From: Nesterenkonia alba DSM 19423
GTDB lineage: Bacteria > Actinomycetota > Actinomycetes > Actinomycetales > Micrococcaceae
Length of the DNA: 64,000 nt
NCBI RefSeq assembly: GCF_000421745.1
Contig: NZ_ATXP01000006.1
Coordinates: 1-64,000 of the forward strand
Direction of reading: 5' to 3'
The position numbers were made by a program, and so were the translations under genes. The number at the start of each line of letters is the position of its first letter. The stretch's first letter is position 1. The notes under the pieces are model-generated. The model was not told the origin of the DNA. It ran no database searches and saw only the letters and a program-made list of their open reading frames with translations. This document shows positions 1 through 64,000 of the stretch, piece by piece.

Positions 1-261
1 AAGTTGCTTCGGAGCGATTCAGAAGGTTTTCTTCTGATGGTGCCGGATGTACTCGCTGTTTGAGAACTCAATAGTGTGCCAAGTTTGTTGATACCAATGA
101 ATTATTCGATTGGTTATTGCGGCGCATGCCACCCCCGTGGTGTGTGTCGTGTTTAGCCTGGATTGTTGATCTTGTGGCAGCTGTTATGTCCTGTGAGGCC
201 TTGTTTTTCCGGCAGGGTGGGATGTGGTGGTTGTTGCAGGGTTTTCTCTTTTTTCAGTTTT
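1..261 (+). promoter_or_regulatory. rRNA operon leader
   Basis: Transcribed leader before 16S; the operon promoter is probably outside the window. It holds a perfect 7-bp hairpin (19-25 with 31-37, loop GTTTT), which is boxB-like. It is followed by the conserved actinobacterial stretch around TGTTTGAGAACTCAATAGTG (59-78), an antitermination and processing region. Positions 84-93 (TTTGTTGATA) are perfectly complementary to 1865-1874 beyond 16S, and 76-83 pairs with 1900-1907 with one G-U pair, giving the base of the 16S precursor stem. No coding potential is seen. Confidence 0.7.
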
Positions 262-5249
<4,988 letters not shown>

Positions 5250-5539
5250 CCTCATTTTGTCACCCGACACGGGTCCACCAGTTGGTGGGCGCAGGGTTGC
5301 TGCGGGTGTTACGCGTCCACTAGGCGGTTCCCAAACCACAAACCCCACACGCCACAGTGCCTCCTGCCCTCGCTCCAGAGGGGAGGGTGTGCGGGCAGAG
5401 TCACTGGTGATAACAGCACCAGGTATAACAAGATAGAGAATGCTGCCCCTGGTTGGGGTGGCGTGTTGTGACCACTAGGTTTACAACAACCCCGTCCCGG
5501 GTGGTTTTTCGCCCTGGTGGTGGGGGTTGTTGGATAAGG
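5250..5539 (+). other. 23S-5S spacer
   Basis: Transcribed spacer of about 290 nt. Positions 5312-5336 form the 3' arm of the 23S processing stem with 2081-2105. The segment 5490-5535 is G/C-rich and partly self-complementary. No tRNA and no convincing gene are seen. Confidence 0.7.
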
Positions 5540-5657
5540 GTTACGGCGGTCATAGCGTGGGGGAAACGCCCGGTCCCATCCCGAACCCGGAAGCTAAGAC
5601 CCACAGCGCCGATGGTACTGCACCCGAAAGAGTGTGGGAGAGTAGGACACCGCCGGA
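5540..5657 (+). rRNA. rrf: 5S ribosomal RNA
   Basis: About 118 nt. The 5' arm GTTACGGCGGTC pairs with the 3' end CCGCCGGAC. The conserved core CGGTCCCATCCCGAACCCGG is at 5570-5589, followed by GAAGCTAAG and the G-rich stretch near the 3' end. Boundaries are set by the terminal helix. Confidence 0.95.
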
Positions 5658-5669
5658 CACACATTAAAG

Positions 5670-5714
5670 AAAGAGCCCCTGTGCTCCGCGAAGAAGCGGA
5701 CCACGGGGGCTCTT
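5670..5714 (+). terminator. rRNA operon terminator
   Basis: Strong hairpin immediately after 5S. AAAGAGCCCC...GTG on the left pairs with CAC...GGGGCTCTTT on the right over about 14 bp with a CG-rich apical stem. The tail is TTTCG rather than a long T run. Its position between 5S and the dnaE2 promoter supports a terminator. Confidence 0.8.
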
Positions 5715-5787
5715 TCGCGTTCAGGGACAGATTCCCACCTTCCGCACGCCGTATCTGGTGTGCTGTATGCCCATAGAACATAGGCAC

Positions 5788-5816
5788 TTGGCCGTCTCCG
5801 ATCCTCACTCTACACT
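5788..5816 (+). promoter_or_regulatory. promoter of the DUF6504-dnaE2 unit
   Basis: A -35-like TTGGCC (5788-5793) is separated by 17 bp from a -10 TACACT (5811-5816). Predicted transcription start is near 5823, inside the SOS box, with a 24-nt leader to the first gene. Confidence 0.6.
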
Positions 5817-5831
5817 CGAATATATGTTCGA
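5816..5831 (+). promoter_or_regulatory. LexA-binding SOS box
   Basis: TCGAATATATGTTCGA is a near-perfect match to the actinobacterial SOS box TCGAAC-N4-GTTCGA, with one substitution in the left arm. It overlaps the predicted transcription start, the classical position for LexA repression, and implies that the downstream error-prone polymerase is induced by DNA damage. Confidence 0.88.
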
Positions 5832-5846
5832 TTTCTGGGGAGTGTT

Positions 5847-6158
5847 GTGATGACGGCTGAGACCTCTGCCTGTCAGGATCAGGATCTGGCCACCGTGTGG
5901 ACAGATCCGCAGGGCGTGCCGGAGCACCTTTTCTGGTGCGGCCGTCGGTTTGTTGTGATGGCCCAACCCATCGCCTGGCAAGACCACGCTATCTGGTGGG
6001 AAACCCCGGCGAGGGTGGCACGTGGAACAGGCCGTGCCCTCGTGGAGCGCCCGATGTGGCAAGTCACTGCCCGGGCGCTGGATAACGGGCAGATCCTCAT
6101 TTTTGACCTGGCTGTCACAGCCGGTCACCAGTGGCCCGTCACCGGGATCTACGACTAG
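5847..6158 (+). CDS. DUF6504-like protein encoded with dnaE2
   Basis: Small 103-residue protein read from GTG 5847 (ATG at 5850 is equally possible), 16 nt after the SOS box and 6 nt before dnaE2, so almost certainly co-transcribed. It is rich in Trp and aromatic residues: PEHLFWCGRRFVVMAQPIAW near residues 24-43, then WWE and a central GTGRALVERPMWQV. This resembles the small proteins (DUF6504, from memory) found beside ImuB and DnaE2 in actinobacterial mutasome cassettes. No catalytic motif is visible. Function is inferred from context only: probably an accessory factor of the SOS translesion machinery. The usual partners imuA' and imuB are absent upstream, where the rRNA operon lies. Confidence 0.7.
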   Translation: MMTAETSACQDQDLATVWTDPQGVPEHLFWCGRRFVVMAQPIAWQDHAIWWETPARVARGTGRALVERPMWQVTARALDNGQILIFDLAVTAGHQWPVTGIYD

Positions 6159-6164
6159 GCGGCG

Positions 6165-9100
6165 GTGCCCGTGGTTCGTTTTACCCACCTCCACGTCTCC
6201 AGCGCCTTCTCTGCCCACTACGGCACGGGCCGGCCGGAAGTGCTGGTCGCTGCGGCGAAAGCTGCCGGAGCCGAGGCCGCTGCCATCACCGACAGAGACG
6301 GCGTCTACGGTGCAGTGCGGCATATCCGTGCTTGCATCAGTGAAAACCTCGCCCCGATCGTGGGCGTTAATTTGCCCCTACGCGCCAGCAGGACCACGGA
6401 ACAGGGGCCACTGGAGATCACTGCCCTGGCCCACGGGTCCCACCAAGGAGCCGCTGCCGGGGCTGGTTGGGCCGCACTGGTGCGTCTGATCTCCGCAGCC
6501 CACTCACCCCGCCGGCGCGGCAGGCGAGCCCTGCATGGGAGTGCCCACCGTTCGGCCTCAACGGACCCGAAAGCTGCCTCGGTTTTCCTCTCCGGGGAGG
6601 AGGGCCCTGTGGCGACAGTGTTGTTGGGGCCACGCTCCGACGTCGGAGACGCGCTAGTGTCAGGAGACCGCACCCGTGCCGAAGCGCTTTTAAACCAATG
6701 GAAGAAACACCTGCCCGGGGGAGTCGTGGTGGAGGTGGTGTGCTGGAACACCAAACCCGGAACCACTGCGAGCCTGGGACATGCTGCCCAGCTGCTCCAG
6801 CTAGCCCGAGCCACCGGCACCCCCGCAGTGCTGACCAATGCTGTGCGTTACGTCGAACCCGATGACGCCGTCACCGGGGATGTGCTCGACGCCGCTGCGC
6901 ACCTGCTGCCACTCGGGGAGTTCCAGCCTCAGCCCAATGCCCAGGCCTGGCTGAAACCTCCCGAAGCCATGCACGAACTGGCGTACCGGATTGCCGAGTA
7001 CGCCGGACTCGGCCGCTACGCCGCCATCGAGCTCCTCAGCACGACCGAACACCTCGCGGAGCAGTGCCGGATCGACCCCGACACCGACCTGGGGTGGCGG
7101 CAGCCGAAAATCCCCGAACTCGAGATCCTCGGTGTGGACCAGGACCCCGCCCGAGTGCTGGCCCAGCGGTGTGAAGCCGCCCTGAGCGACCGGTACCCGC
7201 TCAGTACAGCTCATCAACTGGGCACCATTCGCGACCGGATGGAGGAGGAACTCACCACGATCAGCGGTTTCGGCTTCGCCAGCTACTTCCTCGCCGTGGC
7301 GGAAACCGTAGACCTCATCCGGGACAGAGGCGTCCGGGTCCAGGCAAGAGGTTCAGGAGCCGGCAGTCTGGTCAACTACCTGCTGCGGGTCTCCAATGTG
7401 GACCCCCTTGAACACGACCTGCTGTTCGAACGATTCCTAGGCAATAAGCGTTCCACCCTGCCGGATATCGACATCGACATCGAATCCGCCCGACGCCACG
7501 AGATCTACCAGGCGATCTTCGACCGTTATGGCCACCATCGAGTCACCCTGCTGTCGATGCAGAACACCTACCGGGCCCGTGGCGCCGCCCGTGATGCGGG
7601 TCTCGCCCTAGGCCTGAGCGAGGAGCAGATCAACCAGGTCGCCGAGCACATCTGGCGGTTCAATGCCCGGGACTTCCGGTCGGTCCTCCACTCCAAACCT
7701 GAGCTGCGTCAGATCGCCGAGCTGGTGGCGACCGAGCCCCAGCTGGACCAGCTCGTTGACCTCACTGAACGTCTCGACCGGTTACCCCGGCACATCTCCA
7801 TGCACCCCTGCGGAGTCATCCTCGGTGACAGCAGTCTCCTCTCAGTCACCCCCACCCAACCCTCTGGGATCGGGCTGCCGATGAGCCAATTCGATAAAGA
7901 CGACATCGACGATATGGGCCTACTGAAACTCGACATCCTCGGGGTGAGGATGCAATCGTCGATGGCCTACGCGGTTGAGGAAATCACCCGGGTGAACGGT
8001 CCGGCAGCCGCAGCGGAAGGTGGGCTACCCGCTGAGGTTCCTTATATCTCCGCCGACGGGAGGGTCGACCTCGACGCCTTACCCCACGACGACGAACCCA
8101 CTTTTGAGATGATTCGCACCACCCACACCTTAGGGTGCTTCCAGATCGAATCCCCCGGCCAGCGGGAGCTGATCGGCAAGCTCCAGCCCGACAGGTACGC
8201 CGATCTCATCGCCGATATTTCCCTGTTCCGGCCCGGGCCGATGAAGGGAAATATGGTCACCCCCTTCGTCAACCGCAAACACGGCTATGAGCGCATCGAG
8301 TACCTCCACCGGCAGTTCGCGCCTTTCCTACAGGATTCCTACGGAGTGGTGATCTACCACGAGCATGTGCTGCGGATCCTGCACGAAACGATGGGGGTCT
8401 CCCTGGCCGAAGCTGACGAAATCCGCCGGCGTATGGAGCACGACGTCGACACTATTGAGGGGGAATTCCGTAGCCACACCGCCGCACGTACAGACGAGTA
8501 CGGGCAGCGGATCTTCACTGATGTGCAGATCGACCGTATCTGGGAGACCCTGCGCGGATTCGGCTCCTTCGGGTTCTGCAAAGCCCACGGAGCGGCTTTT
8601 GCCCTCCCCACCTATCAATCCGCCTGGCTGAAGACCCACTACCCGGTGGAGTTCTTCGCCGGCCTCCTCGAACACGACCCCGGGATGTACCAGCGCCGAT
8701 TCATCATGGCCGAAGCCCGGCGGATCGGCATCCCGGTGCTGCCGGTGGACATCAACGCCTCCGGGGAACACTACCGGGTGGAACGAATCAGCGCAGAGGA
8801 AAAAGGCATCAGGATGCCGTTGCGGCATATCAAAGGCATCACAGAGGCTGAACTCACTCGGATCCTGGCCGGTCAGCCCTATGAGTCCATCACCGCGTTC
8901 TACCACCAGGCAGCACCCTCCCGGGCGCTAATGCGGCGCCTGGCCGGCATCGGCGCCTTCGACGCCCTCGCCGAGCACGGCCGGCGCTCCGGCACACGCG
9001 GAAGCATCATGACCTACGCCCAACAGCTCACCGCACCGAGCCGCTGCAGGAACACCCCGGCAGAAGACCCGCAGCAGCCGGTGCTGTTCAGCGAAGCCGA

Positions 9101-9560
9101 ACTGATGGACACCACGGTGTCAGATCCCACCGTTGAAGAACGCATCACCACTGAACTGGACACCCTGTCCACGGAGGTGACCGGTCACGTCCTCACCCCG
9201 TACCAGCCGATGCTGGAGCATCTGGGTGTGACACCTGCTGAGGAGTTACTCACCCTGCGGACCAACACCGAAGTCCTCGTCGCTGGTATCCGCGTGGCCA
9301 CCCAGACCCCACCGATGCGCTCGGGGGAGCGGACAGTGTTCATCAGCCTCGATGACGGCACCGGATGTGCGGACACGACCTTCTTCACGGACGCGCAGGA
9401 AAGGACCGGTCCGCTGCTGTTCGGTACCCGGCTGATGCTCATCAAGGGCCACACCCGCCGCACCGGCCACCGCGGGATCTCTATCCAGGCGGAGCAAGCC
9501 TGGGATCTCAAACAGCTCTGGCAGGAATGGCACCGCTCGCTGACAGTGCCCGCTGCATAA
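6165..9560 (+). CDS. dnaE2: error-prone DNA polymerase III alpha subunit DnaE2
   Basis: C-family DNA polymerase of 1131 residues, slightly longer than typical DnaE2. It carries out translesion synthesis in the SOS response, normally with ImuA' and ImuB. An N-terminal PHP domain (residues 1-90) is degenerate: HLHVSSAFS replaces HxHSxxS and TDRDG replaces TDHDG. The polymerase core carries PDIDIDIES (about 433-441), which supplies catalytic aspartates, and FGFCKAHGAAFA (about 803-814). A C-terminal OB-fold lies near 1035-1100 (LVAGIRVATQTPPMRSG). GTG at 6165 is used, and GTG 6171 is an alternative. It sits downstream of an SOS box and a DUF6504-like gene. The reading frame is intact. Confidence 0.95.
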   Translation: MPVVRFTHLHVSSAFSAHYGTGRPEVLVAAAKAAGAEAAAITDRDGVYGAVRHIRACISENLAPIVGVNLPLRASRTTEQGPLEITALAHGSHQGAAAGAGWAALVRLISAAHSPRRRGRRALHGSAHRSASTDPKAASVFLSGEEGPVATVLLGPRSDVGDALVSGDRTRAEALLNQWKKHLPGGVVVEVVCWNTKPGTTASLGHAAQLLQLARATGTPAVLTNAVRYVEPDDAVTGDVLDAAAHLLPLGEFQPQPNAQAWLKPPEAMHELAYRIAEYAGLGRYAAIELLSTTEHLAEQCRIDPDTDLGWRQPKIPELEILGVDQDPARVLAQRCEAALSDRYPLSTAHQLGTIRDRMEEELTTISGFGFASYFLAVAETVDLIRDRGVRVQARGSGAGSLVNYLLRVSNVDPLEHDLLFERFLGNKRSTLPDIDIDIESARRHEIYQAIFDRYGHHRVTLLSMQNTYRARGAARDAGLALGLSEEQINQVAEHIWRFNARDFRSVLHSKPELRQIAELVATEPQLDQLVDLTERLDRLPRHISMHPCGVILGDSSLLSVTPTQPSGIGLPMSQFDKDDIDDMGLLKLDILGVRMQSSMAYAVEEITRVNGPAAAAEGGLPAEVPYISADGRVDLDALPHDDEPTFEMIRTTHTLGCFQIESPGQRELIGKLQPDRYADLIADISLFRPGPMKGNMVTPFVNRKHGYERIEYLHRQFAPFLQDSYGVVIYHEHVLRILHETMGVSLAEADEIRRRMEHDVDTIEGEFRSHTAARTDEYGQRIFTDVQIDRIWETLRGFGSFGFCKAHGAAFALPTYQSAWLKTHYPVEFFAGLLEHDPGMYQRRFIMAEARRIGIPVLPVDINASGEHYRVERISAEEKGIRMPLRHIKGITEAELTRILAGQPYESITAFYHQAAPSRALMRRLAGIGAFDALAEHGRRSGTRGSIMTYAQQLTAPSRCRNTPAEDPQQPVLFSEAELMDTTVSDPTVEERITTELDTLSTEVTGHVLTPYQPMLEHLGVTPAEELLTLRTNTEVLVAGIRVATQTPPMRSGERTVFISLDDGTGCADTTFFTDAQERTGPLLFGTRLMLIKGHTRRTGHRGISIQAEQAWDLKQLWQEWHRSLTVPAA

Positions 9561-9573
9561 CCGGCGGTGCCCG

Positions 9574-9579
9574 TAGGAT
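9574..9579 (+). promoter_or_regulatory. -10 element for leaderless argS
   Basis: TAGGAT ends 6 nt before GTG 9586, placing the predicted transcription start exactly on the start codon. No Shine-Dalgarno sequence precedes argS. Confidence 0.6.
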
Positions 9580-9585
9580 GGACGG

Positions 9586-11244
9586 GTGACTCCCGAAGAA
9601 CTCTCCACCGTCGTGAAAAACACGCTCACCGAGGCCATTGAAGCCGGTGATCTCAGCCTTGACACCCTCCCCGACGAGGTGCGAGTCGAGCGGCCTAAGA
9701 GCCGCGACCACGGAGACTGGGCCACCAACATCGCTCTGCAGCTGGCCAAACCCTCCGGGATGAATCCCCGTCAGCTCGCCGAGCTGATCGCCCCCAGGCT
9801 CCGTGACTACGAAGGCATCGCCGCGGTGGACATCGCTGGGCCAGGGTTCATCAACATCACCCTCAACGCCGCCGCCGCCGGACAGCTCGCCCGCACCATC
9901 GTGGAAGCCGGCGACGCCTATGGGCACAACGAGGCCCTCACCGGACACACCATCAACCTGGAGTACGTCTCCGCCAACCCCACCGGCCCGCTGCACATGG
10001 GGCACACCCGGATGGCCGCACTCGGCGACGCCATCGCCCGACTGCTCCGAGCATCCGGTGCGGACGTGACCACCGAGTACTACATCAACGATGCGGGCAA
10101 CCAGATGAACGTCTTCGCAGCATCAGTGCTGGCCGCCCTCCACGCTGAGCCCACCCCCGAAGGTGGCTACCCCGGGGAATACATCAACGAGCTCGCCGAA
10201 CAGGTCGCCGCCCACCGGCCCGATATCCGGGACCTGCCCCGCGAAGAGGCTCTGCCGGTGGTCAGGGACCTTGCCTACCGGGCACAGATGGACCAGATCC
10301 GCCACACCCTGGCCGCCTTCCACATCACCTTCGACGTGTACTTCTCCGAGCGCACCCTCCACGACGAGGGCAAGATCGACGCCGCGATCGCCACCCTGCG
10401 GCAACAGGGACACATTGAGGACCGCGACGGCGCCGTTTTCCTGCGTACCACCGATTTCGGCGATGACAAGGACCGAGTCCTCATTAAAGCCGACGGTGAA
10501 CCCACGTACTTTGCGGCCGACGCCGCCTACTACCTGAGCAAACGCGAACGCGGCTTCACCGAAAAGATCTACCTCCTCGGAGCCGACCACCACGGCTACA
10601 TTGGTCGGTTGAAGGCCATCGCCGCCTGCGCCGGAGACGACCCAGAAAAGAACATCGAGATCCTGATCGGCCAGCTCATCAGCGTCAAAGGTGCCCGGCT
10701 GTCCAAACGGGCGGGAAACATGATCGCTCTCGATGACCTCATCGAATGGCTGGGAACCGATGCACTGCGCTACACCCTGGCGCGGAACTCGGCCGACCAG
10801 CCGCTCGACGTCGACCCCGAGCTGCTGCGGTCACGCACCAATGACAATCCCGTCTTCTACGTCCAGTACGCCCACGCCCGGGCCTGCAACGCCGCCCGCA
10901 CTGCCGAAGCTCGAGGGGTGGACCGTTCCGGTTTCGATGCGGGCCTGCTCACCCACGAACGCGAAGAAGAACTGCTGGCCCACCTGGCCAAGTTCCCCAC
11001 CGTCGTCGCACGCTCGGCCGAACTGCGCGAACCGCACCGGGTGGCCCGGTACCTCGAAGACCTCGCCTCCGCTTATCACGCCTGGTATGCGGTGTGCCGG
11101 ATTGCCCCCAGTGCCACTGAGGACGGTTCCACCGCTGAGGTGACCGACCTCAACCGCACGCGCCTCTGGCTCAACGACGCTACAGTCCAGGTGCTGCGCA
11201 ATGGCCTCGACTTACTGGGCGTTTCCGCCCCGGAGAGGATGTGA
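9586..11244 (+). CDS. argS: arginyl-tRNA synthetase
   Basis: Class I aminoacyl-tRNA synthetase of 552 residues that charges tRNA-Arg with arginine in the cytoplasm. The N-terminal Add-1 domain (1-100) is followed by the class I signature PTGPLHMGHTR (about 132-142, HxGH) and EYYINDAGNQ, typical of ArgRS. The KMSKS-equivalent is LSKRAGN (about 371-377), and the C-terminal anticodon-binding DALR domain follows. GTG 9586 was chosen because it coincides with the predicted transcription start and the N-terminus matches the family. The TGA is followed directly by lysA, the usual actinobacterial order. Confidence 0.97.
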   Translation: MTPEELSTVVKNTLTEAIEAGDLSLDTLPDEVRVERPKSRDHGDWATNIALQLAKPSGMNPRQLAELIAPRLRDYEGIAAVDIAGPGFINITLNAAAAGQLARTIVEAGDAYGHNEALTGHTINLEYVSANPTGPLHMGHTRMAALGDAIARLLRASGADVTTEYYINDAGNQMNVFAASVLAALHAEPTPEGGYPGEYINELAEQVAAHRPDIRDLPREEALPVVRDLAYRAQMDQIRHTLAAFHITFDVYFSERTLHDEGKIDAAIATLRQQGHIEDRDGAVFLRTTDFGDDKDRVLIKADGEPTYFAADAAYYLSKRERGFTEKIYLLGADHHGYIGRLKAIAACAGDDPEKNIEILIGQLISVKGARLSKRAGNMIALDDLIEWLGTDALRYTLARNSADQPLDVDPELLRSRTNDNPVFYVQYAHARACNAARTAEARGVDRSGFDAGLLTHEREEELLAHLAKFPTVVARSAELREPHRVARYLEDLASAYHAWYAVCRIAPSATEDGSTAEVTDLNRTRLWLNDATVQVLRNGLDLLGVSAPERM

Positions 11245-11245
11245 G

Positions 11246-12724
11246 ATGACCTCCCCGTCCCCGCTGGCACCATCCTGGCTCACCCCACGAGTGAACACCG
11301 ATGACCTTGAGGAAGCACTCTTCCCTCAGGACACTGGGCGCGACGACGACGGAGTCCTCACCCTCTCCGGAGTCCCCGTCACGGATCTGGCTGCCACCTA
11401 TGGCACTCCGCTCTATGTGCTCTCCGAACCAGATTTCCGTGCCCGTGCCCGGGCGTTCCGCCAAGCTTTCACCGAAGCCTTCGCTCCGCATACCGACGTC
11501 GATGTCTTCTACGCCGGTAAAGCCTTCCTCTCCACCCATGCCGCCCGCTGGGCAGCCGAGGAGGGTCTGAACATCGACACCGCCTCCGGCGGAGAACTCG
11601 CGATCGCCCGTGCCGCCGGAGTGGACCCAGAGCGGATCGGTCTGCACGGCAACAACAAATCCGACCAGGAAATCCGCACCGCCCTGCACAGCGGTATCGG
11701 GCGGATTATCGCCGACTCCCTCGACGAGCTGCACCGCATCTCAGCCCTGGCCAGCGAACGTGGCACCGAAGCTCCGGTCATGTTGCGGCTGACCCCTGGA
11801 GTCCACGCCTCCACCCACGAGCACATCGCCACCGCCCACGAAGACCAGAAGTTCGGTCTTTCCCTCACTCCGCCGCAGCCAAGCGATGACCTCACGGCCA
11901 CCGGCAGCGGGTCTGCGGCCCTGGCCGGCTCCCACGCCTACGCCGGGTCACCGGCCTGGACCGCTGTGGAGACTGCACTGACGCTGAAGGGGATCCGGCT
12001 GCTCGGGCTGCACTGCCACATCGGTTCTCAGATCTTTGAACCCGATGGTTTCGAACTCGCCGCAGCCAAGCTCATCGCCTTCCTGGCGGCGGTGCGGGAT
12101 GCCACCGGCCTTCAGTTGGGTGAGCTGGACCTCGGTGGTGGTCACGGTATTGCCTATACCGAAGCTGATACCCCCCGGCAGCCCGCTGAGATCGCCGAGG
12201 CCCTGGCCGCCACAGTAATCGCCTCCTGCGCCGAGCATGGTCTTGACGTACCACGGATCAGCATCGAGCCAGGCCGTTCGATCGTCGGTCCGGCCGGCGT
12301 GACGCTCTACACCACTGGTGTTCAAAAGGACGTTCCGGTCACCGATGAGGCCTCCCGGCGCTACATCGCCGTCGACGGCGGGATGAGCGATAACGCCCGC
12401 ACCGTGCTCTACGACGCTGATTACTCCGCTGTGCTGGCCTCCCGCCGGGTCACCGGAGACCACGTACTGTCTCGTATCGTGGGAAAACACTGCGAGTCCG
12501 GGGACATCGTCGTGCGAAACGTATACTTGCCGTCGGCTGTCACCCGAGGAGACCTCCTCGCCGTGCCGGCCACCGGGGCGTACTGCCACTCGCTGTCGAG
12601 CAACTACAACTACCTCACCCGACCGGCCGTCGTCGCCGTCAACAACGGGACGAGCGAGATCCTCATCCGGCGTGAAACTGTCGACGAGATGCTCGGCCGC
12701 GATACCGGCTACACCTCCAGCTGA
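11246..12724 (+). CDS. lysA: diaminopimelate decarboxylase
   Basis: PLP-dependent fold-III decarboxylase of 492 residues converting meso-diaminopimelate to L-lysine. The PLP lysine lies in FYAGKAF (about residue 91), followed by GLHCHIGSQ (about 254-262), the phosphate-binding region EPGRS near 344, and the catalytic CESGD (about 414-418). ATG 11246 follows the argS stop by one base, and in-frame ATG 11201 lies inside argS and is less likely. A 20-30-residue Gly/Ser/Ala-rich insertion near residues 215-240 precedes the HIGSQ strand and makes the protein somewhat longer than usual. It heads the lysine/threonine cluster lysA-hom-thrC-thrB. Confidence 0.96.
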   Translation: MTSPSPLAPSWLTPRVNTDDLEEALFPQDTGRDDDGVLTLSGVPVTDLAATYGTPLYVLSEPDFRARARAFRQAFTEAFAPHTDVDVFYAGKAFLSTHAARWAAEEGLNIDTASGGELAIARAAGVDPERIGLHGNNKSDQEIRTALHSGIGRIIADSLDELHRISALASERGTEAPVMLRLTPGVHASTHEHIATAHEDQKFGLSLTPPQPSDDLTATGSGSAALAGSHAYAGSPAWTAVETALTLKGIRLLGLHCHIGSQIFEPDGFELAAAKLIAFLAAVRDATGLQLGELDLGGGHGIAYTEADTPRQPAEIAEALAATVIASCAEHGLDVPRISIEPGRSIVGPAGVTLYTTGVQKDVPVTDEASRRYIAVDGGMSDNARTVLYDADYSAVLASRRVTGDHVLSRIVGKHCESGDIVVRNVYLPSAVTRGDLLAVPATGAYCHSLSSNYNYLTRPAVVAVNNGTSEILIRRETVDEMLGRDTGYTSS

Positions 12725-12774
12725 TACTGCCGAAGCACCGGGCAGACCCGCCCGGACGAGCCAGAAGGGGGACC

Positions 12775-14103
12775 ATGGTCCAGCCGCAGGAGCAGATCCG
12801 TATCGGACTGCTGGGCGCCGGCAGCGTGGGTGCACAAGTGGCTCGCACGCTGGTCGAAGAGCGCGAACTGATCTCCGCCCGTGTCGGCACCCCGGTGCGA
12901 TTGGTCGGCGTCGCCGTCCGTGATCCAGAAGCCCCCCGGGACTGGCGTATCCCCGGTGAACTGCTTACCACCGATCCCGAGGAGCTCATCGACAACAGCG
13001 ACCTGGTCATCGAGCTCATCGGTGGGTTGGATCCCGCCGGGGACTTGGTGGAGCGGGCACTGCGCCGGGGGGCCGCTGTGGTGACCGGCAACAAGGCACT
13101 GCTGGCCACCCGGGGCGCTGAACTGCACGCCCTCGCCCGGCACAGTGGTGCGGTGCTCCGTTTTGAAGCTAGTGTCGGTGGCGCCATCCCCATTCTGCGT
13201 CCCATTGAGGAATCTCTCTCCGGGGACCGCATCACCAAGGTGATGGGCATCGTCAACGGCACGACCAATTACATCCTCGACCAGATGGACACCACCGGTG
13301 CGGCCTTCGACGATGCGCTCACCGAGGCGCAACGGTTGGGGTATGCCGAGGCGGACCCCACAGCCGACGTCGAAGGTCACGACGCCGCCGCTAAAGCCGC
13401 CATTTTGGGCACGTTGGCCTTCCACGCACCTTTCACGATCGACGATGTCTACTGCCAAGGCATCAGCGATGTCACCGCAGAAGACATTGAGGCTGCAGCC
13501 GGATCCGGCTATGTCATCAAACTGTTGGCCATCGCTGAGAAGCAGAACGGGGGAGCCGTGCTGCGGGTCCACCCCACGCTGCTGGCTCGGACTCACCCAC
13601 TGGCCAGTGTGCGCGGTGCCTTCAACGCCGTCTTCGTGGTCGCCGAAAATGCCGGGGAACTGATGTTCTACGGTCAGGGGGCCGGGGGACTGCCAACCTC
13701 CAGCGCCATCATGGGTGATGTTGTCGCTGTGGCGCGGTACCTGCGGGCACCGGCCCCGGAACCACCGACCATCTCCGATGAGATCGACTTGCCTGCCCTG
13801 GCTGTGGAGAACGCGAAGACCCAGTACTACATCGATATGCAAGTCACCGATCAGGAGGGCGTCATCGCCCAGATCGCCCGGGTACTGGCCGATCACCACG
13901 TGTCCATCGAGTCGATGCGTCAACCCGGCTCGGTCAGCCTGGAGGGCGAAGTCGACGACGACGCCGGCGGCAACGGTGCCCAGGTGCAGATCGTCACACA
14001 CCTGGCTTCTGAGCGAGATCTGCAGGCCACGGTGAACGCACTCGAAGGGCTCGACGTCGTCAAGTCCGTAGACTCGGTGCTGCGCGTCGAAGTTGAGAAC
14101 TAA
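12775..14103 (+). CDS. hom: homoserine dehydrogenase
   Basis: Reduces aspartate semialdehyde to homoserine with NAD(P)H, the branch point to threonine, methionine and isoleucine. It has 442 residues: the N-terminal Rossmann motif GLLGAGSVGAQVA (about 10-22), the catalytic domain containing GIVNGTTNYILDQM (about 160-173), and a C-terminal ACT domain (about 345-425, starting YYIDMQVTDQEGVIAQIARV) typical of threonine feedback control. ATG 12775 is preceded by AGAAGGGGGA. The gene lies 50 nt after lysA and 27 nt before thrC. Confidence 0.96.
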   Translation: MVQPQEQIRIGLLGAGSVGAQVARTLVEERELISARVGTPVRLVGVAVRDPEAPRDWRIPGELLTTDPEELIDNSDLVIELIGGLDPAGDLVERALRRGAAVVTGNKALLATRGAELHALARHSGAVLRFEASVGGAIPILRPIEESLSGDRITKVMGIVNGTTNYILDQMDTTGAAFDDALTEAQRLGYAEADPTADVEGHDAAAKAAILGTLAFHAPFTIDDVYCQGISDVTAEDIEAAAGSGYVIKLLAIAEKQNGGAVLRVHPTLLARTHPLASVRGAFNAVFVVAENAGELMFYGQGAGGLPTSSAIMGDVVAVARYLRAPAPEPPTISDEIDLPALAVENAKTQYYIDMQVTDQEGVIAQIARVLADHHVSIESMRQPGSVSLEGEVDDDAGGNGAQVQIVTHLASERDLQATVNALEGLDVVKSVDSVLRVEVEN

Positions 14104-14130
14104 CCCCCTTTCACGAGAAACAGGAGCACG

Positions 14131-15201
14131 ATGGCCCACCAATGGCGCGGAGTGATCCGTGAGTACGCTGACCGCCTGCCGGTGACCGAGGACACTCGGG
14201 TCATCACCCTCGGGGAGGGCGGTACCCCGCTGGTGCACGCCCCGGCGCTCTCGGCACTGGTCGACGGTGAGGTCCACCTCAAGGTTGAGGGTATGAACCC
14301 CACCGGCTCCTTCAAGGACCGGGGGATGACCATGGCCATCACCGCGGCCGTGGCTGATGGTGCCAAAGCCGTGGTGTGTGCCTCTACCGGAAACACCTCG
14401 GCCTCAGCGGCGGCCTACGCTACCCAGGCGGGGCTGACCTGCGCGGTCCTCGTGCCCGCCGGACGAATTGCCATGGGTAAGCTCTCCCAGGCCATCGCCC
14501 ATGGGGCAGAGCTCATTCAGATTGACGGAAACTTCGACGACTGCCTCACTGTGGCGCGCAAACTCTCCGAAAACTACCCGGTCTTCCTGGTCAATTCCGT
14601 GAATCCGAACCGGATTGAGGGGCAGAAGACTGCGGCCTTCGAGGTTGTCGATGCACTCGGTGACGCTCCGGACTACCACTTGATGCCGGTGGGTAACGCC
14701 GGCAATATCACTGCCTACTGGAAGGGATACCGGGAGTACCACCAGGACGGACCCGCCCAGAGCGTGCCGACGCTCTGGGGTTTCCAAGCCGCAGGGGCCG
14801 CGCCGATCGTAGCCGGTCACCCCATCACCGAGCCCGATACAGTGGCCACCGCCATCCGGATCGGTAACCCTGCCTCCTGGGAGTTCGCCGAGGCAGCCCG
14901 CGATGAATCCGGCGGTGTGATCGAAGCGGTCACCGATGAGCAGATCCTCAGCGCTCATCGGTGGCTCTCCGCCAAGGAAGGGGTGTTCGTCGAGCCGGCC
15001 AGTGCGGCCGGGGTCGCCGGACTTATCGCCAAACACCAGGCCGGTGCAGTGCCTGCCGGTAAACAGTGGGTCATCACCGTCACCGGTCACGGCCTCAAAG
15101 ACCCCGACTGGGCACTGAAGAACGCCGACGGCTCCGATATTTCCCCCACCCAGCTGCCTGCCGACGTCGAAACCGTCGCCGGTGAGCTCGGACTCACCTG
15201 A
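14131..15201 (+). CDS. thrC: threonine synthase
   Basis: PLP enzyme of 356 residues converting O-phosphohomoserine to threonine. The PLP lysine is in [10 protein letters not shown] (about 55-64). [15 protein letters not shown] (about 90-104) forms the phosphate/PLP contact, and the C-terminal [11 protein letters not shown] is typical of the short actinobacterial form. ATG 14131 is preceded by CAGGAG. It is the third gene of the lysA-hom-thrC-thrB cluster, and its gene product acts immediately after ThrB. Confidence 0.96.
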
Positions 15202-15215
15202 AAGCCAGGGACACT

Positions 15216-16259
15216 GTGGTCGGCGAACTCGGCAGACTCGGACAGGGCCTAGCCCCCGATGCGGCGGCAGGGGCTCCTGCGGCACATCTGAACGAACCAC
15301 TGGTGGCTCCGCGGTATTTCACGCTCACCGTCCCGGCCACCAGTGCCAACCTGGGGCCCGGCTATGACACCGCCGGACTAGCCCTTGACTTACGGGACAC
15401 CATCGAGGTGCAGGCCTCCCCGCGCCGGGATCCCGACCGAGCCGAGGTCGCCGTGACCGTCACCGGAGAGGGGTCTTCCGATCTACCGGCCGATGCGAGT
15501 CATCTGGTCATTAGCGTCGTCGAACGGATCCTCGCGGCCAAAGGATTCGCTCTACCGGATATGCACGTCACCGCGCACAACGTCATTCCCCACTCCCGTG
15601 GCCTGGGCTCTTCAGCGGCGGCGATTGCCACCGCCGTGGTGACCGCCGACCAGCTGTTACCTGATGGCCTCAGCGCCGATGAGCAGTTGCAGATCGGCTC
15701 GCGCATCGAAGGCCATCCCGATAATTACGTCCCTGCCCTGCGTGGGGGAGTTTCCATCGCCTGGCATGCCGGGGAGGACAGCAACGGTGCCTCGGTGTTC
15801 CGTGCCGCCGCGTTGAGGCACCACCCCGAGCTCAGATGCGTGGTGGCCGTGCCGGATTTCGTTCAGTCCACGCAGACCGCCAGGGACCTGCTGCCGGTGC
15901 AGATTCCTCACGGCACCGCGGCGAAGAACAGCTCCCGGGCAGCACTCCTGACCCATGCGCTGACTGAAGCCCCGGAACTGCTGCTCGATGCCACCGAGGA
16001 CTTCCTCCATCAGGAATACCGGAGGCAGGCGTTCCCCGCCTCTATGGCACTGCTGGACTCCTTGCGTCAGGCCGGATACGCCGCGGTGATTTCCGGTGCC
16101 GGGCCCGCAGTGCTGGTACTGACCACCCGCGCTGAAGCCACGGCGGTCGCCGAACACATCCGCAGCTGGGATGCCGAGCAGACCACGCCGAAGACGTTCA
16201 CCGCTCGAAACCTGCCAATAGCCCGCTCAGGTGCTACAGTGGAGACACATCAGCGGTGA
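15216..16259 (+). CDS. thrB: homoserine kinase
   Basis: GHMP-family kinase of 347 residues phosphorylating homoserine. The N-terminal VPATSANLGPGYDTAGLAL (about 34-52) and ATP-binding HSRGLGSSAAA (about 127-137) are diagnostic. GTG 15216 lies 14 nt after thrC. It gives a roughly 27-residue extension (Gly/Ala-rich) before the conserved region, so an internal start is possible, though no better one was seen. The 3' end contains the predicted rho promoter. Confidence 0.95.
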   Translation: MVGELGRLGQGLAPDAAAGAPAAHLNEPLVAPRYFTLTVPATSANLGPGYDTAGLALDLRDTIEVQASPRRDPDRAEVAVTVTGEGSSDLPADASHLVISVVERILAAKGFALPDMHVTAHNVIPHSRGLGSSAAAIATAVVTADQLLPDGLSADEQLQIGSRIEGHPDNYVPALRGGVSIAWHAGEDSNGASVFRAAALRHHPELRCVVAVPDFVQSTQTARDLLPVQIPHGTAAKNSSRAALLTHALTEAPELLLDATEDFLHQEYRRQAFPASMALLDSLRQAGYAAVISGAGPAVLVLTTRAEATAVAEHIRSWDAEQTTPKTFTARNLPIARSGATVETHQR

Positions 16260-16553
16260 TGCTTCAAGCGTCAACGGATTCGATCCAAAGATCGCCGCGA
16301 ATCTTTCGTGCGCAATGCACATTCTTCCCTGCCGGGGTTTTCCCCAGGTCCTGCTCCCAGCAGCAGGCACACAGTGCGGGACATCCATGTGAGGACACGA
16401 AAGGCTGAACGAGAAAGAGACGGTCACATCTGAAGTGCCGTCACTCAGATCGCAGGACACGCAGCGTAAGGGCCATCTCCGGGCGCGCTCAGCGATAGCG
16501 CCCCACAGCCCTGTGTTGCCACTACCTGCCCGACGAGGGAGAAGGAAACCTTC
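16212..16553 (+). promoter_or_regulatory. rho promoter and long leader
   Basis: CTGCCA (16212-16217), 17 bp, TACAGT (16235-16240) form a promoter inside the end of thrB, with a predicted start near 16247. This gives a leader of roughly 300 nt before GTG 16554 with no convincing ORF. The leader contains small hairpins, for example GGGG-TTTT-CCCC near 16337 and CTGCT-CCC-AGCAG near 16352, and C-rich unpaired stretches. Long leaders are usual for rho and are linked to autogenous control. That role is inference here. Confidence 0.55.
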
Positions 16554-18467
16554 GTGACAGACACCACTGCAGAGACTGCCCCGGCCGACAACGCTGCCAA
16601 CGGCGGACTCGCCGGGCTGAAACTCGCCCAGCTGAAGGCCCTGGCCTCCCAGCTAGGCATCCCCGGATCCTCTCGGATGCGTAAATCAGATCTGGTGGAT
16701 GCGATCTCCGCCCACCAGCGCGGCGGAGCCGTCGCCGACCGGGAGCAGAAGAAAGACGACACCTCCGCGGAGGAGAACGGGTCCGCTCAGCAGGCTGCGG
16801 CCGAGGAGAAGACCCCTCAGCGCAAGAACGGCCGTTCCCGTCGCGGTGCCTCCGCCCCGGCGGGCAGTCCCGAGGATGCTGCTGCCCAAGAGGGCAACGC
16901 CCAGGAGACTGCCGATCAGCAGCAGTCCAATGACCAGCAGAGCCAGCCGCGCCGCAGCGAGGAGACTCGGTCTGAAGGCAACCGGTCGGAGAACCGCGCT
17001 GAGGAAGAGGACCGTTCCGAAGAGAACCAGTCTGAAGGCGGACGGCGTCGGCGCAGCCGTGGACGCGGTGCCAGCGACGACCAGGACAACCGCTCCCACC
17101 AGGAGGGCGGCGGGCGTGACCGCAACCGCGGAAACGACCAGCAGCAGGACCGCTCCGGCCAGGACACCGATCAGCAGACCGATGACGCCGATGACGATTC
17201 GGCACAGAACCGTGACCGCAATGAGCGGCGCAGCCGGCGTCGGAACCGTAATGAGCGCGGCCGGCGTAACCGCAACCGCGGACCCGAGCACGACGGCGAC
17301 GAGCAGGTCAGCGACACCGACCAGCTGATCCCCATCGCCGGCATCCTCGATGTGCTGGACAACTACGCCTTCGTGCGGACCTCCGGTTATCTACCCGGCC
17401 AGAACGACGTCTACGTGTCCCTGCAGCAGGTGAAGAAGAACAACCTGCGCAAGGGCGATGTGGTGACCGGCTACATCAAGCCTCCCCACGAGAACCAGAA
17501 GAACAACAAGCGGCAAAAGTTCGCCGCCCTGGTCAAAGTGGAGAAGGTCAACGGCCGTCCCGTGGAGGCCAATACCGACCGAGTGGACTTCAGCAAGCTC
17601 ACCCCCCTCTACCCGCAGGAGCGGCTGCGCCTAGAGTCCAATGACCCCAAGGCGATCGGTCCCCGGGTCATCGACCTGATCTCCCCGATTGGTAAGGGAC
17701 AGCGCGGGCTCATCGTCTCCCCGCCCAAGGCCGGTAAGACGATGATCCTGCAGTCGGTGGCCAATGCCATCAAGCAGAACAACCCCGAAGTCCACCTGAT
17801 GATGGTGCTAGTCGATGAACGACCCGAAGAGGTCACCGACATGCAGCGGACCGTCGAAGGTGAGGTCATCGCCTCCACATTCGATCGGCCAGCTGATGAC
17901 CACACCACCGTCGCCGAATTGGCCATCGAACGGGCGAAGCGCCTGGTGGAACTCGGCAAAGACGTCGTCGTGCTGCTGGACTCTATGACCCGCCTGGGCC
18001 GGGCCTACAACCAGGCCGCCCCGGCTTCCGGTCGCATTCTTTCCGGTGGTGTCGACGCCTCGGCGCTCTACCCGCCCAAGCGGTTCTTCGGCGCGGCTCG
18101 CAACATCGAAAACGGTGGCTCACTGACCATCCTCGCCACCGCACTGGTGGAGACCGGGTCCAAGATGGATGAGGTCATCTTCGAGGAGTTCAAGGGCACC
18201 GGCAATATGGAGCTGCGGCTGTCCCGTCAGCTTGCCGACCGGCGGATCTTCCCCGCTGTGGACCTCAACGCCTCCTCCACCCGACGTGAGGAGAACCTCC
18301 TCTCCGCCGACGAAGTCAAGATCATGTGGAAGCTGCGCCGAGTCCTCTCCGGACTCGACCAGCAGCAGGGTCTTGAGCTGCTGATGTCCAAGCTGAAGGA
18401 AACCCAGTCCAACGCTGAATTCCTCATGCTCATCTCCAAGACCACGCTGGGAGAGAACGGCAAATAG
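16554..18467 (+). CDS. rho: transcription termination factor Rho
   Basis: Hexameric RNA helicase-translocase that terminates transcription, 637 residues. An N-terminal Rho-N helix bundle (about 18-55, [15 protein letters not shown]) is followed by a long low-complexity insertion (about 60-260) rich in Arg, Asp, Glu, Gln and Asn, including clusters such as [15 protein letters not shown]. Such insertions are typical of actinobacterial Rho and add RNA affinity. The primary RNA-binding domain ([20 protein letters not shown], about 263-282) follows, then the ATPase with Walker [11 protein letters not shown] (about 390-399) and Walker [20 protein letters not shown] 16554 is preceded by GAGGGAGAAGGA. 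Confidence 0.97.
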
Positions 18468-18478
18468 CACCCTGAGAT

Positions 18479-18520
18479 GACCCCGCCAGACTCCACTGTG
18501 GAGCACTGGCGGGGTCTTTT
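18479..18520 (+). terminator. rho intrinsic terminator
   Basis: Perfect 11-bp stem GACCCCGCCAG (18479-18489) with CTGGCGGGGTC (18506-18516), with an additional internal CTCCAC/GTGGAG pairing and a TTTT tail. It ends the rho transcript before prfA. Confidence 0.9.
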
Positions 18521-18568
18521 CAGATCTGTTGTCCCCGTCGTCGTCGTTCGAGAAGAAGAAAGTCACTG

Positions 18569-19669
18569 ATGAGCACTGAGATCAATCCACGCATGTTCGA
18601 CTCCGTCGACGCGCTGCTGGCCGAGCACGCCGAGATCCAGGAGCGAATGGCCGATCCCCAGACCCACAACGATCAGCGGTTGGCCCGCCGATTGGGACGC
18701 CGCTACGCCCAGCTCAACGGAATCGTGGAGGCACATAAGCGGTGGAAGAGCGTGCAGGATGATCTCGCTGCGGCCGAAGAGCTTGGCGCCGACGACGCCG
18801 AATTCGCTGCTGAAGTGCCGGGACTGCGCCAACAGCTCGACGAAGCTGCAGATAAGTTACTGCGCATGCTCATCCCACGCGATGAGAACGACGCCCGCAA
18901 CGCCATCATCGAGATTAAAGGTGGCGCCGGGGGAGACGAAGCCGCCATCTTTGCCGGGGATCTGCTGCGGATGTACACCCGCTACGCCGACTCCAAAGGA
19001 TGGAAGACCGAGCTGCTGGCCGCCACCCCCTCCGAAGCCGGCGGATACAAGGACGTTCAGGTCGCCATCAAGGGCAACTCCAACGACCCCGCCGAGGGGG
19101 TCTACGCCCACCTGAAGTTCGAAGGAGGGGTCCACCGAGTCCAGCGGGTTCCAGAAACCGAATCCCAGGGGCGTATCCACACCTCGGCAGCCGGAGTGCT
19201 GGTGATGCCGGAGGTCGACGAGCCCGAAGAGGTCGAGATCAACCCCAACGACCTGCGCATCGACTACTACCGTTCTTCTGGGCCGGGCGGCCAGAGCGTG
19301 AACACTACCGACTCCGCGGTGCGGATTACCCACGAACCCACCGGGATCGTGGTCTCTATGCAGAACGAGAAATCCCAGTTGCAGAACCGGGAAGCCGCCA
19401 TGCGCGTGCTGCGCTCGCGGTTGCTGGCCCACCAGCAGGAACAAATCGACGCTGAGAACGCTGAAGCCCGCAAATCCCAGGTCCGCACGATGGACCGCTC
19501 CGAACGCATCCGCACCTACAACTTCCCGGAGAACCGGATTGCCGATCACCGCACCGGCTACAAGGCCTACAACCTCGACGCGGTGATGAATGGAGATCTC
19601 GAAGCCGTCATCCAGTCCTGCATTCAGCTCGATGAGCAGGAACGCCTCGCCGCCCTGGCCGACCAGTGA
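18569..19669 (+). CDS. prfA: peptide chain release factor 1
   Basis: Recognises UAA and UAG stop codons and triggers peptidyl-tRNA hydrolysis, 366 residues. The GGQ loop is in [19 protein letters not shown] (about 236-254), and the protein has the expected coiled N-terminal domain. ATG 18569 is preceded by a purine-rich GAGAAGAAGAAAG. The stop codon is 4 nt before the start of prmC, whose product methylates the GGQ glutamine, so the two are translationally coupled. Confidence 0.97.
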
Positions 19670-19673
19670 CGCC

Positions 19674-20639
19674 GTGGATCTAGCAACGCTCATCCGGCAG
19701 GCTGCCAACCGCCTGCAGGCCGCCGGAGTCCCCACCCCGCGGGTTGACGCAGAGCTGCTGGCAGGTCACGTGCTCAACGCAGGGCGTGGGGAAATCCAGG
19801 CCCGGGCGATCACCGGAGGAGAGCTCTCACCCCAAGCCGCCGCCCGGTACGAGGAACTCGTCGCCGAGCGGGCCCGGCGCATTCCGCTCCAGCATCTCAC
19901 CGGCAGCACTGGGTTCCGTCAACTCAACCTGCAGGTGGGGCCGGGAGTCTTCATCCCTCGCCCAGAGACCGAGACCGTGGTGGAAGCAGCCCTAGCCGAA
20001 ATCGATGCGCTCATCGCTGCGGGAGTGGAGCATCCCCGGGTCATCGATCTGGGGACGGGATCTGGTGCCATTGCCGCCAGTATCGCCACCGAACGACCCC
20101 AGACCCAGGTGCACGCCGTGGAAGTCTCCGCGGAGGCTGCTGCGTGGGCCGAGCTGAACTTCAGGCAACTGCCTGCCGGTTCGGCGGCGGTCACCCTGCA
20201 CCGTGCCGACCTGCGTCAGCTGCCGGCCCAGCTGTTTGAGGAGAGGTTCGACGTCGTCGTCTCCAATCCTCCCTATATTCCGGAGAGTATGGAACCGGTG
20301 GATCCCGAAGTCGCCGAGCACGACCCCGAACTCGCCCTCTACGGCGGGGGAGAGGACGGTCTCGAACTGCCCCGTGCCGTCATTGCCACCGCGCTGAAGC
20401 TCCTGAGACCTGCCGGCTGGTTCATCCTGGAACACGCTGAGGTCCAGGCGGAGGCGCTGCAGCGGATCTGCCAGGCGGAGTCTGAGCTGCGGGAGGTCAC
20501 CACACACCGAGATCTCACCGGACGGCAACGGGCCACCTCGGCGCGGCTGGGAAGCACCATAAGGGACAGGAAGCTGGCCGAAGGCGCGCCGCATTCGGCG
20601 CAGACGCCCGGAGTGGGGGATACTACAGCGCGTGAGTGA
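19674..20639 (+). CDS. prmC: release factor glutamine methyltransferase PrmC
   Basis: SAM-dependent methyltransferase that modifies the GGQ glutamine of release factors, 321 residues. The SAM-binding motif VIDLGTGSGAIAASIA (about 123-138) and catalytic NPPY (about 197-200) are present, after an N-terminal helical domain that binds the release factor. GTG 19674 was chosen because it directly follows prfA. The open frame extends upstream into prfA (ATG 19590), but that part reads prfA out of frame. The 3' end overlaps tsaC by 8 nt. Confidence 0.95.
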   Translation: MDLATLIRQAANRLQAAGVPTPRVDAELLAGHVLNAGRGEIQARAITGGELSPQAAARYEELVAERARRIPLQHLTGSTGFRQLNLQVGPGVFIPRPETETVVEAALAEIDALIAAGVEHPRVIDLGTGSGAIAASIATERPQTQVHAVEVSAEAAAWAELNFRQLPAGSAAVTLHRADLRQLPAQLFEERFDVVVSNPPYIPESMEPVDPEVAEHDPELALYGGGEDGLELPRAVIATALKLLRPAGWFILEHAEVQAEALQRICQAESELREVTTHRDLTGRQRATSARLGSTIRDRKLAEGAPHSAQTPGVGDTTARE

Positions 20640-21294
20640 GACCTTCGACGTCACCGATCCTGCGGTACGCCAAGCCGGGTTGGCGGCCGCCCAAGAGGCT
20701 CTGCATCGTGGTGAGCCGGTGGTCCTGCCCACGGACACGGTCTACGGGATCGGCGTCGACGCCTTTTCTCCCCAAGCGGTGGCCGTGCTGCTCGCGGCCA
20801 AAGGACGCAGCCGTGCCATGCCGCCGCCGGTGCTGGTAGCCCGGGAAGAGGTCATGGATGCACTAGCCACGGAGATCCCGGACTCCGCCCGAGCACTCGC
20901 TGAGGCCTTCTGGCCAGGGCCGCTGACACTCATCTTGTCCGCTCAACCCTCTTTGGCCTGGGACTTGGGGGAAACTCGGGGCACTGTGGCGCTGCGAATG
21001 CCCGCCGATGAGCTGGCCCTCGAATTGCTCGGTCTCGTGGGGCCGATGGCTGTCTCCAGTGCTAATCGCACCGGTCAACCCGCCGCCACAACGGTGGAGC
21101 AGGCCCGCGACATGCTCGCCGAATCGGTGGCGGTCTATCTCGACGACGGCGAACGCAGCTCCACCCGGCCATCGACGATCCTCGACTGCACCCAGGGAGC
21201 ACCCGTGGTGGTGCGTGATGGGGCGCTGCCGTTGCACGAGCTGCAGGCCGTGGTTCCAGATGTGACCAGCGACGACGCCTCCACCGGCTCATGA
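20632..21294 (+). CDS. tsaC: threonylcarbamoyl-AMP synthase (Sua5/YrdC)
   Basis: Makes L-threonylcarbamoyladenylate from threonine, bicarbonate and ATP for t6A37 of ANN-decoding tRNAs, 220 residues. The YrdC-fold motifs PTDTVYGIGVDAFS (about 34-47) and KGRSRAMPPPVLV (about 60-72) are present, as are SSANRTGQPA (about 142-151) and a STILDC segment. GTG 20632 overlaps prmC. GATACT at 20619-20624, 7 nt before it, might also drive a leaderless transcript. The stop overlaps the wecA start (ATGA). Confidence 0.94.
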   Translation: MSETFDVTDPAVRQAGLAAAQEALHRGEPVVLPTDTVYGIGVDAFSPQAVAVLLAAKGRSRAMPPPVLVAREEVMDALATEIPDSARALAEAFWPGPLTLILSAQPSLAWDLGETRGTVALRMPADELALELLGLVGPMAVSSANRTGQPAATTVEQARDMLAESVAVYLDDGERSSTRPSTILDCTQGAPVVVRDGALPLHELQAVVPDVTSDDASTGS

Positions 21295-22448
21295 TCTACT
21301 TCCTCATCGTGCTGACCGTCTCTGCTGCGGTCAGCTACGCCCTGACACCACCGGTGCGCCATCTCAGCCTGGCTCTAGGGATCTATACCCCGATCCGCAC
21401 CCGCGATATCCACACCGAGGTCAAACCCCGGTGGGGCGGGTTAGCGATCTTCGTGGGACTGCTGTCCGGCCTGGCGGTCGCCGCGGCGACCCCCTATCTG
21501 CAAGGGATCTTCGATGAACTGACTCCCGTGGTGGGGGTCCTGCTGGCGATGACTCTCATCGTCATCACCGGCCTGGCTGATGACGCATGGGACATTCACT
21601 GGGCGATCAAGCTGCTGGCCCAGATCGGGGCCGGGGTCATCCTGGTCCTCCACGGCATCCAACTTGAAGTCGCGCCGGTGGGGTCGATCGGCGTCGGGGG
21701 CCCTGCAGTGCAGGCCACCCTCACCGTCTTCCTGGTGGTCCTGACCATCAATGCCTTCAACTTCATCGACGGGCTCGACGGGCTGGCCGCCGGTGTGGCA
21801 GCCCTTGGCGCGGCGGCCTTCTTCCTCTACACCTACCTACTGACGCTCTCCATTGAGGAATTCGACCCCTCTAACCTCGTCACACTGCTCATGGCGGCAC
21901 TGCTGGGGGCATGTTTGGGGTTCCTGCCGCATAATTTCCACCCCTCCCGCATCATCATGGGGGACACCGGGGCGATGCTGCTGGGTCTGGTGATGGTCAC
22001 CGGAGCGCTGAGTGTGACCGCCTCTTTGGAGCTGAATCCCGAGCATTTCCGATTCCGGAACATCCCAGCCTATATGCCGGTGTTGCTGCCGCTTGCGGTG
22101 ATGGTCCTTCCGCTGTTGGATCTGTTCCTGGCGGTGGTGCGCCGCACGATGCGGGGTAAGAGTCCCTTCAGCCCGGATCGAGGCCACCTCCACCATAAAC
22201 TGTTGGACTCGGGGTACTCACACCCCCAGGCGGTTTTACTGCTCTACCTGTGGGCCGGCATTGTGGCCTTCGGTTCGGTTTCCTATAACTTCCTGCCCTG
22301 GCAATGGGTCACCATGGGAATCGCTGTGGCCCTGACCGCCGCGACTGTGTTGACGCTGGGTCCCTGGTTGCGCCGCAGGGCTCGGCGAGCTCAGCGCGAA
22401 GCCATCCGACGCGCGTTGCAGGCCCGGAAGAGGGACAGCGAGACGTGA
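21291..22448 (+). CDS. wecA: undecaprenyl-phosphate GlcNAc-1-phosphate transferase family (WecA/MraY-like)
   Basis: Polytopic membrane glycosyl-1-phosphate transferase of 385 residues with about ten hydrophobic segments. It transfers a GlcNAc-1-P (or similar) unit to undecaprenyl phosphate, the first step of a lipid-linked wall polymer. Family motifs are GLADDAWDIHW (about 95-105), NAFNFIDGLDGLAAG (about 153-167), MGDTGAMLLG (about 223-232) and the cytoplasmic HLHHKLLDSG (about 300-309). The C-terminus is Arg-rich. It overlaps both tsaC and the next gene by 4 nt. WecA versus TagO-type use cannot be decided from sequence alone. Confidence 0.9.
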   Translation: MIYFLIVLTVSAAVSYALTPPVRHLSLALGIYTPIRTRDIHTEVKPRWGGLAIFVGLLSGLAVAAATPYLQGIFDELTPVVGVLLAMTLIVITGLADDAWDIHWAIKLLAQIGAGVILVLHGIQLEVAPVGSIGVGGPAVQATLTVFLVVLTINAFNFIDGLDGLAAGVAALGAAAFFLYTYLLTLSIEEFDPSNLVTLLMAALLGACLGFLPHNFHPSRIIMGDTGAMLLGLVMVTGALSVTASLELNPEHFRFRNIPAYMPVLLPLAVMVLPLLDLFLAVVRRTMRGKSPFSPDRGHLHHKLLDSGYSHPQAVLLLYLWAGIVAFGSVSYNFLPWQWVTMGIAVALTAATVLTLGPWLRRRARRAQREAIRRALQARKRDSET

Positions 22449-22879
22449 GCAGCCTGAAGCGGAACAAGCACGACCCACGGCATGGGGCCTGGGGGCGAAT
22501 GCTGAAAGCCGCCACCGTGTGGAGCACTCTGGTCGTGGCGTTGTTCAGCGCGGGGGCCTTCCTCTTCTCCGGGGTAGAAGCCACCGTCTCTGTGCTTGTC
22601 GGCGGTGGGTTGGTCATTGTGCTCTATGTTCCATCCATCTGGGTGGTTGACTTCGCTGAACGGCGTTCCCCGGATTTGTCGATCACCTTGTATCTGCTCT
22701 TCTTTGTCCTGAAATTCGTCGGTATCGGCTTTCTCTTGGCCGTTGTCCCGTTACCGGTCTGGCTGAGTCTGCCGTGGGGCGGATCAGCCGGGGTCGCGGT
22801 GGTCGTGGTGTGGCAGGTGGCGTCTGTCTATGTTTTTAGCCAGATGCGGCTGCAGATCGCCCCTGCGCAGGAGTCGTAG
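22445..22879 (+). CDS. AtpI-like membrane protein preceding the ATP synthase operon
   Basis: Small 144-residue protein with four hydrophobic segments (about 23-40, 45-65, 76-98, 104-128) after a basic N-terminus (SLKRNKHDPRHG). GTG 22445 overlaps the wecA stop as GTGA. An open frame continues upstream to ATG 22304, but that is a shadow of wecA. A small polytopic protein directly upstream of atpB is the typical place of AtpI/UncI, an assembly factor for the c-ring. Sequence similarity is weak, so this assignment rests mainly on topology and position. Confidence 0.75.
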   Translation: MSSLKRNKHDPRHGAWGRMLKAATVWSTLVVALFSAGAFLFSGVEATVSVLVGGGLVIVLYVPSIWVVDFAERRSPDLSITLYLLFFVLKFVGIGFLLAVVPLPVWLSLPWGGSAGVAVVVVWQVASVYVFSQMRLQIAPAQES

Positions 22880-22914
22880 AGGCCCGTGGTGGCCTTCGTC
22901 AAGTACGACTCTAT

Positions 22915-22945
22915 TTGCCTGTAGTTCTACAGAATGTAGTACTGT
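22915..22945 (+). promoter_or_regulatory. atp operon promoter with TTCTAC-N5-GTAGTA dyad
   Basis: TTGCCT (22915-22920) and TACTGT (22940-22945) form a promoter with 19-bp spacing. Between them lies TTCTAC-AGAAT-GTAGTA (22925-22941), also readable as CTACA-N3-TGTAG. It is joined to a perfect dyad CTGTAG-TT-CTACAG (22919-22932). The same 17-bp pattern recurs upstream of ctaC and ctaE. The remaining 150 nt to atpB is a leader with no ORF I can support. Confidence 0.55.
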
Positions 22946-23098
22946 TTAGTGCGCAGCTCCGACGTGCGCTAGTTCACCTTCAGTTTGATAGGCTGGATGA
23001 CAGGCGCATGGTGGGATTCCTGCGCGCACTTGCTAACTTCTCGCACAGAACGAACCTCTCTCCTGAGGCTTCGTCGACGACCGATGAGAGGACCAGCG

Positions 23099-23911
23099 TT
23101 GTCTACGCTTGCCCTGAGCGCCGCCGATGGAGGCGAGTTTCAGCCCCCTACTATTAATGACACCCACTTGCCCGAGATTCTCCCCTGGGGTGCTGAGTGG
23201 GGAGAGGGGATCCTCGGCAAGAACGGTCTTGTTCTTCTGGCGTCTGTGGTGGTGATCTGGGCGTTCTTCCATTTCGCTATCCGTCGGCAGTCACTGGTGC
23301 CCACCCGGACTCAGTTCATTGCCGAAGGAATCTACGGCTTTGTGCGCAACTCCCTGGGGCGCGACATCCTGGGTGAGAAGTACTTCAAACCCTGGGTGCC
23401 CTTCCTCTTTGCTGTGTTTACGTTCATTCTGGTGAACAACCTCATGGGTGCTATCCCGGTCATCCAGATGCCGAGCTTCTCCCACGCCGGTCCCGCCTAT
23501 GTGATGGCCGGCATTATTTATGTCACCTGGATCGGGGTGGGCATTCAAAAGCACGGGTTGCGTTACTTCAAGTTGGTCTGCATCCCCTCAGGCGTGCCGT
23601 GGTATGTGATGCCGGTGATGATCCCGCTGGAGATCATCTCCAACTTCATTGTCCGGCCCCTGACGCACTCCCTGCGTGTGATGGCTGTGATGCTGGCCGG
23701 CCACATGATCGTGATGATCGCGGCCTCCGGTGCGGAGTTCTTGGTGACGCAACAGGACAACATTTTCCTCAACGCCACCGGCATCATCGTGCTGATCGGC
23801 TTCGTGCCCCTGTACTTCCTCGAGTTGCTGCTGATGGTCTTGCAAGCATTCGTCTTTGCCCTGCTGACCGCCATTTATCTGCAGGGCGCCATTGAGGCTG
23901 ACGCGCACTAG
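23099..23911 (+). CDS. atpB: ATP synthase subunit a
   Basis: Fo proton-channel subunit, about 270 residues with five or six membrane helices. The conserved helix IVRPLTHSLRVMAVMLAGHM carries the essential Arg next to the c-ring, and the final helix ELLLMVLQAFVFALLTAIYL is typical. I chose TTG 23099 because GAGAGGA (23086-23092) sits 6 nt upstream and the N-terminus then matches actinobacterial AtpB (STLALSAADGGEFQPPTIND). ATG 23084 is in frame but lacks a ribosome binding site. First gene of atpBEFHAGDC. Confidence 0.95.
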   Translation: MSTLALSAADGGEFQPPTINDTHLPEILPWGAEWGEGILGKNGLVLLASVVVIWAFFHFAIRRQSLVPTRTQFIAEGIYGFVRNSLGRDILGEKYFKPWVPFLFAVFTFILVNNLMGAIPVIQMPSFSHAGPAYVMAGIIYVTWIGVGIQKHGLRYFKLVCIPSGVPWYVMPVMIPLEIISNFIVRPLTHSLRVMAVMLAGHMIVMIAASGAEFLVTQQDNIFLNATGIIVLIGFVPLYFLELLLMVLQAFVFALLTAIYLQGAIEADAH

Positions 23912-23998
23912 CGCTGCAGCTGACCTGAAGAACTTCCAACTGAATAGACCCGCACGAAAGCGCCGGATCTCCCGGCACCTTCACAAGAAAGAGAGCAC

Positions 23999-24208
23999 AT
24001 GGAAATCATCGGTAACGTGAACATGATCGGCTACGGCCTCGCTGCTATCGGCTCCGCACTGGGCGTCGGCCTGGTGTTCATGGCTTACATCAACGGTGTG
24101 GCGCGTCAGCCTGAGGCCCAGCGTGTGCTGCAGCCGATCGCCATCCTCGGCTTCGCTGTGATCGAGGCGCTGGCTATTCTCGGCCTCGTTTTCGCGATCT
24201 TCCTGTAA
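23999..24208 (+). CDS. atpE: ATP synthase subunit c
   Basis: Proteolipid of 69 residues that forms the rotating c-ring. Two transmembrane helices (about 8-32 and 45-69) are joined by the polar loop ARQPE (35-39). The proton-carrying Glu is residue 56 in [14 protein letters not shown]. Glu with no preceding sodium-type Gln/Thr ligand set indicates proton coupling. ATG 23999 is preceded by AAGAAAGAGAG. Confidence 0.97.
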
Positions 24209-24227
24209 GTCAGACCATAGCCCCTGA

Positions 24228-24850
<623 letters not shown>

Positions 24851-24851
<1 letters not shown>

Positions 24852-25660
24852 TGGCCGCTGTGACCACCGAGTCCCTTGCCAGCCTGAAGAGTGACCTGGC
24901 GCAGACCCTGAGTTCGGCTGGGCTGACCGCCGCTGACGAACTCTTTGCGGCCGTGGACGTCATCGACGGTTCGGCCTCACTGCGCCGCTCACTGACCGAT
25001 CCGGCTCGTCAACCGCAGCAGCGCGCGTCTGTGGTGCGCCAGCTCTTCGGTGACAAGGTGCAGGAACCGGTGCTGGCAGTGCTCGAAGCAGCAGTCTCCC
25101 GGCGCTGGAGTGCCGAGCGGGATCTTACCGACGCTCTGGAGACATGTGCTGTGGAGATGGCCGCCGCGCACGCTGAATCCGAGGGGCTGCCCGGGCTGGA
25201 GAAGCTGGAGGAAGCTCTGCTGGGCTTCCGCCGGGTCGTGGCGTCCTCACATGAGGTCCAGCGGGCACTGACCGATCCGCAGGCTCCGGCTGAGGCCAAG
25301 CAGAAGCTCGCGGCTCGGTTGAGTCCCGAGGCTCCGGAGGCCGCCCGATTGCTCATCGACCGAGCAGTCACAGCCCCCCGCGGCATGCGGCCCACCACGC
25401 TCATCGAGCGATTTGCCCAGCAGGTGGCCTCCCGTCAGCAGCGCTGGATCGCGCAGGTCACGGTGGCCAAGAAGCTCGACACCGCTTACCTTGAGAAACT
25501 GTCGAAGAGCTTGGACGCCTACTTCGGCAGAGAGCTTCGGCTCGACGTCGTCGTCGACCCCACCGTGGTCGGCGGCATCCGGGTCCAGGTGGGAGACGAG
25601 GTCGTCGACTCGACGGTGGCGACCCGGCTCAACAGCCTGGGCAGGCAATTGGCCGGCTAG
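24851..25660 (+). CDS. atpH: ATP synthase subunit delta
   Basis: OSCP-type stator subunit, 269 residues, longer than the roughly 180-residue E. coli delta but usual for actinobacteria. The N-terminal helical domain and the C-terminal motif LRLDVVVDPTVVGGIRVQVGDEVVDSTV (about 232-258; the core VGGIRVQVGD is diagnostic) are present. It anchors the b stalk to the top of the F1 hexamer. Confidence 0.95.
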
Positions 25661-25738
25661 CCGAGGCCGGCACTGAGACACTTCACCAACCGCACGGTTG
25701 TCCCCGAGACGACCAACGACACAGGAGAGCAGGGACAG

Positions 25739-27367
<1,629 letters not shown>

Positions 27368-27419
27368 TCCTGGTACAGGACACATCGGCACCGATCTCTA
27401 CTGACTGAGGAAGGACACC

Positions 27420-28307
27420 ATGGGAGCCCAGATCCGGGTCTACCGGCAGAAGATCAAGTCGACGTCGTCGATGAAGAAGATCTTCAAGGCGATGGAGTTG
27501 ATCGCGACCTCGCGCATCGGCAAGGCCCGCGCCCGAGCCGCGGCCTCCACGCCATACGCCGAGGCCATCACCCGTGCGGTGGCTGCCGTTGCGCGGGAGA
27601 ACGACGTCGAACACGTCCTCACTCAGCGCGCGGAAAACCCCAAACGGGCCGCTGTGCTCATTATGACCAGTGACCGAGGCCTGGCGGGGGCGTACTCCAC
27701 CAACGTGCTGAAGCGCTCGGAATCGTTGTTGGCCCGCCTGGCCGCCAACGGCATCGAAGCGCGTCCCTACCTCTACGGTCGCAAGGCTCAGGCGTTCTAT
27801 GACTTCCGGAGCCGGGAGTACGACAAAGTCTGGACAGGCAACACCGATAACCCGGAAGTGGAAGTGGCCCGGGAGATGGGCACGCTGCTCGTTGACCGGT
27901 TCAGTCAGGACACCGATGAGGGTGGGGTGGACGAGCTCTACCTGGTCTACACCGAATTCGAGTCCATGGTGAAGCAGGAACCGGTGGTGCGCCGTCTGTT
28001 GCCACTGGCCGTGACCGAATCCGATGAGGACTCCCCGGTAGTGCCGTACTACGAGTTCGAGCCCGACGCCGAGGAAGTCCTTGACGAGTTGCTGCCGCGT
28101 TATATCGAGTCCCGGATCTTCTCCGCGATGCTGGAGGCTTCGGCCTCCGAGCTTGCCGCCCGCCAGCGGGCGATGAAGTCCGCCGCGGACAACGCCGATG
28201 ACCTCATCCGCAAGTACACACTGCTGCGGAACAACGCCCGCCAGGCGGAGATCACCCAGGAGCTCTCCGAGCTCATTGCTGGTGCCGACGCGCTGTCGAG
28301 CTCCTAG
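27420..28307 (+). CDS. atpG: ATP synthase subunit gamma
   Basis: Central rotor shaft of F1, 295 residues. The N-terminal coiled coil [20 protein letters not shown] (about 4-23) and the C-terminal helix [21 protein letters not shown] are the diagnostic paired helices. The central domain contains [13 protein letters not shown] (about 81-93). ATG 27420 is preceded by GAGGAAGGA. Confidence 0.97.
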
Positions 28308-28316
28308 CCCCGTTGA

Positions 28317-29804
<1,488 letters not shown>

Positions 29805-29807
29805 TCC

Positions 29808-30068
29808 ATGGCTGAACTCGACGTCCAGGTTGTTGCCACCGACCACGCGGTGTGGCAGGGCAAGGCACGCTCTGTCCGGGGCCGCACCGTCGAGGGCGAC
29901 ATGGGGATTCTGCCCGGACACACTCCGGTGCTCGCCCTGCTCGGTCAGGGAGAGCTTGTCATTGAGCCCACTGAAGGGCCCACGGTGACCGCTCAGGTCA
30001 ACGGTGGATTCTTCTCTGTGGACTCAGATCAGGTGACCATCGTCGCCGACGACGCCGACTTAAGCTAG
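29808..30068 (+). CDS. atpC: ATP synthase subunit epsilon (short form)
   Basis: F1 epsilon subunit of only 86 residues. It contains the N-terminal beta-sandwich (ELDVQVVATDHAVWQGKARS; GILPGHTPVLALLGQGELVI) that binds gamma and the c-ring. The C-terminal two-helix domain that inhibits ATP hydrolysis in other bacteria is absent. Short epsilon subunits occur in Micrococcales, so this is probably not a frameshift: the sequence downstream does not continue the family in another frame. Confidence 0.93.
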   Translation: MAELDVQVVATDHAVWQGKARSVRGRTVEGDMGILPGHTPVLALLGQGELVIEPTEGPTVTAQVNGGFFSVDSDQVTIVADDADLS

Positions 30069-30140
30069 GTTCCCAGCTGCTTCCTTAGCGGCCAGCGCAC
30101 CTGAAGCAGTGGCTTCGGCTCGCATCACTTCACGTTCACA

Positions 30141-30178
30141 CACTGACGGCTCCCGGTACTTGCCGGGGGCCGTCAGTG
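30141..30178 (+). terminator. atp operon hairpin terminator
   Basis: CACTGACGGCTCCCGG (30141-30156) pairs with CCGGGGGCCGTCAGTG (30163-30178), 15 or 16 bp with a short loop. There is no T tract, so it is either a Rho-assisted terminator or an mRNA 3'-end stabiliser. Confidence 0.7.
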
Positions 30179-30189
30179 CATCTGGCAGA

Positions 30190-30195
30190 TAGGAT
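30190..30195 (+). promoter_or_regulatory. -10 element for leaderless nucS
   Basis: TAGGAT ends 8 nt before GTG 30204, predicting a transcript starting at or within 2 nt of the start codon. No Shine-Dalgarno sequence is seen. Confidence 0.55.
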
Positions 30196-30203
30196 CTGTT
30201 GCC

Positions 30204-30896
30204 GTGCGACTCGTTATTGCCACCTGCTCTGTGACCTATACCGGCCGGCTCACCGCACACCTGGCGGAAGCGACCCGACTACTGATGGTGAAAGCCGACG
30301 GCGCGGTCCTCATTCACTCCGACGGCGGCTCCTACAAACCATTGAACTGGATGTCCCCACCGGCGACCATGCGGGTGCTTGAACCAGACGCCGAGCAATC
30401 CGCCGCAGGCATCACAGAAGTATGGCGGGTCACCGCAGAGAAGGCCGACGACACCCTCACGGTGCTCATCTCCGAGATCCACCACGATTCCACTCACGAG
30501 CTGGGCTATGACCCTGGACTGGTCAAAGATGGTGTGGAAGCCGATTTGCAGCGTCTCTTGGCTGAGCAGATTGACCGCCTGGGAGCCGGCCACACCCTGA
30601 TTCGGCGTGAGCATCCCACCCCGATCGGTCCGGTGGACATTCTGGCCTCAGGCCCGGAAGGAACGGTCGCGGTGGAGCTGAAGCGTCGCGGTGATATTGA
30701 CGGCGTCGAGCAACTTACTCGATACCTCGAGCTACTCAACAGAGACCCGTTGATCGCTCCGGTGACGGGGGTGCTCGCCGCCCAGCAGATCAAACCCCAG
30801 GCTCGGACCCTCGCCGAAGATCGGGGGATCCGTTGCGTGGTCCTCGATTATGAGGACATGAAAGGCGAAGACGCCGCCACACCGCGCCTCTTCTAA
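30204..30896 (+). CDS. nucS: mismatch endonuclease NucS/EndoMS
   Basis: Endonuclease of 230 residues that cuts both strands at G-T, G-G and T-T mismatches. It replaces MutS/MutL in most actinobacteria. The N-terminal dimerisation domain ([15 protein letters not shown]) precedes a RecB-like nuclease domain with GPVDILASG (about 141-149) and VAVELKRRG (about 155-163), supplying the D-(E/D)xK metal site, and a downstream QLTRYLELL motif. Position just after the atp operon is conserved in actinobacteria. Confidence 0.95.
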
Positions 30897-30927
30897 GCCG
30901 GCCTCAGCAAGGTGCGACCATAGAAGC

Positions 30928-31221
30928 ATGGCCAAGCGCAGGCAGAACAAGTGGCAGCGGGAGTATCGACCGCTGTCGACGTCGTTTCTCGCCCCAGCCG
31001 GAATCTCTGCTGGACGCGTGCGACGCCGGGACGGGGAGTATCACGTCCGCTACATTCCCGGGCCCGCCGCTACGAAGGACTACACCTGCCCCGGTTGTGG
31101 GCTGTCGATTACCCCCGGAACCGCCCATGTGGTGGCCTGGCGGGCCGATTCTGTGCTCGGCGACGAGTTCGCCGCCGCTGAGCGCCGCCACTGGCACAGT
31201 CAGTGCTGGCGCATAGAGTAG
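30928..31221 (+). CDS. conserved zinc-ribbon-like small protein
   Basis: A 97-residue basic protein. After a positively charged N-terminus (AKRRQNKWQREYR) it carries CPGCGLSITPGTAHVVAW (about 53-70) and, near the C-terminus, RRHWHSQCW (about 87-95). The CxxC plus HxxxC arrangement can bind one zinc. The same kind of small protein follows nucS in other actinobacteria (from memory, often mis-annotated as ATP/GTP-binding). Function unknown. ATG 30928 is used; the next gene starts 4 nt after its stop. Confidence 0.8.
   Translation: MAKRRQNKWQREYRPLSTSFLAPAGISAGRVRRRDGEYHVRYIPGPAATKDYTCPGCGLSITPGTAHVVAWRADSVLGDEFAAAERRHWHSQCWRIE
31214..31219 (+). promoter_or_regulatory. -10 element for leaderless hydrolase gene
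   Basis: TAGAGT ends 6 nt before ATG 31226, so the predicted start coincides with the A of the start codon. It lies inside a GCATAG-N7-CTATGC dyad (31211-31229). Confidence 0.5.
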
Positions 31222-31225
31222 AACT

Positions 31226-32008
31226 ATGCCCGATCACGACTACCACGAGGTCCACGACCTGCAGATCAGAGCACGCACGGTCCTTCCCGCCCGCCGTGAG
31301 GACATTGAGTTCACCACCGCGGACGGTGTGAGGCTCGTGGGGGAGCTGGCTTTGCCCGAACACGGGGACCCCGAGGCGACCCTGGTGACGTTCCATCCGC
31401 TGCCCACAGAAGGCGGTTACATGGACTCCCACCTGTACAAGAAGGCCTCCTATCGTCTTCCGGCTCTGGCCGACATCGCCGTGCTGCGGTTCAACACCCG
31501 AGGTACCTCAAGCCCCCGGGGAACCTCGGAAGGGGAGTTCGACGGCGGGGAGAAGGAGGGGTACGACGTCGCCGCGGCGGTCGAGTTTGCCGTAGCACGG
31601 AATCTGCCCAACCGGTGGATGGTGGGTTGGTCCTTTGGCACTGAGCTCATCCTCAAACATGGCACTAAGGAGCCGGCTGCCTCGGCTACTGAGGGAGCAG
31701 TGTTGCTCTCCCCGCCCGTGAAACGCGCACAGCGCGCGGATCTCCAGGCCTGGGCGGAAGACGGCCGTCCTCTACGCGTGCTGGTTCCCGAACATGACGA
31801 TTTCCTCAAGCCCCCGGAGGCCGAAGAAGTGTTTGCCACCTGCCCACAGGCTCGCTTGCGCGCTGTCGACGGCGCCAAGCATCTCTGGGTGGGGGAGAAG
31901 TACACTCATCTTGTCCTCGAGGACATTGCCTCGACCGTGCTGGGGGTGCCAGCGGAACTGCCGACCCGGTGGACCGGACCAGCAGCCCAAGAACCCAGCC
32001 AATTGTAA
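31226..32008 (+). CDS. alpha/beta hydrolase (dienelactone-hydrolase-like)
   Basis: Cytoplasmic alpha/beta-hydrolase of 260 residues. The nucleophile elbow is GWSFG (about 133-137), preceded by the oxyanion region TFHPLPTEGGYMDSHLYKK. The acid is probably in VPEHDDFLKPPE (about 188-199) and the histidine in GAKHLWVGEKY (about 214-224). FNTRGTSSPRGTSEG (about 89-103) is typical of this conserved bacterial family. The substrate cannot be predicted. The following gene has its own promoter overlapping the 3' end. Confidence 0.85.
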   Translation: MPDHDYHEVHDLQIRARTVLPARREDIEFTTADGVRLVGELALPEHGDPEATLVTFHPLPTEGGYMDSHLYKKASYRLPALADIAVLRFNTRGTSSPRGTSEGEFDGGEKEGYDVAAAVEFAVARNLPNRWMVGWSFGTELILKHGTKEPAASATEGAVLLSPPVKRAQRADLQAWAEDGRPLRVLVPEHDDFLKPPEAEEVFATCPQARLRAVDGAKHLWVGEKYTHLVLEDIASTVLGVPAELPTRWTGPAAQEPSQL

Positions 32009-32032
32009 CCGTATCGTTATGTTCGGTACTCT
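32003..32032 (+). promoter_or_regulatory. promoter of the acidic membrane protein operon
   Basis: TTGTAA (32003-32008), 18 bp, TACTCT (32027-32032). Predicted start near 32039, leaving a 59-nt leader before GTG 32098. Confidence 0.55.
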
Positions 32033-32097
32033 AGAGCGCTGAACCTCAGCCGCTGGCGCTGATCGTCAGCATTCCCCACCGAAGGACCACCACTACC

Positions 32098-34584
32098 GTG
32101 CGATTTCTTTCCGCCATTGTCACCTTCATCGCGGGCCTGGTCATCCTGGGCCTGGGCGTCAACGACCTCACCCGGTTCACCGCGGAAGAGACCCACACTG
32201 TCTACCCCGAAGGCGTCGAAGAAGCTCCCTTCACCGTGGTCACTGACGAGATCATCGACCCGGAGCAGGGCCGCGAGGACTTCACCATCGAGGCCGAGGG
32301 TGAATACACCATCGCAGTGGCCCGAACCTATGACATCGATGCCTGGCTCGATGGTGTCGCTCACAACCGGATTGGGGGAGTGGTGCCAGCTGAAGACGGT
32401 GAGGAGAGCTCCCGGATCGAGGCTGAGCACATCGACGGTGAAGACTCCGTGCCGAATCCCGAGGATTCCGACCTGTGGGTGGCGGTGGAAACGGTCGAAG
32501 ACGAGCTGCTCTACCGGTGGTCGGCACCCACAGAAGGTGAAGACTGGGCACTGCTGATCTTCCGCGATGGCGAGGAAGCCGCCCCTGCGACCATCACCGC
32601 ATTGGAGACAGAGTTTTTCTCCCGCAACCAGGCCGTAGGAATGGTCATTGCCGGTGGCGTGGTGCTCCTGGTCTCTGTGGGCTTGTTCTACTGGGCACTC
32701 GGTGCTCCCCGGCGTCGACGGAAGAAACAGGCTGCAGCTGCCACCACCGCTGCAGCGGCGACCACGAAGACTCAGGTGGCTCCCGCAGCCGATCACGGCA
32801 CCGATGACGGGGCCACCACCAGTGAGACTGAGGCCACTGAACCTCACCGCGCCTCCCCTCCCGGGGATACTGCAGGGCATGCCGCAGCGGACACAGAAAT
32901 CACAGACTGGACCCTGCCGCCCATTACCCCGACGCCCGAGGACACCGAGGATAGTGGCCTACCGGGGGCCAGTGAAGCGACTGCGGCCGCCGAAGACCGT
33001 GCCGTCGAAGACAGTGATGACAGCGAGGATGAGACGGTGACCACCTCTGAGGCGGAGGCCTATTCTCACCAGCCGCCTAAGACCCTTGCTCAGCGACTGC
33101 GTCGTCGACTTGGCGGTGGGGGCACCACTGCAGCCCTGCTCGCGGTGACCCTGGCCGCTGCCGCGGGGCTGAATGCCTCCACTCCGGTTTTCGCCACCGA
33201 AGAGGAAGACGGCGAGGACGAGACCGACCAGACGGAGACCGAGGCCGAAGACGAGCAGCCTGAGGACGAGGACTCCCCCGAAGAGACCGAGGAAGCCGAG
33301 GACGAGTCCGAGCAGGACGAAGCCGACGACGACGAGGACCCCGGCGACGACGAGGAGGACGAACCCCAGGAGGGGGACTCTGCCGAGGAACAGCTCGAGG
33401 ACCGTCCGGACCCGGAGGAAGAAGAACTCGATGACCGTGACCACGGCACCGGTGTCGGGGGAGACATTGCCTCCGAAGGCTACTCAGTGCTGCTACAGAC
33501 GCAGTTGGACCGGATCCTCGAGGACATTGCCGCCACGGTCGAGGCCGGGGATGAGGCCCTTGACACCGACGAACTCACGGGTCGGGTCGCCGGCCATGCG
33601 CTGGAAGTTCGCGAACTCGCCTACCGGAACCACGACCTTGCCGAGAGTGCTCTTCCGGTTCCCATCGGCACCGAAGTGCTTTCGGCAGCGGTGACCTCCG
33701 AACCCGAGTTCCCCCGGCACGCGGTGGTCATCACCGAGCACCCGGACCAGGAGGTGCCGCAGGTGCTCGTGCTCGAGCAGGCCGAGCCGCGGGAAAACTA
33801 CCGCCTGGTGCACTTCTCTCTGATGGCCCCAGGCACGGAGTTCGCCGCCCTGAGTGCTGAACAAGGCGGCGTCGTACCCGTCGACGATGGAGACGAAGAC
33901 GATGAGCTCTCCCCGCTAGGCGCCATCAACGGGCTGGCTCGGCACTTCGCCGACGCCGATGACGAGTTCGGAGACTTCGTGAGCGAAAGCATCTATCTCG
34001 ATGACCTCCACGACTACTACCAGGACATGGAAGAAGCCGCAGCCGATACCGACGTCAGCTTCGAACACCAGAATGTCAGTGAGGACGTCGTCGCCCTCGA
34101 ACTGCCCGACGGATCCACTGTGGTCGCGGGCTCCTTCGAAGTCGTCATGGAGATGGCGCCGGTCTCGGCCGGGGACACGATCTTCTTGGACCACGACCTT
34201 GTCATCGAGATGACGGGCACTGATTGGACCACATACCCGGTTCAGATGACCACGCTGGAATCTGTAGTGCTGTGGATCCCCTCTGAGGAGCAACTCGCCG
34301 CCGCTGAAGACGCCGAGGACGACAATGGTGATGACGAAGACGGCGAGGATGGCGAGGACAACGCCGAAGAGAACAACGACGACGCCGACGTCAGTCCCGA
34401 TGGTGTCGTTTTGTTGGGTATCCACGACCTCATCCACTCGGCCTATATCGACGTGCCAGAAGGTCACGACGGCTACGACGGTGCCCTCGACCCGAATGAG
34501 CAGGATGAGGACGACGAAGATGACGAAGACAACGGCGATAATGGTGATGAGGACACCGACGATTCCGAGGAGGACGACGAGTGA
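32098..34584 (+). CDS. large acidic membrane-anchored protein, conserved in Micrococcales
   Basis: An 828-residue protein of unknown function. An N-terminal hydrophobic helix (about 3-23) is followed by an extracellular-type domain (about 45-175, with [19 protein letters not shown]), a second helix (about 178-203) and a basic RRRRKK stop. A Thr/Ala/Glu linker precedes a third hydrophobic stretch (about 340-362, ending SSTPVFA-like, similar to a signal peptide). After a 90-residue Asp/Glu block comes a folded domain (about 462-740; this part resembles DUF8094, from memory), then two more Asp/Glu/Asn blocks. The start GTG is 59 nt from the predicted transcription start. Net charge is extremely negative. 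Possible roles are a cell-surface or divalent-cation-binding protein. Confidence 0.75.
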
Positions 34585-35561
34585 GCGAACAGCAGCCTCC
34601 CGCGGCGGTCAACGCCAGGGGAGCCGTTGACCTGTCCCAACTGGCCGACCAGCGCAGCAGCTCCGGGCAGCGGAGCCCCGCACCTGGCCAGCCTGCCCCG
34701 CAGCAGGGTCAGCACGCAGGTGGCCACCAGTCTCCGGGTGGGGCGGATTCCTGGGCGGTCGCTGTACAGCCGGCTGACCTGCAGCAGGTGCTGCAGCTCT
34801 CCGCCCAGGTGCCGCTGCTGGTGCTCATGCACGACACCTCCGACGTTTCCGAACAGTTCCGCACCACCCTGACCGATGCGGTGGACCGCCAGCGTGGTCG
34901 GATTGTGCTGGCCTGTATCGATGCCTCCGCCTACCCCGAAATCGCCCAGCAGGCAGGTTCGCTACCGGTGGTGACCGCCTTCCTGGCGGGTCGGCCGATC
35001 GGTGAATTCGACGCCCAGGCACCCGCCGACCAACTGCCCCAGGTGGTCGAGCAAATTCTCCAACTGGCCACTCAAAACGGCATCACCGGGACTGTCCCGC
35101 CCCAAAGCACCCGTTCTGCGCAGGAGGGCGCCACCGAGGAACCACAACTGCCCCCGCTGCACCAGAAGGCACACGACGCGTTGGAACAGGGAGATCACGC
35201 TGCGGCCGCCCAGGCTTTTGAACAGGCGCTCAAGGAGAACCCCGGGGATGAGGACGCGCGGCTGGGTCTAGCGCAGGTGCAGCTGTTGCAGCGCACCGCC
35301 GAACTCGATGTAGCCGGGGTCCGCCAAGCGGCTGCCGAGCACCCCGACGACGTCGAGGCACAGAAACGCGTTGCCGACGTCGACGTTCTGGGTGGGCACG
35401 TCGAAGACGCCTTCTCCCGGCTCATCCGATTCATCCAGACCCACGCCGGAGATGACCGGGAAGTCGCCCGTGAGCACCTGGTAGAGCTGTTCAGCATCGT
35501 CGGCGACTCCGACCCGCGCGTGCAGAAGGCCCGCAAGGCCCTCGCCCGCGCCCTGTTCTAA
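34581..35561 (+). CDS. thioredoxin-like TPR protein (YbbN/CnoX-like)
   Basis: A 326-residue cytoplasmic protein. A Gln/Ser/Pro-rich N-terminus (1-60) precedes a thioredoxin fold (about 65-170) in which the CxxC is absent ([16 protein letters not shown]), so it cannot act as an oxidoreductase through the usual site. TPR-like helices follow ([20 protein letters not shown], about 202-221, and C-terminal repeats). This is the architecture of the chaperone-associated YbbN/CnoX family. GTG 34581 overlaps the upstream stop by 4 nt. Confidence 0.85.
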
Positions 35562-35572
35562 CGGCGGTAAGG

Positions 35573-36574
35573 ATGTCCCCTGCTCGGAAACGCCCTCAGC
35601 CTGCCGGCGTTGATTTCCGGACCGTGGAGCCGGCACCGCTGATGCTGCTCAAAGGTCCGGAGGACTATCTAGCGATTCGGGCCGTAGACCGGATCAAAGC
35701 CCAACTGCGCAGTCGACACGCTGACCTGGAGTACACCCGTCTCAATGTGGCGGAGGCGACCCCCGGGGAACTGAGCACGCTGGCGTCCCCCTCTCTGTTT
35801 GGTGAACCCCGACTCATCCTCGCCGAAGACCTTGCACAGACCAATGAAGCGTTCCTCACCGACGCACTGCGGTTCCTCGAGGAACCACATGATGAGGACG
35901 TCACTCTGGTGTTCCGGCACAGTGGAGGCAACCGGGGCAAGAAGCTCCTTGACGCCTTGGGTAAAAGCGCCGTCGTCGTCGACTGTTCCAGCGTCAAAAG
36001 CGACAGTGAGAAGCTCGACTTTGTCCGGGTGGAGTTCCGTACCGCGGAGCGGACAATCCACCCCGATGCTGCTCGGGCGTTAGTGGCTGCGGCCGGATCC
36101 TCGCTTTCGGACTTAGGTAGTGCCTGCCGTCAATTGATGCGCGATGTCGCCGGGGATATCACCGTCGAACACGTTGACACCTACTTCGGTGGCCGGGTGG
36201 AAGCCTCCGCGTTCAAGGTGGCAGATGCCGCTTTCGAAGGACGTCGGGAAGCGGCCCTGCGACTGTATCGACATGCCTTAGCGACCGGCGTTGAACCGGT
36301 GATGATTACCTCGGGACTGGCATATAAGGCGCGACAGATTGCTGCACTGACCGATCACCGTGGACCCCGCGGGGAACTGGCCGCCGCGCTGAAAGTCAGT
36401 CCCTTCCAGCTGAAATTTGCCGCGGAGACCGCACGCCGGTGGACTCCGGCTGCCGCCGCGGACGCGATGGAAGCGATCGCACGGGCTGATGCCGAGGTCA
36501 AAGGGGCCTCGCGCACCCCGGAGTACTCCCTGGAGAAGGCCATCGCTCGCATCGCTGACTACGCTGGTCGGTGA
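35573..36574 (+). CDS. holA: DNA polymerase III subunit delta
   Basis: Clamp-loader delta subunit, 333 residues, which opens the beta sliding clamp. It has an AAA+-like N-terminal domain (MLLKGPEDYLAIRAVDRIK, about 24-42), a lid and a C-terminal collar with ALRLYRHALATGVEPVMITSGLAYKARQI-type residues. The family lacks Walker motifs, as here. ATG 35573 lies 11 nt after the previous stop. In related genomes comEA and comEC often precede holA; they are not found here. Confidence 0.93.
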   Translation: MSPARKRPQPAGVDFRTVEPAPLMLLKGPEDYLAIRAVDRIKAQLRSRHADLEYTRLNVAEATPGELSTLASPSLFGEPRLILAEDLAQTNEAFLTDALRFLEEPHDEDVTLVFRHSGGNRGKKLLDALGKSAVVVDCSSVKSDSEKLDFVRVEFRTAERTIHPDAARALVAAAGSSLSDLGSACRQLMRDVAGDITVEHVDTYFGGRVEASAFKVADAAFEGRREAALRLYRHALATGVEPVMITSGLAYKARQIAALTDHRGPRGELAAALKVSPFQLKFAAETARRWTPAAAADAMEAIARADAEVKGASRTPEYSLEKAIARIADYAGR

Positions 36575-36587
36575 GCTGGCCGGCCGC

Positions 36588-36816
36588 TGATACCTGGTAT
36601 CATCAATTCCAGTGTCTACTGGTCTGCCCTGATACGGGTGCAGGCTTACACACTCCCTGAGGCCGCGAGCACTCAAAACGGCCTGAGCTGATGGGGCCCT
36701 CTACCCGAACAGCTCAGGTGGATCGCCATGGCACACCCCACGCCACAACGTCTCTGACGCTCGCCGCGGCCGCCCCGGAGTGGAACAACGTACACCCACA
36801 GAAGGAAAGACTCACC
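36588..36816 (+). promoter_or_regulatory. rpsT promoter and structured leader
   Basis: The holA-rpsT gap (242 nt) has a 15-bp palindrome TGATACCTGGTATCA (36588-36602) that contains a -10-like TATCAT (36599-36604). A CCAGT-N4-ACTGG hairpin (36609-36622) and an 8-bp stem CCTGAGCT/AGCTCAGG (36682-36689 with 36711-36718) follow. No ORF other than an in-frame upstream extension of rpsT is present. A leader of about 200 nt suggests post-transcriptional control of S20; this is inference. Confidence 0.45.
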
Positions 36817-37077
36817 GTGGCAAACATCAAATCGCAGAAGAAGCGCATCCTCACCAATGAGAAGCGCCGCCGCCGCAACCAGGCGGTGAAGTCCGAACTC
36901 AAGACTGCCGTGAAGAAGGTGCGTACCGCCGTCGCCGCCGGTGACAAGGACGCCGCCGCCACAGCTCAGCGCGAGGCTGCTCGGAAGCTGGACAAAGCTG
37001 TCTCCAAAGGCGTTATCCACAAGAACCAGGCTGCGAACCGGAAATCCGGGCTCGCTCAGCTGGTCAACTCGCTCTGA
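36817..37077 (+). CDS. rpsT: 30S ribosomal protein S20
   Basis: Helical ribosomal protein of 86 residues that binds the 5' and 3' minor domains of 16S r[23 protein letters not shown] (2-21) is the diagnostic N-terminus, and [13 protein letters not shown] lies near the end. GTG 36817 was chosen because AGAAGGAAAG lies just upstream. The open frame extends 42 codons further upstream without family similarity. Confidence 0.97.
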
Positions 37078-37150
37078 GGCCGGCCGCGGACTCCAGGTGC
37101 CCCAAAGGCTTGTGCCACGGGGAGCGCTGAGCCCGCACTGATCGGCTGCA

Positions 37151-37183
37151 GAAGGCCTCGCACCCTTCGGGTGCGGGGCCTTC
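37151..37183 (+). terminator. rpsT terminator hairpin
   Basis: GAAGGCCTCGCACCC (37151-37165) pairs with GGGTGCGGGGCCTTC (37169-37183) around a TTC loop, 15 bp including one G-T pair. There is no T run afterwards. Confidence 0.8.
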
Positions 37184-37187
37184 GCCG

Positions 37188-37193
37188 TATGAT
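37188..37193 (+). promoter_or_regulatory. lepA -10 element
   Basis: TATGAT directly after the rpsT hairpin. Predicted start near 37200, giving a 38-nt leader to lepA. No clear -35. Confidence 0.4.
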
Positions 37194-37237
37194 GGACCCC
37201 TGTACCGCCCGCGACCCGAAGGACTGAAGCCAAGCTC

Positions 37238-39097
37238 GTGTCACCCAAGGCCAGCACGCCCCTGGTGCCTGCTCAGACTGACCCCTCGGCGATCCGCAAC
37301 TTCTGCATCATCGCTCACATCGACCACGGCAAATCGACCCTGGCTGATCGGATGCTGCAACTCACCGGGGTGGTGACCCCGCGGCAGATGAAAGACCAGT
37401 ACCTCGACCGGATGGACATCGAGCGCGAACGCGGCATCACCATTAAGTCGCAGGCAGTCCGGATGCCCTGGGAGTTCGACGGCCAGACCTACGCGTTCCA
37501 CATGATCGACACCCCCGGTCACGTCGACTTCAGTTACGAGGTTTCCCGGTCTCTGGCCGCCTGTGAAGGTGCCGTGTTGTTGGTGGACGCGGCCCAGGGC
37601 ATCGAGGCCCAGACTCTAGCCAACCTGTATCTGGCGATGGAGCACGACCTGGCCATCGTGCCGGTGCTGAACAAGATCGACCTTCCGGCGGCACAGCCGG
37701 AGAAGTACGCCGAGGAACTGGCTGGACTGATCGGATGCGAACCGCATGAGGTACTGCGTGTCTCCGGGAAGACAGGTGAAGGCGTCGAAGAGCTCCTCGA
37801 TACCCTCGTCGCCGAGATCCCCGCCCCGGAGGGGGACGCTGAGGCTCCTGCCCGGGCCATGATCTTCGACTCGATCTACGACACCTACCGGGGCGTGGTG
37901 ACCTTCGTCCGTGTGGTCGACGGTAGTCTGCGCCACCGGGAGAAGATTCAGATGATGTCTACCGGGGCCACCCATGAGTTGCTGGAAATCGGCGTCTCCA
38001 GCCCGGAACCTGAAGCCACCGATGGCTTAAGCGTGGGCGAGGTCGGCTACCTCATCACCGGGGTGAAGGACGTGCGCCAATCCAAAGTCGGTGACACGGT
38101 CACCAGCCAGAACCGACCGGCTGAGGAGATCATCGGCGGCTACGAAGAACCCCGTCCCATGGTCTTCTCCGGGCTTTTCCCCATCGACGGTTCGGACTTC
38201 CCCGTGCTGCGCGAAGCGCTGGAGAAACTACAGCTCAACGATGCGGCCTTGAACTTTGAGCCTGAGACCTCCACCGCATTGGGCTTTGGGTTCCGTGTGG
38301 GCTTCCTGGGTCTGCTGCACCTGGAGATCACTCGTGAGCGCCTCGAGCAGGAGTACAACCTCGATCTGATCTCCACCGCTCCCAACGTGGTCTACCACGT
38401 CACCACCGAGGACGGGGAAACACATGAAGTCACCAATCCCTCGGAATTTCCCGACGGTAAGGTCAAGGAAATCCGTGAGCCGGTGGTCGACGCCACGATC
38501 ATCGTGCCCGCTGAATACATCGGTGCGGTCATGGAGCTGTGCCAGTCCCGGCGCGGCCAGATGAACGGCATGGACTACCTCTCCGAGGATCGGGTGGAGA
38601 TCCGCTACACCATGCCGCTGGCGGAGATCGTCTTCGACTTCTTCGATCAGCTGAAGTCACGCACCAAGGGGTATGCCTCGCTGAACTGGCAGGGCACCGG
38701 CGATCAGGCTGCTGATCTGGTGAAGGTGGACATTCTGCTGCAGGGGGACAAGGTCGATGCCTTCTCCGCGATCACCCACCGCGATCACGCGTATTCCTAC
38801 GGGGTGAAGATGGCCTCCAAGCTCAAAGACCTCATTCCCCGCCAGCAGTTCGAAGTGCCCATTCAGGCGGCGATCGGCTCGCGGATCATTGCCCGGGAGA
38901 ACATCCGGGCGATTCGTAAGGATGTGCTCTCCAAATGCTATGGCGGTGACATCAGCCGTAAGCGCAAACTGTTGGAGAAGCAGAAGGAGGGGAAGAAGCG
39001 GATGAAGATGGTCGGCACGGTCGAGGTGCCCCAGGAAGCCTTCATCGCCGCGCTGAGCTCTGATGAGGGCAACGCCAAGGAGAAGACCAAGAAGTGA
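37238..39097 (+). CDS. lepA: elongation factor 4 (LepA)
   Basis: Translational GTPase of 619 residues that acts on stalled or back-translocating ribosomes and in initiation. G1 AHIDHGKST (about 25-33), G3 DTPGHVDF (about 90-97), G4 NKID (about 144-147) and the LepA-specific C-terminal region with [20 protein letters not shown] are present. GTG 37238 is used; the N-terminal 16 residues precede the conserved [13 protein letters not shown]. Confidence 0.97.
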
Positions 39098-39105
39098 GCA
39101 CTCAT

Positions 39106-39173
39106 TCCTGCATCACGCTATTAACTCTGCATAGGGCTATAGCGTTATGCAGAGTTCACAGGGTTATGCAGGA
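39106..39173 (+). repeat. nested inverted repeats between lepA and hemW
   Basis: Inner repeat: AACTCTGCATA (39123-39133) with TATGCAGAGTT (39146-39156), a perfect 11-bp stem. Its loop holds the palindrome GCTATAGC. Outer repeat: TCCTGCAT (39106-39113) with ATGCAGGA (39166-39173), 8 bp. The core TGCAT thus occurs four times. The outer right arm includes part of the hemW ribosome binding site AGGAAG (39170-39175). Confidence 0.75.
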
Positions 39174-39181
39174 AGACCAGT

Positions 39182-40468
39182 ATGCCGTCAACGCTGCCGC
39201 TGGGTGACCCGGTTCCGGCCGACGGATCCTTCCCGCCGGAGGTGGTGGCTGCCCTGCCGGCCCGAGCGGCCAAGCCCCTGGGCCTCTACGTGCACATTCC
39301 GTTCTGCTCGGTGCGCTGCGGATACTGCGACTTCAACACGTACACCGCGGAGGATCTGGGTCCCGGTGCCTCCCGCGAGTCCTATCCGGAGACGCTGATC
39401 CGTGAACTGGAGTTCGCTCAAAGAGCGTACGACGACGCCGGGGCACCGCAGCGTGCCCTCTCTACCGTCTTCTTCGGGGGCGGCACACCCACGCTGCTGC
39501 CTGCAGAGGACCTGGCTGGCATCCTTCGCCGAGCCCGGGAGCTGTTCGGTTTCCGGCCCGGTGCGGAGATCACCACCGAGGCGAATCCGGACACCGTCAC
39601 GCTGGAGTCCGCCCAGATCCTGGCCGATGCCGGGTTCACCCGGATCAGCTTAGGCATGCAGTCGGCTGTACCGCATGTGCTGGCCACCTTGGACCGGACC
39701 CATGATCCGGAGAATGTGCCCAAAGCGGTCGACGCCGCCCGGGCGGCAGGTCTGGAGGTGAGTCTGGACCTCATCTATGGAACCCCGGGGGAGAGTCTGT
39801 CTGACTGGCGGGCATCTCTGGAGACGGCCATTTCACTGCGCCCCGACCACATCAGCGCCTATTCGCTGATCGTGGAGGAGGGCACCGCGATGGCCGCCCA
39901 GATCCGGCGCGGGGTGCTGCCGGACATCGACCCGGATGACCAGGCGGACAAGTATCTGCTGACTGATGAGCTGCTGACTGCGGCTGGCTACGGCTGGTAC
40001 GAGGTCTCGAACTTCTCCCGCAGCCCGGAGACGCGCTCCCAGCACAACCTGAACTACTGGCTGGACTCCGACTGGTGGGGTGCGGGCCCGGGGGCTCACT
40101 CCCACCTGGCGGGGATGCGCTGGTGGAATGTCAAGCACCCGGCGGCCTACGCCCAACGGCTGCACCAGGGCATCTCACCCGGGCATGGCCGCGAGATCCT
40201 CGACGATGAGGCCAAGGTCCTGGAGCACCTGATGTTGCGTCTGCGCATCCGCGAGGGCCTGGACATCGCCGAGTACAACGGGCTGCCCGAGGTGGCCACG
40301 TCGGATGCGCAGCCGGTGAGCCAGCAAGCTCTCCATGCCCTGGTGCGCGAGGGGCTGATCGAGCCAAAGGCCGCGCAGCCGTCGTCGTCGTATCCCGAAG
40401 GCCGAGCAGTGCTCACCTTGGAAGGTCGACTGCTGGCCGACGCGATCACCCGGCGCTTACTCGGATGA
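39182..40468 (+). CDS. hemW: radical SAM heme chaperone HemW
   Basis: Coproporphyrinogen-dehydrogenase-like radical SAM protein, 428 residues. The cluster motif CxxxCxxC is in FCSVRCGYCDF (about 40-50), preceded by YVHIPF. It has GGGTPT (about 101-106), and the C-terminal HemN domain starts near 330. HemW-type proteins bind and deliver heme rather than oxidise coproporphyrinogen III, and lack the fourth, terminal HemN-specific N-arm. ATG 39182 follows AGGAAG by 6 nt. Confidence 0.93.
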   Translation: MPSTLPLGDPVPADGSFPPEVVAALPARAAKPLGLYVHIPFCSVRCGYCDFNTYTAEDLGPGASRESYPETLIRELEFAQRAYDDAGAPQRALSTVFFGGGTPTLLPAEDLAGILRRARELFGFRPGAEITTEANPDTVTLESAQILADAGFTRISLGMQSAVPHVLATLDRTHDPENVPKAVDAARAAGLEVSLDLIYGTPGESLSDWRASLETAISLRPDHISAYSLIVEEGTAMAAQIRRGVLPDIDPDDQADKYLLTDELLTAAGYGWYEVSNFSRSPETRSQHNLNYWLDSDWWGAGPGAHSHLAGMRWWNVKHPAAYAQRLHQGISPGHGREILDDEAKVLEHLMLRLRIREGLDIAEYNGLPEVATSDAQPVSQQALHALVREGLIEPKAAQPSSSYPEGRAVLTLEGRLLADAITRRLLG

Positions 40469-40511
40469 TGCGGCCCTGTTGCATGAGACAGTGCGCTTGC
40501 TTGACAGATTG

Positions 40512-40961
40512 CTACTGAATCAGGCGGAGGTTGAGTCGATAACGGTAGGGGCGGCCCTTATTACATTCGGCACCGCCGAGCAGACCGCAAATCGTCATAA
40601 ACGCCCAGAAGAACACCGCCACCAGGCCCAGGATCCAACCGATCTCGGGCAGGAAGGCGAGTCCGTAGAGCACCACCAGCAACACCGTCAGAGGCAGAGT
40701 GAAGTTCAGCGCCTCTTTGGCCTCCTGGGCGGTGAACGGCCCGCGGTCACGGAACACCAAATAGATGACCAGGCTCGGTAAGCAGCCGGCCACACCCCCA
40801 AAATGCGCCAAGGTCGCCCATCGCCGGTCTTCCTCCGGCGTCAGCGGGGGAGCGGCGGCATCCGAGCCCTTCAACTGCTGTGAAGAGGTCGGGCGAGGAC
40901 CGCGCGGTGCGCCGAGCCTCGTGCTGCCTTGCTGTGGGGTCACTTCTGCCTGCACTTTCAT
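40512..40961 (-). CDS. DUF4870 membrane protein
   Basis: Small membrane protein of 149 residues (166 if started at ATG 41012). A Gln/Pro/Ser-rich cytosolic N-terminus is followed by PLTPEEDRRWATLAHFGG and three hydrophobic segments typical of DUF4870 (TICGLLGGAECNKGRPYRY at the end). I prefer ATG 40961 because a good promoter (CTGACA 41039-41034, TAGAAT 41018-41013) puts the transcription start at about 41006, downstream of ATG 41012. Convergent with hemW. Function unknown. Confidence 0.8.
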   Translation of the reverse strand: MKVQAEVTPQQGSTRLGAPRGPRPTSSQQLKGSDAAAPPLTPEEDRRWATLAHFGGVAGCLPSLVIYLVFRDRGPFTAQEAKEALNFTLPLTVLLVVLYGLAFLPEIGWILGLVAVFFWAFMTICGLLGGAECNKGRPYRYRLNLRLIQ

Positions 40962-41012
40962 CGGATTGTGGAATGACAACGGGGTCAGAAACGCCGGATG
41001 AGCGTTGGGCAT

Positions 41013-41039
41013 ATTCTACGACCGCAGGCTGAATGTCAG
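41013..41039 (-). promoter_or_regulatory. promoter of the DUF4870 gene
   Basis: On the minus strand CTGACA, 15 bp, TAGAAT. Predicted start near 41006. Used to choose the gene start. Confidence 0.5.
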
Positions 41040-41124
41040 CCGTGCACCGATGGGTGTGTTGACCCTGGTCAGCCGTGGATCCGCTGGTGTGTCTGGGGTG
41101 TCGGGTGTGCTGACTGACTCGCTT

Positions 41125-42003
41125 TCATTCTTCGGCGGCAGAGACGAAGTCGATGATCTCCTCGACTCGGCCCAGTAGCGCCGGCTCCAGGTCTGTATAG
41201 CTGCGCACCTGAGAGAGGATCCGCTTCCATGCAGCGGCCACGTCGGACCGGTTCTCCGCCGGCCAACCCAGCGCCCGGCATGTGCCGACCTTGATGTCTG
41301 TACCACGGGGGATCTGCGGCCAGGCATCTAACCCCAGTCGCTGGGGCTTGACCGCCTGCCAAACATCCACATAGGGGTGTCCAAGGATGAGGAGGTTGTC
41401 AGCAGCACCAGGTACAGCGGAAGCCTCGGCCGCGAGGCGAGACTCCTTGGAACCGGGCACCAGGTGATCCAACAACACTGCCAGCCGACGGTGCGGCGCC
41501 GGGCCGAATTCCCGCACGGCAGCGGCCAGGTCATCTGCCCCATGGAGGGGTTCGACGACGATTCCTTCGATCCGGAGATCATCGCCCCAGACTTTCTCCA
41601 CCAGTTCGGCGTCGTGCAGGCCTTCGACCCAGATCCGGGAGGCGCGGGCGGTCCGGGCGGACACATTCTCCACCGCCAGGGAGCCGGACGCCGTGCGACG
41701 TCGGGCAGCAGCGACCGGTTTCTGCCGTGGGGGAGGTACTAACTCCACGGACCGTCCATCCACGAGGAAACCGAACCCCAGGGGGAAGTCGCGGGTGCGT
41801 CCGGACCGATCCTCTAGGGTGACCAGGTTCATGCCAGCGGCTGGGCTCACACCGAGGACGGCGCCCACCCAACCAGTTTCCCGTTCTTCGACGACCAACC
41901 CGTGATCTGCAGGAACCTGGGGGAGCTGTCGCTGCTGGGCCGCACGGGTCTGCCCGAGATCGGCTGGGCCCCAGGAAGACCACGGATCGAAGCTAGAGTT
42001 CAC
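41125..42003 (-). CDS. DUF3097 family protein
   Basis: A 292-residue actinobacterial protein of unknown function. It carries HGLVVEERETGWVGAVLG near the N-terminus, RIWVEGLHDAELVEKVWGDD (about 123-142) and GIVVEPLHGADDL, and later LLILGHPYVDVWQAVKP. The VEGxHDAEL/GAD pattern resembles a TOPRIM-like core; this is inference. GTG 42003 was chosen: TAACGT (42017-42012, minus strand) lies 8 nt upstream, predicting a near-leaderless mRNA. A TTG at 42054 would add 17 residues. Divergent from hrcA. Confidence 0.85.
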   Translation of the reverse strand: MNSSFDPWSSWGPADLGQTRAAQQRQLPQVPADHGLVVEERETGWVGAVLGVSPAAGMNLVTLEDRSGRTRDFPLGFGFLVDGRSVELVPPPRQKPVAAARRRTASGSLAVENVSARTARASRIWVEGLHDAELVEKVWGDDLRIEGIVVEPLHGADDLAAAVREFGPAPHRRLAVLLDHLVPGSKESRLAAEASAVPGAADNLLILGHPYVDVWQAVKPQRLGLDAWPQIPRGTDIKVGTCRALGWPAENRSDVAAAWKRILSQVRSYTDLEPALLGRVEEIIDFVSAAEE

Positions 42004-42011
42004 GCCGGCTG

Positions 42012-42017
42012 ACGTTA
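42012..42017 (-). promoter_or_regulatory. -10 element for near-leaderless DUF3097 gene
   Basis: TAACGT on the minus strand, predicted start 2 nt before GTG 42003. It overlaps a TTAGCACT sequence on the plus strand (42015-42022) that resembles one CIRCE arm. Confidence 0.45.
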
Positions 42018-42066
42018 GCACTGGCTGAGGGTGGCCCGCGGTATTGCGCGCCAAGGCCCGCTAGAA

Positions 42067-42093
42067 TTAGCAGTCGTAGATTAAGAGTGCTAA
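42067..42093 (+). promoter_or_regulatory. CIRCE operator upstream of hrcA
   Basis: TTAGCAGTC-N9-GAGTGCTAA matches the CIRCE consensus TTAGCACTC-N9-GAGTGCTAA with one substitution in the left arm. It overlaps the likely -10 TAGAAT (42062-42067) and transcription start, consistent with HrcA autorepression of hrcA-dnaJ. Confidence 0.93.
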
Positions 42094-42134
42094 AACACGC
42101 TCATCAGGCCCGTCTGCGTGAAGGAGGTGTGAAC

Positions 42135-43151
42135 ATGTCGGATACCCGGCGTCTGCACGTATTGCGGGCCATCGTCGAAGACTATGTCCATACCCGGGAA
42201 CCAGTGGGTTCCAAAGCTCTGGTGGAACGGCACAACCTCGAGGTCTCCCCGGCGACCATCCGCAATGACATGGCCCACCTCGAGGAGGAGGGGCTCATTA
42301 CCGCCCCGCACACCTCTGCCGGGCGGATTCCCACAGACTCCGGTTACCGGCTCTTCGTGGACAAGATCACCGAGGTCCGGCCGTTGTCTCAGGCTGAGCG
42401 TCGGGCCATGGACATTCTGGCCGAGACCGCCGATGACTACGAGGCCATGCTGGAACAGACGGTGCGGCTACTGGCCATGCTGACCAACCAGGTTGCGGTC
42501 ATCCAGCATCCTCAGCACAGCACCGCGAAGATCCGCCACGTTGATGTGGTGCAGATGAGTGAACGTCGGGCCCTGGTCATCTTGATCCTCTCCACCGGCA
42601 AAGTGGAGCAGCGCATGGTCACCTTGCCCGAACCGACCGATGAACAGACCCTGCACCGCATTGGTCAGCGGCTCAACGAGCACCTCTTCGGTCGTACCGC
42701 CTCGGCACTGCCCCTACCCTCGGAGCGGCTGCTGGGCAGTGTGGAGCCGGCGTTGCAACCGGTGATGGCCGTCATTGCTAACGGGGTCGAATCCGTGCTG
42801 GAATCCTCCCGCGTGGATCGCATCATCATGGCCGGGACTGCTAACCTCGCCAAGTCGGGCGGCGACCTGGGGCCCTCGATCGCACCGATCCTCGAAGCGC
42901 TTGAGGAACAAGTCGTGCTGCTGCGCCTGTTGCATGAGATGGAGCAGGACCGCCGCGGCCTCTCCGTACGCATCGGTCAGGAGACTGACCACGAGTCGCT
43001 GTCCGAAACGGCCGTGGTCGCTGCGGAGTACGGCACCGACGATGGCGCCAAGCTCGGCGTGGTCGGCCCCACCAGGATGGACTACAGCTCGACGATGTCG
43101 GCGGTCCGCGCCATGGCCCGCTACCTGTCCCGCATACTCTCCGAAGGGTGA
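42135..43151 (+). CDS. hrcA: heat-inducible transcription repressor HrcA
   Basis: Repressor of 338 residues that binds CIRCE and is activated by GroEL. It has an N-terminal winged helix ([21 protein letters not shown] and [19 protein letters not shown], about 35-53) and the HrcA-family dimerisation and inserted domains. ATG 42135 is preceded by AAGGAGGT (42121-42128) at ideal spacing. In-frame upstream ATG 42087 lies inside CIRCE and is rejected. Co-transcribed with dnaJ, 11 nt downstream. Confidence 0.96.
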
Positions 43152-43161
43152 ATCAGCTTCC

Positions 43162-44280
43162 GTGACCGACTACTACGCCGCACTTGGCGTCAGCCGTGAC
43201 GCGTCGACCGAGGAGATCAAGAAGGCTTACCGGAAAAAAGCCCGGCGTCTGCACCCCGACGTCAACGATGCTCCCGACGCCGAAGAGCAGTTCAAACTGC
43301 TTGGCACCGCCTATGAGGTGCTCTCCGATCCGCAGAAGCGTCAGAACTACGACGCCACCGGAGACCCCGACGGGCGCCCCGCGGGCTTCGGTGGTGCAGG
43401 TGGCGGCGGGTTTGGCGGGTTCGGGGACATCTTCGAGACCTTCTTCGGCGGCGGGTCTGGCGGTCCGGCTTCCCGTACTCGCCGTGGTCAGGACTCGTTG
43501 ATCCGAGTCCGCATTGATCTGCGCGACGCCGTCTTCGGCACCACCAAAGAAGTTGAGGTCGAAACAGCGGTCACCTGTTCAGAGTGTGACGGCAGCTGTA
43601 TGCGCCCGGGCACCACACCCACCACCTGCCCGGATTGCCACGGCCAGGGCCAGATCCAACGGCCCATGCGCTCCATCCTGGGCACCGTTATTCAGACCCA
43701 GACCTGCCCCCGGTGTTCCGGCTTCGGCAATATCATCGAGGACCCCTGCCAAGAGTGTGACGGCCAAGGACGAGTCCGGGAACGTAAGACACTGAAGGTC
43801 AAAATCCCCGCAGGAGTGGACCGGGGCAACCGTATCCACTTAGCAGGTCAGGGTGAAGCCGGCTTGGCCGGTGGCCCGCCCGGCGACCTGTTCATCGAGG
43901 TCGACATCCGACCTCACGATGTCTTTACCCGCCGCGGTCACGACCTGCACGCCACGATCACCGTGCCGATGACCGCCGCAGCCCTGGGCACCACCACCAC
44001 GCTGGAGTCCTTCGACGGGACCGAGGAGATCGAGATCCGTCCGGGCACTCAGTCCGGGGAAGTCATTACCCTGCGGGGGAAGGGCGTGACCCATCTGCGA
44101 GGCCAGGGGCGCGGTGACCTCAAGGTCCACCTCAAGGTCGAAACCCCGACGAAGCTCACCGAGAAACAACAGGAACTACTGCGGATGTTCGCTGAAGAAC
44201 GCGGGGAGAAAGCCTCCACCCCCGCGGCCGAGCACAAGGGGATGTTCCGCAAGCTGCGTGAGGTCTGGGAGAGCATGTGA
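43162..44280 (+). CDS. dnaJ: chaperone DnaJ (second actinobacterial DnaJ, HrcA-controlled)
   Basis: Hsp40 co-chaperone of 372 residues stimulating DnaK ATPase. The J domain (1-70) has HPD (about 32-34), followed by a Gly/Phe-rich linker (about 75-108) and a zinc domain with four CxxC motifs ([31 protein letters not shown], about 138-205). The first motif departs from CxxCxGxG at its last residue. C-terminal beta domains follow. GTG 43162 is used. Linkage to hrcA marks the DnaJ2 type rather than the dnaK-operon copy. Confidence 0.95.
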
Positions 44281-45239
44281 CCGCACCGCTGTTCCACTTA
44301 GAGCCGGGAGCGCTCGACGACGCCGCACCTGGCTCAGTCATCACCCTCACCGGAGCGGAGGCTCACCACGCCCATACGGTCATGCGGCTTGGTCCGGGGG
44401 AGTCGATCCAGCTCTCCGACACCCGCATCCGGCGGATCAGCGGGGTGATTCGCTCTGCCGAAGCAGGGGTGGTCACCGTGGAGGTTAGTCATCTCAGCAT
44501 TGAACCCGCCGAGCAACCACAGCTGGTGCTGGTTCAGGCGCTGGCCAAGGACAAGCGCGACCTGCAGGGCATCGAATCCGCCACCGAGCTCGGGGTCGAC
44601 CGGATCATCCCCTGGGAAGCGGAGCGTTCAGTGGCCCAGTGGAAGCCCGGGCGGGAGGCGAAGAAGCACGCCGAGTGGGTTAACACGGTCACCGCGGCGG
44701 CCAAACAGACCCGACGGACCTCCATCCCGCAGGTGGAGCCGTTGCACCGTACCGGTGAATACGTGCAGCGAGTTGAAGAGACCGGAGCCGGCGTCGTCGT
44801 CCTTCATGAGAGGGAAAACCGGCCCCTGCGCCAGGTCCTGGAAGACTTGGGACTGATCGACCGTCAACCACCGTTGGCCCACGCTCAGGTTGCACAGAGT
44901 CAGGTTATACGGAGTCAGGTGGGGCAGAACGTGCCGGGGCAGAACCGGATTGGACAGAACCAGGCCGCACAGAATCAGGCGGGGCAAAGTCAGGCAGGGC
45001 AGAATCACGCTGGACGGCCGCAGAGTGCAGACCATGGCCTTGCTCGGCCGCTGCATCAGCTGCACGTGGTGGTCGGGCCCGAAGGTGGTATCACCGACCG
45101 GGAGATCGAGCGCTTCCGTGCCGTCGGTGCCCACACCGCTCGACTGGGCCCTACCGTTCTGCGATCCTCCACCGCCGGCCCAGCAGCCGTGGCTGCTGTC
45201 CAGGTGCTGCTCGGCCGCTGGGACCGCCCCACCCGGTGA
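44277..45239 (+). CDS. rsmE: 16S rRNA (uracil-1498-N3)-methyltransferase RsmE with a Gln-rich insertion
   Basis: SPOUT methyltransferase of 320 residues, about 60 longer than usual. The PUA-like N-terminal domain ([19 protein letters not shown], about 22-40) and the knotted SAM-binding C-terminal domain ([17 protein letters not shown], about 263-279, and [11 protein letters not shown]) are intact. Between them lies an insertion (about 203-248) encoded by nine 15-bp tandem repeats giving five-residue units such as QAGQN. GTG 44277 overlaps dnaJ as GTGA. Function should be preserved if the insertion is a surface loop. Confidence 0.93.
44886..45020 (+). repeat. 15-bp minisatellite inside rsmE
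   Basis: Nine consecutive 15-bp units, in frame, for example CAGGTTGCACAGAGT, CAGGCGGGGCAAAGT and CAGGCAGGGCAGAAT. Consensus about CAGGNNGGRCAGAAY. They encode a Gln/Ala/Gly/Asn-rich segment. No unit is identical to all others, so the array is old or diverged. Confidence 0.9.
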
Positions 45240-45366
45240 GACCCCACCCGGTAACCCCCTCATCCTTCCCACCCAAAATGCTGTTTCCCACCGGAATTCC
45301 TGTGGGAACGAGTATTTTGCGTGGGAAACACGCAGTATCCTTAAAGTTGAGAGACGTCCCGACCAA
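45240..45366 (+). promoter_or_regulatory. phoH upstream region with inverted repeat and possible SigH-type promoter
   Basis: A perfect 10-bp inverted repeat TGTTTCCCAC (45282-45291) with GTGGGAAACA (45321-45330), and a third related half-site GTGGGAAC (45302-45309). GGAA (45324-45327), 18 nt, GTT (45346-45348) fits the GGAA-N18-GTT pattern of SigH/SigR-type stress sigma factors and would give a 10-15-nt leader to phoH. No gene is seen. Confidence 0.45.
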
Positions 45367-46593
45367 GTGAGGCACCTGATTACCGAGACTCCCACCACCG
45401 TGCTGACCGAACGGCAGGTCCACTTCGCCGACGCGGAGACCATGTTCCGCACTCTCGGCGTGCAGGATCTTGCACTGCGCATCCTCGCTGGACTCTATCC
45501 CGATGCCAGCATCGGGCTGCGGGAGAAGCAGATCACTGTGGCTGGTCCAGCAGCCGACGTCGCCCAGATCGTCGAAATTCTCACCCAGCTGAAAACCTTG
45601 GCTGCCTCAGGGACCACCGCCACTGAGGAGATCACCGAGCAAATCACCACTATGGTGCGGGCTCAGGATGCCCCGACCAGCGCCCGGATGATCGCAACAA
45701 ACATCCTGTCCCACCGTGGCCGGACCATTCGTCCAAAGACGGCGAATCAGCAGGCCTACGTGGAGACCATTGACGAGGCCACCGTGGTCTTCGGGATCGG
45801 CCCGGCGGGCACCGGTAAGACCTATTTGGCCATGGCCAAGGCGGTGCAGGCGCTGCAGGCTAAGGAGATCAACCGGATCATTCTGACCCGTCCGGCGGTG
45901 GAAGCCGGTGAGAAGCTCGGTTTTCTACCCGGTGGACTGAGCGAAAAGATCGACCCCTACCTGCGGCCGCTTTACGATGCGCTCTACGACATGCTCGAAC
46001 CCGAATCCATTCCGCGGCTGATGGAAGCCGGGACGATCGAAGTAGCACCACTGGCTTATATGCGCGGGCGGACGCTCAACGACAGCTTCATCATCTTGGA
46101 TGAGGCGCAGAACACCACCGCCGAGCAGATGAAGATGTTCCTCACGCGTCTAGGGTTCAACTCCAAGATCGTGGTGACGGGGGACATCACCCAGGTGGAC
46201 TTGCCTCGCGGTACCGATTCTGGCCTGGCCACAGTGCTGCAAATCCTCGAAGGTGTTGAAGACATCGCGATCTCCCGGTTTGGCTCCGAGGATGTGGTCC
46301 GTCATGAACTCGTCGGCCGAATCGTTGACGCCTATGAGCGCCACCAGCAGGCTCAGCCGCAGGGCCGACGGCGGCGACCCCGGTCGAATTCAACCGGTCG
46401 AGAGCAAGGGGACCAGGGGCGAGGTGCTCGGGGACACAGTTCTCAGGGGCGAAGTTCCCAGAGCCGAGGAACCCAGAGCCGAGGAACCCAGAGCCGAGGG
46501 ATCCAGAATCCAGGGACCCAGAGCAGCCAGAGCGGGGACGATAGCGCGGGGGGCCAGCGAGGGGACGCCTCAGATAGGCAGGAGGAGCGGTGA
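45367..46593 (+). CDS. phoH: PhoH family protein with Gln/Ser-rich tail
   Basis: ATPase of the PhoH/PhoH-like family, 408 residues, commonly encoded beside ybeY and linked to RNA metabolism. The N-terminal KH-like region (40-110) precedes Walker [20 protein letters not shown] (about 144-162), a [16 protein letters not shown] segment and Walker [13 protein letters not shown] (about 239-250), and [10 protein letters not shown]. The C-terminal 70 residues are low complexity (Arg, Gln, Ser, Gly) and include five 15-bp repeats. GTG 45367 is the first start consistent with the family. An open frame continues upstream through rsmE without similarity. Confidence 0.93.
46444..46533 (+). repeat. 15-bp tandem repeats in the phoH tail
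   Basis: Two identical CAGAGCCGAGGAACC units (46459-46473, 46474-46488), then CAGAGCCGAGGGATC, CAGAATCCAGGGACC and a partial CAGAGCAGCC. A diverged unit CAGGGGCGAAGTTCC precedes them. They encode SRGTQ-type repeats. Unit length equals that of the rsmE array 1.4 kb upstream. Confidence 0.88.
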
Positions 46594-47186
46594 AGCTGAG
46601 CCTGCAGGACACTAGCGGTCACGATGGTCTCACCGGCGAGACACTCTGCGACCTGACCGACGTGGTCGCCTTCCTCTACACCCGGCTGCACTTAGGCCCC
46701 GATGTGGAACTGGCTGTCACCTGCGTAGATGTCGACCATATGGAGCAGCTTCACCTGCAGTGGATGGGGCTGCCTGGTCCCACCGATGTGCTGAGCTTCC
46801 CCATGGATGAATTGCGTCCCGGCACGGTGCAGGCACCCGTAGAGAGCGGCACCCTGGGGGACATTGTGCTGTGCCCTACGGTGGCACAGACCCAAGCACA
46901 CCAGGGCGGACACAGTCTGACCGACGAACTCTGCTTGCTGACCACTCATGGGGTACTCCACCTTCTCGGCTACGATCACCACCAGGCGGATCAGCGGCGC
47001 GAGATGTTCGGTCTGCAGGCAGCACTTCTGGAAGAGTTCCTCGGCCGCCCGGCACCGACCCCCACGGTCAGTGACACCCCGCAGACGCAGAGTCCTCTGC
47101 CGCACACCCAGACCCCGGGTTCTGGCATTCCTGCTTCTGAGGCTGCCGTGCCTGAGAGCACAGGGACAACCCACCACCGACGATGA
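46590..47186 (+). CDS. ybeY: endoribonuclease YbeY
   Basis: Zinc-dependent rRNA-maturation RNase of 198 residues. The metal motif is [20 protein letters not shown] (about 119-138), preceded by [11 protein letters not shown] (about 67-77). The C-terminal 45 residues are Pro/Ser/Thr-rich and not conserved. GTG 46590 overlaps the phoH stop. phoH-ybeY-CNNM-era is the conserved order. Confidence 0.95.
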
Positions 47187-47199
47187 TCCGCCCGATGCG

Positions 47200-48600
47200 A
47201 TGACTACTGTCTCCCTCATCCTCGCCGCCGTGACCGCGGCGGTGCTCGCCTTTTTGCTGAGCACCGCGGAGGCCGCTTTCATCCGACTCACGCGCAAAGA
47301 AGCCGAAGAGATCGCCGTCAAACACGGATCAGCTGCCGTCGAGCGTATCCTCGCCGACCCGGTGCCCCACACTTTGGCCCTGCAGATGTGGCGGTGGGTA
47401 CTGACCACCGTGGCGGTGGTCCTCATCACCGTGACCGCTGTCATCACCCTGGATGATTTGCTCTTGGGTGGACTGGCCGCCGGATTGGCGTTGGCACTGA
47501 CCGGCATTATCAGTGCCGTGGTCTCCCCGCGGAAAATTGGCCGGGCCCAGCACACCCCGCTCGCCTCGGCCACCGCGAAGCTCGTCAGAGCCTTGCGGAT
47601 TAGCTTAGGTCCCATCCCGCAGTGGCTCTCCGGTGTGGGGGCGCGGCTGTTCCCGGGGACCGCTGGTGGCGATCAGGGTTTCTTCGACGACGACGAATTG
47701 CTCGATTACATTGCGCGGGCGAATGAATCCGATGTCATCGAAGATACTGAGGCCGAGCTCATCCAGTCGGTCTTCGATCTCTCCACCACTCGGGTACGTT
47801 CGGTGATGGTGCCGCGTACCGATATGGTCACCGTCGAAGCCGAGGCCACCCTGGACGAGGCGATGACCTTGTTCCTACGCTCGGGCTACTCTCGCGTTCC
47901 GGTGACCCGCGGCTCCGCTGACGACATCACCGGTATGGCCTATCTGAAAGATGTCGCCTACCTTGAGCACATGCTACGCATCGGCCGGGCCCCTGCTGAA
48001 TTCGCCGGACGAACATCGGCGAGTATCACCGTGGAAGAGATCCAACGCGATGTGCGCTACGTGCCCGAATCGAAGTCGGTGGGGGAGTTTCTTTCCGAAT
48101 TGCAGCGGGAATCGACCCACGTCGCCGTCGTCGTCGACGAATATGGCGGCACCGCGGGTCTGGTCACGCTCGAAGACCTCATTGAGGAACTGGTCGGTGA
48201 GATCGTCGATGAATACGACGCCGAACCTCATGAGATGGAACACCTCGAGGACGGTCGGTTGCGGCTCTCGGCCCGTATGAGTATTGATGATTTCGCTGAA
48301 ACCTTCGCTCTTGATCTCGAAGACATCGAAGACGTCGACACCGTGGGGGGATTGCTGGCCAAGGAACTGGGGCGGGTGCCGATCGCCGGTTCGGAGGTCC
48401 AGATCGACGGTGTGGTGCTGCGTGCCGATCGGCTCACTGGCCGCAGGAACCGAGTGTCCCATGTGTTGGCCTGGGAGGCTGAAGACCGGCGCGGGGCTCG
48501 CGGAGGAGTGGGCACTGAAGACGAAGACGACGCCACTCGGGAGGACCATGAACACCATCAGCACAGCACACCAGCCAGCACCTCAGGAGCCCCACGGTGA
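47200..48600 (+). CDS. CNNM/CorC-type membrane protein with CBS pair
   Basis: Polytopic protein of 466 residues: a CNNM/DUF21 membrane domain (about 1-140, starting LILAAVTAAVLAFLLSTAEAAFIRLTRKEAE), a CBS pair (about 205-340, MVPRTDMVTVEAEATLDEAM and VVVDEYGGTAGLVTLEDLIEELVGEI), and a C-terminal CorC/HlyC domain. Such proteins are linked to magnesium export or hemolysin-type annotation. The tail is acidic and His-rich (DDATREDHEHHQH). ATG 47200 follows the ybeY stop by 13 nt. The stop overlaps era. Confidence 0.9.
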   Translation: MTTVSLILAAVTAAVLAFLLSTAEAAFIRLTRKEAEEIAVKHGSAAVERILADPVPHTLALQMWRWVLTTVAVVLITVTAVITLDDLLLGGLAAGLALALTGIISAVVSPRKIGRAQHTPLASATAKLVRALRISLGPIPQWLSGVGARLFPGTAGGDQGFFDDDELLDYIARANESDVIEDTEAELIQSVFDLSTTRVRSVMVPRTDMVTVEAEATLDEAMTLFLRSGYSRVPVTRGSADDITGMAYLKDVAYLEHMLRIGRAPAEFAGRTSASITVEEIQRDVRYVPESKSVGEFLSELQRESTHVAVVVDEYGGTAGLVTLEDLIEELVGEIVDEYDAEPHEMEHLEDGRLRLSARMSIDDFAETFALDLEDIEDVDTVGGLLAKELGRVPIAGSEVQIDGVVLRADRLTGRRNRVSHVLAWEAEDRRGARGGVGTEDEDDATREDHEHHQHSTPASTSGAPR

Positions 48601-49622
48601 CCCCATCCGGCAGTGAACATCCGGTGACCGCGCAGATTCCCCAGCTGCCGCAGTACCCCGAGTACGACGACGCCTTCCGCGCCGGTTTCGCCAGTTTCGT
48701 TGGGCGTCCCAACGCCGGAAAATCCACCCTGACGAATGCGCTGGTGGGGGAGAAAGTCGCGATCACCAGCTCCAAGCCACAGACGACTCGACACACGATC
48801 CGCGGCGTGGTGAACCGGCCGGCTCAGCAGGATCGCCCCGGGGCTCAACTGGTTCTCATCGATACCCCCGGGCTGCACCGGCCCCGTACTCTGTTGGGGT
48901 CGCGGCTGAATGATCTGGTCATCGATACGCTCAGCGAAGTCGACGTCGTCGGTTTCTGCTTGCCCGCTAATGAGAAGATCGGTCCGGGAGATCGGTTCAT
49001 CGCCGGCCAGCTGACGAAAGTGCCGCATAAACCGGTGGTGGCGCTGGTGACCAAAGTTGACACGGTGGAGAAGAACCGCCTCCCTGAGCAGCTCATCGCC
49101 GTAGATCAGCTCGGCCGTGAGCACCTCGCTGGTGAGGGTCGACAGGCCGATGGGTTCGCAGCGATCATCCCGGTCTCGGCGGTCTCCGGTATCCAAGTGG
49201 ATACTGTGGCCGATGAGCTCATCGCTCGGCTGCCGCTCTCCCCGCCGCTATACCCCGAAGGCGAGCTCACCGACGAGCCGGAAGCGGTGATGATCGCCGA
49301 ACTCATCCGGGAAGCCGCACTGGAGGACGTCCGGGACGAACTGCCCCACTCCATTGCGGTGACCGTTGAAGAGATGCTGCCCCGCCCGGACCGGCCCCAG
49401 GACCGTCCCCTGCTCGATATCCACGCCACCATCCATGTGGAACGGGACTCGCAGAAGGCCATCATCATCGGTAAACGGGCCTCCCGGCTGAAGGCCATCG
49501 GCCAGCAGGCCCGCGAAGGAATCGTGAAGCTGCTCGGCACTCCGGTTTACCTGGATCTGCACGTGAAGGTCACGAAGGAGTGGCAGCGGGATGCGAAAAA
49601 GCTCAATCGTCTCGGGTTCTAA
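48597..49622 (+). CDS. era: GTPase Era
   Basis: Ras-like GTPase with KH domain, 341 residues, needed for 16S rRNA processing and 30S assembly. G1 GRPNAGKST (about 37-45), switch region SSKPQTTRH, G3 DTPG, G4 TKVD, and the C-terminal KH domain (IIIGKRASRLKAIGQQAREGI, about 283-303) are present. GTG 48597 overlaps the upstream gene. Operon with ybeY, whose product acts on the same precursor. Confidence 0.97.
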   Translation: MTPSGSEHPVTAQIPQLPQYPEYDDAFRAGFASFVGRPNAGKSTLTNALVGEKVAITSSKPQTTRHTIRGVVNRPAQQDRPGAQLVLIDTPGLHRPRTLLGSRLNDLVIDTLSEVDVVGFCLPANEKIGPGDRFIAGQLTKVPHKPVVALVTKVDTVEKNRLPEQLIAVDQLGREHLAGEGRQADGFAAIIPVSAVSGIQVDTVADELIARLPLSPPLYPEGELTDEPEAVMIAELIREAALEDVRDELPHSIAVTVEEMLPRPDRPQDRPLLDIHATIHVERDSQKAIIIGKRASRLKAIGQQAREGIVKLLGTPVYLDLHVKVTKEWQRDAKKLNRLGF

Positions 49623-49654
49623 AACCACGACGACGCCGTCACGGGCTGCCGCAA

Positions 49655-49693
49655 TTGACCGGATGCTCGTCTCGGCGTGCTAGCGTTTGAGGT
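49655..49693 (+). promoter_or_regulatory. leuA leader promoter
   Basis: TTGACC (49655-49660) and TAGCGT (49681-49686). The spacing is 20 bp, longer than usual, so the -35 is uncertain. The -10 places the start at 49693, directly before the leader peptide GTG 49694. Confidence 0.45.
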
Positions 49694-49739
49694 GTGCAGA
49701 CCGTGACCTACCGTGCGCTACGACTAGAGCTTCTCCGCC

Positions 49740-49768
<29 letters not shown>
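49694..49768 (+). CDS. leuA leader peptide rich in Leu codons
   Basis: A 24-codon ORF starting at GTG 49694, or at GTG 49703 (which has GAGG 10 nt upstream), and ending TAG 49766. It reads QTVTYRALRLELLRRSG and ends EEPVRL, with five leucines using CTA, CTA, CTT, CTC and CTG. The rare CTA codons sit at codons 9 and 11. It precedes alternative RNA stems and leuA, as expected for ribosome-mediated attenuation by leucyl-tRNA. Leu attenuators upstream of leuA are known in actinobacteria. Confidence 0.7.
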
Positions 49769-51627
<1,859 letters not shown>

Positions 51628-51644
51628 TCCCACCCGGATACGAG

Positions 51645-51650
51645 TAACCT
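51645..51650 (+). promoter_or_regulatory. -10 element for leaderless recO
   Basis: TAACCT ends 7 nt before ATG 51658; predicted start at 51657/51658. Confidence 0.55.
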
Positions 51651-51657
51651 GGGGCCC

Positions 51658-52401
51658 ATGGCAGGGTCGACGTTTGCCTCACGCAGCTACCGCGATATCG
51701 CGGTGATCTTGCGCACCCAGAAACTCGGGGAAGCTGACCGGATCATCACGTGCCTGACGGCTTTTCATGGACTCGTGCGGGCTGTGGCCAAAGGGGTGCG
51801 CCGAACCTCTTCGAAGTTCGGCGCCACCCTGGAGCCTTTCATGGTGGCCGATGTGCAGTTCGTCCATGGCCGCAGCCTCGACATCGTTACCCAGGCCACT
51901 GGGCGGTCAGCCTATGGTCCGATGATCGTCTCCGATTACGAGAAGTACACGGCTGCCTCGGCGATGGCTGAGGCTGCTGAACGACTCACTGAGGGGGCTA
52001 GCATCGACCGGGCTCAGTTCGACCTCATTCACGGCGGGTACTCTGCTCTGGCCCACGGTCGGTACGGCACAGATCTCATTCTGGCTTCTTATCTGCTGCG
52101 GGCCATGGCCACTGCAGGGTGGCAAGTGACGTGGACTCGGTGCGTGGGGTGCGCCGAGCCCGGGGCGCACAGTAGCTTCCATCCGGCCGCTGGGGGGCCG
52201 GTATGCCCGGCCTGCCGACCACCGGGAAGCCGCACGCTCTCAGCGGGAGCGGTTCCGCTGCTGCACGCCTTGCAACACGGTCAATGGCACCAGACCACCG
52301 AGTGCACCGCTGATCTGCGGCATGAGGCGGTGGAGGTGGTCACCGGATTCGCTCAGCATCACCTGGAACGCCCCTTTAAAGCCCTGGCTGCCGCGCACTG
52401 A
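51658..52401 (+). CDS. recO: DNA repair protein RecO
   Basis: RecFOR mediator of 247 residues that helps load RecA on SSB-coated gaps. The N-terminal OB fold (YRDIAVILRTQKLGEADRII, about 11-30) is followed by a helical domain and a four-Cys zinc site: CVGC (about 161-164) and CPAC (about 182-185). ATG 51658 coincides with the predicted transcription start. leuA-recO-uppS is a conserved order. Confidence 0.95.
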   Translation: MAGSTFASRSYRDIAVILRTQKLGEADRIITCLTAFHGLVRAVAKGVRRTSSKFGATLEPFMVADVQFVHGRSLDIVTQATGRSAYGPMIVSDYEKYTAASAMAEAAERLTEGASIDRAQFDLIHGGYSALAHGRYGTDLILASYLLRAMATAGWQVTWTRCVGCAEPGAHSSFHPAAGGPVCPACRPPGSRTLSAGAVPLLHALQHGQWHQTTECTADLRHEAVEVVTGFAQHHLERPFKALAAAH

Positions 52402-52415
52402 GGCTTTGGCACTGA

Positions 52416-52421
52416 CACAAT
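52416..52421 (+). promoter_or_regulatory. -10-like element for leaderless uppS
   Basis: CACAAT ends 7 nt before ATG 52429. Weaker match than the other sites, but with the same geometry. It favours ATG 52429 over ATG 52420. Confidence 0.35.
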
Positions 52422-52428
52422 GGGCAGG

Positions 52429-53223
52429 ATGAACACTCCCCGCTACGAGGACCCCTGGCCGCACCCTGAGGGTGCGACGCCGCCTCGGCTGCCCCGGTCT
52501 TTGGTTCCCCAGCACGTGGCCGTAGTCATGGATGGCAACGGCCGGTGGGCCAATCAGCGTGGCCTTCCCCGCACTGAGGGGCACCGCGCCGGCGAGCACG
52601 CCCTGATGGATGTGGTCGCCGGGGCGATCGAAGCCGGCGTCGGCTACATCAGCGTCTACGGGTTCTCCACCGAGAACTGGAAACGTTCCCCGGAGGAAGT
52701 TCGGTTCATTATGAGCTACTCCCGTGAGGTGCTGCGTCGCCAGCGTGACATTCTGCACTCCTGGGGGGTGCGGATCCGGTGGAACGGGCGTCGACCCAAA
52801 CTCTGGCGTTCAGTCATCCGGGAACTGGAAGCCGCCGAGGAACTCACTCGGGAGAACACCCGATGCACCCTGACCATGTGCGTCAACTACGGTGGACGCG
52901 CTGAAATCACCGATGCGGTGCGTCGTATTGCGCAGAAAGCCGCCGAGGGCAGCCTGAACCCCGACCGCATTCGGGAGAAAACTGTCGCCGCCCATCTGGA
53001 TGAACCCGACCTCCCCGACGTCGACCTCTTCCTCCGTTCATCCGGGGAGCAGCGGATCTCTAACTTCCTGCTCTGGCAGTCGGCCTACGCGGAAATGGTC
53101 TTCCTCGACACGCTGTGGCCCGACGTCGACAGAACGACTTTGTGGAAAGCCATCGATATCTATGCCCGCAGAGATCGGCGCTACGGTGGCGCCGTGGATG
53201 CTGTAGCCGATCACTCCCCGTAG
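52429..53223 (+). CDS. uppS: isoprenyl transferase (undecaprenyl diphosphate synthase family)
   Basis: cis-Prenyltransferase of 264 residues (267 from ATG 52420) that makes the polyprenyl diphosphate carrier for wall synthesis. [15 protein letters not shown] (about 31-45) contains the catalytic Asp, GHRAGEHAL and [11 protein letters not shown] follow, and the C-terminal [24 protein letters not shown] contains the RxSGExRxSNF-type motif. The stop overlaps the convergent hydrolase gene by 13 bp. Chain length of the product cannot be told from sequence. Confidence 0.95.
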
Positions 53224-54341
53224 GCCCGCATCCAGCGAGCCACCTCAGCGAAGGCCTCACTGCGCACCGGCTCGCGAGTGGCGAAGACATCGTGCATCGC
53301 ACCCGGTACCCGCACCACGGTGACACGGTGGCCTAAGCGCACGGCCCGGCGAGCGAGTAGGTCGACGTCGAGCACCCCGTCGTTCTCCTGGTACTCAGGA
53401 GTCCACTGGGGGCGGTACACCGTGCCGGTGGAGAGCAGCACTAACACCGGCAGATCGAGTCCCAGGCCTCCGTGGACCCGCCGGTGCCCTGCGAAGACCG
53501 CTCGCAGCCAGCCCAGGGTCATCGGGAACATCTTGCGCGGGCGCCACTGAGGATGCAGCTGCCACTCGCCGTGGGCCTCATCAGAGAGTGACTCCCAGTA
53601 GTTCTCCAAACGGGGGACTTTGACCGTGGCCAGCGGGTTGATCCGGCTGAGTGGAGAAATCAGGCCCTCGGCTGCAGCTCGAGCCGGGACGTCTCCGGGC
53701 AGCTCCAGCCACGGGGAGTTCAGCACCAGGGCGGTCACCGCCTGTTGATGATCGGCCGCCCAGAGGGCGGCCACCAGCCCGCCGGTGGAGTGGCCGCACA
53801 GTATCGGTGGTGGCGCATCCGGATGCTGGGTGGCGATGACGTCCAACGCCGCTGAGATTTCGGCGTCGTAGTCGGCGAGGTTCTCAATGTGGCCGGGGGT
53901 GTGGTGTGCGCGCAGACTGCGGCCATATTTGCGCAGGTCGAGTGCGTAGAACGGGTGCCCTGCCGCTGCCCACCGTCGCGCAGTGGGCAGGTTGTAGAAA
54001 TAGTCTGTCCAGCCGTGGATCTGCAGAACCGGGGCCGCCTCGGACCGTGCCTGTTCGGTGCTGTGTGGCTGCCCGGTGCTGTGTGGCCGGTCAGTGGCAG
54101 GCGGCTGCTGGCGAAGGCGTACCAGGGTGGCGCAGAACGGTCCTTCCTCATCTGTGCCCAGGGGCAGAGTCATCCGCTCGCACCCTGGCAGATAGTCCGG
54201 AACCCAGGTTCCAGGCGGGGAGTCGCTCAGCAGATCCTCAGTGAGGACCACGCCCGCTGAGCGACTCTGCTCGCTGACGGTGCCAGTGTCCTCGGTGGGG
54301 GAGTTGGCTGCGGCTGAGGAGGAAGGTTCAGGCATGGCCAT
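53211..54341 (-). CDS. alpha/beta hydrolase (monoacylglycerol-lipase/serine-aminopeptidase type)
   Basis: A 376-residue alpha/beta hydrolase of the Hydrolase_4 type. An N-terminal Ser/Ala-rich region precedes [13 protein letters not shown] (about 99-111, oxyanion strand), [13 protein letters not shown] (about 121-133), nucleophile elbow CGHSTGG (about 181-187) and the C-terminal [13 protein letters not shown] with the catalytic His. A short in-frame repeat [12 protein letters not shown] (18-bp period) lies near 83-94. ATG 54341 is 2 nt from a start predicted by TACGCT (54355-54350, minus strand). Substrate unknown. Confidence 0.88.
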
Positions 54342-54349
54342 AGCTGTTC

Positions 54350-54401
54350 AGCGTAGACCCCGGCGCTGAAAAGGTCCTGAACTCAGTTCACCCCGTAGGC
54401 T
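54350..54401. promoter_or_regulatory. divergent promoters and palindrome between hydrolase and pyrD
   Basis: Minus-strand TACGCT (54355-54350) serves the hydrolase. Plus-strand TAGGCT (54396-54401) ends 7 nt before pyrD ATG 54409, so both mRNAs would be leaderless or nearly so. Between them lies the perfect palindrome TGAACTCAGTTCA (54378-54390), a plausible operator for both. Confidence 0.5.
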
Positions 54402-54408
54402 TATTGCC

Positions 54409-55563
54409 ATGTCGCTGCCGGTCTACCGTTTCATCTTCCGCACTGTTCTGCGCCGCCTGGACCCGGAGAAAGCCCACCGCCTCGCGGTGCGAGGGCTGCA
54501 GGCAGCCCAGCTACCACCAGCGGGTCGAATGATCGAGCGGTGGACCCGCCCCGATCCGCGGCTGCGCCGAGATGTGATGGGAATCGAATGGCCCTCACCT
54601 TTCGGTCTGGCCGCCGGTTTCGACAAAGGTGCTGAAGCGGTGCTTCCCTTGAGTGCCCTGGGATTCGGGCATATCGAAGTAGGCACTGTCACCGCCAAAG
54701 CTCAGCCGGGAAACCCCCGCCCGCGGTTATTCCGGCTGACTGAGGACGAAGCGCTCATCAACCGTATGGGGTTCAATAACGGGGGAGCCCAGGCGGTCCG
54801 GCAGCGTCTGGCCGCTGTCCGGGACATGATGGAACAGCGCCGGCGAAAGGGTCGGCACGTCCCGGTCCTCGGAGTCAATATCGGAAAGACGAAGATCGTT
54901 CCCGTGGAAGGAGCCCTGGAGGACTACCTCGCCTCCGCTCAAACCCTGGCGCCGGTGGCGGATTACCTGGTCGTCAACGTGTCCTCGCCCAACACGCCCG
55001 GGCTGCGGCAGCTGCAACAGATCGAGTCACTGCGGCCACTGCTGATGGCGGTACAGGAGGCTGCCGGCAGTGCCGCTGAACGCCATGTGCCCCTGTTGGT
55101 GAAGATCGCTCCTGATCTCAGCGATGACGACGTCGACGCCGTGGCTGATCTGGTCATCGAACTTGGTCTCGATGGAGTCATCGCGGTCAACACCACGATC
55201 TCTCGGACCGGTTTGCGTACGCCGCAGGCCGAGCTGGAACGTATCGGTGCTGGGGGACTCAGCGGTCCAGTGCTGGCCGAACGCTCAACGGAGGTGCTCC
55301 GGCGCCTCAGGGCGCGGTTGCCTGCCCAGACGGCGATCATCTCAGTGGGCGGCGTGCGGACCGCCGAGGACGTCATCGAGCGACTAGATCTCGGTGCCGA
55401 CCTGGTGCAGGGCTACACCGGGTTCGTTTACCAGGGTCCGTTCTGGGTACGGCGGATCAACCGCGGCCTGGCCCGCTCACTGCCAGTACACTGGTCCGGT
55501 GCTCCGACGAAAGAAAAAGACCCAGGACGAGGTGCTCGCCGAACAGGCTCAGGCCGAAGCTGA
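54409..55563 (+). CDS. pyrD: dihydroorotate dehydrogenase (quinone), class 2
   Basis: FMN enzyme oxidising dihydroorotate to orotate and passing electrons to quinone at the membrane, 384 residues. The N-terminal helices (1-40) are typical of class 2, followed by [13 protein letters not shown] (about 65-77), [13 protein letters not shown] (about 120-132), [13 protein letters not shown] (about 188-200) and the C-terminal [16 protein letters not shown]. The last 22 codons overlap the DUF3043 gene, and the tail [19 protein letters not shown] lies outside the family core. Confidence 0.95.
55487..55492 (+). promoter_or_regulatory. -10 element for leaderless DUF3043 gene
   Basis: TACACT ends 6 nt before GTG 55499, placing the predicted start on the start codon, inside the pyrD coding region. 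Confidence 0.6.
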
Positions 55564-56116
55564 ACGCCAGGCCGAGAAAGAGCGCCAGCGCAAACTGCCC
55601 GAGAAGAAGGGTGTGCCCACCCCGAAGCGCAAAGAGCAGGAGCGTGCCCGACGTCGTCCCCTCGTGGCCGGAGACCGTAAGGCGGCTAAGAAACTCCAGC
55701 GCCAGCAGATTGCTGACCAGCGGGCCAAGATGCGCCAAGCGATGGAGACCGGAGACGAGCGCTACCTACCGTTGCGTGACCGCGGGCGGCAGAAGCGCTT
55801 CATCCGGGACTACATCGACGCCCGCACCGGTATCGGCGAGTGGCTGCTGGTCATTGTGCTGATCTTCCTCTTCGCCTCCTTCATCATGACCGAAGAGGCC
55901 CGGGCCACCAGCGCCTTCACCCTGTGGTTCCTCATGCTGGCCGTGATCGTCGAATGCTGGTGGGTCGCCCGACAGGCGCGCCGAAAGATCGATGCGAAGT
56001 TCGGTGCGGAGAACCGGGAGAAGGGGATTCGTTTCTACGCCCTGATGCGAGCATTGCAGATGCGACCGCTGCGTCTGCCCAAGCCGCTGGTCAGACGCGG
56101 AGAGTTTCCCAGCTGA
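55499..56116 (+). CDS. DUF3043 membrane protein
   Basis: Actinobacterial protein of 205 residues, function unknown. A long charged N-terminal half rich in Lys, Arg, Glu and Gln ([20 protein letters not shown]) includes the family motif GVPTPKRKEQERARRRPLV (about 38-56) and is predicted coiled coil. Two membrane helices follow (about 114-134 and 139-158), then a basic C-terminus. GTG 55499 overlaps pyrD by 65 bp in another frame. It is preferred because the family motif needs most of this N-terminus and a -10 element is ideally placed. Confidence 0.85.
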   Translation: MLRRKKKTQDEVLAEQAQAEAERQAEKERQRKLPEKKGVPTPKRKEQERARRRPLVAGDRKAAKKLQRQQIADQRAKMRQAMETGDERYLPLRDRGRQKRFIRDYIDARTGIGEWLLVIVLIFLFASFIMTEEARATSAFTLWFLMLAVIVECWWVARQARRKIDAKFGAENREKGIRFYALMRALQMRPLRLPKPLVRRGEFPS

Positions 56117-56229
56117 CCGGCAGACGAGGCCGTCGCCGCAGCCGGGGAATGCTGGGTGTATTCCCCGCGTTGTTACCCTCAACGAGGATGCCGTACATCG
56201 CCGCACGCGAAAGGTAAAAGGTAGAAGAT

Positions 56230-56619
56230 ATGAGCACTCCCACTCAGGAGACCACCACCGAGATCCGCGGATCCGAGGTCGAAGGGTTCCCCACGCACCG
56301 GGTTGAGCTCTCCGAAGCGGCTAGCCAGAAAGTCGCCTCCCTGCTGGCCCAGGAAGGGCGTGAGGATCTGCGCCTGCGCGTGGCAGTCCAGCCCGGCGGA
56401 TGCAGCGGGTTGATCTACCAGCTCTACTTCGACGAGCGGGTGCTCGACGGGGATGCGCTGCGTGAATTCGACGGCGTAGAAGTTGTCGTCGACAAGATGA
56501 GCGTCCCCTACCTCGACGGCGCCAGCATCGACTTCGAAGACTCCATCTCCAAGCAGGGCTTCACCATCGACAACCCCAACGCAGGGGGCTCGTGCGCTTG
56601 CGGAGATTCTTTCCACTGA
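56230..56619 (+). CDS. erpA: A-type iron-sulfur cluster carrier (ErpA/HesB/IscA family)
   Basis: A 129-residue Fe-S carrier. The three cluster cysteines are C58 in GGCSGLIYQ and C122/C124 in GGSCACGDSF. It delivers clusters to apo-proteins and lies next to the cytochrome oxidase cluster, as in many actinobacteria. An ~18-residue N-terminal extension precedes the core HRVELSEAASQKVASLL. ATG 56230 is preceded by AAAGGTAAAAGG. The last 34 bp including the stop are repeated 107 bp downstream. Confidence 0.92.
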   Translation: MSTPTQETTTEIRGSEVEGFPTHRVELSEAASQKVASLLAQEGREDLRLRVAVQPGGCSGLIYQLYFDERVLDGDALREFDGVEVVVDKMSVPYLDGASIDFEDSISKQGFTIDNPNAGGSCACGDSFH

Positions 56620-56628
56620 CGAGCCCCC
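56584..56628 (+). terminator. hairpin spanning the erpA stop
   Basis: GGGGGCTCGT (56584-56593) pairs perfectly with ACGAGCCCCC (56619-56628) over 10 bp. The loop contains the final codons and stop. It may act as a terminator or mRNA stabiliser. No T run follows. Confidence 0.5.
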
Positions 56629-56726
56629 GTATAAGAGAGGCCGCAGGGTCCCTCCGGCAGCGCGTAGGCGCTGTTGGAGGAGGCGGCCGAACGGGCTCGT
56701 GGGCTTGCGGAGATTCTTTCCACTGA
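56586..56726 (+). repeat. 34-bp direct repeat of the erpA 3' end flanking a strong hairpin
   Basis: Copies at 56586-56619 and 56693-56726 differ at one base. The first is the end of erpA including the stop; the second is in non-coding DNA. Between them a 50-nt hairpin is found: GGCCGC (56639-56644) with GCGGCC (56683-56688), enclosing a 13-bp stem (56651-56663 with 56668-56680, two G-T pairs, loop GTAG). Confidence 0.85.
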
Positions 56727-57038
56727 GGCGCTCGGCGTCATAAAACTGACATGAAACGGCGTCGTCGTTCTGATGACAGCCCTACTGCGGACCCCGCTCT
56801 CTCAGGTGTTCTACGGCCTGTAGAAGCGGGGTTCGTGCGTGTCAGGGGGCTTTGACATCGCGTGGAGAACCCGATGACGCCCTGACTTCGGCGTGGTGAG
56901 GTCGCCCGCTCCTCTACGACTCGTAGTAGTCTGGATCCCAGCGTCAAACGTCGCAGGCGGCTGTTCAGGACAGCGGCCGTGCAACCCAAGTGATGTGAGC
57001 GGGAGACCGCGCACAAATGAAGACGAAAGGGCCGTTGA
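56727..57038 (+). promoter_or_regulatory. ctaC promoter region with two CTAC-N5-GTAG dyads
   Basis: Non-coding 312 nt. Site 1: TTCTAC-GGCCT-GTAGAA (56809-56825), nested in an 8-bp repeat ACCCCGCT/AGCGGGGT (56791-56798, 56825-56832). Site 2: CTCTAC-GACTC-GTAGTA (56912-56928), whose right arm touches a -10 TAGTCT (56927-56932). Predicted start near 56939, giving a 100-nt leader. The ribosome binding site GAAAGGG precedes GTG 57039. No ORF is supported. Confidence 0.6.
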
Positions 57039-57914
57039 GTGAGTTCGCATCAACGAACCGGCCGCCAAGGCCGTACGGTCAAGGGGCTGGCTCTCGCCGG
57101 TGTGGCACTTCTGGTGCTCACCGCCTGCGCTGAGGATCACCCGGCTCGCCGGGGCTGGCTGCCTGGTGAGCGGGATACCACGTCCAACACTCCGGTGCTG
57201 ACCGACCTGTGGGTCGGCTCCTGGATCGCCGCACTGGCAGTTGGACTGGTCACCTGGGGGCTGATGCTGTGGTGCATGGTCGCCTACCGGCGCCGCCGTG
57301 GCGAGACCGGCTACCCTCGCCAGCTGGCCTACAACGTGCCGCTGGAGATCATGTACACCGTACTGCCGTTGGTGATGGTCTCAGTGTTCTTCTACTACAC
57401 CGACCAAGCCCAGCGGGAAGTCGATGAGCCCTATGCTGACCCGGACCTCACCGTGGAGGTCTACGGCAAGCAGTGGGCCTGGGACTTCAACTACACCTAT
57501 GGGGATGAAGAGCGCCACTACTACGGAGTGCAGGCGCACCTCACCGGGGAGGAGGGCGTCCGGGACACCCTGCCGACCCTCTACCTTCCGGTGGACAACG
57601 CCGTGGAGTTCGAGCTGAAGTCCCGCGACGTGATCCACTCCTTCTGGGTTCCGGCCTTCCTGCAGAAGCGAGACATGATCCCCGGCCGTACCACCTACAT
57701 GTACCTGACTCCTCAAGAGGAGGGCAGCTTCGACGGCAAGTGCGCAGAGCTCTGCGGTGAATACCACTCGGAGATGCTCTTCAACGTGGAAGTTGTTCCC
57801 GAGGACGAATTCGTCGAGTACCTGCAGACCCTTGATGAGGGGCACCTGGGCGATGAGTACAACCGCAACCCCAATCTTCATGACCAGGAAGAACTGACCG
57901 GAGGGGATGACTGA
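57039..57914 (+). CDS. ctaC: cytochrome c oxidase subunit II
   Basis: CuA-bearing subunit of the aa3 oxidase, 291 residues. A lipoprotein signal peptide ends at the lipobox LTAC (Cys30). Two membrane helices follow (about 57-80 and 104-125), then the cupredoxin domain with QWAWDFNY (about 144-151), the CuA ligands [12 protein letters not shown] (about 234-245) and the upstream His in [11 protein letters not shown] 57039 is used. First gene of ctaC-ctaD-ctaF. Confidence 0.96.
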
Positions 57915-57916
57915 GC

Positions 57917-59641
57917 ATGACGACAATGGAGTACTCCTCCGATGAGGCCCGGGGTGCAGTGCGCAGTGCGCCCACATCCAAGGGTCAGGTGGTCGTCAAC
58001 TGGCTGACCACCACTGACCACAAGGTGATCGGGTACATGTACCTGATCTCCTCGTTCATTTTCTTCTGCGTCGGCGGTGTGATGGCGCTCATCATCCGCG
58101 CCGAGCTGTTCGAGCCGGGGATGCAGTTCCTACAGACCAAGGAACAGTACAACCAGCTGTTCACCATGCACGGCACGATCATGCTGCTGATGTTCGCTAC
58201 CCCGCTTTTCGCCGGGTTCGCCAACGTCATGATGCCGTTGCAGATCGGTGCTCCCGATGTGGCCTTCCCGCGGCTGAACGCTCTAGCCTTCTGGCTGTTC
58301 CTCTTCGGTTCCTTGGTCGCCATGGCCGGGTTCCTCACCCCCCAGGGTGCGGCCAGCTTCGGTTGGTTCGCCTACGCCCCGCTGTCTGACACCACTTATT
58401 CACCCGGCGTCGGGGGAGACCTGTGGGTGCTGGGCCTGGGGCTAACCGGTTTCGGAACGATCGCAGGTGCCGTCAACTTCATCACCACGATCATCTGCAT
58501 GCGCGCCCCGGGTATGACGATGTGGCGGATGCCCATCTTCACCTGGAACGTGCTCATCACCTCGATCCTGGTGCTGATGGCCTTCCCGCCGCTGGCCGCG
58601 GCATTATTCGGTCTGGCCATGGATCGCCGCCTCGGCGGGCACATTTTCGATCCGGAGTCCGGTGGTGCGATTCTGTGGCAGCACCTGTTCTGGTTCTTCG
58701 GCCACCCCGAGGTCTACATCATTGCGCTGCCATTCTTCGGCATCGTCTCGGAGATCATCCCGGTCTTTAGCCGCAAACCGATCTTCGGGTACAAGGGGCT
58801 GGTCTACGCGACGATCGCGATCGCTGCGCTCTCGGTGACGGTGTGGGCGCACCACATGTACGTCACCGGTGCGGTCATGCTGCCGTTCTTCGCGCTGATG
58901 ACGATGCTCATCGCCGTGCCGACCGGTGTGAAATTCTTCAACTGGATCGGCACCATGTGGAGAGGGTCCATTACCTTCGAGACACCTATGTTGTGGACCC
59001 TCGGCTTCCTGGTGACGTTCCTCTTCGGTGGTCTGACCGGTGTCATCCTGGCCTCCCCGCCGCTGGACTTCCACCTCTCCGACACGTATTTCGTCGTCGG
59101 ACACTTCCACTACGTCATTTTCGGCACCGTGGTGTTCGCCATGTTCGCGGGCTTCCACTTCTGGTGGCCCAAGTGGACCGGGAAGATGCTCAACGAGCGG
59201 CTGGGCAAGATCAGCTTCTGGATGCTGTTCATCGGCTTCCACGGCACCTTCATGATTCAGCACTGGCTGGGTGTGATGGGCATGCCGCGGCGGTACGCCG
59301 ACTACATGGTGGAAGACGGGTTCACCGCAATGAACCAGTTCTCCACGGTGTTCTCCATGCTGCTGGGTGCCTCCCTCATTCCGTTCTTCTGGAACGTGTG
59401 GATCACCCACCGCAAGGGCCGCCGTGTCTTGGTCGACGACCCCTGGGGCTTCGGTGGCTCCCTCGAGTGGGCCACCAGCTGCCCGCCCCCGCGGCACAAC
59501 TTCTACGCGCTGCCGCGGATTCGTTCCGAGCGCCCTGCCCTGGACCTGCACCACCCGGAACTCTCCGAGCGGCACAGCCTCCACACTCCCGCAGGAAAAG
59601 TGTTCGGCCCCGCCGACCAGAAGGACAAGGCAGGTATCTGA
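57917..59641 (+). CDS. ctaD: cytochrome c oxidase subunit I
   Basis: Heme-copper oxidase catalytic subunit, 574 residues with 12 membrane helices. Low-spin heme His in [11 protein letters not shown] (about 76-86), CuB His and cross-linked Tyr in [10 protein letters not shown] (about 257-266), CuB ligands in WAHHMYV (about 308-314), and heme ligands in GHFHYVIFG (about 394-402). The D and K proton channels appear canonical (A-type). ATG 57917 is 2 nt after ctaC. Confidence 0.97.
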
Positions 59642-59644
59642 GTC

Positions 59645-60079
59645 ATGAAGACCAATATCGTCATCTTCGGTGGCCTCGGCGTCTTCCTCGTCATCGTCAC
59701 CGCCGTCTACGCCTTCCTCACCTACAACTGGGAGTCAGCCGGCTCCGGTGGTCTACAGGGTGTCGAATGGGTCGGTGTCATCTGCATGCTGCTGGCCGCA
59801 GGTCTCGGCTTCATGCTCTGGTGGTACCTTCGCTCCACTGACAAGCACGCCGGCCCCATGGACGGCGACAACCCCGAAGGGGAAATCTCGGACATGGCCG
59901 GTAACTACGGGGAGTTCGCCCCGTGGAGCTGGTGGCCTCTGGGTCTGGGTGCCACGTTCGCAGTGCTGGTGTTCGGGGTCGCCGTGGACTGGTGGATCGT
60001 CCTGCTGGGTCTCATTCCCGCGCTGTTCTTCATCACCGGTTGGGTGATGGAGTTCAATCGGGGTCGCTACCGGCACTGA
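59645..60079 (+). CDS. ctaF: cytochrome c oxidase subunit IV (actinobacterial type)
   Basis: Small actinobacterial-specific oxidase subunit, 144 residues, with four hydrophobic segments (about 5-25, 38-58, 95-113, 116-134). EISDMAGNYGEFAPWSWWPL (about 79-98) is characteristic of the family. It stabilises the bcc-aa3 supercomplex. ATG 59645 is 3 nt after ctaD; the stop overlaps def by one base. Confidence 0.93.
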   Translation: MKTNIVIFGGLGVFLVIVTAVYAFLTYNWESAGSGGLQGVEWVGVICMLLAAGLGFMLWWYLRSTDKHAGPMDGDNPEGEISDMAGNYGEFAPWSWWPLGLGATFAVLVFGVAVDWWIVLLGLIPALFFITGWVMEFNRGRYRH

Positions 60080-60705
60080 TGGCCGTACGCCCTATCGTCA
60101 TCCACGGCGAACCGGTGTTGCATACCCGGGCCGCTGAAGTGGAGACCATCGACGACGACATCCACGCCCTGATCCAGGACATGGATGACACTCTGGACGC
60201 CTCTAGAGGGGTGGGTCTGGCGGCCCCGCAGATCGGTGTGGGCTTGCGGATCTTCAACTGGAAGTACCACGGAGACACCGGAGACGTTCCCCAGCGGGGT
60301 GTCATCATCAACCCGACTGTTCGACTTATCGGGAAAGTCTCCCAAGAGGCACCTGACCCCGAGACAGAAGTCGAAGGATGCCTCTCCGCCCCGGGATACA
60401 GCTTTCCTCTCAAGCGCAGCGACCACGTGGAGGTCCACGGCCTTAATCCCCAGGGACAGCCGGTGCACTTCGAAGCCACTGGGTGGTTTGCCCGCATTAT
60501 GCAGCACGAATACGACCACCTGGACGGCTACCTTTACGTCAATCGGCTTGCTCCGCGATGGGCTAAGCGCTGGAAGAAGGCGGTACGCAAAGAGGGGTGG
60601 ACCGGGCCCGGCCACAGCTGGCTACCCGGCCAGGATCCAGATCCCTTCGCTACGGATGAGGACACCGCTTCACACGACGACGCCGAAGAACAGTCCGCAG
60701 CGTAA
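60079..60705 (+). CDS. def: peptide deformylase
   Basis: Metalloenzyme removing the N-formyl group from new proteins, 208 residues. The three motifs are intact: GVGLAAPQIGVG (about 44-55), EGCLSAPG (about 96-103, metal Cys) and QHEYDHLDG (about 141-149, metal His pair and catalytic Glu). The C-terminal 35 residues are an acidic extension. ATG 60079 overlaps the ctaF stop (TGATG). Confidence 0.96.
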   Translation: MAVRPIVIHGEPVLHTRAAEVETIDDDIHALIQDMDDTLDASRGVGLAAPQIGVGLRIFNWKYHGDTGDVPQRGVIINPTVRLIGKVSQEAPDPETEVEGCLSAPGYSFPLKRSDHVEVHGLNPQGQPVHFEATGWFARIMQHEYDHLDGYLYVNRLAPRWAKRWKKAVRKEGWTGPGHSWLPGQDPDPFATDEDTASHDDAEEQSAA

Positions 60706-60798
60706 GGAAACCTCCGCGGTTCAGTCCAGTTCCGTCATGGGCCCTGCGATGGGGGGTTCTGTGACAGGACGTATCGGCACCCGGTGAAGCTGCGCGGC

Positions 60799-60804
60799 TA
60801 ATCT
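60799..60804 (+). promoter_or_regulatory. -10 element for leaderless trpD
   Basis: TAATCT ends 6 nt before ATG 60811, placing the predicted start on the A of the start codon. No Shine-Dalgarno sequence. Confidence 0.6.
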
Positions 60805-60810
60805 GGTGGC

Positions 60811-61848
60811 ATGTCTGAGAACACCACCACGTGGCCCCACCTGCTTGACACCCTCCTGGCCGGGCGAGACCTGTCCGCCTCCGATGCCGCCTGGGCCATG
60901 GAGCAGATGTTCGCCGGAGAACTCACCGATGCCCAGATCGCTGGTTTCCTCGTGGCCCTGCGCGCCAAAGGGGTGACCGGAGGGGAACTGCTCGGTCTGG
61001 CAGATGCCATGCTCAGCCACGCCATCAGTGTGGAGATTCCCGGACCCACTCTGGACATCGTCGGTACAGGTGGGGACAAGCTGGGCACCGTCAACCTCTC
61101 CACCATGAGTTCGCTGGTGGCGGTCGGCGCCGGAGCCAGGGTCGTCAAACACGGCAACCGCGGTGCCTCATCCACCGCCGGAGCCGCTGATGTCATCGAA
61201 ACGCTCGGGGTCAGTCTCGACCAACCGGTTAAACAGGTGGCTGCCGCAGCCGAAGAAGTCGGCATCACCTTCCTCTTCGCCCAGGTCTTCCACCCCGCGA
61301 TGCGCCACGTCATGCCGGCGAGGAAAGCTCTTGGGATCCGGACCGTCTTCAACTTCCTTGGACCACTCTCCAACCCCGCCCGAGTCACGGCCCAAGCCAT
61401 TGGATGTGCCTCGGCAGAGCTGGCGCCTCAGATGGCCCAGGTACTGGCAGGGCGGGGAACGCGCGGCCTGGTCTTCCGTGGACGGGATGGGCGGGACAAG
61501 ATGACCACCTCCGCGGAAACCGATGTCTGGGAGGTGCGTGACGGCGTCGTCGAACACCACGTCATCACCCCTGAGCAGCTGGGACTGCAGCGCTGCGCGG
61601 TAGAGGACCTCCGTGGGGGTAGCAGTCAGGACAACGCTCGCACCGTCCGGCAGATTCTGACCGGCCAGAGCGGACCGATTCGAGACGCCGTGTTACTCAA
61701 TACCGCTGCCGGACTCGTCGCACTCGAAGAGAACGGATCTGGTCCGTTGCACCAGCGGCTCAGTGCCCAGATGCAGCGTGCCGCGGAGTCCATCGATAGC
61801 GGGACCGCAGCCGATGTGTTGGCCCGTTGGACGGCATTCCACCGCTGA
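60811..61848 (+). CDS. trpD: anthranilate phosphoribosyltransferase
   Basis: Transfers phosphoribosyl from PRPP to anthranilate in tryptophan synthesis, 345 residues. The PRPP-binding GTGGDKLGTVNLSTMS (about 87-102), KHGNRGASSTAG (about 113-124, the KHGNR signature) and a conserved HPAMRHVMPARKALG (about 162-176) are present. It stands alone, separate from other trp genes, between respiratory genes, a placement seen in many actinobacteria. Confidence 0.95.
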   Translation: MSENTTTWPHLLDTLLAGRDLSASDAAWAMEQMFAGELTDAQIAGFLVALRAKGVTGGELLGLADAMLSHAISVEIPGPTLDIVGTGGDKLGTVNLSTMSSLVAVGAGARVVKHGNRGASSTAGAADVIETLGVSLDQPVKQVAAAAEEVGITFLFAQVFHPAMRHVMPARKALGIRTVFNFLGPLSNPARVTAQAIGCASAELAPQMAQVLAGRGTRGLVFRGRDGRDKMTTSAETDVWEVRDGVVEHHVITPEQLGLQRCAVEDLRGGSSQDNARTVRQILTGQSGPIRDAVLLNTAAGLVALEENGSGPLHQRLSAQMQRAAESIDSGTAADVLARWTAFHR

Positions 61849-61860
61849 GCAGGCTGCGTT

Positions 61861-61877
61861 TTCGACGACGTGTAGAA
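61861..61877 (+). promoter_or_regulatory. TTCGAC-N5-GTAGAA dyad upstream of ctaE
   Basis: TTCGAC-GACGT-GTAGAA matches the atp and ctaC upstream dyads with one substitution in the left arm. It is 144 nt before the ctaE start, just after trpD. Confidence 0.5.
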
Positions 61878-61913
61878 ATATTCCTGCAACTTTCAGTTCC
61901 GTAGAGCACGCGT

Positions 61914-61937
61914 ACTTCCGCGTCATGACGCGGAAGT
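61914..61937. promoter_or_regulatory. 24-bp perfect palindrome between trpD and ctaE
   Basis: ACTTCCGCGTCA (61914-61925) is followed directly by its exact reverse complement TGACGCGGAAGT (61926-61937). It could be an operator for ctaE or, as RNA, a stem ending the trpD transcript. No T run follows. Confidence 0.6.
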
Positions 61938-62008
61938 TGGGCTGAGACCCCGTTCTGGCCAGCGCGCCACGCCGCCGGCTGCGATGGCATGGCTGGGAAT
62001 TTTCAGGA

Positions 62009-62014
62009 CATAAT
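62009..62014 (+). promoter_or_regulatory. -10 element for leaderless ctaE
   Basis: CATAAT ends 6 nt before GTG 62021, placing the predicted start on the start codon. Confidence 0.55.
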
Positions 62015-62020
62015 GTCTCT

Positions 62021-62674
62021 GTGACATCCGCAACCGAAGCCCCAGCTGCCGCCGGCGCACCGCGCACGCTGCCGAACCGCCCCAACATGGTCTCTGTGGG
62101 GACCATGGTGTGGCTGACCAGCGAGCTGATGTTCTTCGCCGGCCTCTTCGCCATGTTCTTCACGCTGCGCTCGACTCAGCCGGAGATGTGGGCTGAGTAC
62201 AGCGCACGCCTCGACGTCGTGCTGGCCACCATCATTACGGTGATCCTGGTCTCGTCCTCGGTGACCGCACAGTTCGGCGTCTTTGCCGCCGAGCGTCACC
62301 AGCCGCGCCGGACCGGCGGACTCTTCCAGTTCACCAAATGGGGCATGGTCGAGTGGTACATCGCCTCCTTCATCCTGGGGTCGATCTTCATCGCCGGTCA
62401 GAGTTTCGAGTTCGCTGAGTTGGTCTCCCACGGGGTGGCCATTCAGACCAACTCCTTCGGTTCGGCCTTCTACATCACCACAGGCTTCCACGGGATTCAC
62501 GTGCTGGGCGGACTGTTCGCCTTCCTCTACGTGATTGCCCGTGCCTACTTCTCCGTGAAGTTCACCCATAAGGAAGAGTCGGCAGCCATCGTCGTCTCCT
62601 ACTACTGGCACTTCGTGGACGTCATCTGGATCGCCCTCTGGGCAGCGGTCTACATCCTGCCGCTGTTCGTCTAG
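62021..62674 (+). CDS. ctaE: cytochrome c oxidase subunit III
   Basis: Oxidase subunit of 217 residues with five membrane helices. Typical motifs are TMVWLTSELMFFAGLFAMFFTL (split across about 27-48), AFYITTGFHGIHVLGG (about 149-164) and SYYWHFVDVIWIALW (about 193-207). It is linked to the cytochrome bc1 genes qcrC and qcrA as in other actinobacteria, whose bc1 and aa3 complexes form a supercomplex. GTG 62021 coincides with the predicted transcription start. Confidence 0.96.
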   Translation: MTSATEAPAAAGAPRTLPNRPNMVSVGTMVWLTSELMFFAGLFAMFFTLRSTQPEMWAEYSARLDVVLATIITVILVSSSVTAQFGVFAAERHQPRRTGGLFQFTKWGMVEWYIASFILGSIFIAGQSFEFAELVSHGVAIQTNSFGSAFYITTGFHGIHVLGGLFAFLYVIARAYFSVKFTHKEESAAIVVSYYWHFVDVIWIALWAAVYILPLFV

Positions 62675-62732
62675 CACCTGGCGAAGCACCCACCTCGCAC
62701 ACCGCACCGACAAGCAAAGGAACCGGCTCAAC

Positions 62733-63533
62733 GTGAAGGCACTCTCGCAGAAGCGCCGCCACCCGTTCGCGTTCGTGGCGCTGCTCCTTTTGGGGCTGCT
62801 GCTGACCGGCGGACTCTACGCCGCGGCGACCACGGTCAACCAGGCTCAGGCCACCGGCGATGTCCCGGACGGGTACTCCGCCGACCAGGTCGAAGAAGGT
62901 GAGCGGCTCTTCGTGGCCAACTGCGCCACCTGCCACGGCATCAATGCCGAGGGCAGCGACGCCGGACCTTCCCTCGTCGGCGTGGGTGCGGCTTCCGTCG
63001 AATTCCAGGTGGGTACCGGTCGGATGCCCATGCAGATGCAGGGTCCCCAGGCCCAGCAGAAGCCACCGCAGTTCAATGACGAACAGACCACTCAGCTGGC
63101 TGCCTATGTCGCCTCCCTGGGAGCCGGACCGGCAGTGCCCGATGAGCAGTACCTTGATGTGGACCAGGGCGATCCTGCCCGTGGTGGCGAGCTGTTCCGC
63201 ATCAACTGCGCTATGTGCCACAACGCAGCCGGTGCAGGTGGCGCTCTGACTGAAGGTAAATTCGCTCCGTCGCTGCACGGTGTGGATGAGGTTCATATCT
63301 ACACCGCTATGACCACCGGTCCGCAGAACATGCCGGTGTTCAGCGACTCCAACATTCCGCCGGAGGACAAGCGGGACATCATCGCCTTCCTGAAGACCTA
63401 TGAGGCACAGGGGAGTCCGGGAGGGTTCTCCCTTGGCTTCCTTGGACCGGTTTCCGAGGGGCTTCTCATCTGGACACTCGGACTGGCGCTGCTCATCGGT
63501 TCGATGGTCTGGCTGACGTCCCGATCGAGCTGA
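62733..63533 (+). CDS. qcrC: diheme cytochrome c subunit of the bc1 complex
   Basis: Membrane-anchored diheme cytochrome c1-type protein, 266 residues. An N-terminal anchor (about 12-33), two CxxCH heme sites (CATCH about 64-68 and CAMCH about 160-164), with axial Met candidates after each, and a C-terminal helix (about 238-260). The second heme domain carries electrons directly to CuA, replacing a soluble cytochrome c. GTG 62733 is preceded by CAAAGGAA. Confidence 0.96.
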   Translation: MKALSQKRRHPFAFVALLLLGLLLTGGLYAAATTVNQAQATGDVPDGYSADQVEEGERLFVANCATCHGINAEGSDAGPSLVGVGAASVEFQVGTGRMPMQMQGPQAQQKPPQFNDEQTTQLAAYVASLGAGPAVPDEQYLDVDQGDPARGGELFRINCAMCHNAAGAGGALTEGKFAPSLHGVDEVHIYTAMTTGPQNMPVFSDSNIPPEDKRDIIAFLKTYEAQGSPGGFSLGFLGPVSEGLLIWTLGLALLIGSMVWLTSRSS

Positions 63534-63591
63534 CCGGCAGAACGACACCTGAGAATTTCCGCACCTGAAAACAGCAAAGGACAACACATCT

Positions 63592-64000
63592 ATGGGCGAG
63601 CACGGTAACGGCGACCGGGACTCCGGGGCCGTCATCACAGCCGGCGAGGGGGACAAGGGCTCATACGCCATCGACAACCCTGGCCTGCCGCCGCACCGTC
63701 CGCGGCTGGCGGATGTCGATGAGAAGGCGGCCAAGCGCGCTGAGCGTCAGGTCACGGCCCTGTTCCTCGTCTCTATCATCGGTACCGTCGTCTTCTTCGT
63801 CGGGTACTTCGCCGTCGGACGCATGGACGAGTTCGACGACTACTTCGACGGAATGACGGCTCTGCGACTGCAGAACACGCTGCTCGGTGTCGGTGCGGCC
63901 CTGGCTATGCTCGGCATCGGTCTTGGGGTGGTGCACTGGGCAAAGACGCTCATGCCCGATCACGAGATCGTCGAGGACCGCAAGCCGCTTCGCACCGAGC
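63592..64000 (+). CDS. qcrA: Rieske iron-sulfur subunit of the bc1 complex, partial
   Basis: N-terminal 136 residues of QcrA; the gene runs past the window end. A charged N-terminus (MGEHGNGDRDSG; NPGLPPHRPRLADVDEKAAK) is followed by two hydrophobic segments (about 58-76 and 95-115), typical of the actinobacterial Rieske protein with three N-terminal helices. The [2Fe-2S] motifs would lie outside the window. ATG 63592 is preceded by AAAGGA. qcrB is expected next. Confidence 0.9.
   Translation, partial: MGEHGNGDRDSGAVITAGEGDKGSYAIDNPGLPPHRPRLADVDEKAAKRAERQVTALFLVSIIGTVVFFVGYFAVGRMDEFDDYFDGMTALRLQNTLLGVGAALAMLGIGLGVVHWAKTLMPDHEIVEDRKPLRTE

Follow-up and report, generated by a model that had tools for sequence, protein, structure and literature searches.

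The dyad TTCTAC-N5-GTAGAA in Nesterenkonia alba is probably the operator of a BlaI-family repressor, proposed to govern a respiration regulon with an M56/M48-type protease as its partner. Sequence comparison shows the operator with its strict spacing and its targets, the way it overlaps conserved promoter-like elements, the joint presence of operator and blaI, and a coupled protease gene; from these we infer binding by BlaI, repression, proteolysis and the signal. The initial annotation had assigned four such dyads to one regulator and had guessed at a BlaI-type protein. This proposal gains support from the excess of sites in the genome, from a target set that includes blaI, and from the conservation of the site at promoters.

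The features observed in the window, which is the whole 64,000-nucleotide stretch that was analysed, are as follows.

22925..22941, no strand: operator of atpB, TTCTACAGAATGTAGTA, one change from the perfect palindrome
22940..22945, plus strand: putative -10 element TACTGT, overlapping the 3' half of the atpB operator
23099..23911, plus strand: atpB (ATP synthase subunit a), first gene past the operator, PF00119 E 6.8e-49
56809..56825, no strand: ctaC operator 1, TTCTACGGCCTGTAGAA, perfect palindrome, from the motif scan
56912..56928, no strand: ctaC operator 2, CTCTACGACTCGTAGTA, CTCTAC-N5-GTAGTA, from the motif scan
56927..56932, plus strand: possible, weak -10 element TAGTCT at ctaC site 2
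57102..57914, plus strand: ctaC (cytochrome c oxidase subunit II), PF00116 E 1.7e-19
57917..59641, plus strand: ctaD (cytochrome c oxidase subunit I), PF00115 E 6.6e-163
61861..61877, no strand: ctaE-qcrC operator, TTCGACGACGTGTAGAA, one change, from the motif scan
62021..62674, plus strand: ctaE (cytochrome c oxidase subunit III), PF00510 E 1.4e-16
62733..63533, plus strand: qcrC-like cytochrome c gene, two haem domains matched, PF13442 E 1.8e-22 and PF00034 E 2.9e-17

The genes, including the start codon of atpB, were called with a simple script of our own, and some gene starts are therefore uncertain. With up to two mismatches, TTCTAC-N5-GTAGWA gave 13 strand-hits in the window, against a mean of 1.37 (maximum 5) in 100 shuffled sequences, none of which reached 13. 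The four dyads described earlier were all recovered at their positions, and they are the only ones with at most one mismatch, in agreement with the initial annotation, in which no further copy was noticed by eye. The arms of the two ctaC sites had been called the same as those at atpB, which is not quite so for 56912, where C replaces T at the first base. The hexamers said to follow GTAG, TACTGT (22940-22945) at atpB and TAGTCT (56927-56932) at ctaC site 2, are present.

In the genome (2.59 Mb, 36 contigs), a scan with TTCTAC-N(0-12)-GTAGAA detected 23 perfect palindromes. Only 0.020 (order-2 model) to 0.035 (base composition) are expected, and the genome scan proposed at the outset thus reveals a strong excess. 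The spacer is 5 bp in all 23 sites although 0 to 12 bp were permitted; other spacer lengths (0 of 23) are excluded, and the reversed-pattern control gave 4. When one mismatch and W at one base were allowed, 39 and 35 sites per strand were found, against 13 and 14 for the reversed pattern. Every perfect site lies upstream of a gene, 22 of the 23 within 113 bp; the exception is ctaC site 1 at 277 bp, and one site overlaps the final bases of the preceding gene. For comparison, non-coding bases that lie no more than 300 bp upstream of a gene start make up 7.0% of the window. Among the nine 1-mismatch genome sites annotated, which are a part of all such sites and were taken with 2-mismatch sites inside genes left out, five are inside genes, and this position shows the background level. 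The centre of the operator is not random, with a purine at position 7 in 20 of 23 sites and a pyrimidine at position 11 in 19 of 23. Eight relatives contain 9 to 18 perfect sites each, with a reversed control of 0. The dyad is real and far beyond chance. Separately, the sequence TTCTTCCACCGGTAGTA occurs six times, on G000:C3, C9, C14, C29, C30 and C31, at least five copies being within ~140 bases of a contig end; it probably represents an IS-like repeat where the assembly broke, with no connection to the operator.

The 23 perfect sites correspond to 22 loci, 11 of which are plainly composed of respiratory or cofactor genes. The loci with a perfect site are listed here.

copC locus; copC is the second gene, after a His-rich protein
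hemQ locus
copD-ctaG locus; an 88-aa gene comes first
ribF operon; ribF is the third gene
ABC transporter with ctaA, facing a SufR-like regulator with sufB; the SufR-like match is below the NCBIfam cut-off
ctaB locus
cydA-cydB with two ABC exporter genes; two perfect sites, 23 bp apart
ctaC-ctaD locus
sdh locus; sdhC and sdhA identified by domain scan
ccs locus with resA, a DsbD-type (ccdA-like) gene and resB
SURF1 locus
blaI and protease locus; twelfth of the 22, outside the 11 respiratory or cofactor loci
carD, facing a lipoprotein
lysS (lysyl-tRNA synthetase), L030:2545-4065, G000:C11; operator 18 bp before it
lactate-type MFS transporter (306.8 bits, cut-off 320), facing DUF6457 with a moeA-like gene
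two universal stress protein loci, one facing an aldolase
P-type cation ATPase
SpaA-like surface protein of 1098 aa with a SpaA_2 match, L033:4190-7486, G000:C12; operator 113 bp before it
Pyridox_ox_2 protein
L021 and L032:4122 loci, with membrane-like proteins without family

Sites with one mismatch precede atpB, ctaE-qcrC, hemA facing hemE, and a 143-aa family-less protein (L037). The claim that all targets belong to oxidative phosphorylation is right for atp, cta, qcr and cyd, but too narrow, since the supply of haem, copper, FAD and Fe-S is covered as well. It fails further in that about half of the perfect-site loci have other or unassigned roles, and this half without evident respiratory role counts against the reading as a respiration regulon. 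The distribution predicted from the window, over atp, cta, qcr, cyd, nuo/ndh and a blaI-like gene, was found except for nuo/ndh, which is absent among the operator sites annotated in the genome.

Several single loci deserve mention. The protein with the SpaA_2 match fits oddly into a respiration regulon. Just before the operator of the copC locus lies a gene (L019:3109-3942, G000:C1) for a protein of the ComA (phosphosulfolactate synthase) family. Of the two cydA operators, the nearer leaves only 8 bp to the called start of cydA (L028:12560-12640), hinting at a very short or absent leader. The small proteins at L021:3618-3998 and L037:3612-4043 have no Pfam match and appear membrane-like by eye. 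The operator is kept in relatives at both genes (L128 and L137 for the former; L139, L151 and L157 for the latter), and the two proteins are candidate respiratory subunits or assembly factors.

The blaI gene is outside the window, at G000:C4:88636-88971 on the minus strand (L026:5631-5972). The PF03965 (Penicillinase_R winged-helix) match scores 83.1 bits against a cut-off of 22.6 and spans residues 4-112, the whole protein. It is the sole PF03965 gene above cut-off in the genome, a second match (C6:123986, 17 bits) being below it, and a perfect operator is located ~55 bp before it. In a profile search of solved structures, two PDB entries matched BlaI: the best was 2g9w (E 1.3e-19), which we take to be M. 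tuberculosis BlaI, Rv1846c, and the other was S. aureus BlaI, 1sd4 (E 5.7e-6). The named relatives of blaI, 20 Nesterenkonia/Garicola loci at 73-87% identity plus two distant matches, assign it to Nesterenkonia. With at most one mismatch, the site is present in the blaI promoter of all 20 Nesterenkonia/Garicola loci and of all 30 best-scoring family loci, own locus included; the shuffled rate is 0.7%. Class-wide, 28 of the 30 best loci were used, the own locus and G017 being left out. CTAC-N5-GTAG was found within 300 bp upstream of blaI in 21 of 28, the spacer being 5 bp in all although 3 to 7 were permitted; four others retain one decayed half only, and three have none.

The position of the operator relative to promoter-like elements is conserved at blaI and atpB. 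In 21 of 21 sequences at blaI, 18-19 bp separate the end of the operator from a -10-like TAT[CT][CGT]T, and this distance places its 3' half where the -35 element of blaI would be. At atpB, a site with at most two mismatches is present in 24 of 30 Nesterenkonia promoters and missing in six; all 24 sites are TTCTAC-N5-GTAGTA with one mismatch to the palindrome, and all are followed directly after GTAG by TAnnnT. The presumed -10 takes its TA from the last two operator bases, and this would account for the departure of the atpB site from the perfect palindrome. In the family sample, the atpB site is present in 4 of 30 loci and missing in 26, and it is thus confined mainly to Nesterenkonia; these losses, like the six within the genus, count against the reading. 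At ctaC, a site with at most two mismatches is present in 25 of 30 family loci, and 22 of 30 have the exact CTCTAC-N5-GTAGTA; of the five genomes that lack it, two are without BlaI and a third has only a divergent one. The homologue of ctaE in N. pannonica has a perfect palindrome upstream (L125:3001). The conservation predicted for these promoters was thus observed at blaI and ctaC, and at atpB within the genus. The suggestion of a -10 element directly after GTAG is well supported for atpB (24 of 24 Nesterenkonia sites) and weak for ctaC. There, TAnnnT follows GTAG in only 3 of the 25 sites listed, 22 of 25 ending in GTAGTA, and TAGTCT at ctaC site 2 is shared with the other sampled Nesterenkonia but not with most of the family.

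At blaI and atpB, the arrangement is consistent with a repressor that acts by occlusion. It is possible, if rather unlikely, that BlaI acts in both directions, repressing one set of genes (e.g., cydA) and activating another (e.g., the Cu-dependent oxidase). The targets span both a Cu-dependent oxidase (aa3, with CopC and CopD-CtaG) and one free of Cu (bd), and there is a precedent in PetR, which acts with the protease PetP as a repressor of petE and an activator of petJ (PMC7896320). However, the promoter-like elements that can be placed, those at blaI and atpB, appear to lie under the operator, as expected for repression.

That the regulator is BlaI is suggested by the joint occurrence of the motif and blaI. 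In total, 120 family genomes from 32 genera were scanned with TWCTAC-N5-GTAGWA, and the counts per genome were tallied by eye. At least three sites were found in 99 of 102 genomes with a blaI orthologue, and at least one in all 102; none of the 18 genomes without an orthologue (no BlaI, or a divergent one only) has three or more. Eleven of the 12 genomes without BlaI match have 0 sites and one (G067) has 2, while the six genomes with a divergent BlaI only have 1, 1, 1, 1, 1 and 0. G069 and G111 have BlaI and 1 site each. The Fisher p-values for co-occurrence over the 120 genomes are 1e-18 and 2e-12; these are non-independent tests because the genomes share ancestry. The split between orthologous and divergent BlaI was drawn after the scores were seen: G095 (partial BlaI, E 8.6e-25) was counted as orthologue, and G052 and G098 (E ~1e-30, full length) as divergent. 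If G052 and G098 are moved to the orthologues, the counts are 99 of 104 versus 0 of 16. Within genus g37, the blaI+ genomes have 2, 3 and 2 sites and the two blaI- genomes 0 and 0; within g6, the blaI+ genomes have 1 and 1 and the three blaI- genomes 0, 0 and 0. The reversed control amounts to 0-5 per genome in the class sample and 0-8 in the family sample, where for a few blaI+ genomes, e.g., G057, G058, G118 and G119, it is as high as the motif count or higher. As the control is not zero, the argument outside Nesterenkonia is carried by promoter position, not by site number. Among 197 class genomes, the site was found in 60 and a BlaI-family match in 116; many of these matches are weak and may be paralogues.

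It is improbable that another transcription factor reads the palindrome and that blaI is merely one of its targets. The two sites of G067 without BlaI match would favour such a factor, and BlaI is assigned as the reader by deduction. Against this, the motif and the blaI orthologue co-occur over the 32 genera and are lost together within g37 and g6, the blaI promoter keeps the operator widely, and the CTAC/GTAG halves contain the TAC/GTA halves reported for the family (PMC7253601).

The targets are conserved along with the operator. In five relatives (N. pannonica and N. aurantiaca, with G017, G071 and G088 from other genera), 39 regions were examined, and in 34 an adjacent gene is homologous to a gene beside an own site; no such homologue was found in five (L121, L130, L141, L146 and L154). 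Kept in Nesterenkonia are ctaB, SURF1, sdhC, resA, ctaC and the ABC-ctaA locus, to which N. pannonica adds ctaE, hemQ and carD. In G017, G071 and G088, hemQ, the ABC locus, two genes of L036 and L037 and, in one genome, resA are kept; blaI and cydA are arranged back to back there, and the space between them contains two or three operators. In more distant families, the blaI-cydA pair is seen in six genomes, the cydA-like match of G164 being only 30%. Further site-bearing genes there are hemE, resA, a copC-like gene (29-33%) and a cydDC-like ABC exporter (32-34%). Of 20 regions from these distant genomes, 13 have a homologue of a gene beside an own site and seven have none (L277, L278, L279, L281, L284, L288 and L290).

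Directly behind blaI is a membrane protease gene (L026:4639-5604). The own copy, of 321 aa, matches M48 over the cut-off (37.7 bits) and M56 (PF05569) below it (14 bits). An ORF with HExxH follows blaI directly in 71 of 78 loci and is absent in seven; among these 78, the HExxH ORF of L111 looks to be in the wrong frame, and some loci may represent one genome twice. Sixteen chosen members of the protease, when aligned, all share AYCxP, HExxH and E-x-x-AD. In the domain scan of these 16, M48 was matched in all and BlaR1 M56 in 13; only M48/M56 matched at E <= 0.01, and no penicillin-binding or sensor domain did. The PDB matches of the protease profile are M48-type proteases. The kind of the own partner, with PF05569 below cut-off, is settled by its M48 match and by the set of 16. 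The cysteine of AYCxP, shortly before HExxH, is invariant in all 16 and is a possible redox or metal switch.

It is very improbable that the system serves a cell-wall (beta-lactam) response like staphylococcal BlaI/BlaR1, with the respiratory genes secondary. The family name points that way, in M. tuberculosis BlaR reportedly acts on BlaC via BlaI (PMC5473688), and one gene facing the sdhC site encodes a sugar-nucleotide transferase. However, no penicillin-binding domain is present in the 16 scanned proteases or in the 321-aa own copy, and no beta-lactamase was found among the proteins scanned at operator loci. A beta-lactam sensor system was rejected because no sensor domain is recognisable in the protease. 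The probability of chance or a non-regulatory repeat is negligible: the in-gene 1-mismatch sites and the repeated near-pattern 17-mer could be cited for it, but the perfect sites, all upstream of genes and with varied centres, exclude it by number.

A known relative is the M. tuberculosis pair of BlaI (Rv1846c) and BlaR (Rv1845c). To this BlaI we assign 2g9w, the better of the two structure matches, and the pair resembles the one described here in having atp and cytochrome bd targets; here the operator is at the atp operon in 24 of 30 Nesterenkonia promoters, while the mere 4 of 30 in the family sample count against the likeness. It differs in that the present regulator has 22 perfect-site loci, including haem, copper, FAD, Fe-S and cytochrome c maturation genes, a strict N5 operator, no beta-lactamase seen, and, in other genera, back-to-back blaI-cydA pairs. 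A mycobacterial ChIP study is said to list about five BlaI loci, beta-lactams reportedly derepress the M. tuberculosis BlaI regulon, and the ctaA-like gene rv1456c is also reported as a target of M. tuberculosis BlaI. The initial annotation mentions a mycobacterial BlaI upstream of ATP synthase genes. M. tuberculosis BlaI is reported to bind the ATP synthase operon promoter, and in M. smegmatis its overexpression is reported to lower the atp transcript (PMC12565901). BlaI is also said to bind promoters of cytochrome bd in addition to those of ATP synthase, and BlaR of mycobacteria is described as lacking an extracellular sensor (PMC5473688).

S. aureus BlaI/MecI with BlaR1/MecR1 likewise combines a PF03965 repressor with an M56-type membrane protease, and BlaR1 and MecR1 are described as M56 proteases that degrade their repressors (PMC7593790). 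Its structure match (1sd4) is only at E 5.7e-6, and the system here has no beta-lactam sensor domain, a spacer one bp longer, and no resistance gene seen among the targets. The reported BlaI/MecI/CopY operator is TACANNTGTA, TACA-N2-TGTA, i.e., TAC-N4-GTA (PMC7253601). It is typical of the studied members rather than of the PF03965 domain family as such; its TAC/GTA half-sites agree with those found here, while the spacing differs (5 bp here, 23 of 23), and the spacer longer by one bp counts against the reading as a BlaI operator. CopY/CopR belongs to the same superfamily, with a palindrome of TAC/GTA halves (PMC7253601), and copper genes are among the present targets. However, the own BlaI reaches only 32.3 bits for NCBIfam CopY_TcrY against a cut-off of 121.95 and contains no cysteine, hence no C-terminal CXC copper site, and a CopY-type copper repressor was therefore rejected. 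In cyanobacteria, PetR/PetP is reported as a pair of a BlaI-family factor and a BlaR1-family protease that places electron carriers under copper control (PMC7896320); that copper-controlled regulon has four proteins, whereas a large aerobic-chain regulon is proposed here. We place the protein in PF03965 and call the pair BlaI-BlaR-like, neither a beta-lactam sensor system nor CopY.

HrrSA of Corynebacterium glutamicum is a master regulator of haem and respiratory-chain genes. It is similar in exerting actinobacterial control over haem and the respiratory chain, but it is a two-component system with a different DNA site. Among the literature matches listed, no title or abstract opening concerned this operator or control of respiration by BlaI in Micrococcaceae; the search term "blai" also matched Blair and blaIMP. 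The retrieved parts of PMC11561320, PMC9618640 and PMC8829022 hold nothing useful on BlaI targets, and the whole word blaI is absent from PMC8765290.

For the BlaI repressor and its protease, the following mechanism is proposed. A winged-helix dimer of BlaI would bind the palindrome and cover the promoter, at the -35 of blaI and the -10 of atpB. It would hold down its own operon, the aa3 and bd oxidases, bc1, succinate dehydrogenase and ATP synthase, together with the genes for haem, copper, FAD, Fe-S and cytochrome c maturation. When respiration fails, the M56/M48-type protease encoded behind blaI would cleave BlaI, and the respiratory chain would be rebuilt together. The signal is presumably the respiratory, haem or copper state rather than a beta-lactam.

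To our knowledge, the joint setting of oxidase branches, ATP synthase and cofactor supply in high-GC Gram-positives is poorly understood. A named candidate regulator, a strict operator, a list of more than 20 putative target loci and a candidate protease partner are now available, all open to test in harmless environmental bacteria, and a new reading can be offered for the mycobacterial BlaI reported on ATP synthase and cytochrome bd promoters. As a tentative proposal, given somewhat less than an even chance, actinomycete BlaI-M56 may fundamentally be a master regulator for aerobic respiration, linked to cytochrome bd and with its own TWCTAC-N5-GTAGWA operator. Nesterenkonia would have expanded it to much of the chain and to cofactor supply, the beta-lactam role in mycobacteria would be a side branch, and the AYCxP cysteine could be the sensor.
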